Source of the DNA: Nitrosomonadaceae bacterium
GTDB taxonomy: Bacteria; Pseudomonadota; Gammaproteobacteria; Burkholderiales; Usitatibacteraceae
Assembly: GCA_021300055.1 (NCBI GenBank)
Contig: JAJTHU010000057.1
Location: 1 to 41,850, forward strand
Direction of reading: 5' to 3'
Length of the DNA: 41,850 nt
Shown here: positions 1 to 41,850 of the stretch, one piece after another
Layout: every line of letters begins with the position of its first letter
Position numbering within the stretch: position 1 is the stretch's first letter
Notes under the pieces: model-generated
Seen by the model: the letters and a program-made list of their open reading frames with translations, nothing else
Told to the model about the DNA's origin: nothing
The model's database searches: none
Made by a program: the position numbers and the translations under genes

Positions 1-270
1 CGCTCGTTTGAAATCTCAGTTGTCCATCACTCACGCGCCCGCTGCATCGGGCTTGTGCGCTCGGCCGCGCAAAGCATGCTTTGCGAAACCCGGCCTCTCG
101 TGTCTTCGGCAATTACGGCGGTAAAGGTCATCGGTCGCTCGTTTGAAATCTCAGTTGTCCATCACTCACGCGCCCGCTGCATCGGGCTTGTGCGCTCGGC
201 CGCGCAAAGCATGCTTTGCGAAACCCGGCCTCTCGTGTCCTCAGCTATTACGGCGGTATAGGTCATAGTC
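1..270. repeat. Two tandem copies of a ~135-bp repeat (1-135 and 136-270), possibly the end of a longer array cut by the window edge
   Basis: CGCTCGTTTGAAATCTCAGTTGTCC... at 1 recurs at 136. The first 104 nt of each unit are identical and the last ~30 nt diverge. Each unit carries the perfect palindrome CGCAAAGCATGCTTTGCG (68-85 and 203-220). Confidence 0.95.
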
Positions 271-310
271 AGAGAAATATCAGTGCGTCACACCAACGTG
301 GTACCGAACA

Positions 311-2458
311 TTATGACTTCGGCGGATTGATGATGATGGGAGTCTTGCGTTTACGCCACCAGAACCAGTAGACGAAAAAGCCAATTACAAAGAAAGGCAA
401 AAGCGGGGGGAAGAGGCTCAGGATGATCAGCACGGGTATGCCGATTGCCAGCGCAACAAAAATGAAGCTCAAGCCATACAGCACCGCAATGACGATCAGC
501 GCCACAATTGACAGGATGCCGAACGCAAGCAGCAGGATCAGCGTTCCAATGGCCATCCCCTCTAGACCGCTGATTTTGGTGTCACCAATCGTCAAGGGAA
601 GCAGTCCACTCGCCAGCCCGATGATCCCAACGATAAACATCACACCGAGCACGGCGATGATGGCAACGAACGCTTTTACAAGGAAATTCGCCCACGCACT
701 ATGCGTTTTGGCAGCGACCCTCAGCGTTTTCGCATGCCAAGTTTTTGGGGCTTCCTCTGGCGCAGAGTCGGCGGGTGCTGCGTCAAACACCGTCGCACCA
801 TTAGCCGGGACCTCGATCATTGCGATGACACCTTTCGGGGAGTTCGCCTCAAGCGTCAGATGAGCCCGGTCTGCAAACAAGGCCTGCAGACGCTCTCGTA
901 TGTTAGCGAGTCCTACGCCGCCGCCCAGTTGAACTGGCTCATCAGAGAAGCCGCGACCGGTGTCTTTCACAATCATGCGAATCGTTGCGGCATCGCCCTC
1001 CCCCACTTTTTCGGCGATCACGTCGATGCGTCCGCCCTCACGTACGGGCTCTAAACCGTGTTTGATTGCGTTCTCGACTAAGGAAGGCAGCATCAATGGT
1101 GGGAATGGCGCGTTGAGAAGCGCGTCCGGCACCATCACATCAAACTCAAGCCGCGTGCCCATGCGCATCTTCAGAATGTTGAGGTATGCGCGCACCAGCT
1201 CCACTTCTTGACCGACGGTCGATATGTTCTCGCGCATTTTTGGGAGCGACGCGCGCAGATACTGAATCAAGTGCCCCGTCATTTGATTGGCTTGCGCCGG
1301 GTCCACCTCGGTGAGCGCCTGCACATTTGCCAGTGTGTTGTACAAGAAATGCGGTTCAACTTGGGCCTGTAGCGCCATCAACTTCGCCTCAACAATTTGG
1401 CGGTTCACGTTCGCTGACTCGGCCTCCTGCGTCTTCTGTGCGGCTACATCCTGCGCGCGTCGAGAACGCCCGATGTAGTACTTCACGACCAACAAAAGGA
1501 AAAACAGCGGGAAGAAGGCCAAGATCAGCGCCGAGCCAATCCCAACTCGTTTGAAATCACTTGTGACTTTGCGGCGAATGTCGTCACGCAACTCAGGCGG
1601 CAGTGGCGGCGATGGAGGGCTTGCCGCATCAGGCGCGCTCGGCGGCGCGGGCGGCGGGATAGCCGCAGTAGCGTCTAACGTAATTACTGGCGTGCCTGAG
1701 GGCGTCTGGGAAATGCTCCCCTTAATGCGCTTCTCTCCCGCGCCGAGGTCAAAGTTGAGGGCTTCGTCCGATTTTTTTGACGCAATCGACTCTGTTGCTG
1801 TCGTCTGTCCCGGCCCGATGCCGATGAAAATCGGCAGGCTCTTCTTCAATTCACTTATCGCGGCTTCTGCCTGCTTAACGCTGGCCTCCGCCTCGGCGAT
1901 CGCTTTATCAAAACTCGCAAGTGTCGATTCATCCTTAACGCCAACACGTTCCTGGAGAGTCCGCGCCTCCTGCTTGGCGTTGCGGAGTTCCTGAAGTCGC
2001 TCACGTGCAGCATCGCGAGCCTGCACAGCAGCTTCGCGCGCCCGCTCACGCGCATTGGTGGCGGCCTCTTTGGCCATCCGTTTCGCTTCGCGGGTGGCCT
2101 CCCCAGTTGCGTCGGCGATGGCGCGCTCTGCATCACCAGCGACCACGGCCATTTCTTTGCGGGCTTCCGCAATATCACGCAATGCCTGCTCAAGCTCAGC
2201 GCGACGCCCCGCATCAGAGGTGCGTTCCACCATAGAGGTCACAACACGCTCGGCTAGTCCCAGGGCACTGTCCTTCATCGCCAAATCAACTTCCCGCTGC
2301 ACCGCACGCCGCTCCGCAGCGTTGGCATTGGCGTCCGTCAACTTGATGACATTCGTTGGAACCGTGAAAAGCGCGAGGAGCAGCAGGACGAACAAGCCGC
2401 CGAGCAACATGGCCCACCAGGGCGTTTTGTAAATGGCGTTACCGAGGAACTTGAACAT
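311..2458 (-). CDS. LytS/YehU-family sensor histidine kinase with N-terminal coiled coil and C-terminal membrane domain
   Basis: 715 aa ORF. Contains His_kinase-type motif EPHFLYNTLANVQAL, HATPase N-box LVENAIKHGLEP and GGGVGLANIRERL. TM near the N-terminus, TM before the kinase core, several hydrophobic segments after it. Confidence 0.9.
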   Translation of the reverse strand: MFKFLGNAIYKTPWWAMLLGGLFVLLLLALFTVPTNVIKLTDANANAAERRAVQREVDLAMKDSALGLAERVVTSMVERTSDAGRRAELEQALRDIAEARKEMAVVAGDAERAIADATGEATREAKRMAKEAATNARERAREAAVQARDAARERLQELRNAKQEARTLQERVGVKDESTLASFDKAIAEAEASVKQAEAAISELKKSLPIFIGIGPGQTTATESIASKKSDEALNFDLGAGEKRIKGSISQTPSGTPVITLDATAAIPPPAPPSAPDAASPPSPPLPPELRDDIRRKVTSDFKRVGIGSALILAFFPLFFLLLVVKYYIGRSRRAQDVAAQKTQEAESANVNRQIVEAKLMALQAQVEPHFLYNTLANVQALTEVDPAQANQMTGHLIQYLRASLPKMRENISTVGQEVELVRAYLNILKMRMGTRLEFDVMVPDALLNAPFPPLMLPSLVENAIKHGLEPVREGGRIDVIAEKVGEGDAATIRMIVKDTGRGFSDEPVQLGGGVGLANIRERLQALFADRAHLTLEANSPKGVIAMIEVPANGATVFDAAPADSAPEEAPKTWHAKTLRVAAKTHSAWANFLVKAFVAIIAVLGVMFIVGIIGLASGLLPLTIGDTKISGLEGMAIGTLILLLAFGILSIVALIVIAVLYGLSFIFVALAIGIPVLIILSLFPPLLPFFVIGFFVYWFWWRKRKTPIIINPPKS

Positions 2459-2517
2459 GGCAACAGTTTAGTCCTTGCGTTCGCGGCGCGGCGCTTGGCG
2501 CAGCCCGCGTAATCCGC

Positions 2518-2622
2518 TTAGTCTTCGAGGGCCACCCACAGCATGGCGGCAACAGAGATCGCAATCGAACCGAGCACCCAGAAGGTGGGAGGCAGCGAGT
2601 ACAACCAAGCGAGCGTTTCCAT
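2518..2622 (-). CDS. Possible 34-aa single-TM small protein
   Basis: Reverse-strand reading METLAWLYSLPPTFWVLGSIAISVAAMLWVALED*. Lies between the response regulator and the downstream kinase gene. No convincing Shine-Dalgarno seen, start uncertain. Confidence 0.4.
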   Translation of the reverse strand: METLAWLYSLPPTFWVLGSIAISVAAMLWVALED

Positions 2623-2852
2623 ATGTGGCTGGCGATAGGGGATAACAGATGTCGTAGCTTATGGCCGCCGTTCGCACGTCGCAACGCAGGATTGGTCAGA
2701 ATGCAGAAGCGCGGGAATAGCTTGCAGCATTCGCGGATATCTGGAGCGCTGGTTGGCACCAGGAACCAGAAGCAAAACCCCAGTATTGGCGGGCATTTTT
2801 CAGGCGAAAGTGCCCCAAAACGCCCGTATTTGCTAGAGTTTATGCCTAAGCG

Positions 2853-3644
2853 CTACATCTGCTTGAACAGATGCGTGAAGTTGCGGCTAACCGTCAAGGT
2901 TTCTGGTCTGCCCTTGAGCCTCAAATCCGCTTGGTCGCGTTGCCCGCGGACAACTGCCGCGATAGCACTTGTGTTGACGATCGTGGCACGATGAATCTGC
3001 CAGAACCGCTTTGGGTCGAGCTCCTCGAGCAATTCCTTGATGGGCTTGCGGATGAGCACCTCTGCGTCAGTTAGCACCACGCGCGTGTACTTTTCGTCAG
3101 ACTGAAAGTAGAGAACTTCGTCGACCGCGATCAAGCGTACTGTCTGACCAACACTCGCCTTGATCCAGTTGAGGTAGTCGCGCTGCGCTGATGTGAGCTG
3201 CCGGATAACAATGCTTAGTGCATCCTCAGCGTCGCTGTCGGATGACGCAGCTACCGACTCGCGCTCTTGAAGACGCGTGACAGTTTCTTGCAGACGATCA
3301 GCCTCAAATGGCTTGAGTACGTAATCGATCGCGCCGCGCTCGAAAGCAGTCACCGCATACTGGTCGTAGGCGGTCACGAACACAATCTGCGCGCGCTTGA
3401 AGTCGCCGCTGGGCAGTTTGCGCCCGCGGCCAATCATGCGCGCCACATCCAAGCCAGACATAACGGGCATGTGGATGTCGAGAAAAACAATGTCTGGCAG
3501 CAGTTCCTCAAACTGCGCGATCGCATCCGCGCCATCCGCCGCTTCACTGACGATATCGAGACTCGGCCAAAGAGTGGCAAGCTGCTCCCGCAATTGCGCG
3601 CGGAGTAGGGGTTCGTCATCGGCAATCAACGCAGTTGGTATCAT
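2853..3644 (-). CDS. LytTR-family response regulator
   Basis: REC domain (MIPTALIADDEPLLR..., phosphoacceptor IVFLDIHMP, K in YVLKPF) plus LytTR domain (VDEVLYFQSDEKYTRVVL...RFWQIHRATIVN). Start at 3644 preceded by AGGAG; the longer ORF to 3722 is unlikely. Confidence 0.93.
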   Translation of the reverse strand: MIPTALIADDEPLLRAQLREQLATLWPSLDIVSEAADGADAIAQFEELLPDIVFLDIHMPVMSGLDVARMIGRGRKLPSGDFKRAQIVFVTAYDQYAVTAFERGAIDYVLKPFEADRLQETVTRLQERESVAASSDSDAEDALSIVIRQLTSAQRDYLNWIKASVGQTVRLIAVDEVLYFQSDEKYTRVVLTDAEVLIRKPIKELLEELDPKRFWQIHRATIVNTSAIAAVVRGQRDQADLRLKGRPETLTVSRNFTHLFKQM

Positions 3645-3714
3645 TTCACTCCTGCTTTGGGGTTCGCGTTGCATCGCGAACCCGTCTCGGCGGGCAAAAG
3701 CCAAGCAGTTGGCA

Positions 3715-4800
3715 TCACCCACCCTCTCCGGTCAACGTCGGTAACTGTCCCAGAGGAATCTTCAGCCGCGCCTCTACGCCCTGCTCTGCGCGCTCACGTA
3801 ACTCAAGACTTGCGCTCGCGCCGAACAGTGCGCTGAGTCGCTCCCGGACGTTTTGCAGGCCAACACCTGGCGTGGCAGTCGGCACGATGCCGTGACCCGA
3901 ATCAATCACTCGAAGCAACAAGTGCTCACCATCGCGCGCAGCATCGATGGTAATTTCTCCTCCTGCTTTTACTGGGTCGATGCCGTGCTTGATTGCGTTC
4001 TCAACAAGGGTCATGAGCATCATGGGCGGGATGATCGTGTCGGCGATTGTCGCGTCAATGCTGATCGCAAAGCGCAGCCTTTCACCCATACGCACACGCT
4101 GGATCTCAAGGTACGCTCTGGCTAACTCGACTTCGCGAGCCAGCGTGGTTGTATCGTCACGCATTTGGGGCATGGCGCTACGCAGGTAGCGAATCAGACT
4201 CCCCAATACCTGATTGGCCAGGGCCGGATCTTTGCCCACCAAATGCTGGACGTTGGCGAGCGTATTGAACAGAAAGTGCGGTTCAATTTGCGCTTGCATC
4301 AGCTTCAGACGCGCCTCGAGCACCTGTTTTTGCAAAACGGTTTCGCGCGATGCGGCTCGTGCGCTCTCGACGTCGGCCCGCGCAGCGCGTTCTCGGTACA
4401 CGAGCAGCATGGCGGTGATCGCCCCGATACCAATCGCAACCGTCGTAAAAACGAGGATGCCAAGCAACATCGGCTCTACCGTAAACATCTGCGTCAGGCT
4501 GCGTCCGAGCACCAAACCGGAGGCAACGGTCCCGAGGAACGCCGCGATTGGAACCGAGACCAATTGAGCAGTCAGCAGAGATAGCCGTGGGTTCGGCACG
4601 CTACGCCAGATTGCCTCAGTTGCGATGAAGGTCACCATCATCACAAGTGCGACAACAAACAATCGCAGCCACAGCATGCCAAAGGGCACTTTGTAGCCGA
4701 AATAGGGATTGACAATAAGCGCGGCTGCCGTCGTGAGCACGAGCAGCCAGATCAGGCGCTTGAACGAAGCGATTTGCACCCAGAGATTTGCTGTTTCCAT
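3715..4800 (-). CDS. LytS/YehU-family sensor histidine kinase
   Basis: EPHFLFNTLANVQHLV, LVENAIKHGIDPVKAGG, GVGLQNVRERL; N-terminal TM segments. Start METANLWVQ at 4800 preferred, upstream ATG at 4836 possible. Confidence 0.9.
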   Translation of the reverse strand: METANLWVQIASFKRLIWLLVLTTAAALIVNPYFGYKVPFGMLWLRLFVVALVMMVTFIATEAIWRSVPNPRLSLLTAQLVSVPIAAFLGTVASGLVLGRSLTQMFTVEPMLLGILVFTTVAIGIGAITAMLLVYRERAARADVESARAASRETVLQKQVLEARLKLMQAQIEPHFLFNTLANVQHLVGKDPALANQVLGSLIRYLRSAMPQMRDDTTTLAREVELARAYLEIQRVRMGERLRFAISIDATIADTIIPPMMLMTLVENAIKHGIDPVKAGGEITIDAARDGEHLLLRVIDSGHGIVPTATPGVGLQNVRERLSALFGASASLELRERAEQGVEARLKIPLGQLPTLTGEGG

Positions 4801-4939
4801 GCAGCAAAGATTACCTCGCGCGGTAGTTGCATGCACGAGTGCTGCGATAAAGCGCGGAAAACCGGCAGAGAGAGGTGACTTTGTGCCTCTCGGGCGCGTC
4901 TAGCGATGGCGCCGCTGATGCAATCCGTTGTCCTCTACC

Positions 4940-5260
4940 TTAACGCAAAACGGCGATACGGCGCTCAAGTCGTTGTGGGTGGTAACCCAAACCTGGCCGG
5001 CGCAGCAAACCAGTGGTCGTTCCGCGTTCGGGTCCGCGCCCGATACGGGCTTCCGAGATCGCGACAACTCGCGCAATGACATGTGTACTCGCGCCGCCCT
5101 CTGCTGATGGCTCACTATTTGGTCGCGCCTCCTTGACGATCGCCGGATGGCGCGACCGTTGCAACAACCAAAATGCCCCGACCATGGCGACAACCACGAG
5201 CACTGCGAACAGAGCTGCGGGCAGTTGAGCGAGGACGCTAAAGGAAGGGAGGGTACTCAT
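4940..5260 (-). CDS. Small single-TM protein, unknown function
   Basis: MSTLPSFSVLAQLPAALFAVLVVVAMVGAFWLLQRSRHP...; 106 aa with one clear TM. Codirectional with the kinase genes. Confidence 0.5.
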   Translation of the reverse strand: MSTLPSFSVLAQLPAALFAVLVVVAMVGAFWLLQRSRHPAIVKEARPNSEPSAEGGASTHVIARVVAISEARIGRGPERGTTTGLLRRPGLGYHPQRLERRIAVLR

Positions 5261-5379
5261 GGAAACACCAATCAGATCAAAGTGGTTTGTGCTGTTATCG
5301 CGTTGTTTTGGGATAGGCTTGGATGGTGCAGGGTGAATGTGGCATCAAAGTGACAAAGTGCAGCCGAATTGCAACAAAG

Positions 5380-5420
5380 AATAAAAAAAGCCCGGATCGT
5401 GTTTGACACGACCCGGGCGA
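5380..5420 (-). terminator. Rho-independent terminator (minus strand)
   Basis: Minus strand GCCCGGGTCGTGTCAAACACGATCCGGGC followed by TTTTTTT; sits downstream of the 5471-5686 ORF. Confidence 0.85.
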
Positions 5421-5470
5421 GTTAGTCGAGGGAGTATCGACTAGGGGACTCACACAAATCGTCTATCGTT

Positions 5471-5686
5471 TCATCGGCTGGCGACCTGCACCAATTTGGT
5501 GGTGGCCGGAATGAGCCGCGTTGCGACAACTTCGATGCGCTCGACAGTGCTGGTGGACGCTGTCACGCGTTGTGCATCGAGTTCGGATTGGCTGGCGAGG
5601 GTAGCGATTCCTGCCACCATTGCCGTGGTGACGAGGACTGCACCGAGCGCTGCCATCCCCTTGTGGGCGTTGGGTAGCGTAAACAT
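5471..5686 (-). CDS. Small membrane-anchored or exported protein, unknown function
   Basis: 71 aa MFTLPNAHKGMAALGAVLVTTAMVAGIATLASQSELD...; AGGAA upstream of the ATG and a terminator downstream. Confidence 0.6.
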   Translation of the reverse strand: MFTLPNAHKGMAALGAVLVTTAMVAGIATLASQSELDAQRVTASTSTVERIEVVATRLIPATTKLVQVASR

Positions 5687-5854
5687 GATGGGTTCCTGTC
5701 AAAAAGTTAGTTAATCAATCGAGCCTGCAGCACATCAACTTGTGGTCTCTGTATTGCAGTGTCGACAGATTAAGGTTCCCAAGATGTTGCGGATAGTCGG
5801 ATGCGACAAAACGAACAAATCGCACCGCGGAATGCGCTACGCACCGACAAATAG

Positions 5855-5895
5855 AAAGCAAAACGGCGCGACTGGTGGGTCGCGCCGTGGCATTT
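5855..5895 (-). terminator. Probable Rho-independent terminator of the symporter gene
   Basis: GGCGCGAC/GTCGCGCC hairpin; on the minus strand it is followed by GTTTTGCTTTC. Just downstream of the symporter stop. Confidence 0.7.
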
Positions 5896-5930
5896 GCACC
5901 TGCCGCGCATTCAGCGGCAGCGAGGTAGTA

Positions 5931-7376
5931 CTAAGCGGATTCGTGAACCCGATGTTTTGGTTGCGTGACCAGCGAGCCGAAGTACATGGCGGCCAAGCCC
6001 ACGACAAGTCCTACCATCTGCGGCGGCCAAATGGTCTCTAAACCACCCTTGATCAGCACTTCCATGGCGATCCAGGAGCCAAGCCCTGCAAAAATAGACA
6101 TCGCAGCGCCCGCAGACGTCGCACGCTTCCAAAACAATCCGAACACCAATGGCGCAAACGCGCCCGCCATGGTCACCTTGTAAGCGTTTTGCACCATCTC
6201 ATACATCGTACTGCGCGAGTTCACTGCGAAGATTAGCGCTGCGCAGGTAAACACAACCAGCGTAATGCGCGCTGTCTTGAGCAATCGGGCGTCGCCCATA
6301 TTTGGCACAAACGGCTTGAGGATGTTGTTGGCAAACAGCGATGTCGGCGCGAGCAACGCACCACTCGCGGTCGAAAGAATGGCTGACAGTAAGGCGCCGA
6401 AGAACAAGACCTGAATCCAAAGTGGCGTTTTCTGCAAAATGATGTCGGGCAGGATTCGCTGGATCTCGCGTGCGTCTTCGCTCTTGAACAAGTTGACAAG
6501 GTTCGGTTCCAACATCAAGGCCGCATACGCGATAAACATCGGCAGAAACGCAACGAAGAAGTAAACGAGCCCGCCGATCAGCGTGCCGCGCACGGCGGTC
6601 TTCTCGTCTTTGGCGGACGTCACACGCTGGAACACATCCTGTTGTGGAATTGAACCAATGGCAAGGGTTGCCCATGCGGCAACAAACGCAAACCATTCCG
6701 CGGCACCGCCCTTTGGCCAGAAATCAAGTTTCCCATCTGCATGCGCCTTTGCGATGACGTTTGAGGCGCCTCCCGCCAAATCGCCAATGAACCACGCGAC
6801 GATAAACAGACCAACGATGATGACCACGGTCTGAAACATATCCGTGAACGCGACCGACCACATGCCGCCCCAAATCGTATAGAACATTACGATAACCGTA
6901 CCAATAACGATTGCTTGGGTCAGCGTGATGCCGCCTCCTGAGATAACCCACAGCACAAGACCCAGCGCTGTCAGTTGGGCCGAGGTCCAGCCGAGGTATG
7001 AGATGACGATGACGCCCGAGACAACGATTTCGATCTTGGAGTTATAGCGCTTGCGGTAGAAGTCGCCGAGTGTCAGCAGGTCCATCTTGTAGAACGCCTT
7101 GGCAAAAAACAGGGCCACAAAAATCAGGCACGCTGTGGCGCCGAACGGGTCTGCAGGAATCCCATTGAGCCCGTCCCGCGCGAAGGTGGCCGAAACCGAC
7201 AAGACGGTCTCTGCACCGAACCAAGTGGCGAACACAGTCGCCATGTTGATGTAGAGCGGCAGGCTACGGCCTGCAATCATGTAGTCCTTGGTGTTGTGTA
7301 CGCGCCTAGCCGCATACAAACCAATGCCGATGGTTAACGCAAGGTACATCAAAACAAAAATGACCAGCAAGCTCAT
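5931..7376 (-). CDS. Sodium:solute symporter family (SSS) transporter
   Basis: 481 aa, multi-TM; SSS-like MIAGRSLPLYINMATVFATWFGAETVLS...LGDFYRKRYN. Confidence 0.88.
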   Translation of the reverse strand: MSLLVIFVLMYLALTIGIGLYAARRVHNTKDYMIAGRSLPLYINMATVFATWFGAETVLSVSATFARDGLNGIPADPFGATACLIFVALFFAKAFYKMDLLTLGDFYRKRYNSKIEIVVSGVIVISYLGWTSAQLTALGLVLWVISGGGITLTQAIVIGTVIVMFYTIWGGMWSVAFTDMFQTVVIIVGLFIVAWFIGDLAGGASNVIAKAHADGKLDFWPKGGAAEWFAFVAAWATLAIGSIPQQDVFQRVTSAKDEKTAVRGTLIGGLVYFFVAFLPMFIAYAALMLEPNLVNLFKSEDAREIQRILPDIILQKTPLWIQVLFFGALLSAILSTASGALLAPTSLFANNILKPFVPNMGDARLLKTARITLVVFTCAALIFAVNSRSTMYEMVQNAYKVTMAGAFAPLVFGLFWKRATSAGAAMSIFAGLGSWIAMEVLIKGGLETIWPPQMVGLVVGLAAMYFGSLVTQPKHRVHESA

Positions 7377-7496
7377 TCATGTCTCCACAAGGTGGTGGGG
7401 AAGGGATTACGAAAAACTAGCGGCCCGTGGCCACCGAATCAAGCATTTTGTACCGAGACGCTGACGCCGCTCTGACAAAAAGCAAATATTGCGCCA

Positions 7497-9047
7497 TCAC
7501 ACGTATGCAAATAGAAGGTAGGCATACACCAACACAATACCGGTGAGCACGGCGACTAGAGTCGCAAGCACGACCGTCTGCGTACGCTGGGTTCGCTCTA
7601 CTCGACGTATCGCGGCCTCGATGCCGCTGAGTTGCGCGGTAGGGTTGCTTTCCAGCGCCCGATGCACCAAGCGCGGGAGTTGCGGCAACGTAGCCGTCCA
7701 AAGTGGTGCTTCGCGCCGTAGCTGGCGAAGCAGTCCACGAACGCCGATTTGCTCGTCCATCCATTTGCGCAAAATCGGTTGCGCGACAGGCCGGAGGTCT
7801 AGTTGCGGATAAAGCTGACGCCCTAACCCCTCAACCTGCAGCAACGTCTTTTGCAGGAGCACGAGTTGTGGCTGGATCTCCATCCTGAACCGGCGCGATA
7901 CCTCAAACAAACGCAGCAATACGTTGCCGAAATAAATCTCGTTGAGAGGTTTGTCGAAGATAGGTTCGCAGACGCTGCGGATCGCCGCTTCAAATTCGTC
8001 CACACGGGTATCGCGCGGCACCCAACCTGCTTCTATGTGCGCAACTGCGACCGCTTTATAGTCGCGGTCGAAGAAGGCCGCGAAGTTTCGCGCAAGGTAA
8101 CTTTTGTCCGCATCAGAGAGCGTGCCCATGATGCCGAAATCCACGCCAGAGTAGATACCATCACGACGTACAAAAATATTGCCCGGATGCATGTCTGCAT
8201 GGAAGAATCCGTCGCGAAAAACTTGTGTAAAGAAAATCTTTACGCCGTCTGTCGCGAGTCTTGCGAGGTCGATGTTGTGTTCTTTGAGAGCGGCAACATC
8301 ATTCACTTGAATCGCATCGATACGCTCCATGACCATGACACTACGTGACGTGTAGTCGAAAAATACTTCCGGTACATAGAGCAAATCGCCCTCGGAAAAA
8401 TTGCGGCGCAGTGTGGAAGCGTTGGACGCCTCTCGAACAAGGTCAAGCTCGTCGTGAATAGACTTGTCAAACTCCGCAACAACCTCTTTTGGTCGGAGAC
8501 GGCGCCCGTCGTCCAGCAGGCTCTCCGCCAGGTCAGCGAACACATAGAGCAGGCCAATATCGTGCTCGATAGTGTCCTTAATGTTGGGACGCAGAATCTT
8601 GACCGCGACTTCCCTACCCTCGAGCTTGCCACGCCCCATCGTTGCGAAGTGCACTTGGGCAATCGATGCAGACGCGACGGGAGTCATCTCAAAATGAGAA
8701 AAGACATCGCGCCAAGAATTGCCGTGTTCATCGTCAAACGCTTGAGTAAGTGTTGACACAACTTCTGCTTCAGCAAAGGGCGGCACTCGATCTTGCAAGC
8801 GCGAGAGCTCACGCGCAATGTCTGCCGGAACGAGGTCAGGACGCGTCGAAAGCAACTGACCAAACTTAACGAATATCGGCCCTAGAGCTTCGAGCGCCAA
8901 GCGCAGCCGCTCCGCGCGCGGCGCAGACGAATGCTGCCAAAAGCCAAGGATCCGCAAGCAAGTTCGCGCGAATCCGCGCGGCAAGAACTCGTGCAGTCCA
9001 AAGCGCAACACCACGTAGGTGATGCGCGAGAGTCGAAGTATCTTCAT
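7497..9047 (-). CDS. ubiB: UbiB/ABC1-family ubiquinone biosynthesis kinase-like protein
   Basis: ALEALGPIFVKFGQLLSTRPDLVP, VAVKILRP, FHADMHPGNIFVRRDG, GVDFGIMGTL, C-terminal TM. Start MKILRLSRITYVVLRFGL at 9047. Confidence 0.93.
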   Translation of the reverse strand: MKILRLSRITYVVLRFGLHEFLPRGFARTCLRILGFWQHSSAPRAERLRLALEALGPIFVKFGQLLSTRPDLVPADIARELSRLQDRVPPFAEAEVVSTLTQAFDDEHGNSWRDVFSHFEMTPVASASIAQVHFATMGRGKLEGREVAVKILRPNIKDTIEHDIGLLYVFADLAESLLDDGRRLRPKEVVAEFDKSIHDELDLVREASNASTLRRNFSEGDLLYVPEVFFDYTSRSVMVMERIDAIQVNDVAALKEHNIDLARLATDGVKIFFTQVFRDGFFHADMHPGNIFVRRDGIYSGVDFGIMGTLSDADKSYLARNFAAFFDRDYKAVAVAHIEAGWVPRDTRVDEFEAAIRSVCEPIFDKPLNEIYFGNVLLRLFEVSRRFRMEIQPQLVLLQKTLLQVEGLGRQLYPQLDLRPVAQPILRKWMDEQIGVRGLLRQLRREAPLWTATLPQLPRLVHRALESNPTAQLSGIEAAIRRVERTQRTQTVVLATLVAVLTGIVLVYAYLLFAYV

Positions 9048-9069
9048 GAACACTCGCGAGGCGCGCTGA

Positions 9070-11880
9070 TCAGCTTGCCTTGCGCTTGCGCGCGACTGGC
9101 TTCTTGGCTGCTGTGGGTTTGGCGACTGACTTGGCCGCCTTAGGCTTGCTCGGCGCATCTTCAGTCACCGCCTCAGCGATTGCCCTGCTTGAACGCTTCG
9201 GTTTGCTAGCCGTTGCCGACAAACCACCCTTCTCCTCAAGTAGCGCGAGCGCTTCCTCAAGTGAAATCGAATCGGCCTTTTTCTTGTCGCGAATCGTTGC
9301 GTTGGTATCGCCGTGCTTCACATACGGTCCATAACGTCCGGCATAAACGCTCACCGGTGCGCCGTCAACCGGATGCTTACCTAAAATGCGTAGCGCACCG
9401 GCAGGCGCGCGCGCTGCACGCGCTCCGCCTTTGGCTGTTGCCGGATCGCGTTGCTCAAACTCGAAGCCGATCTTGCCGTCAGGTTGTTTGACGAGGAACG
9501 CCGAGAATGGCCGGCCTTTCTTGCTGATGAAGTTATCGAGTAGCGGCGTTTTGCCTTTTACCAACAGCTCAGCCATCTCAGAGCGCTCGATCGCTCGCTT
9601 GAGGATGGTGCGTCCTGAGCGGAAGTCGCAAGTTTTACTGGCGCCAACTGCCTTCTCGCAAACATAGGCGTTTGGTGTTTCGAAAACGCGCGAATCGCAC
9701 TTCGGGCAATTTCCGAGCGGCTCTTGGCCACTAAAGTCCGGCTCTTCGTCGTCGCCAATCTGGTCGCCCCATGAAAACTCGACGCCAAGGTCCTTGTTCA
9801 GAATCAAATTCGCCGAGAATGCTCGGCCCTGCCGACTTCGAAAACCGTCTAGCGGCCCGACTTCGCGCTTTGTGATTAGCGTTTCTGCTTCAGAAGCCTC
9901 AAGTTGCCGCCCCGCGAGAATTTTCCAGAACGCAAAATCGCATTTGATGCACGCAAACTTTTTGTAGTTCTCGTGTACTTCTCCACCGCATTTCGGGCAT
10001 GGGGTCGATAGTGCACCGAAGTCGCCTGGGATCGTGTCATGTTCGAAATTCTTGGCCTGACCAACGATGTGCTCGGTCATGTCAACAATCTGCGCCATGA
10101 ACTCTTCGCGCGACATCTTGCCTTCTTGCATTTGCGCGAGCTTGTGCTCCCACTCAGCCGTCATCTCGGGCGAGTAAAGCTCGGGAATGCCTAAGCCGTG
10201 CAACGCGATCATTAATGAAGAGGCCTTTGCCGTGGGGATCAACTCCCGCCCTTCTCGATGGACATACTTTTCAAACAGCAGGCCTTCGATGATCGCCGCG
10301 CGGGTGGCAGGCGTACCTAAGCCCTTCTCTTTCATCGCCGCACGCAGCTCTTCGTCATCGATCGCCTTGCCCGCCCCTTCCATCGCCGACAGCAAGGTTG
10401 CTTCGGTGTACCTCGCGGGCGGCTTGGTCGTATTTGCCTTCACCTCGACAGATTCAGCCTTTACCTTTTCCCCCGCCTTGACTGGAGCAAGATTGGTCGA
10501 AGCCGTTTCGTCATCTGCGTCGCGCCCATAGACGGCAAGCCATCCGGGATTCACGAGCACCTTGCCTTCGGATTTGAACGCCTCGCCCTCCACGCGCGTG
10601 ATGCGCGTAGTTTGCAAGAACTCAGCCGCCGGATAAAACACTGCCAAGAAACGCTTGACGACGAAGTCATACAACTTCTGCTCGATCTCGTTCAGCGACT
10701 TTGGCGCCTGCAACGTTGGGATGATCGCGAAGTGGTCTGAGACCTTTGCGTTGTCAAAGATACGTTTGTTAGGCTTTACCCAACCGCTGTCCAACACCTT
10801 TTTCGCGGCGACGTTGTATTCACCCTCTTTGAGCATTTCGAGAGTTTTCTTGACGGTTGGGAGATAGTCCTCGGGCAAGGCGCGCGAGTCTGTTCGCGGA
10901 TACGTCAGCACTTTGTGCTTCTCGTATAGCGCTTGCGCGAGACCTAGGGTCGTCTTTGCGGAAAAACCGAAGCGGCTGTTGGCCTCGCGTTGCAATGAAG
11001 TCAGGTCAAACAACAGGGGCGAGGCCTGAGTCGTTGGCTTGGCTTCTTCTTCAACCACGCCCTGTTTACCCAAGCACTTGGTGACGATGGCTTGCGCTCG
11101 CCTCTCGTCCCAGAGACGCTCGGCCTTGAGGTGTTCGTCGTCGTCAGATTTCTTGAATTTTTCATCAAACCAGCGCCCCGGATAATCACCACCCGCAGCT
11201 GAAAAAATACCGTGCACTTCCCAGTAGTCGCGCGGCTTAAAAGCCTTAATGCGCTCTTCGCGCTCGACCATGATCGCCAAGGTTGGTGTCTGTACGCGCC
11301 CGACGGTGGTAAGTTGAAAGCCCCCCGACTTCGAATTAAACGCCGTCATCGCGCGAGTGCCGTTGATGCCCACCAGCCAATCAGATTCAGAACGGCACAC
11401 GGCCGCGTCGGCCAAACCTTGTTTGGCCGACCCCGGCATCAAATCTTTGAATCCATCGCGAATCGCGCTTTGCGTCATCGACTGCAACCAAAGCCGCTTG
11501 ATGGGCTGCTTGGCTTTGGCGAATTGCACGATGTAGCGGAAGATCAACTCACCTTCGCGACCCGCGTCACAGGCGTTAATGAGCGTAGTGACGTCTTTGC
11601 GCTTAATCAGCTTGAGCAGCACCTTGAGGCGCGACTCTGTCTTTTCGATGGGACGCAACGCAAAGTGAGAGGGGATAGCTGGCAGGTGAGCGAACGTCCA
11701 CTTGCCACGCTTGACCTCTTCTTCTTCGGGCATCGCGATTTCAACGAGGTGCCCGACTGCCGAGGAGAGGACGTAATCATCACTCTCAAAATACTCGGCA
11801 TGCTTGGTAAATCCACCCAGCGCTTTCGCGATATCGTTTGCGACGGAGGGCTTTTCAGCAATGATGAGGCTTTTGGACAT
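9070..11880 (-). CDS. topB: DNA topoisomerase III (type IA) with zinc ribbons and Lys/Ala-rich tail
   Basis: MSKSLIIAEKPSVANDIAKALGG, active-site region VLTYPRTDSRALPEDY, cysteine motifs CPKCGGEVHENYKKFACIKC and CPKCDSRVFETPNAYVCEK. Confidence 0.93.
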   Translation of the reverse strand: MSKSLIIAEKPSVANDIAKALGGFTKHAEYFESDDYVLSSAVGHLVEIAMPEEEEVKRGKWTFAHLPAIPSHFALRPIEKTESRLKVLLKLIKRKDVTTLINACDAGREGELIFRYIVQFAKAKQPIKRLWLQSMTQSAIRDGFKDLMPGSAKQGLADAAVCRSESDWLVGINGTRAMTAFNSKSGGFQLTTVGRVQTPTLAIMVEREERIKAFKPRDYWEVHGIFSAAGGDYPGRWFDEKFKKSDDDEHLKAERLWDERRAQAIVTKCLGKQGVVEEEAKPTTQASPLLFDLTSLQREANSRFGFSAKTTLGLAQALYEKHKVLTYPRTDSRALPEDYLPTVKKTLEMLKEGEYNVAAKKVLDSGWVKPNKRIFDNAKVSDHFAIIPTLQAPKSLNEIEQKLYDFVVKRFLAVFYPAAEFLQTTRITRVEGEAFKSEGKVLVNPGWLAVYGRDADDETASTNLAPVKAGEKVKAESVEVKANTTKPPARYTEATLLSAMEGAGKAIDDEELRAAMKEKGLGTPATRAAIIEGLLFEKYVHREGRELIPTAKASSLMIALHGLGIPELYSPEMTAEWEHKLAQMQEGKMSREEFMAQIVDMTEHIVGQAKNFEHDTIPGDFGALSTPCPKCGGEVHENYKKFACIKCDFAFWKILAGRQLEASEAETLITKREVGPLDGFRSRQGRAFSANLILNKDLGVEFSWGDQIGDDEEPDFSGQEPLGNCPKCDSRVFETPNAYVCEKAVGASKTCDFRSGRTILKRAIERSEMAELLVKGKTPLLDNFISKKGRPFSAFLVKQPDGKIGFEFEQRDPATAKGGARAARAPAGALRILGKHPVDGAPVSVYAGRYGPYVKHGDTNATIRDKKKADSISLEEALALLEEKGGLSATASKPKRSSRAIAEAVTEDAPSKPKAAKSVAKPTAAKKPVARKRKAS

Positions 11881-12121
11881 TCCCTTGTGCTTTCAAAAGT
11901 TTGTTCACGCGTACGCAAAGGCCATCACAGCTCTTACGTGGGGCGCACATGATATGCGTTAGCCGCTTGCAAGCGCAAGCTAAACATTTTTTCAAAGTCC
12001 CGACGGGCGTTCCTGACCCGCTAGCCTGTGAGCTGAAATAAGCAAGTAACCCACGCGCGTGGACGCGATTCAACAGTGCAACTGCTTGGTGTAATCCGCT
12101 TGGATGATGCGCTACATCGCG

Positions 12122-13219
12122 CTAGAGCACACGTTGAAACCGACCGCCGGGAAGCTGTGAAATGATCCCCTGTATTTCCCAGAGGCTTAGTTTTCCCATG
12201 AGCGCTGGTGCGCTCTCTCCAGTACGAACCGCTAGTTCGTCAACACTAAACGGGTCGAATCCCATTGCATCACGCAATGCCGACGGCAGCTCGGATTCAT
12301 CGACCACATCTGATGCGCCGCTTCCAACTGCCATACCGAGCCAACCAAGTTCACGCAACACGTCTGATGCATCTTCCACTAGTTTCGCGCCTTGTTTAAT
12401 CAGGCCATGCCCACCCCTAGAGAGCGGTGAGTGAATAGACCCTGGAATCGCGAACACGTCTCGCCCATGATCGGCTGCACACCGCGCCGTGATGAGCGAA
12501 CCGGATGCGATGGCCGCTTCTACGACCAGCACGCCGAGGGATAGGCCACTAATGATGCGGTTCCGACGTGGAAAATTCTCAGCTAGCGGGGGCGTCCCGA
12601 GAGGATGTTCTGATAGCAGCAAGCCTTTTTCAGCAATCTCGCGCGCTAGCGGCGCATTGCGCGCTGGATATACCCGATCAAGTCCGGTACCGACCACGGC
12701 GATGGTCGATCCCGCTGCGTTCAGCGCGCCACGGTGTGCAGCCGCGTCAATGCCCAACGCAAGTCCCGGTACCACAGTTAGGGCCGATGTAGAGAATGCC
12801 TGTGCAAATCTTGTTGCTGTTTCACTGCCACTCGGCGTCGCGTTGCGGCTGCCGACAACCGCGATGCACTGCCGCTCCACAAGCGCTCGCTGACCCTTTC
12901 CATAGAGCAAGACAGGTGGATCGGGAATTTCGCGAAGCAATGCTGGATAGTCCGGCGCACCAATGGTAATGAGGTGATTGTTGGGTTCTGCGGCCCACTC
13001 AAGAGCAACTCGTATTTGGGATGTGCCATCAAATGCAAATATCGCATTCGCAGCGTCTGCGCCAAGCACTTGCGCGAGGTGTTGCTCTGTCGCTCCGCGT
13101 ATAGCCTTCGCCGATCCAAAGTTTTTCAGCAGTCGCTGTGTGCGTACGCTCCCAATGTTGGGCAGGAGACTAAGCCAGAGCCAATCCTCAGCGTCATCGC
13201 GGGTAGTCAAGTAAGGCAT
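12122..13219 (-). CDS. dprA: DNA-processing protein DprA
   Basis: GSRNATPSGSETATRFAQAF, GLALGIDAAAHRGAL, FPRRNRIISGLSLGVLVVEAAIASGSLITA, VFAIPGSIHSPLSRGGHGLIKQGAKLV. Start MPYLTTRDDAEDW at 13219 preferred. Confidence 0.95.
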   Translation of the reverse strand: MPYLTTRDDAEDWLWLSLLPNIGSVRTQRLLKNFGSAKAIRGATEQHLAQVLGADAANAIFAFDGTSQIRVALEWAAEPNNHLITIGAPDYPALLREIPDPPVLLYGKGQRALVERQCIAVVGSRNATPSGSETATRFAQAFSTSALTVVPGLALGIDAAAHRGALNAAGSTIAVVGTGLDRVYPARNAPLAREIAEKGLLLSEHPLGTPPLAENFPRRNRIISGLSLGVLVVEAAIASGSLITARCAADHGRDVFAIPGSIHSPLSRGGHGLIKQGAKLVEDASDVLRELGWLGMAVGSGASDVVDESELPSALRDAMGFDPFSVDELAVRTGESAPALMGKLSLWEIQGIISQLPGGRFQRVL

Positions 13220-13372
13220 GCGCAGCCTTCGTTCGCTCAGAAGAAGGCTGTGCAACGCGCATCGAATGCGGCGCGTTTACGCTCGACGCTTAAGTCGAGA
13301 CAGGTTGAATCAAATGTGAGACTTCACGACGCACCAAGCGCGCTTGTTCGCGCTGGGCGTATGAGCTGAGTG

Positions 13373-14545
13373 TTAGGGGCTTTGCACGATGTCGCCGACC
13401 TTGATGGGTCGTTTAGACGACATCACGAGCGCGTAGGAGACACGATCAAACACGCGAAACACGACCGCAAGACCGTTGCGCTCCAGCGGCAGCTGGACTT
13501 CAGCGGGGATACCTTCTTTTTCACGCCATGCTGCAGGCAGCAGTGACTTTGGTGACCAGCCTTTGCTGGTCTCTTCGCCAGTGTTCGTCGCCACCACCGA
13601 GCCACCGGTCTGTAGCGCAAGCACGTTACCCGCTTCGATACCACTGCGGCGACCAAGATTGAGAACGATGATCGAATACTGTGCGGTCTCCGTCACGCCG
13701 CCGACCACCGCTGCGACTGCCCCTGAAACCTTCTGCTCCGGCGCGCGCGGGCTGTACTGCGGCAGCGACACGTCACTGGCTGGCGTGAGTCTGTCGCCAC
13801 GATTGATTTCTTTAGTCGAGCGCAGAATCTCAAGCGTCGAAGGCGTTGTTTGTCCCTGCCCGAAGCGCGTCACGCGCGCGTCACCCAAGTACTCTGCCTC
13901 AAAGCCCAAGACTTCGCCGGTCACCGGATCGGTAATCCCCTTGCCCGGGCGGTATACGTTCCAACGAACGCCTTGATCAGCCTGCATACCGACGGCATAA
14001 ACGACGTTACCCGCACCGACGATGACGCGATTGTCTTCTGACGCGACGATTCGCGGTGCCTTATTCAGCGCGTCGGCCTCAGCCACCAGAGGAGCGCTCA
14101 AAAACGGCGCAATGACGCGCGCCGGAATGGATGGAATCGCTTGACCGATGCGTTCTTCGCGGATGCGCGGAGAGAGTCTGGCGCTGTCGCTGCTGCCTGA
14201 TGCAGACATCAACGTGAGCATTGGGCGGCCGCTCGCATCAAATGAAAGTTTCACCACGTCACCTGGATAGATTAGGTGTGGGTTCTTGATCTGGTCACGG
14301 TTCATGTTCCAGATCTCGGGCCAACGCCACGGCTCTTTCAGGAACTTGCCCGAAATATCCCAAAGGGTATCGCCCTTGACCACGGTATAGATGGTCGGGG
14401 CATCGTTGTTGAGTTGGAGCGGGTTATCTTTCGCTGCAACCTTGGTAGCCGCACCTTTGCTAGGGGCCGCTTCTTGGGCGGTTGGCAACGTTGGGGTTAG
14501 CGCGAAAAGCGCTGCTGCAACGAGGATTCCGGGTTTTTTGTGCAT
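13373..14545 (-). CDS. LysM peptidoglycan-binding domain protein, exported
   Basis: N-terminal signal peptide; LysM motif YTVVKGDTLWDISGKFLKEPWRWPEIWNMNRDQIKNPHLIYPGDVVKL. Confidence 0.9.
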   Translation of the reverse strand: MHKKPGILVAAALFALTPTLPTAQEAAPSKGAATKVAAKDNPLQLNNDAPTIYTVVKGDTLWDISGKFLKEPWRWPEIWNMNRDQIKNPHLIYPGDVVKLSFDASGRPMLTLMSASGSSDSARLSPRIREERIGQAIPSIPARVIAPFLSAPLVAEADALNKAPRIVASEDNRVIVGAGNVVYAVGMQADQGVRWNVYRPGKGITDPVTGEVLGFEAEYLGDARVTRFGQGQTTPSTLEILRSTKEINRGDRLTPASDVSLPQYSPRAPEQKVSGAVAAVVGGVTETAQYSIIVLNLGRRSGIEAGNVLALQTGGSVVATNTGEETSKGWSPKSLLPAAWREKEGIPAEVQLPLERNGLAVVFRVFDRVSYALVMSSKRPIKVGDIVQSP

Positions 14546-14839
14546 ATTCCTGGCCTACCTCTGAAATACGTGCCGATTTTGACTGCGCGACCCCGTTGGT
14601 CGCACCGGCACCGAGGGTGTCAACTCGTCCTGTCGATTTGCCTTAAGCGCCGCTTTCCAATACACTTACGAGTCGGCTGAACGAGTAGCTGGACGATTTC
14701 TAAGGCGCTTCGCCTCGCCGTCGGTTCAGGCGGTTGATCCAGAGCCGGTCCAGAGACGAACTCCGCACCACGGTTTGTCGCCGAAACTTAAGGTATTACT
14801 TTAAGATTCTGCACCTAATTTATTCAATTCGCAAGCAAA

Positions 14840-15397
14840 ATGGCCATTCTTGACGTCCTGACTTATCCCGATCCCCTGCTTCACCGCATCGCTGAACCCG
14901 TCAAGATAATTGATAGCAAAATCAAGAAGTTAGTCGACGACATGGCGGAAACCATGTACGCAGCGCCTGGAATTGGACTGGCTGCGACGCAAGTCGGCGA
15001 ACTCAAGCGCATCATGGTGATCGACATTACCGAAGACAAAAGCCAGCTCCGCGTTTTCATCAATCCTGAGGTCATTCGCAAAGAAGGTCTCGCGGTTCAT
15101 GAGGAGGGCTGTCTGTCCGTCCCAGGGTTCTATGACAAAGTAGAGCGCGCTGAAACGGTGATGGTGACCGCGCTTGACCGCGAGGGTCAGCGCTTTACCA
15201 TCAATGCTTCCGGGCTGCTCGCGGTTTGTATCCAGCACGAGATCGACCATCTCGACGGACACGTATTCGTTGAGTACCTCTCACCGCTCAAATCCAACCG
15301 AATCAAGAACAAGCTTATCAAGCGTCAACGCGAACTTGAGCGTGAGGCAGAGTTGTCTCAACCACGTCGCCGTATCTCTGCTGCTGCACGCGCCTAA
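14840..15397 (+). CDS. def: Peptide deformylase
   Basis: [31 protein letters not shown] motifs. Confidence 0.97.
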
Positions 15398-15426
15398 GTC
15401 TGCGCTTGCGGCGCTGTCATACCGCC

Positions 15427-15457
15427 AAAAAACGCCGACCTGACGTCGGCGTTTTTT
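15427..15457. terminator. Bidirectional Rho-independent terminator between def and fmt
   Basis: AAAAAACGCCGAC-ctgac-GTCGGCGTTTTTT, perfect 13-bp arms with A/T flanks. Confidence 0.9.
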
Positions 15458-15530
15458 GTTTATGCTTCCCCCACGTTTCGGCTAACTATCTCGATTTCGC
15501 TCGCACGGCCGTATTGGAAAACGCTCCGTC

Positions 15531-16454
15531 ATGAAACTGATCTTCGCCGGCACTCCACCATTCGCTGCAGCCGCGCTAAGCGCGTTGCACGATGCCGGTC
15601 ACGAAGTTGCGCTCGTGCTAACGCAGCCGGACCGCCCTGCAGGACGCGGCATGAAACTCACGGCATCGGCCGTCGCCTTAACCGCTGGCAGCTTAGGGTT
15701 ACCCACGCTCAAACCGGTCTCCCTCAAGGACGACGCCATTCAGGCGGCGCTCCGACAAGTTAACGCAGACGTCATGGTGGTCGCGGCTTACGGACTGCTT
15801 CTGCCCAAAGCCGTACTGGACATCCCTCGGCACGGCTGCATCAATATTCACGCATCGTTATTGCCGCGTTGGCGCGGCGCGGCTCCCATCCAACGCGCCA
15901 TTGAAGCCGGGGACGGTGAAACCGGGATCGACATCATGCAGATGGAGGTCGGTCTCGACACCGGCCCTGTCCTGCATGAAAGGCGCATTGCGGTCGCGCC
16001 CGACGATACTGCCGCAACGCTCACGGAAAAGCTCACTGCGCTCGGCGCGACGGCGATTGTCGAGGCACTTCATGACCTGCCCAGCCTGACACCGCGCCCC
16101 CAAGACGCGGCACTCGCGAGCTATGCCAATAAACTCAGCAAATCCGAAGCCATCATCGATTGGGCCGCCCCAGCCAGTCAAATCGAGCGGCGCTTGCGCG
16201 CGTTCGATCCGTTCCCTGGTTGCGAGACTCGCCTCGGGGGTGAGCGTCTGAGAATTTGGCGTGGCAAGGTGGTCCCGCGCGCGCAAGCCGCAGCGCCGGG
16301 CGAAATCTACGCAACGTCGCCACACGAGCTCGTTATCGCCTGCGGCGTCGATGCACTCCAGGTACTGCAGGCGCAGCGCGACGGTGGCAAACGCGTGCAA
16401 GTCCACGATCTACTGCAATCCATGCCGTTAAAGGTAGGGCAAAAATGTCAATGA
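15531..16454 (+). CDS. fmt: Methionyl-tRNA formyltransferase
   Basis: MKLIFAGTPPFAAAALSAL, QPDRPAGRGMKL, INIHASLLPRWRGAAPIQRAI. Confidence 0.97.
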   Translation: MKLIFAGTPPFAAAALSALHDAGHEVALVLTQPDRPAGRGMKLTASAVALTAGSLGLPTLKPVSLKDDAIQAALRQVNADVMVVAAYGLLLPKAVLDIPRHGCINIHASLLPRWRGAAPIQRAIEAGDGETGIDIMQMEVGLDTGPVLHERRIAVAPDDTAATLTEKLTALGATAIVEALHDLPSLTPRPQDAALASYANKLSKSEAIIDWAAPASQIERRLRAFDPFPGCETRLGGERLRIWRGKVVPRAQAAAPGEIYATSPHELVIACGVDALQVLQAQRDGGKRVQVHDLLQSMPLKVGQKCQ

Positions 16455-17884
16455 AGCGTCGCTCGCCTCCGAACAAACCCCGGGGAACTGCGACACCACC
16501 GATCGCAGCGACGGATGCACGCACAGCCACTGCGGACACCGCACCCACACTGCCAGCGGGCGCTGTTCGCGGCATGGTGTTGGTGCAGGTCGTCGCGTAG
16601 CAGGTCGTCGGGCGCGTCATGGCAGGCAAAAACCTTGATCGCGAGATTGCAGAGTTGCTCGCCGCTAACCCATCACTCACGCAAAACGAGCGCCAAGCCG
16701 TTCACTCGATTTGCTTCGATACATTACGACATGCGGGGCTAATCAACGCGCAGCTCGACGTGTTGCTCAGCCAACCGCTCACTGATCCCGCCGTGCGCCA
16801 CTTGTTGCAAGTGGCATTAGCGCAGTTACAGTTTTCCAAAGCGGCCGCGCATGCCATCGTCGACCACGCTGTTGATGCTTGCGAGTTCATGGGTTTGGCG
16901 CGCGCTAAGGGCCTTGTAAACGCCGTACTCCGGAACTTCTTGCGCACGCCAGATAAGTTCGCACGCCAACGCTTCAAGGACCCGGTGGCGACACTCGATC
17001 ATCCACGCTGGTGGATTCAACGCGTACGCGCCGCCTACCCCGATTCCGCTGACAGCTTGCTTGCCAGCGCTGGCCTCCACCCGCCAATGCACTTACGCGT
17101 GAACGCTCGTGCGAGTAATCCAGAGGCGTATCTCGCGCAACTTGCGAGCGCCGGGCTGAGCGCGCATGCCTTGGGCATGGATGCAATCTGTGTTGAGAAC
17201 CCCATCCCGGTAAGTGCATTGCCTGGTTTTGCGGAGGGGATCGTATCCGTACAAGATCTCGGTGCGCAGCTCGCCGCGCACCTCTTGGCACCCAGAACAG
17301 GCATGCGTGTGCTCGACGCGTGTGCCGCCCCTGGTGGGAAAACCGGGCACCTCTTGGAATCTGCGGACATCGAGCTTACTGCGCTTGATACTGACAAATT
17401 TCGCCTCAAGCGCGTTGAGGAAAATCTGCGACGCCTCAAACTAAGCGCGCATGTTCAACAGGCGGATGCGGCACAGCCTAGCCAATGGTGGGACAAACGC
17501 CCGTTCGACCGCATCCTCCTCGATGTTCCCTGCTCAGGTTCAGGCGTCACCCGCCGACACCCAGACATCAAGTGGATTCGGCGTGAATCCGACATCAAGC
17601 GATTTATACAAACACAAGCCAAGCTACTTGACGCTCTTTGGCCTTGCCTCGCCCCTGGTGGCCAACTCCTCTACGCAACGTGTTCAGTTTTTGCTGAAGA
17701 GAATGAGGACGTGGTGAAGGCTTTCTTGGCCTCGCACCCCGATGCTGCAGAAGAGACTGCACTGCCTGACGCAGCCAGAAGCGCCGTAAACGCGCGTTCG
17801 TCACAAAATGCGCCGGGTCTGACACTGCTGGCCAACGAAGTACACGACGGTTTTTACTACGCGCTAATCCAGAAAAAGACGTGA
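16445..17884 (+). CDS. rsmB: 16S rRNA m5C methyltransferase RsmB/Sun; uninterrupted ORF starts at 16619, upstream in-frame segment 16445-16597 separated by TAG (16598-16600)
   Basis: NusB-like N-domain, AKGLVNAVLRNFLRTP, LDACAAPGGKTGHLLE, LLDVPCSGSGVTRRHPDIKW, LLYATCSVFAEENE. ATG 16445 overlaps the fmt stop and is in frame with 16619. Confidence 0.9.
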
Positions 17885-18495
17885 CCATCGCCCAGCACAC
17901 ACCTCGCTTGCACCGACAGCTGCCCAGCCATTGGGTGGCCTGCGTGTTCGCGTGGTTGATGCTGGTTTGGCCCACGCTCGCGGCAGGCGACACCGTAAAG
18001 GTAATCTCTGCACGTCTCGAGCAGACGGAGGATGGTTACCAACTCAACGCCGACTTTGACCTGCAACTGTCGAGCACGCTGCTTGAGGCCGTCCGTAAAG
18101 GCGTGCCGCTCTATTTCGACGTTGAATTCGAACTTACCCGTGATCGTTGGTATTGGTTGGACGACGTTGTGGTGAAGGGGTCGCGTGAGCGTCGTCTCAG
18201 CTACTCACCATTGACAGAGCAATACCGACTGACGACATCGGGTATTTCACAAAACATCAGTACGGCTGAAGATGTACGACGAGTCCTTTCGCGCATTCGT
18301 TCTTGGACGGTTGCCGAACGTGGCAGGTTCAAGCCGGGAGAGAAGATGCAAGCAGCCGTCAGGTTTCGGCTCGATACTGCGCAACTCCCCAAGCCATTCC
18401 AACTCAACACCATTGGTTCGCGCGAGTGGAGCTTGTCGAGCGAGTGGCAGCGATGGACCGTCACCATTGGTAAGGATGGGGGCGTGCAACCATGA
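17881..18495 (+). CDS. DUF4390 domain protein
   Basis: Conserved position between rsmB and ntrY-like gene; VDVEFELTRDRWYWLDD-type region. GTG start overlaps the rsmB stop. Confidence 0.85.
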   Translation: MTIAQHTPRLHRQLPSHWVACVFAWLMLVWPTLAAGDTVKVISARLEQTEDGYQLNADFDLQLSSTLLEAVRKGVPLYFDVEFELTRDRWYWLDDVVVKGSRERRLSYSPLTEQYRLTTSGISQNISTAEDVRRVLSRIRSWTVAERGRFKPGEKMQAAVRFRLDTAQLPKPFQLNTIGSREWSLSSEWQRWTVTIGKDGGVQP

Positions 18496-20750
18496 TGCGC
18501 ATCATCATTCTGGTTTGCGTAGCGCTCGGTGTCGCGTTGATCGCGCTAATGTTTCGCGCCTCGGGCAACAACACCGTCTTTGAGCAGCACTACCAAAGTT
18601 TGTTCTGGGTTGGCCTGGGCTTGACCATTGGTCTAGCCTGCTTGGTTAGCTTTCAGGTTTACTCGTTGGTGCGTCGCGTGCGCGCGCGCGAGTTCGGCTC
18701 CCAGTTGGCATTGCGTCTGATGGCCGTGTTCGTGCTGATGGCAATCATTCCCGGCGGCTTGGTCTATGCGATTTCGGTGCAGTTCTTGAATCGCTCGATC
18801 GATTCTTGGTTCGACGTTCCCGTAGACCAAGCATTCAAGAGCGCGCTCAGTCTAGGCCGCGCAGCGCTGGATGCGAACGCGGTCGAGCTTCTACGTCGCT
18901 CGCGAGATGCCGCGATTCGCGCCGCTGATGCTAAAGGGGACGCGATTACCGTGGCGCGACAGATTCGCTTCTTATACAACTTCGATGAGGTCAGCGTCGT
19001 GGGCGAAGACGCGGGCGTGCGCGCGTGGGTTGGCGGCGACGCCGAAGTGCCGAACAACCGCAACCGCCTCATTCCGGAGAAGCCCAGCGTTGATGAATTA
19101 CGTGACGCCGCTCAAATGGGCCCACAGAAATTCTCCGAGACGCTCGGGGAGCGTGCCATCTATTCACGCGTCGTCATCTTGGTGCCCGCCGCACCTGGCA
19201 TTGACGGCACACGATTCCTTCAGATCGTGCAGTCTGCACCAAAACAAATCATCACTGACGCACAGAGCATTGAAACCGGCGTGCGCGATTACGAACGCCT
19301 CCAGTTGCTGCGCGACGGGCTGAAACGTGTGTTCGCGTTGACGTTGACCGTGGCGATGGTGTTAACGCTAACGTCTGCGATTTCGCTTTCCTTCCTGCTT
19401 TCCGAACGGCTGTCTGCACCTTTGTCTGCACTCGCCGAATCGACCCGCGCAATTGCGAAGGGCGACTTCACGAAGCTCAACCCGGTCAAGAGTAGAGACG
19501 AGTTCGGTGTGCTCACGCAGTCGTTTAACATGATGACGCGACAGCTCAGCGAAGCTTCGGACAATGTGGCGCGCAAGCAGCAGGAACTCCAGACAACAAA
19601 TGCCTATCTCGAATCGATCCTTGGCAACTTGACATCTGGTGTAGTAACGCTCGATCACGATCTTAACGCGCGATCTGTCAATCGCGTGGCGCGCGAAATG
19701 CTGGGTGTCGATGCCGCCTTGATCGCGGGTTATCCCTTCAAAGATTGGGGAAAACAACGCCCATATCTGAGTGACCTAATTGAAGAGATTCGCGGTGAGC
19801 TCCAACGATCGCGCGCAGACTCGTCGGCGAAGTCCAAGCCGTGGGAGAAGCAGTTCACCATCGATTCAACGGACAACCTTGCAGCACCATCGGGGAACAC
19901 CGTGCAGATGCGCGCAACGACCAAGAAGACCGTTCTGGTTCGCGGCACACAGTTAAGTGAACAAGCGGGCGGAGAGGGGGCCGGATTCGTCTTGGTGTTT
20001 GACGACATTACTCGCCTCATCCAAGCGCAGCGCGATGCGGCGTGGGGCGAAGTGGCAAGGCGCCTCGCACATGAGATCAAGAATCCATTGACCCCGATCC
20101 AATTGTCAGCCGAGCGGATGGCCATGAAGCTCGCAGACAAGTTGCCCACTGCCGAGCGCGAAATGCTGCAGCGTTCGACGCACACAATCGTCGCGCAAGT
20201 CGCCGCGCTAAAGGGCATGGTGGACGATTTCAGCCTCTATTCACGCGCTTCGCGAATGGAGCTTGGTCCCGTTGATATTAACGAGGTGGTATCGGACGTT
20301 TTGGCCCTGTACGAGTCGATTCCAGTCCAAATGAATATCGAGCTAGGCAAAGATCTGCCGACCGTGTCAGCCGATCCGGCGCTCCTGCGTCAGGTAATTC
20401 ACAACCTTATGCAAAACGCACAGGATGCGTTGCAGGCCTCCGTCTCGCCAACCATATCTATCCGAACCTGTTTGCAGGGCAACGATATTGAACTACGTGT
20501 CGAAGACAACGGTACAGGCATCCGCGACGATGTACTGAACCGGATCTTTGAGCCATACGTGACGACTAAAGCACGGGGCACCGGTCTTGGCCTACCGATC
20601 GTCAAGAAGATCATCGATGAACACCGCGGCAGCGTCGAGGCGGAAAACCTCTCGCCTAGCGGTGCGGCGATCACTATTCGCCTGCCCATCGCAAACCCTA
20701 GTTTGTTCGCGCAACAACATGCGTCGAATGCTTCCAACCAGACCAGCTAA
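18492..20750 (+). CDS. NtrY-like sensor histidine kinase (TM-HAMP-PAS-HisKA-HATPase)
   Basis: EVARRLAHEIKNPLTPIQLSAERM, NLMQNAQDAL, VEDNGTGIRDDVLNRIFEPYVTTKARGTGLGLPIVKKI. Confidence 0.92.
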   Translation: MMRIIILVCVALGVALIALMFRASGNNTVFEQHYQSLFWVGLGLTIGLACLVSFQVYSLVRRVRAREFGSQLALRLMAVFVLMAIIPGGLVYAISVQFLNRSIDSWFDVPVDQAFKSALSLGRAALDANAVELLRRSRDAAIRAADAKGDAITVARQIRFLYNFDEVSVVGEDAGVRAWVGGDAEVPNNRNRLIPEKPSVDELRDAAQMGPQKFSETLGERAIYSRVVILVPAAPGIDGTRFLQIVQSAPKQIITDAQSIETGVRDYERLQLLRDGLKRVFALTLTVAMVLTLTSAISLSFLLSERLSAPLSALAESTRAIAKGDFTKLNPVKSRDEFGVLTQSFNMMTRQLSEASDNVARKQQELQTTNAYLESILGNLTSGVVTLDHDLNARSVNRVAREMLGVDAALIAGYPFKDWGKQRPYLSDLIEEIRGELQRSRADSSAKSKPWEKQFTIDSTDNLAAPSGNTVQMRATTKKTVLVRGTQLSEQAGGEGAGFVLVFDDITRLIQAQRDAAWGEVARRLAHEIKNPLTPIQLSAERMAMKLADKLPTAEREMLQRSTHTIVAQVAALKGMVDDFSLYSRASRMELGPVDINEVVSDVLALYESIPVQMNIELGKDLPTVSADPALLRQVIHNLMQNAQDALQASVSPTISIRTCLQGNDIELRVEDNGTGIRDDVLNRIFEPYVTTKARGTGLGLPIVKKIIDEHRGSVEAENLSPSGAAITIRLPIANPSLFAQQHASNASNQTS

Positions 20751-20756
20751 ACTGCC

Positions 20757-22046
20757 GTGCAGGTAAAGATCATGCCAGCAAACAACATCCTCGTAGTCGA
20801 TGACGAAATCGGCATCCGCGAACTCTTGTCCGAGATTCTCAAGGACGAGGGATATTCCGTGCGCGTCGCCGAAAACGCTCAGGCCGCCCGCGCTGCGCGC
20901 AAAGAAGCTCGCCCAGACTTGGTTTTGCTGGACATTTGGATGCCAGACATGGACGGCATTTCGCTGCTCAAGGAGTGGGCGCAGACCGGACAGCTGACGA
21001 TGCCGGTCGTGATGATGTCGGGACACGGCACGATCGAGTCGGCCATTGAGGCCACGCGCATCGGTGCGTTCGACTTCCTTGAAAAACCGATCAGCCTGCC
21101 AAAGCTCGTTGCCACGGTTGGCAAAGCGCTTGCGGGTGGACGTGTGTTGCCCAAACCCGGCTTGTCCTTTGCGCACCTAGGGCGCGCGAAAATCATTAGT
21201 GAGCTGCGACAGCGCCTCGATCAAGTGAGCCGCCTACGCGTACCACTATTGTTGACGGGTGAGCCAGGCTGCGGCTTTGAACTTATCGCGCGCATGGTCC
21301 ATCTGCGCAACACGCCGTGGTTTGCGCCACCCGATCACAGCTGGTTGGGAGTGAACCCGTTTGCGCCCTTAGCGGAAACACGCGATGGCGTTCTGTTTAT
21401 TGAAGATATCGAGCGACTGAGTCGCAATGAGCAACGCGGGCTGTCGCAACTCATTACCAAGCTCGATAAGTTCAACGTAAGGTTGGTTGCCGCGACATCG
21501 CACGCATTGATCCCGATGATCGAATCAGGTGAATTCGATTCGAACTTGCACGCACAGCTGTCCGGCATAACGTTACGCATCCCGTCGTTGCGCGAGCACG
21601 CCGAAGATATCCCTGATCTGGCCAATACGATGCTATTGCAGATGGTAGAAGCGAACGAATGTGCGCTGCGTTCATTTAGTGTTGGCGCGCTTAATGCCCT
21701 GCGCAATCTCGAATGGCCCGGAAACCTGCCGGTGTTGCAGAACGCGGTGAAGACGCTCGCGTTAACGAGCTTGTCTACGGAGATATCGACCGACGATGTG
21801 GCACGCGTCGCGGCGGAGCTCGGCTTAGGTGTGGCGGTGGTCGCGGATGCGCCGATGGGTGGCATTCCATATGACTTGCCACTTCGTGAAGCGCGTGAAC
21901 GTTTTGAGTACCAGTATTTCCTGCACCACATCCGGCACGAGGACGGCAATATGTCGCGCGTGGCAGAGAAAGTTGGCCTTGAGCGAACGCACTTGTACCG
22001 CAAGCTCAAGCAGCTCGGTATCCGGCCATCGGGCAAAACGGAGTAA
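20757..22046 (+). CDS. NtrX-like response regulator with degenerate sigma54-interaction domain and Fis-type HTH
   Basis: REC domain (ILVVDDEIGIRELL, LVLLDIWMPDMDG, DFLEKP); AAA+ with GEPGCGFE instead of GxxGxGK[ST/E]; C-terminal MSRVAEKVGLERTHLYRKLKQLGI. Confidence 0.9.
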   Translation: MQVKIMPANNILVVDDEIGIRELLSEILKDEGYSVRVAENAQAARAARKEARPDLVLLDIWMPDMDGISLLKEWAQTGQLTMPVVMMSGHGTIESAIEATRIGAFDFLEKPISLPKLVATVGKALAGGRVLPKPGLSFAHLGRAKIISELRQRLDQVSRLRVPLLLTGEPGCGFELIARMVHLRNTPWFAPPDHSWLGVNPFAPLAETRDGVLFIEDIERLSRNEQRGLSQLITKLDKFNVRLVAATSHALIPMIESGEFDSNLHAQLSGITLRIPSLREHAEDIPDLANTMLLQMVEANECALRSFSVGALNALRNLEWPGNLPVLQNAVKTLALTSLSTEISTDDVARVAAELGLGVAVVADAPMGGIPYDLPLREARERFEYQYFLHHIRHEDGNMSRVAEKVGLERTHLYRKLKQLGIRPSGKTE

Positions 22047-22085
22047 CGATTGGTGCGCGGCTTAGGCGCTCGCCGCGCATCGTTA

Positions 22086-23042
22086 CTACGTGTTCAGCAG
22101 TTGTCCAATGCGAACGACTGTGAGTCCGGGTTTGACGTTGACTAGGGTCGGCATCACCAGTACGCAGTTGTCGTAAGGTGCCGTTACAGGCTGCCCGCTG
22201 TCCCAAGCGAACACCTCACCCTGGCGCTCGATGATATCGAGTCCCTTGGTGCCAGCGCGAAATTGGTAGTCCGTCGTCGATGCGATGAGTGCGTCGGTGA
22301 TGCGCACTACGCGCGTTGGCGGCACTGGTGACGGATCAATATGCGAGGCAGCAGTAGCCGCATCCACGCAGCCCGTTTCTCGCAAGAATCGCCAAACGGT
22401 TTGCCATGCGACATCCGCCGCACGATGCTCCCAGTGCTGTCCGCACTCGACCAGTAACGCATTCTTGCCAGAAGCAGGATCACCAAAGCCCGCGAAATCG
22501 CGCATGCGCGTGCCGTTAGCGTGACCACGATCACTTACGATGAACTCCGGAATGCCCACGCGTTGCGCAAACGAGATGCCTTTATCGAGCGGACCGCAGA
22601 TCATGACTGGCTCGTGCGGATCATGCATCGAATGAATATCGAGCAGGAAATCAACATCCTCAATAATCGGCCGCATCGCACGTGCACGTCTAAGCTCTGA
22701 GGAGTCACGTGCACCATTGAGCGCTTTTTCGGTCCAGACGCGATTGAAATCTTCGTCGACGTAACGTGTCGTGTGCGGTTCGTCAGGATTCCAACGCATA
22801 AACGCGTCGACGTTGGCAAACGAGAGTGATAGTCGGCCACGCGCGGGCCGCACATCCATTCGAAATAGGCGGTCAACCGCAATGGCACCGCAAATCTCAT
22901 TACCATGCGTCACAGCATTGATCATGACGTGCGGACCAGCCACACCAGAATCAAATGTGGTGATGTACTCGACCCCGGTGTTTCCCTCACGGTAGGCCGA
23001 AATATCAGGCGGGCGAAGCTCCACCTTGTAGACAGGAGCCAT
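22086..23042 (-). CDS. Succinylglutamate desuccinylase/aspartoacylase family (zinc hydrolase)
   Basis: VTHGNEICGAIAVDRL, FANVDAFMRWNPDEPHTTRYVDEDFNRVW, DIHSMHDPHEP. Confidence 0.85.
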   Translation of the reverse strand: MAPVYKVELRPPDISAYREGNTGVEYITTFDSGVAGPHVMINAVTHGNEICGAIAVDRLFRMDVRPARGRLSLSFANVDAFMRWNPDEPHTTRYVDEDFNRVWTEKALNGARDSSELRRARAMRPIIEDVDFLLDIHSMHDPHEPVMICGPLDKGISFAQRVGIPEFIVSDRGHANGTRMRDFAGFGDPASGKNALLVECGQHWEHRAADVAWQTVWRFLRETGCVDAATAASHIDPSPVPPTRVVRITDALIASTTDYQFRAGTKGLDIIERQGEVFAWDSGQPVTAPYDNCVLVMPTLVNVKPGLTVVRIGQLLNT

Positions 23043-23989
23043 TAGTGGTCGTGATGGTGACGATGCCCACCATGACCCCCATGGTCATGGCCACAATCGT
23101 GGTGTGCGTGATCATGGCCCGGCATGTGCTCGTGTGCGTACGCAGCGACTTCCTCGATCAACTTTGTGAGATCTTGTTTGAGCGTGGCGAAGTTGGCATT
23201 TGGCTCACGCGTATCCTCGTCCATGTAGAGGCGACGATTAACCTCCACTTGGAGTGAATGCATATTCTGCGCGGGGTCGGAGTACGCACGCACCAGTTCT
23301 ACACCTTTGTAAGGGTCGTTGATGCGCACGTCATAACCCATTTCCTTCAACACTACTGCGACAAAGTTGGTAAACGCAGGCTCGCACGTCGTACCATCGC
23401 GGTCACCCAAAACGAAATCGGCACGCGCCACACCTGGCCCCTCTTCGGAGATGACCGACGAAACGGCTGGCATCGAGTGGCAGTTGAGGTGCCAAACCGC
23501 ACCGTAGTGTTTATGCGCGGCGTTGATGGTGTCGCGCAGGGCCTTATGGTACGGAGCGTAATACTTGGCGATGCGCGCTTGCACTTCGGCCACCGTCAGC
23601 TTACGGTTGTAGATCGCCTCGCCGGTATCGAGCAGGCGCCAGACGAGTCCAATACCTTTGTCGGTTTTTTTGGTGACGTTGATTGGGCCTGGCCACGCGC
23701 TGTCCAGCAACGCAGGGTCGATATCGAGCAGTGAGCGATTGGCGTCGATATAGCTGCGGGGAAACTGCGCGGCAATTAGGGTCGCGCCGAGATCGGGTGC
23801 GGCCTCGTAAAGAACATGCACATGCGTATCTTCGGCACGACGCAGGGTGGCGTAGTCGACAACGTAGTTGAAGTCTGCCGGGTAGCGCGTGCCGCTATGT
23901 GGCGAATCCAACACGACGGGCACCTCATGGTCGTGCGTCGTACGCGGTGGAGCCAATGTATAGGCAAGGCTAGGTTGCAGGATGGTCAT
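23042..23989 (-). CDS. N-formylglutamate amidohydrolase family protein with His-rich C-terminus
   Basis: VVLDSPHSGTRYPADF, WHLNCHSMPAVSS, VEVNRRLYMDE; C-terminal HMPGHDHAHHDCGHDHGGHGGHRHHHDH. Confidence 0.88.
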   Translation of the reverse strand: MTILQPSLAYTLAPPRTTHDHEVPVVLDSPHSGTRYPADFNYVVDYATLRRAEDTHVHVLYEAAPDLGATLIAAQFPRSYIDANRSLLDIDPALLDSAWPGPINVTKKTDKGIGLVWRLLDTGEAIYNRKLTVAEVQARIAKYYAPYHKALRDTINAAHKHYGAVWHLNCHSMPAVSSVISEEGPGVARADFVLGDRDGTTCEPAFTNFVAVVLKEMGYDVRINDPYKGVELVRAYSDPAQNMHSLQVEVNRRLYMDEDTREPNANFATLKQDLTKLIEEVAAYAHEHMPGHDHAHHDCGHDHGGHGGHRHHHDH

Positions 23990-24216
23990 GATGAACTCTG
24001 TAGCGGGGAGTGCGCGGGGTGCGGGGGGTGAACGAGATGGCAGGCGACGAGCCGGTCAGACGAAGATGATAGCGCTTTAAGGATGGGCGGCTGTTCTTTG
24101 CACCCAGCAGCAGCCGTTGCGTGCGGGCAACGTGGATAGAAGTGACAACCGTTTGGCGGATTGAGTGGGGAAGGAATCTCGCCTCGGATCGGCACGAAAT
24201 CGCGGCGGCGCGGTAT
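23986..24216 (-). pseudogene. Relic of the C-terminus of an Opp/Dpp-type peptide ABC transporter ATPase
   Basis: IPRRRDFVPIRGEIPSPLNPPNGCHFYPRCPHATAAAGCKEQPPI...RLVACHLV matches the oligopeptide/dipeptide transporter C-terminal motif. No Walker or signature motifs upstream. Stop overlaps the amidohydrolase start (ATGA). Confidence 0.8.
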
Positions 24217-24349
24217 CACGCATAGGAAATAGGACGTTGCATCCGCAACGTCGCTGCGAAGCAACCCAAAGACCGCGATAATACCCGCTACTGTCTTTTC
24301 GCTCCCGCGCGGCCCTCTGCCCCGGTTGGCATGGACGCACGAAAGCCCC

Positions 24350-24679
24350 ATGAATTCGAGCCCACTCGTTTCACGCTTCGAGGCAATGCTTGTCGATGGA
24401 AAAGACTCGGCCTTGCTCCGTTTCTCCTTGGGAAACGCTCATCTTCAAGTGAGCGACTATGCCAAAGCAGCAGTGCATCTCGAGACGGCCGTCACACAGG
24501 ACCCAAACTACTCGGCAGCTTGGAAACTGCTCGGCAAGGCATACGCAGCGATGAACGATGCAGATCGCGCACGCGCAGCGTTCGACTCCGGTATCGCGGC
24601 GGCGGAGCGGCAGGGCGACAAGCAGGCAGCGAAGGAAATGCAAGTTTTCCGAAAACGGCTTGCGCCGCCAACGGAGTGA
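24350..24679 (+). CDS. Tetratricopeptide repeat protein
   Basis: SALLRFSLGNAHLQVSDYAKAAVHLETAVTQDPNYSAAWKLLGKAYAAMNDADRARAAFDSGIAAAERQGD: TPR pattern. Confidence 0.8.
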   Translation: MNSSPLVSRFEAMLVDGKDSALLRFSLGNAHLQVSDYAKAAVHLETAVTQDPNYSAAWKLLGKAYAAMNDADRARAAFDSGIAAAERQGDKQAAKEMQVFRKRLAPPTE

Positions 24680-24682
24680 TGG

Positions 24683-25807
24683 CTAATGTCCGGCTAAGAA
24701 GGCCTTGACGGTGTCGGCGTCGATTGACGCATCGGTTGAAGACTGCCCGATGGCGTCGAGCAGAATCAGCCGCAGACGACCGCGTTCGTTCTTCTTGTCA
24801 CGCGCCATGTGCGTGAGCCAAACATCAGGCGCAATGCGTGGTGGCTCAACCTCAAGGCCTGCGCGCGTGATGAGCGCCAATACGCGTTCAGCCTCATCTG
24901 CCGAGATTCTGTTGAGCGACGCCGAGAATTTCGTCGCCAGCGCCATGCCACAGCCAACCGCCTCACCGTGCAACCAAACGCCATATCCGAGCGCAGACTC
25001 AATCGCATGCCCAAACGTATGACCGAAGTTAAGCAGCGCTCGGCCGCCCTGGGGTCGCGTTTCGAACTCGTCATCGGCGACGACCCTCGCCTTGATTTCG
25101 CATGAGCGCTTGATCGCCTCCCGCATAGCTGGAGGTTCCTGCGCATTGAGCGCATCCAGATTTTCCTCGAGCCAAGCAAAGAATGTTGCGTCCAGTGCCA
25201 CACCATACTTGATGACTTCTGCAAGGCCGGCACGAAATTCTCGCGCAGGGAGGGTCTGCAGTACGCTTGGGTCGATCAGCACATGGATCGGTTGGTGAAA
25301 CGCGCCGATCATGTTCTTGCCGAGCGCGTGGTTAATCGCGGTCTTGCCGCCCACTGAGGAGTCGACTTGGGCCAGCAATGTAGTTGGCACTTGCACAAAC
25401 GCGATTCCGCGCTGATAGATTGCGGCAGCAAAGCCAACCATGTCACCGATAACACCGCCGCCGAGCGCAACAAGCAAAGTCTTTCGGTCGCTCGCTGAAA
25501 CGAGCAGCGCATCAAAGATTTGGTTGAGGCTCTGCCAGGACTTTTGGTCTTCGCCATCTGGCAGCAACACATTGCGCACATCCGCGTGACGCGCGCCAAC
25601 AGCGCGCATCAATCTCTCGCCATACAGCGCAAACACGTGTGGGTTGCTCACCACGAACACGCGAGAGAAACCTTTAAGGTCGATCGCTTCCCATCCTGTT
25701 TCAAGGGCGCCATGTCCGATCGCAATTGGATAGCTACGCTGCGCCAAGCGGACATTGACGTGGTCAATGCTCGCCATTGATTGCGGGGCTTCGCTCATGA
25801 GGTTCAC
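24683..25807 (-). CDS. aroB: 3-dehydroquinate synthase
   Basis: LVALGGGVIGDMVGFAAAIYQRGIAFVQVPTTLLAQVDSSVGGKTAINHALGKNMIGAFHQP. Confidence 0.97.
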   Translation of the reverse strand: MNLMSEAPQSMASIDHVNVRLAQRSYPIAIGHGALETGWEAIDLKGFSRVFVVSNPHVFALYGERLMRAVGARHADVRNVLLPDGEDQKSWQSLNQIFDALLVSASDRKTLLVALGGGVIGDMVGFAAAIYQRGIAFVQVPTTLLAQVDSSVGGKTAINHALGKNMIGAFHQPIHVLIDPSVLQTLPAREFRAGLAEVIKYGVALDATFFAWLEENLDALNAQEPPAMREAIKRSCEIKARVVADDEFETRPQGGRALLNFGHTFGHAIESALGYGVWLHGEAVGCGMALATKFSASLNRISADEAERVLALITRAGLEVEPPRIAPDVWLTHMARDKKNERGRLRLILLDAIGQSSTDASIDADTVKAFLAGH

Positions 25808-25812
25808 GGCGT

Positions 25813-26403
25813 TTATGAAGAAATGTCGGTCGATCGGGGCGTGGCAGCGTGTGCTTCGATGGCAGAAACAAGGTCACGAGCGACCCGCGCCTTATCTGCG
25901 GCGACCGCCTCGAAGGTCAGATGTGCGACCTCATTGTACAAGGGTGCCCTTTCAGCGAGCAGTGCCTCGAGCTTTTCGCGACCATTGCCACCTGACAGCA
26001 ACGGCCTGGTCTTGCCCGCAGCTTCGCGCTTTGGCGTACTGGCGGTGCGCTGATCAAGCATGTCAAGGTCGGCGCGCAGGTAGATTACCAAGCCACGCGT
26101 ACGAAGCGCCTCGCGATTCTCCTTGCGCAACACCGCGCCGCCGCCGGTAGCCAAAAGCACACCGTCAACTTGTGTCAGCTCTTCAATCAGCGCCGCCTCG
26201 CGGGACCGGAAACCTGCCTCGCCTTCGATTTCGAATATGGTCGCAATCTCGACGCCATTACGCTTAGTCAGTTCGGCATCAACATCGATGAACTCAAGAT
26301 TGAGCGCCTTAGCAGCGAGACGACCAAGCGTGCTCTTGCCTGAACCGGGCATGCCGACCAGAAAGACGCGGCGCAGCGCGTGAGGAGCGGCGTCAGTAGT
26401 CAT
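25813..26403 (-). CDS. aroK: Shikimate kinase
   Basis: VFLVGMPGSGKSTLGRLAAKAL, FIDVDAELTKRNG, FRSREAALIEEL, VLLATGGGAV. Confidence 0.96.
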   Translation of the reverse strand: MTTDAAPHALRRVFLVGMPGSGKSTLGRLAAKALNLEFIDVDAELTKRNGVEIATIFEIEGEAGFRSREAALIEELTQVDGVLLATGGGAVLRKENREALRTRGLVIYLRADLDMLDQRTASTPKREAAGKTRPLLSGGNGREKLEALLAERAPLYNEVAHLTFEAVAADKARVARDLVSAIEAHAATPRSTDISS

Positions 26404-26418
26404 GAGTGCCTATAAATG

Positions 26419-26444
26419 CGAAGCGGGCCGTCTGGCCCGCTTCG
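26419..26444. promoter_or_regulatory. Perfect 11-bp inverted repeat in the aroK-pilQ intergenic spacer
   Basis: CGAAGCGGGCC-gtct-GGCCCGCTTCG, no U-tract on the minus strand. Confidence 0.7.
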
Positions 26445-26463
26445 AGTGGATTGCGATTGCCGA

Positions 26464-28599
26464 TCAACGAACGGTAAGCTGATCTTTGATGATGCGTGGC
26501 GTGATGAAGATAAGCAACTCGGTCTTTTCATCGCGCTTGGTGGTGGTCTTGAAAAGATTACCCAAAACTGGGATGTCGCCGAGCAGCGGGACCTTGGTCA
26601 CGTCCGTACGCGTGGTCTGCTCATAAATGCCCCCGAGCACGATGGTTTCACCGTTGTCAGCGAGCACTTGAGTTTTCAGCGTGCGCGTGTCGATGGATGG
26701 GATACCGCCAATCAGTGCACCGACGGAGTCTTTCTTGATGTCCAAGTCCATGATCACCTTGTCATCAGGCGTGATCTGCGGCGTGACATCCAAGGACAGC
26801 ACAGCTGGCTTGAACTGTGTCGTGGTACCACCGCTTGACGCCTGCGTCTGGAAACCAATCTCAGTACCTTGGGTGATAGTGGCCTTGCGCTTGTCTGCCG
26901 TAACGATACGCGGGTTCGATACAACCTTACCGCGGTTGTCAGCCTCAAGTGCTGACAGCTCCAAATTGACAACGTTGCCATTGCCAAGATTAAGGAACGT
27001 CAGGCCAAGCTGCCCGGCAGCGGCAACCGGCAGATTGACGTTCAGATCGCCCGCCGTGAATCCCGTCGGCAGCGTGCCGCGCGATATTGCATTAGCTTGC
27101 GTTGCCGTTCCGGAGATGCCGATGTTGCGGCCATCTGCTGTCACACCAGCAGCCGTGCCGAAACGTGCCCCAAGTTGACGTCTAAAGTTATCGTCAGCCA
27201 CGACGATTCTAGCTTCGATCTGCACTTGCCGCACGGGCACATCGAGTTGCGTGAGCAGTCGGCGAACTTCGTCCAGTCGTGCGGGCACATCCTGCACAAA
27301 CATCGTGTTGGTGCGTGAGTCAACGGTCACCGAGCCGCGGCGCGACAATATTTTTTGCTGGCCATCACTCAAGAGCGCGCGTACATCTGATGCCTTAGCG
27401 TACGAAAGCACAAAACTCTCGGTGCGAAGCGGCTCGAGCTCTGTCGTTTGTTGCGCAACTTCGAGTGCAAGTTTTTCTTTGGTAGCGAGCTCATCCGACG
27501 GCGCGATCAGAACGACGTTACCGTTCTTGCGCTTCGACAACCCCTTAGATTGCAAGATGATATCCAGTGCCTGATCCCACGGCACATCCTTCAGGCGCAA
27601 CGTAATGTTGCCGCCAACTGTGTCTGTGGTGATGATGTTCAGACCCGTGAAGTCTGCGATAACCTGAAGAACGGCGCGCACTTCAATACTCTGGAAATTC
27701 AGCGAGAGCTTTTCACCAGCATAGCCTGCCGAGCCCTGCACCATCTTGTTCGGGTCTTCCTTGATGGGCTTCACTTCGACAATGAATTGAGTATCAGTCT
27801 GATAGGCAGAGTACTCCCACAAACCGCGCGGCTCGATCACCATGCGCGTGTTCGCGCCTTGCTCAATCATGTCAACAATGCGAACTGGCGTTGCAAAGTC
27901 CAGCACGTCGAGACGGCGCAGCAAATTCTTAGGTGCCGACGTATTGATGAAGTCGATGATGACAACCTTGCCCTGCTGACGAATGTCGATACCGGTTGTC
28001 GCAGAGGACAAATCAACGATTACGCGACCTTCACCATTCGGCCCACGGCGAAAATCAACATCACGGACGGCGTAACGCGTGACGGCTGCGGCGGGAGCGG
28101 GTTCGGCAAAGCGCGTCACCTGCGCTGTTTCTTTCAGAGTGCCTTGTACGCCCGCGTCGAGCATGATCATCAGCGCGCCGTTGTCGAGAGCCGCGGTGTA
28201 ATTCATCGGGCGACCGAGATTGATGACTAGGCGAGTACGATTGCCTGCTTCAACAATGTTCGCCGTACGTACATCGCCCTGACCGATATCGACGAGTGTT
28301 TTGCCGGTACCATTCGTGATATTCGGGAGGTCAATTGTCACGCGCGCTGGATTGGTGACGGTGAACCCATTAGGTACCGCCGCGAGTGGTGAGCTAAAGG
28401 GGGGGCGCAGGGCAACCTTGCCCCCCGACTGAGGGACGACCGAAAGCGACTCAAGCGCGTTTTGCGCTTGGGCTGCGCCTGCCGCGCAGGACATCGCGAC
28501 GCCCAACGCCAAAATCGAACTAACGCGCGCGAGGCCACCGCGGAGTCGATTGAGCGCTCGCGTGAGACGCAGCATCGGCTGGGAAATGATGGCTTGCAT
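26464..28599 (-). CDS. pilQ: Type IV pilus secretin PilQ
   Basis: AMIN-like N-region, SLNFQSIEVRAVLQVIADFTGLNIITTDTVGGNITLRLKDVPWDQALDIIL, VPLLGDIPVLGNLFKTTTKRDEKTELLIFITPRI. Confidence 0.96.
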   Translation of the reverse strand: MQAIISQPMLRLTRALNRLRGGLARVSSILALGVAMSCAAGAAQAQNALESLSVVPQSGGKVALRPPFSSPLAAVPNGFTVTNPARVTIDLPNITNGTGKTLVDIGQGDVRTANIVEAGNRTRLVINLGRPMNYTAALDNGALMIMLDAGVQGTLKETAQVTRFAEPAPAAAVTRYAVRDVDFRRGPNGEGRVIVDLSSATTGIDIRQQGKVVIIDFINTSAPKNLLRRLDVLDFATPVRIVDMIEQGANTRMVIEPRGLWEYSAYQTDTQFIVEVKPIKEDPNKMVQGSAGYAGEKLSLNFQSIEVRAVLQVIADFTGLNIITTDTVGGNITLRLKDVPWDQALDIILQSKGLSKRKNGNVVLIAPSDELATKEKLALEVAQQTTELEPLRTESFVLSYAKASDVRALLSDGQQKILSRRGSVTVDSRTNTMFVQDVPARLDEVRRLLTQLDVPVRQVQIEARIVVADDNFRRQLGARFGTAAGVTADGRNIGISGTATQANAISRGTLPTGFTAGDLNVNLPVAAAGQLGLTFLNLGNGNVVNLELSALEADNRGKVVSNPRIVTADKRKATITQGTEIGFQTQASSGGTTTQFKPAVLSLDVTPQITPDDKVIMDLDIKKDSVGALIGGIPSIDTRTLKTQVLADNGETIVLGGIYEQTTRTDVTKVPLLGDIPVLGNLFKTTTKRDEKTELLIFITPRIIKDQLTVR

Positions 28600-28601
28600 G
28601 A

Positions 28602-29141
28602 CTATCTTCCTCCCGGGGCAGGCCCCTCGAGCAATGGAAGAATGCTTTCGCGTTCAGTCCAATCCCCGGCGGTGTCCTGCACAATTTCTTTCAGTTTGAT
28701 TTCGGAATCGCTAACGTCGACGATGAGGCCGAAGTTCTGGCCTAGGTAGTTGCCTTTTTTGACACGATATAAAGTGCGATCTGCGCGCACGAGGGCAAAC
28801 ATGACGCCGTTTTGGTACAGCGTGCCGACCATTTTGATTTGTTCGAGCGGAAAGGCCTCAAGCGGCTCTTTGCGCCGATTTAGGTCTGGTGCGTTGGCGC
28901 CAGCATTCTCCTGCTTGATAGCAAGCTTGCGTGGCTTGAACGGATCCGGGAGGTCAAACCCCTCATACGCAAACGGCGCAAACGGTTTGACTTGCGGTAG
29001 TGGGTCAATCTTGCGTGTGACGCTCTTCTCGGAATCACGCACGAATTGGCGCAGGTCCGAATAGCCCTCGCCGCAACCGGCCAAGATTGCGGGAACAAGA
29101 ATGCACGCCGTGACGGGCTTTAGTCTGCTGATTCGCATCAC
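28602..29141 (-). CDS. pilP: Type IV pilus assembly lipoprotein PilP
   Basis: Lipoprotein-type signal (ILAGCGEG); position in pilMNOPQ order; VGTLYQNGVMFALVRADRTLYRVKKGNYLGQNFG. Confidence 0.93.
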   Translation of the reverse strand: MMRISRLKPVTACILVPAILAGCGEGYSDLRQFVRDSEKSVTRKIDPLPQVKPFAPFAYEGFDLPDPFKPRKLAIKQENAGANAPDLNRRKEPLEAFPLEQIKMVGTLYQNGVMFALVRADRTLYRVKKGNYLGQNFGLIVDVSDSEIKLKEIVQDTAGDWTERESILPLLEGPAPGGR

Positions 29142-29785
29142 TTGCCTCCCGGCTTCGCAGCCGACTTCGTCGTCTTGCGCTGCGCGGCGATCTCTTCAGG
29201 GTCGAGGTAACGGTAAGTCTTTGCCTTCGCTTCCATGCTCAGCATACCGTCCTTTAGCGTATCGATCTTCAGATCGTTCAGCAAGACGATACGCGGCAGT
29301 TTGGACACGTCGCTCGCAAACGCTCCGAGGTCGTGGTAATTCCCAGTCACCTTCAGATCGACCGGTTTCTCTGCGTAGAACTCGGTGAAGTTTTCGTTCG
29401 GCGCTGGCTTGAAGAGCTCAAATTGCAACCCACGGCCCAAACCTGCCTGGTTGATGTCAATAATCAATGCTTCGATTTCGGACTTCGTCGGCAGCTGCTT
29501 CAACAGGGCACCAAAAGACTGCTCAATTTCAGCCCGTTGCTGTTGGTAAGCTTCAAGGTTAACCGCGAGCTTCTTTTTCTCAAGGAATGTGTTCTTGAGT
29601 TCGGTTTCCTTCTTCTCTTCGCGATCGAGTTCTTCACGCTGGGCGCTGAACACCGCAAACCAACCACCGACGATGATGGCGGCGAACAACCCGAGAAGCG
29701 CGGCTGCTTTGAATGGCCAAGGCCAGTTGCCCGGGTTTTTCGGGTCAAGCTGCTTTAGTTCTTCTATCCACTTATTCATGTTCAT
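29138..29785 (-). CDS. pilO: Type IV pilus assembly protein PilO
   Basis: Position; single TM; QLPTKSEIEALIIDINQAGLGRGLQFELFKP. Confidence 0.93.
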   Translation of the reverse strand: MNMNKWIEELKQLDPKNPGNWPWPFKAAALLGLFAAIIVGGWFAVFSAQREELDREEKKETELKNTFLEKKKLAVNLEAYQQQRAEIEQSFGALLKQLPTKSEIEALIIDINQAGLGRGLQFELFKPAPNENFTEFYAEKPVDLKVTGNYHDLGAFASDVSKLPRIVLLNDLKIDTLKDGMLSMEAKAKTYRYLDPEEIAAQRKTTKSAAKPGGK

Positions 29786-29788
29786 GGG

Positions 29789-30394
29789 CTATTTCCCCGC
29801 CGGCTTCGGTGCCGCTGGCGCACCCTTGCGCGGCCCACCCTTGTCATCAGGTTTGGCACGCTTCACGAAAAAGTCTAGGTTGAACTCGTTGGCGCGCTGG
29901 TTGTTCACCATGACGGCCTTGATCTCAATGAGGTTGGGGTTTTCCAAGAATGGAGACGCCTCAATGTTGCGCATGAACGCAGAGACGCGCGCTTGTGATT
30001 GGGTGTAGCCAGTCACGTTCACCTTTGTGCCCGTCTGGCGAATCGATTTCAGGTATAGCCCTTCCGGCAACTGTCGCAGCATCTGGTCGAGTAGCTGTAC
30101 CGGCTCTGAGCGGTTGCTCTGCAACCCTTCGACAACTTGCTTCTTGGCAAGCAGCGATGCGGTTTCTTCGCGAATCTTGCGAATCTCTTCAATCTGCTTG
30201 TCGAGCTTCGCGATTTCGCCAGTTATATACTGATTGCGGCCCTTTTGGTTCTCAACCTCCGCGTTGAAAAAAAACCAAAGCAAACCACAAATGGCCAACG
30301 CGAGCGTGGCGGTCAGGCCGGCGAGAACAGCGATTTGCTGCTGGCGCGCTTTGCGTCGCGCCTCGCGATGCGGGAGTAGGTTTATCCGAATCAT
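29789..30394 (-). CDS. pilN: Type IV pilus assembly protein PilN
   Basis: MIRINLLPHREARRKARQQQ; single TM; position. Confidence 0.95.
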   Translation of the reverse strand: MIRINLLPHREARRKARQQQIAVLAGLTATLALAICGLLWFFFNAEVENQKGRNQYITGEIAKLDKQIEEIRKIREETASLLAKKQVVEGLQSNRSEPVQLLDQMLRQLPEGLYLKSIRQTGTKVNVTGYTQSQARVSAFMRNIEASPFLENPNLIEIKAVMVNNQRANEFNLDFFVKRAKPDDKGGPRKGAPAAPKPAGK

Positions 30395-31488
30395 GACGGG
30401 TCAAACCTTCTCATCGCCAAGCCGCACGCAATCATCAAAGCCGGAGCATCAACTGTGAGCTGGCGTGGCTTGATTTTTGAGGACAACGCCATATTCGCGA
30501 ACGGATTCGCAACTACGGTGTGAACTTGGGTGCGTTGAGCCACCATTTCTTCCAAGCCGTCGAGCATTGCGCAGCCGCCACACAACACGATGTGATCGAC
30601 CTTGCTGAACTGTGTTGACGTGAAGAAGAACTGCAACGCTCTCGATATTTCGAGAACGATCTTTTCGTTAAACGGTTGGAGCACATCAGGCCCGTAGTTC
30701 TCGGGAAGCCCACCAGTCTTCTTCGCAACTTCGGCCTCTTCAACGGGCATGCCGAACTGTCGCGAAATGTCCTGCGTCAGCTGGTAGCCACCGAGCTGCT
30801 GCTCGCGCTGATAGACCTGTTGGTCCTCATGCATGACAGTGACGCGGGTTGTTTGCGCGCCGATGTCAACAATCGCGGTGACGTCTTTGTCTTCAACACC
30901 GGTTGCCGCACCCTTAATCATGTCGAACGCCGCCAAGGCCGCATACGACTCGACATCCATCACGATCGTCTTCAGACCCGCCGCTTCAGCGACCGCGACA
31001 CGGTCTTCAATCTTTTCTTTGCGCGACGCGGCGATCAGGACCTCAACTTCGTCTTCGCTTCCGGGCGAAGGGCCGATGATCTGGAAATCGAGATTCACTT
31101 CATCCAGGCTAAAAGGAATGTATTGATTCGCTTCAGACTGAACTTGGTACTCCATATCATCTTCGCGCTGGTCACCCTTGAGCAGCACCTTCTTGGTAAT
31201 CACCGCAGCAGACGGCAGCGCCATCGCAATGTTCTTGATACGCGTCGCCATCTGCTTGTGGGCGCGCTTCATCACCTCGCCCGCAGCTTCAATATTGGCG
31301 ATGTTTCCGTCTGAGACAGTGTCTTTTGGCAATGGCTCAATCACGTACCGCTCAACGCGATAGAGGCCTTTTCCGGCTTCGGCAATCTCGACCATCTTGA
31401 TAAAGGACGAGCTGATATCGACCCCGATCAGCGGAGGCGCTTTGGCGCGTAGAAACTCAAATTGATCCGCGAGTTTTTCTTTTAGCAT
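30391..31488 (-). CDS. pilM: Type IV pilus assembly protein PilM
   Basis: IGVDISSSFIKMVEI, actin-like fold motifs TAIVDIGAQTTRVTVM; position. Confidence 0.95.
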   Translation of the reverse strand: MLKEKLADQFEFLRAKAPPLIGVDISSSFIKMVEIAEAGKGLYRVERYVIEPLPKDTVSDGNIANIEAAGEVMKRAHKQMATRIKNIAMALPSAAVITKKVLLKGDQREDDMEYQVQSEANQYIPFSLDEVNLDFQIIGPSPGSEDEVEVLIAASRKEKIEDRVAVAEAAGLKTIVMDVESYAALAAFDMIKGAATGVEDKDVTAIVDIGAQTTRVTVMHEDQQVYQREQQLGGYQLTQDISRQFGMPVEEAEVAKKTGGLPENYGPDVLQPFNEKIVLEISRALQFFFTSTQFSKVDHIVLCGGCAMLDGLEEMVAQRTQVHTVVANPFANMALSSKIKPRQLTVDAPALMIACGLAMRRFDPS

Positions 31489-31633
31489 GGACGACTACAC
31501 TTTCCGGTAGGCGCGGTCGTGTTTCCCCCGTCGCATACGCCGCTTCTGTTTCGGTCGCGAACAGCCCCAATTAGCCTCGACCCATTGTCGACGGGATGAA
31601 AATCCCCGCAACGAGCCGGATCAGGCCGCCAAC

Positions 31634-31662
31634 TTGATAAACAACTTTACACAATTTACATT
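31634..31662 (+). promoter_or_regulatory. Candidate sigma70 promoter for mrcA
   Basis: TTGATA - 17 nt - TACATT in the divergent pilM/mrcA intergenic region. Confidence 0.4.
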
Positions 31663-31873
31663 AAATCCTAGCAACAAGTAGCGGACGTGTAAAGCATTTT
31701 TTCCGAAATGAGGGTTCTGGGCTTGCTCGCACAAGCGCCGATTTCCCGCCCCGTTGCAAGGATCACCGCCACAAAGTTGCCAGAGTTTGGGAGGGCGAAC
31801 AAAGGGGTCACTCGGGCCCGCCGATATAATCTCGTCATCTTCTGCTTATTGAGGCGCCGGTTCAATCCCGGCG

Positions 31874-34216
31874 TTGGGTGACGCGAGTATGGGTGTCCGC
31901 TGGTGGTTTTACCCCCTGATCCTGCTGGGGTCGCTGATCTTGGTCGGTATGGGGGTGCTAGCGCTTACCCTCGTACTGCTATATCCAGGCTTGCCTTCCA
32001 TAGAAGCGGTCACTGACTATCGTCCCAAGTTGCCGCTCAAGGTGTTCACCGCCGAAGGCGATCTCATCGGCGAATTCGGGGAGGAGAAACGCTCCTTTGT
32101 GCGCGTGCAGGATTTCCCGGATGTCATGAAACAGGCAGTGATCGCGGCCGAGGACGAGCGCTTCTACCAACACGGTGGGGTCGACTACATTGGCCTCACG
32201 CGTGCGGCAACTGCAATGTTAGCGTCAGGCAAGATCAAGGGCGGTGCATCGACAATCACCCAGCAAGTGGCCCGAAACTTCTTCCTGACCAACGAGCAAA
32301 CGATCACACGGAAAGTAAGCGAGTGGATGCTCGCTTACAAAATCGAGGCCAACCTGACTAAGGATCAGATCCTAGAGATCTACCTGAACCATATTTTCTT
32401 GGGAAACCGCGCCCACGGCTTTGCTGCGGCGAGTCGCGTGTACTTCAATAAAGACGTACGTCAACTGACGGCTGCCGAGGCCGCGATGCTGGCGGGCCTC
32501 CCAAAGGCGCCGTCGCAATACAACCCCTTCAACAATCTCAAGCGCGCCACCCTCCGCCAACAGTACGTTCTGCGGCGCATGGGCGAGCTTCGCTTCTTGA
32601 ACGACGCACAGCTCGCTGCTGCCCGCGCTGAGGTGCTGAAGTTCAACCGCGAGCGCCAGATGTACCCGGTCGTCGCCGACTACGTCGCCGAAATGGCGCG
32701 GCAGGAGGTGTTTGAACAGTACGGCGAGAAGGCCTACGTCAGCGGAATCCGCGTCATCACCACGGTTCGCCGAGCCGAGCAAGAAGCCGCCGTTCAAGCG
32801 CTCCGCAAGGGCGTGCTCGAGTACGACCGACGTCATGGTTACCGGGGCCCAGAGGGGCTAGTGAGCCTACCCGCGAAAAAAGAAGACGTCGATGAGGCCA
32901 TCGACGAGGCGCTGAGCGATAAAGACATCGTTGCCGATCTCATGCCAGCGGTCATTACCAGTGTCGACCCCAAGCAGATTGTCGCAACGACTAAGCGCGG
33001 CGAAGAAATCGTCATGACGGGCGATGCAATCCGATTCGCTGCACGCGCGATTGCCGAAAAGGCGGGGCCCGGCAAGTTGGTGCGCGGCTCTGTGATTCGT
33101 ATCGCGCGCGATGAAAAAGGTGTGCCCGTGATCGCCCAGCTTCCCAAGGTTGAGGCTGCATTCGTTGCGATGGACCCGATTGACGGAAGCGTCCGCGCGC
33201 TCGCGGGCGGCTTTGACTTCACGAGCAACAAATACAACCGTGTGACTCAGGCGCTCAGACAGCCTGGATCCTCGTTCAAGCCGTTTATTTACTCGGCCGC
33301 GTTAGAGAAAGGCTTCACGCCGGCAACGGTCGTCAACGATGCCCCGATCGTCTTTGACCCGGGCCGTAACGCCGGACAAGTTTGGGAGCCAAAGAACTAC
33401 GACGGCAAATACGAAGGCCCGATGCGATTGCGCCAAGCACTCGCCAAATCAAAGAACATGGTATCGATTCGCGTACTGCAGGCAATCACGCCTCAATACG
33501 CACAGGATTATGTGACGCGGTTCGGGTTCGACGCCAAACAACATCCGCCCTACCTCACCATGGCGCTCGGCGCCGGCTCAACCACGCCATTGCAGATGGC
33601 TGGGGCATATAGCGTTTTCGCCAATGGTGGCTTTAGGGTAAAGCCCTACTTCATCAGCAAAATCACTGACGATAAGGGCGGCGTTCTGTTCGAAGCCACA
33701 CCCGCGCGTGCCACGACCGAAGAGAGTGCCACGAACGCCGCAGAACGCGTCATTGATCCGCGTAACGCGTTCATCATGAACTCGATCATGCGCGATGTTG
33801 TTCGCTATGGTACGGCCGCGCGCGCGATGAGCCTTGGGCGCAACGACTTGGGGGGCAAAACCGGAACGACTAACGATCACTTCGACGCGTGGTTCGCTGG
33901 CTTCAGCTCAACACAGGTCGGCATCGCGTGGATAGGTTTTGACAACCCAGCAGACCTCGGCAATAACGAGACTGGTGGGCAGGCAGCGCTGCCGATCTGG
34001 ATGCATTACATGGGTCGCGTGATGAAGGGCATCAAGGAAGCTCCGTTCGAGCCGCCCCAAGGCATCGCCGTTGTACCCATTCCCGGCGAAAGCAAAGATG
34101 GAAAGCCTGCAACAGAATTCGTTTATGTTGAGAACGTTGGAAATGTCGGCGATGGCCCAGCGGCGCTGCGCGAAGCAAACAAGCCGTCCGAAGAAGTAAA
34201 GAACCAGATCTTTTGA
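31874..34216 (+). CDS. mrcA: Penicillin-binding protein 1A (bifunctional transglycosylase/transpeptidase)
   Basis: GT51 motifs AAEDERFYQHGGVD, GGASTITQQVARNFFL; transpeptidase motifs RQPGSSFKPFIY, SKN, GKTGTTNDHFDAWF. First listed start at 31874 is ATG in the ORF track; ATG at 31889 also possible. Confidence 0.95.
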   Translation: MGDASMGVRWWFYPLILLGSLILVGMGVLALTLVLLYPGLPSIEAVTDYRPKLPLKVFTAEGDLIGEFGEEKRSFVRVQDFPDVMKQAVIAAEDERFYQHGGVDYIGLTRAATAMLASGKIKGGASTITQQVARNFFLTNEQTITRKVSEWMLAYKIEANLTKDQILEIYLNHIFLGNRAHGFAAASRVYFNKDVRQLTAAEAAMLAGLPKAPSQYNPFNNLKRATLRQQYVLRRMGELRFLNDAQLAAARAEVLKFNRERQMYPVVADYVAEMARQEVFEQYGEKAYVSGIRVITTVRRAEQEAAVQALRKGVLEYDRRHGYRGPEGLVSLPAKKEDVDEAIDEALSDKDIVADLMPAVITSVDPKQIVATTKRGEEIVMTGDAIRFAARAIAEKAGPGKLVRGSVIRIARDEKGVPVIAQLPKVEAAFVAMDPIDGSVRALAGGFDFTSNKYNRVTQALRQPGSSFKPFIYSAALEKGFTPATVVNDAPIVFDPGRNAGQVWEPKNYDGKYEGPMRLRQALAKSKNMVSIRVLQAITPQYAQDYVTRFGFDAKQHPPYLTMALGAGSTTPLQMAGAYSVFANGGFRVKPYFISKITDDKGGVLFEATPARATTEESATNAAERVIDPRNAFIMNSIMRDVVRYGTAARAMSLGRNDLGGKTGTTNDHFDAWFAGFSSTQVGIAWIGFDNPADLGNNETGGQAALPIWMHYMGRVMKGIKEAPFEPPQGIAVVPIPGESKDGKPATEFVYVENVGNVGDGPAALREANKPSEEVKNQIF

Positions 34217-34253
34217 TCTGGCCATCTCCCCCAAGTGATTCGTACTGACTGAA

Positions 34254-34856
34254 ATGTCCAATCGGGCCAAAGACGAGCAACGTCGAACCGTCGCCGAGCT
34301 GGCCGCGAGGATCATTAACGATGGCGAGACCGACTACCATCTCGCCAAGCTAAAGGCCCTCAAACAGCTCGGCCTTTCGCCTGAGCATTCAGCGCTACCA
34401 GACAACAACCAGATCGACGAGGCGCTGCGCCAGCACTACGCGCTGTTCTCGCCTGTTGCGCAGGGCGAGGCTCTTCGGGCCCTGCGTGAAACAGCACTGA
34501 AAGTGTTGGAGTGGCTTAAGCCCTTCGAGCCATGGCTTTGCGGCCCAGTACTGACAGGCGTGGCGAACGCGCATAGCGAAATCGACATTGAGCTTGTCGG
34601 CATCGAGCCGAAAACCTTCGAAATGTTCTTGATCAACGCCGGGTTGCCCTTCGACGTTAGCGATCCATTCAAAACCTCTCGCGGGTCACGCGCCCTTCGC
34701 TACCATCTTGAATTCAACGATTGTCCAGTCGCCATCACGCTGTTCTCTAACCACGCCGACCGCTCCAGCGTCACCCCTCGCGACAGCGTTCGTTTTGACC
34801 GCGCACAAAAATCCGAGGCACTGCGTCGCTTCGGTTTTCCGGCGCCCCCCTCGTGA
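34254..34856 (+). CDS. Putative nucleotidyltransferase-like protein
   Basis: 200 aa; PWLCGPVLTGVANAHSEIDIELVG resembles a nucleotidyltransferase-fold segment. Function unassigned. Confidence 0.6.
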   Translation: MSNRAKDEQRRTVAELAARIINDGETDYHLAKLKALKQLGLSPEHSALPDNNQIDEALRQHYALFSPVAQGEALRALRETALKVLEWLKPFEPWLCGPVLTGVANAHSEIDIELVGIEPKTFEMFLINAGLPFDVSDPFKTSRGSRALRYHLEFNDCPVAITLFSNHADRSSVTPRDSVRFDRAQKSEALRRFGFPAPPS

Positions 34857-34960
34857 GTTGAACGCACGCAGCACCCACATTCATTGGGTGCGCGATACTG
34901 TGGTCTGCGGCATGTACTAGCCGCTCCCTCACTTAGTTTCGCTAAAGCTGCTGATCAATC

Positions 34961-36124
34961 ATGACTCCCTCAACCGCTCAGGTGCTTGCGCTGACGCGCG
35001 AGCTTGTTCAGTTCAACACTATCAACCCGCCCGGAGCGGAGCATGATTGCGCGAGTCATCTCGGACGCATGTTGCAAGACGCGGGCTTTACTGTGTCATA
35101 CCATGCGTTTGCGGATAAGCGTACAAGTTTGATCGCGACTATCGGTGGGCGGCAGACAAAGCCACCCATTTGCTTTACAGGTCACTTAGACGTCGTGCCG
35201 CTTGGGGCGGCGGCCTGGAAGCACGACCCGTTTGCAGCCGAAACCGATGGTGATCGTGTATTTGGTCGTGGCGTCACCGACATGAAGAGCGGCATTGCCG
35301 CGTTTACGATTGCGGCCATGCGCTTAGCGCCCTATCTGCAGGATAAACCGGGCCTAACCCTCGTACTCACAGCGTCCGAGGAAGTGGGCTGCGAGGGTGC
35401 CAAATATCTCGCACAGGCAGGATTGCTTGAACGCGCTGGGGCGATTGTAGTGGCGGAGCCAACCGCCAACTTCCCTTTTGTGGGACACAAGGGTTTGATT
35501 TGGGTTGAACTGGAAGCGAAGGGGAAAACAGCACACGCATCAATGCCGGAGCAGGGCGAGAACGCCATCCTCAAGATGAGTAGCGTGATCGATGACCTAT
35601 CCCGCTTTAACTGGAAGCATTACTGCGGCGTGGATTGCCACCATGTCATGGGCAAGCCCAGTATGAACATTGCCACCATCCATGGCGGTCTCAACACCAA
35701 CTCGGTTCCAGACTCCGTCAAGGTCACCGTCGACATGCGCACCGTGCCCGGCATCGATCACGAGCAACTTTGCCGCGCGATCGAGAGCGTGATTGGCGAT
35801 CGCGCCAAGCTCCGTAAGATTGTCGAAACGCCGCCGCTCTACACTGAGCCTGATGAGTGGGTGAGTCGCATCTTTGCGGCGGCGGCGCCATACTGCGACA
35901 CCGTTCCGACGCCCGACAATCCGCGCACGATCATGTTTTCAACCGACGGCGCAGATCTGCGTCGCGGTTATCAGGCCCGTGGTAACGGTACTGTGCCAAC
36001 CGTAATCTTAGGCCCTGGCCAGCCAGAACTCGCGCATCAAACCGACGAGTGGTGTTCGATTTCGCGTACGGAGCAGGCGGTTGCACTGTTCGACCAAATC
36101 ATGCGCGATTGGAACGACTTGTAG
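34961..36124 (+). CDS. M20 family peptidase (ArgE/DapE-like deacylase)
   Basis: ICFTGHLDVVPLGAAAWKHDPF, GRGVTDMKSGIAAF, TASEEVGCEGAKYL, GHKGLIWVELEAKGKTAHASMPEQGENAI. Confidence 0.9.
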   Translation: MTPSTAQVLALTRELVQFNTINPPGAEHDCASHLGRMLQDAGFTVSYHAFADKRTSLIATIGGRQTKPPICFTGHLDVVPLGAAAWKHDPFAAETDGDRVFGRGVTDMKSGIAAFTIAAMRLAPYLQDKPGLTLVLTASEEVGCEGAKYLAQAGLLERAGAIVVAEPTANFPFVGHKGLIWVELEAKGKTAHASMPEQGENAILKMSSVIDDLSRFNWKHYCGVDCHHVMGKPSMNIATIHGGLNTNSVPDSVKVTVDMRTVPGIDHEQLCRAIESVIGDRAKLRKIVETPPLYTEPDEWVSRIFAAAAPYCDTVPTPDNPRTIMFSTDGADLRRGYQARGNGTVPTVILGPGQPELAHQTDEWCSISRTEQAVALFDQIMRDWNDL

Positions 36125-36134
36125 CAGGACGCGT

Positions 36135-36956
36135 TCAAACCGAGACCGCCATTTTGATGGCGAGTCCCACCAAGAAGATCATAAAGACCTTCTTGAGTGT
36201 TTCGACTGGTAGTCGATGCGCCAATCGAGCGCCGTACGGGGCGACAATAAAGCTGGTTAAGGCAATACCAAAGAACGCAGGCAGATAAACGTAGCCGACG
36301 GACCACGGCGGCAAACCGTGATCCGCATAGCCGGTCACGACGAAGCCGATGGTGCCAACCAGTGCAAGCGGTAATCCGATGGCGGCCGCCGTACCGATCG
36401 CCTCGTGCATGCGCACTTTGGCCCATGTCAGAAAAAGAATAGACAGTACGGCGCCACCGATGCCCGCTAGCGCCGAGACAAAGCCCATGCCGAAGCCGAA
36501 CAGCGTGAGCCCAGCCCATCCTGGAAGACCGCGCTCTTCACCGCGTTGCGAGGCAAAGAATTCGGCCAGTCGAACGCCAAGCACCATCTGAAACGCCAGA
36601 AAGCAAATGAACGCGACAAAGAAAGACTTCAAGAATGTTGTCGTCGAATAGAACGCAAACACTGTGCCGGAGAGAGTGCCCAGAAGAATGCCCGGCGTCA
36701 TCTGGCGCACCACACGCCAATTCACGGCGCCAAGCTTGTGGTGCGTCCGTGCGCTGGCGAACGCGCCAGGAATGATTGTTGCCATTGATGTGGCCAACGC
36801 CATATGGATGACATGGTCTGGCGAATAGCCGCGGGCAACAAACGTGAGTGTCAAGATCGGCACCATGACGGAGCCGCCACCGATACCGAGTAAGCCTGCG
36901 AAAAAACCTACGAAGCAGCCGGCCGCAAGGTAGATCAGCAGAAAGTACAGTTCAGG
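36135..36956 (-). CDS. TauE/SafE family sulfite exporter-like permease; 5' end uncertain
   Basis: Multi-TM. The in-frame upstream reading LYFLLIYLAAGCFVGFFAGLLGIGGGSVMVPILT continues 5' of the listed ATG (36866), so the real start is probably a non-ATG codon near 36956. Confidence 0.85.
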   Translation of the reverse strand, partial: PELYFLLIYLAAGCFVGFFAGLLGIGGGSVMVPILTLTFVARGYSPDHVIHMALATSMATIIPGAFASARTHHKLGAVNWRVVRQMTPGILLGTLSGTVFAFYSTTTFLKSFFVAFICFLAFQMVLGVRLAEFFASQRGEERGLPGWAGLTLFGFGMGFVSALAGIGGAVLSILFLTWAKVRMHEAIGTAAAIGLPLALVGTIGFVVTGYADHGLPPWSVGYVYLPAFFGIALTSFIVAPYGARLAHRLPVETLKKVFMIFLVGLAIKMAVSV

Positions 36957-36963
36957 GTGCAGG

Positions 36964-37425
36964 TTAGGCCTTGAGCAGTTTGTTGATGATCTTCCAATGC
37001 GCTGGGCTCACCGGCGTGATCGACAAGCGATTGCCACGCTGCAGGATGATCAAATCAGCAAGCGCTTCAATCGACCTCAATTCAGCGAGCGACAAAAGGC
37101 GCGTCTTTCGCACCAGCTCAACATCGACCAACATCCAGCGAGGGCTTTCGCGGGTCGCCTTCGCGTCGAAGTATTTGCTCTTGCGGTCGAACTGCGTTTC
37201 GTCTGGGTAGGCGTTCGAACAAACCTTCGCCAGCCCCGCGATTCCCGGCTCCGGGCAAGACGAGTGGTAGAAGAGAACGTCGTCCCCGACCTTCATTTGG
37301 TCGCGCATGTAATTGCGCGCCAAGTAATTTCGCACACCAAACCACGGCACTGTGCGAGTTCGGACGAGATCGTCGATCGAGAATTCGTCCGGCTCCGACT
37401 TCATTAACCAGCAAGCCACTTGCAC
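36964..37425 (-). CDS. EVE domain protein
   Basis: WLMKSEPDEFSIDDL, VRNYLARNYMRDQMKVGDDVLFYHSSCPEPGIAGLAKV. The ORF listed to 37614 overreaches into the 6S RNA; GTG 37425 or GTG 37419 are plausible starts. Confidence 0.9.
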   Translation of the reverse strand: MQVACWLMKSEPDEFSIDDLVRTRTVPWFGVRNYLARNYMRDQMKVGDDVLFYHSSCPEPGIAGLAKVCSNAYPDETQFDRKSKYFDAKATRESPRWMLVDVELVRKTRLLSLAELRSIEALADLIILQRGNRLSITPVSPAHWKIINKLLKA

Positions 37426-37494
37426 TCCATATCGTTTTTTTGCTGACCGCGCTTCGCGGCAGATAGCGCAGCCAGCGCGAAATGCCCAAAATGA

Positions 37495-37665
37495 AAAAGG
37501 GCAAAAGCAGCACGCTACTTTTGCCCTACGGGATGAACTTGAGTGTTCGCTTGAAGCCGCACCTTGAACGCGAGGGTTCAAGGGAGGAAGCACACTGGCT
37601 ACCGTCAGGTTCACCCGCGTGGGGCGATCACACTGGTAACACTAAGCGCACAACCATCGACACGT
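37495..37665 (-). ncRNA. ssrS: 6S RNA; ends approximate
   Basis: Location downstream of zapA; minus strand CCTCCCTTGAACCCTCGCGTTCAAGG (conserved 6S hairpin), pairing termini (AGTGTT/AACACT), terminator hairpin AGGGCAAAAGTAGCGTGCTGCTTTTGCCCTTTTT. Confidence 0.82.
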
Positions 37666-37748
37666 AGTCTATTGGTTCAAAGGATGTAAGCCGCAAGCGA
37701 ACGCTCAAACCCACCCTCGCCTACGTCTTCGCGAGTGCAGCGCAAGAA

Positions 37749-38108
37749 CTAAAACAGCTTTTCTTGCTCCGAGACGGCTTTCTCAAGGATTGATTCGAAC
37801 GTATTGATTCTACCCCTGACATAGACCTCGTCAACGGCGTTGCCGGAATTAGAGGTTGCAGGCGCGTTCGTTGGGATTGTGTCCCCTGCCCTTAGGTAAT
37901 GTAGGTGTTCGTGCGCAAGGTTGAGTGCTGCCATGATTGCAATGCGCTCGTTGCCGACAACCTTGCCCGTATCCTTGATTTCCTTCATCTTTCGATTCAG
38001 CAAATCGACCGAGGCGAGAAGCTGACGCTCTTCTCCTGCGGGGGCCGCCAAGCGAAACTCACGGCCCATGACGCTAACATTGACGGCTTTTGGTTCTGAC
38101 TTGCTCAT
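37749..38108 (-). CDS. zapA: Cell division protein ZapA
   Basis: VNVSVMGREFRLAAPAGEERQLLASVDLLNRKMKEIKDTGKVVGNERIAIMAALNLAHE. Confidence 0.93.
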   Translation of the reverse strand: MSKSEPKAVNVSVMGREFRLAAPAGEERQLLASVDLLNRKMKEIKDTGKVVGNERIAIMAALNLAHEHLHYLRAGDTIPTNAPATSNSGNAVDEVYVRGRINTFESILEKAVSEQEKLF

Positions 38109-38314
38109 ACCCGCTCGCTCTCGGCTTCAGGCAATTGCGCGACAAGCGCCTCGATGCGCGTCTTGGCTTGGTCGAGCTTTTCGGAGAGGCGCTTCACTTC
38201 GTCAGTTTTCGCCGCCAATTGCTGGCGCAACTCGTTGTTTTCCGAACGCAGGCGCTGGAAAAGCGTGACGAAGTGGTTGAGCTTCTCTTCGAAGCGGGAA
38301 AAGTCGGCTTCCAT
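38105..38314 (-). CDS. ZapB-like coiled-coil protein
   Basis: 69 aa coiled coil FSRFEEKLNHFVTLFQRLRSENNELRQQLAAKTDEVKRLSEKLDQA, overlapping zapA. Confidence 0.8.
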   Translation of the reverse strand: MEADFSRFEEKLNHFVTLFQRLRSENNELRQQLAAKTDEVKRLSEKLDQAKTRIEALVAQLPEAESERV

Positions 38315-38402
38315 AGCGCACAGAGTAGCAAAAAAATGTCTTTCGCGTCAATGCATAACGCGACTTTTTGAAGGTAAGTTCGTTAAATCTACGGGGGATG
38401 AC

Positions 38403-39293
38403 TCAAATTTTGACGCCGTACTCGGCAAAGAGGCGCTCGCGCACCTCGTTGTCGATGGCGCTAGGCGCCGTGGCATTCGCCTGCCCTGCCGTAAGCGTCG
38501 CACGGGTAACGCCGTGGTAGTGCCTCAACGCGGTGGAAAACCACGGTTCGCCAAGGCCGACAAATTGCTGCCCCGAATGCCGCAAGGCGGCGTGGATGCG
38601 GGCCCCAGTGTCGTACTCGTTGAACGGACTAAGTTCGCCGTGACGCGCAATTCGCGCCTCGGCATACCAACGCTGACCGATCCCACGCAGGAAAGGCACA
38701 CGCTGGCGCGCATAAAACAGTTTGGACAGCTGCCGGCTCCACGGGATTTCTAAGTAATCGCGCGAGTGCATGAACGTGCTTCCAGCGCGAAGCGCGTCGC
38801 GAACCGGCGCTACTCGCATCAGACATAGCGGGATCCACATCCGCTCCATATAGCGCCCCCCCTCGATCGACGCCCCTGCGGCGCTTGGAAACCGCTCACT
38901 CGGATGAAGGAATCCAGACCCGTAGGCCGCTGGATCAGACAACGCGGTACGCATCGCGGGAACGAGTGCATCTGAGCGTATTTCAAGGTCGGAGTCGACC
39001 AGTAGCAACGTGCGATCTGACGAGTGCGAAAAAAGTGTGTCCAGGGTCTGTCCATGCGGTCGCAACGGCGCTTGAAGCAGGTCGAATTGATGCGTTCGAC
39101 GCACCTCTTGGAACCACTGCCAGCTGTTATCGGTTGACTCGCAGTCGATGACGCACACCGGCATGCCCGCGTAGCGCAATGCGCTAAGCAAAGCCAATGT
39201 GCTTACGTTACGAGTGCTGCAATTAATGATCACCGCGCGCGCATCGGCAGGCGGAAGCGCCGCAAACTGCGCCAAAAAATGCTTTGCTGACAT
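38403..39293 (-). CDS. Glycosyltransferase family 2-like protein
   Basis: RAVIINCSTRNVSTLALLSALRYAGMPVCVIDCESTDNSWQWF and DRTLLLVDSDLEIRSDAL (DxD-like). Confidence 0.75.
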   Translation of the reverse strand: MSAKHFLAQFAALPPADARAVIINCSTRNVSTLALLSALRYAGMPVCVIDCESTDNSWQWFQEVRRTHQFDLLQAPLRPHGQTLDTLFSHSSDRTLLLVDSDLEIRSDALVPAMRTALSDPAAYGSGFLHPSERFPSAAGASIEGGRYMERMWIPLCLMRVAPVRDALRAGSTFMHSRDYLEIPWSRQLSKLFYARQRVPFLRGIGQRWYAEARIARHGELSPFNEYDTGARIHAALRHSGQQFVGLGEPWFSTALRHYHGVTRATLTAGQANATAPSAIDNEVRERLFAEYGVKI

Positions 39294-39351
39294 TGCCTAA
39301 TTTTAGACGTTCGCGAAAGCCCGCCGCGCTGGTGCAGCGCTAGAATGAATG

Positions 39352-39580
39352 TGTTCGTGGTGCTCGTGTGCAGCAATGCATGCGCGTTAAACGGGAAGTG
39401 CGTGTGAGGGGTCCTGCCGCCGCGTCTTTTTGGCGGCTTGTCCCATCAATTCGCACACTGCCCCCGCAACGGTGATTGAGAACACGATGCCGAAGTACCA
39501 CTGAGTGAAGCTGGCTTGGGAAGGTGGCATCTGGCGACGTTGACGCGTCGCGCTCATCAGTCCGGATACCGGCCAAGAAC
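39352..39580 (+). promoter_or_regulatory. Cobalamin (AdoCbl) riboswitch
   Basis: GGTGCTC, TTAAACGGGAA, ACTGCCCCCGCAACGGT, GCCGAAGTACCACTG, CAGTCCGGATACCGGCC, in canonical order upstream of a BtuB-like gene. Confidence 0.96.
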
Positions 39581-39762
39581 CATCCTCGCGATATCCGCGC
39601 GAGCGATGTGGCGCGCCATCGACTGAGGTTGGTGGCGTATTGGCTTGTCGCTTGCGGGGACGCTCGCGACACACTCAATCCTTCAACATGCAATATCTTG
39701 TCTTTCGTTGCTCTCCACCTCGCCTCTTAGCACTTACCGGCTTCCCACCAACCAAATCCAAG

Positions 39763-41637
39763 ATGTCGCAGACGCAGCAGCGTCTACCGCGATACAAGCA
39801 AGCAGTGCTACCAAGCATGGCGATTGGCCTTGCTGCGCTTTGCTCAGCTGAAGCAGTCGCTTCCAGCATGGCCAGCGAGACGCTCACGGTAACGGCGACT
39901 CGCACCGCCGTCAAAAGCGGCGATGTAATGGCTCATCTGACGATCATCAACCGGCAGGAGATCGATGACGCCAGTGCACAATCGGTGTTGGAGTTGCTAC
40001 AACGTCGAGCCAACCTCGACATTCGTAGTACGGGCGGTCCCGGGCAGTCCTCCGCGATTTTTTTGCGCGGTACGAGTCCTACCCACACCTTGCTATTAGT
40101 CGACGGGCAGCGCGTCGGCTCATCAACGTCCGGGGCACCCGCGTGGGAGCACCTTTCATTGGACATGATTGACCGCATCGAAATCGTGCGCGGCCCACTG
40201 TCTGGTCTCTACGGATCAGATGCGATTGGTGGCGTCATACAAATTTTCACGCGTACGCCGCCGCGCGGTTCCGCTGCGACCAAAACGCGCGCCGAGGCGA
40301 CCGTCGGAAATTACCGAGCTGGGCATCTCGGTGCGTCGCTGGGGCTCTCCCATGAGCGGTCGAGCCTGAGCCTGTCGGCGAGCCACCGCCGCATCGACGC
40401 GCCGTCTGCGAGCAATCCCGTCTCCGGTGCGTTCACCTACAACCCGGATCGTGATGCCTATACGCAAGACAGTGCCTCGCTCAAGCTCAGCCACGAGTTG
40501 TGGCAAGGTGAACGAGTCACACTAAGCCTGTGGCAGTCGCGTGGCGACGTCCGCTTCGATGCCGGCCTTGGCAACGACGCGCGTAACCAGCAGACGCTGT
40601 CGGGCATGCAGATCGTCTCGGAGAACAACCTTACCGCATCGTGGCGGTCAAAGTTGAGCATTGGCGAGACCGTCGACTACAGCAAGATCCGATCGTCCTT
40701 TCCGGGCCGCTTCGAAACCACGCAGCGGCAGTTTTCTTGGCAAAACGAATTCGTCACTCCCGCTGGTTTGGCGCTGCTCGGTATCGAGCAGCGGCGCGAA
40801 CGCGTCGTGGCGACGACGAACTACGTTGCAACGAGTCGAACCACTGATTCTGTCTTCGGCAGCATATCGCAACGAGTGGGATCGCAGTCGTTAGCGGTCA
40901 ATGCGCGCCACGATCGCGAGGACCAATTTGGTGATCGCACGACAGGCGGCGTCACTTGGGGTTGGGAAGTATCTTCGCGTGAGCGGGTTTATCTCGCGGC
41001 AGGTAAGGCTTTTCGCGCGCCGTCCCTTAACGACCTCTACTTTCCCGGGTTCGCCAACTCGCGTCTTCGCCCTGAGCAATCCGAGTCAGGTGAATTTGGT
41101 TGGCGCCTTTCGAGCCTAGACAAGCGACGCGGCATCCCTGAATGGACCCTCAATTTGTCAGTATTTGAGAATCGCATTGATGATTTGATTGCGTTTGATG
41201 CCGCCACCTCGCGACCCCAGAACATTCGCCGCGCCCGCATTCGCGGGTGGGAGCTACAACTCGATTCGCCGTGGGCGGGTATCGATTGGCGTGCGCAAAT
41301 AACGGCTCAGCAACCACTCGACACAGACACACGCAAGCAACTACGCGGCCGTGCCAAGTTACTTGGAAGCTTTGCAGCGTCTATCACCAGAGGCCCGTGG
41401 CGCACCGGCATCGATGTCGCGTCGAGCGGTGAGCGCTTCGACTCAACCAACGCGGCACCAAGTTCGCGTATGGCCGGATACGCGTTGCTCAGCGGCTTTG
41501 TGCGCTATCAACTTAATCGCGAGTGGGAACTCTCTTTGAGCGGCAACAACCTGCTCGATAAGTCTTACGAACTCGCAAAGGGTTACAACCCGTTGGGGCG
41601 CCAGCTTATGCTCACCGCGCGATATCAAGGTCGCTAG
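39763..41637 (+). CDS. btuB: TonB-dependent receptor, BtuB-like (vitamin B12)
   Basis: Plug domain VLELLQRRANLDIRSTGGPGQSSAIFLRGTSPTHTLLLVDGQRVGSSTSGAPAWEHLSLDMIDRIEIVRGPLSGLYGSDAIGGVIQIFTR; downstream of the cobalamin riboswitch. Start 39763 or 39688. Confidence 0.93.
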   Translation: MSQTQQRLPRYKQAVLPSMAIGLAALCSAEAVASSMASETLTVTATRTAVKSGDVMAHLTIINRQEIDDASAQSVLELLQRRANLDIRSTGGPGQSSAIFLRGTSPTHTLLLVDGQRVGSSTSGAPAWEHLSLDMIDRIEIVRGPLSGLYGSDAIGGVIQIFTRTPPRGSAATKTRAEATVGNYRAGHLGASLGLSHERSSLSLSASHRRIDAPSASNPVSGAFTYNPDRDAYTQDSASLKLSHELWQGERVTLSLWQSRGDVRFDAGLGNDARNQQTLSGMQIVSENNLTASWRSKLSIGETVDYSKIRSSFPGRFETTQRQFSWQNEFVTPAGLALLGIEQRRERVVATTNYVATSRTTDSVFGSISQRVGSQSLAVNARHDREDQFGDRTTGGVTWGWEVSSRERVYLAAGKAFRAPSLNDLYFPGFANSRLRPEQSESGEFGWRLSSLDKRRGIPEWTLNLSVFENRIDDLIAFDAATSRPQNIRRARIRGWELQLDSPWAGIDWRAQITAQQPLDTDTRKQLRGRAKLLGSFAASITRGPWRTGIDVASSGERFDSTNAAPSSRMAGYALLSGFVRYQLNREWELSLSGNNLLDKSYELAKGYNPLGRQLMLTARYQGR

Positions 41638-41656
41638 CCGCGAATCAAAAGTCGCC

Positions 41657-41703
41657 TATTGGCGCGGTGTTTCGGACGTTTCGCCCCTAACACCGCGCCA
41701 ATA
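41657..41703. terminator. Strong inverted repeat between convergent genes, probable terminator
   Basis: TATTGGCGCGGTGTT (41657-41671) and AACACCGCGCCAATA (41689-41703), perfect 15-bp arms, weak T-tract. Confidence 0.65.
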
Positions 41704-41710
41704 CTAGAGT

Positions 41711-41850
41711 TTATATCTCTGTGGTTGGCGGCTTTTCTTTGCGATTCCCGCCAGCGACAACCTTGTATTCGTACAGCCGACACTCAATCTTGCCGTTGTA
41801 GAGCGGCGTGCGTCGGCTCGCGCTTAAACGAATAGCTTTCGCAAGATTGC
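41711..41850 (-). CDS. C-terminal end of a THUMP-domain class I SAM-dependent RNA methyltransferase (RlmL-like), truncated by the window
   Basis: Minus strand reads ...NLAKAIRLSASRRTPLYNGKIECRLYEYKVVAGGNRKEKPPTTEI*; the RTPLYNGxIECRLYE-type end is familiar from RlmL-like proteins. Confidence 0.65.
   Translation of the reverse strand, partial: NLAKAIRLSASRRTPLYNGKIECRLYEYKVVAGGNRKEKPPTTEI

Follow-up and report, generated by a model that had tools for sequence, protein, structure and literature searches.

At the start of the window, by which we mean the whole stretch of 41,850 nucleotides that was analysed, lie genes for LytS-type kinases, a LytTR response regulator and small single-TM proteins, together with predicted operators:

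311..2458, minus strand: sensor kinase of 715 aa, here called ccLytS (ORF, Pfam, about 20 orthologues)
2518..2622, minus strand: gene for a 34-aa single-TM microprotein, located between the RR1 and ccLytS genes and immediately preceding the latter (conservation in about 11 loci)
2695..2727, minus strand: LytTR-type direct repeat CTGCAAGCT-N12-CTGCATTCT, predicted to control the microprotein-kinase operon as its operator (matrix hit)
2853..3722, minus strand: LytTR response regulator RR1 (Pfam Response_reg and LytTR)
3715..4836, minus strand: LytS-type kinase 1 (LytS1), without a C-terminal membrane domain (Pfam)
5471..5686, minus strand: gene for a 71-aa single-TM small protein behind the second predicted operator (relatives have 86–98-aa counterparts in the same place)
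5800..5837, minus strand: second predicted LytTR direct-repeat operator (no other matrix hit in the window scores above 8)

In the genome to which the window belongs, ccLytS is located at a contig end, and the first 47 nt of another contig, C88, overlap the end of the window. C88 encodes RR2 (52-822), a LytS (899-2170), RR3 (2198-2968) and a VanZ-like protein. Given this overlap and the genes that follow it, the locus is most likely a tandem array in the order LytS1-RR1-microprotein-ccLytS-RR2-LytS3-RR3, with three kinases and three regulators. Positions 1-266 of the window hold two tandem copies of a 135-bp repeat (96% match), which takes in roughly the initial 30 nt of the RR2 gene (MTYTAVIAED / MTFTAVIAED); since the same 47 nt open C88, this repeat probably broke the assembly. 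In relatives, the syntenic block flanks the kinase on one side with genes for a symporter and ABC1; after the kinase come a LytTR regulator, frequently a further LytS and LytTR pair, and then hexapeptide-transferase, VanZ-like, ferredoxin-like and hydrolase genes. Far from this array, the window also contains a cobalamin riboswitch (39341-39591, plus strand; Rfam RF00174, 87.2 bits).

The kinase gene starts with ATG, and from its N-terminus the protein is made up as follows, ending in a hydrophobic domain of ~130 aa:

2360..2416, minus strand: TM1, aa 15-33 (hydropathy; alignment)
1841..2320, minus strand: predicted extracytoplasmic helical/coiled-coil region, aa 47-206 (AlphaFold2; orthologue alignment)
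1598..1666, minus strand: Pro-rich linker, about aa 265-287 (sequence)
1484..1540, minus strand: TM2, aa 307-325 (hydropathy)
1148..1387, minus strand: His_kinase domain PF06580, aa 358-437, with the phospho-acceptor candidate H370 (Pfam; H370 invariant in the alignment)
803..1090, minus strand: HATPase_c domain PF02518, aa 457-552 (Pfam; alignment)
347..739, minus strand: C-terminal membrane domain, aa 574-704, probably with 4 TM and both ends cytoplasmic (alignment, AlphaFold2, hydropathy; hhalign to a standalone family)
566..622, minus strand: predicted extracytoplasmic loop with a short hairpin inside the C-terminal domain, aa 613-631 (sequence comparison, AlphaFold2, hhalign)

This succession of segments had been proposed in a sequence-only reading of the DNA, and hydropathy, AlphaFold2 and Pfam agree with it. 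An invariant TPWW motif occupies aa 12-15, its end overlapping TM1, and the coiled-coil region differs in length between orthologues. Weak HpsJ and DXP synthase matches in the coiled coil were taken as low-complexity chance.

ccLytS is a LytS-type histidine kinase (PF06580 and PF02518). The only Pfam domains found in it are His_kinase (79.1 bits, cut-off 25.2) and, directly after it, HATPase_c (29.8 bits, cut-off 26.4), and it is linked to LytTR regulators, with RR1 in the window, RR2 on C88 and synteny in relatives. The N and G boxes of HATPase_c are present, with N463, D499, G501, G503 and G514-L517 (including G516) invariant in the orthologues. Because H370, N463 and the DxGxG motif are invariant, the core should be active. 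Neither a multi-TM (5TM/7TM) N-terminal receptor nor a GAF domain was found by Pfam and hydropathy; a single TM flanks the coiled coil on each side.

For the C-terminal domain, hydropathy gives three strong segments (597-615, 639-657 and 665-683), and a fourth, at about 684-703 in ccLytS, is above the threshold in about 8 of 19 orthologues. Together with the basic C-terminal tail, these segments suggest that the domain crosses the membrane four times and has its two ends in the cytoplasm. The AlphaFold2 model of full-length ccLytS has a long helix (83-172), a low-confidence linker, C-terminal helices (574-617, 632-682 and 684-703) and a short hairpin (622-629); its pTM is 0.33, so only local helices were taken from it. 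Modelled alone, the C-terminal domain comes out as a helical bundle of low pTM (pLDDT 85.7, pTM 0.56), which served for helix and hairpin positions only.

Given that the contig ends 310 nt downstream of ccLytS, with the 135-bp tandem repeat at that place in a draft assembly, the C-terminal extension could in principle reflect a frameshift, a misassembly or an annotation fusion of two genes. We hold the probability of such an artefact to be negligible and reject it: about 20 independent orthologues, from the same genus and three other genera of the same family, keep the architecture in one continuous frame, and one of them comes from Betaproteobacteria bacterium GR16-43, whose genome is complete (CP019169.1, 4806848 bases). 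The genome of the window is therefore betaproteobacterial, in an order named here, after most of the hits, as Burkholderiales; we take GR16-43 to belong to Usitatibacteraceae. The orthologues are 42–65% identical over their full length, and W589, F597, G631, G638, YGL661-663, P684, P688 and W698 are invariant in the C-terminal domain; the same layout across the genus and family, with these invariant positions, excludes chance as well as a frameshift, a concern that had been raised for the hydrophobic region. Profile searches of 300 genomes of the order confined the fused form to the family of ccLytS, and the fusion is also present on two MAG contigs (L118, and L120, which is labelled Rhodoferax). 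It is unusual, as had been supposed, for a kinase of the LytS-type class to have membrane segments behind its ATPase domain: no TM segment followed the kinase core in any of 42 other LytS-type kinases from this genome, its relatives and other families of the class.

A search with the C-terminal domain alone, which the sequence-only reading had recommended, returned no match above cut-off in Pfam, NCBIfam or PDB sequences, and Foldseek returned no PDB fold below E 5. A sequence match to AcrZ (E 0.76) covers one TM helix and was taken as chance. Profile searches of the order and class instead recovered unannotated standalone membrane proteins of 110-130 aa in several other Burkholderiales families, themselves with no Pfam or NCBIfam match above cut-off. 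When genome contigs were searched, ccLytS's own C-terminus alone retrieved nothing and the family alignment retrieved 11 loci; the weak or doubtful standalone hits L070, L071 and L096 were left out of the family. In hhalign, the domain aligns with the standalone family over 96 columns (98.1% probability, E 8e-14). This comparison is not fully independent, since the search with the fused domain supplied the hits that make up the standalone profile, A4; but A4 in its turn retrieves the fused proteins. The alignment includes the non-membrane hairpin motif and extends over the hydrophobic segments after it. By sequence comparison, then, the C-terminal domain is homologous to the standalone family, and the best explanation is that a four-helix membrane module, which either derives from these small proteins or is common to both, has been fused to the kinase. 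In the short loci read, the standalone genes do not lie beside LytS or LytTR genes.

The sequence-only reading had seen in this domain a possible second sensing or anchoring module. The data are compatible with such a module, and its role in sensing is one that we infer. The main alternative is a passive anchor or dimerization device that holds the core at the membrane while the N-terminal coiled coil alone senses. The strong hydrophobicity of the domain, its few invariant polar residues and the plausible input region already present at the N-terminus would fit this reading, but ccLytS is already anchored by two N-terminal TMs, and motifs kept across orthologues of such divergence (the hairpin with G631, YGL, P684/P688 and W698) exceed the needs of an anchor. 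The hairpin and Pro pattern, moreover, recur in the standalone proteins, and on this evidence we regard a passive anchor as somewhat unlikely. The existence of the domain on its own also raises the idea of an effector or carrier, e.g. a small channel or transport accessory, in a bifunctional protein whose kinase reports the carrier state; LytS-type systems such as BtsS/BtsR control transporters (PMC10653868). Against this, no transporter family was hit in Pfam, NCBIfam or PDB and no charged residue is conserved among the invariant columns, and we consider a carrier quite improbable.

Upstream of ccLytS, the microprotein keeps its position, size and C-terminus across about 11 loci. Its counterparts in relatives have 24-36 aa, and most end in EDY or SDY and often have a Shine-Dalgarno-like sequence. 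In informative pairs, pN and pS were 0.03/0.22, 0.11/0.41, 0.04/0.32 and about 0.25/0.75 (pN/pS about 0.13-0.35), indicating purifying selection, as expected for a translated protein. An evident copy is absent in several members of the window's genus. In relatives across genera, the microprotein gene is preceded by a direct repeat, CTGCATTYC, with a 21-bp period, followed by the -10-like CCTAATCT. The predicted site, of the type CTGCATTYC-N12-CTGCATTCC, has the layout of typical LytTR sites, i.e. two 9-11-nt repeats with 11-13 nt between them (PMC4847170).

Using a matrix trained only on other genera, we found the repeat at 2727-2695 to be the single best of 83.7k window positions. We relied on this matrix and on the full pattern, as a simple repeat score (threshold 12.5) was not specific: it gave 36 hits in the window and still 12-20 in shuffled sequence. 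The 26-bp operator pattern, allowing ≤3 mismatches, had 12 hits in 300 genomes, and the reversed control had 0. The sole hit with 0 mismatches lies upstream of a standalone homologue in another family, beginning 122 nt before that gene's start. At 4 of 13 standalone loci (L066, with the site near 1322-1354, and L089, L090 and L091 from three other genomes, of which L090 and L091 are near-identical), the operator is convincing, in that the site beats every other window of the same locus.

The second site class precedes the gene of the small single-TM protein that heads the LytS1-RR1 operon. In the tails of the 71-aa protein and its relatives there are motifs, among them VTVTAQR and stretches like VEVVATR, that may be reminiscent of TonB-box-like sequences, and L051 appears to have several tandem copies of the gene (86–98-aa class). 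In a related genome, a 90-aa membrane protein (L109) is encoded directly behind an operator-like direct repeat. Two operator-like hits in a genome of the same genus precede genes for an M48 membrane peptidase (L105) and a DUF5916/CBM9 protein (L108), a hint that the LytTR regulon is linked to the envelope; the suggestion that envelope state is the signal is a weak one. Besides the fusion, the analysis brings to light the conserved microprotein and a set of small membrane proteins predicted to form a LytTR regulon.

Our working model combines an active LytS-type kinase, RR2 as its partner, an autoregulated operon and the fused C-terminal module as a second input; as a whole, we give it about an even chance of being correct. 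ccLytS would dimerize through its core and the extracytoplasmic coiled coil and would phosphorylate the LytTR regulator RR2, encoded directly downstream, which we infer from gene order to be its most likely phosphotransfer partner. The predicted direct-repeat operator would drive ccLytS and the 34-aa microprotein together, under the control of a LytTR protein of the locus; since the kinase operon has such an operator, the circuit is probably autoregulated. The C-terminal module would most likely serve as a second input, tying the ATPase domain to the membrane and adjusting the kinase's activity in response to inner-membrane state or, as feedback, through bound small membrane proteins that belong to the same regulon. 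A bolder version, which we think unlikely, is that the kinase acquired a membrane module akin to proteins encoded in its own regulon; the ATPase domain would then be clamped between two membrane modules, with direct product feedback tuned by the 34-36-aa microprotein.

Compared with known systems, ccLytS shares with the LytS/LytTR pairs YpdA/YpdB and BtsS/BtsR of E. coli the His_kinase and HATPase_c core and an adjacent LytTR regulator. Unlike them, it has no 5TM/7TM receptor or GAF domain, carrying instead a coiled coil between two TMs and a C-terminal membrane domain, and its locus is most likely a three-kinase/three-regulator tandem array with a microprotein gene. Its predicted operator and the E. 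coli YpdB site, a repeat of GGCATTTCAT (PMC4847170), are both direct repeats with units of about 9-10 bp and a 21-bp period. A deposited histidine kinase (PDB 6swj/6swk) matches the ccLytS core by sequence (aa 364-506, E 1.3e-15), and this match leaves out the coiled coil and the C-terminal domain. The core belongs to a known kind; in the open-licence literature searched by keyword, no description was apparent of the architecture, the domain relationship or the microprotein. The standalone 110-130-aa proteins, which have no fused kinase and for which no family name was found, resemble the C-terminal domain in the hairpin and the next hydrophobic segments, and some of their genes have the same predicted operator upstream. 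A fusion whose extra part is also found as a gene of its own behind the same predicted operator offers a testable link between the kinase and a family of small membrane proteins.
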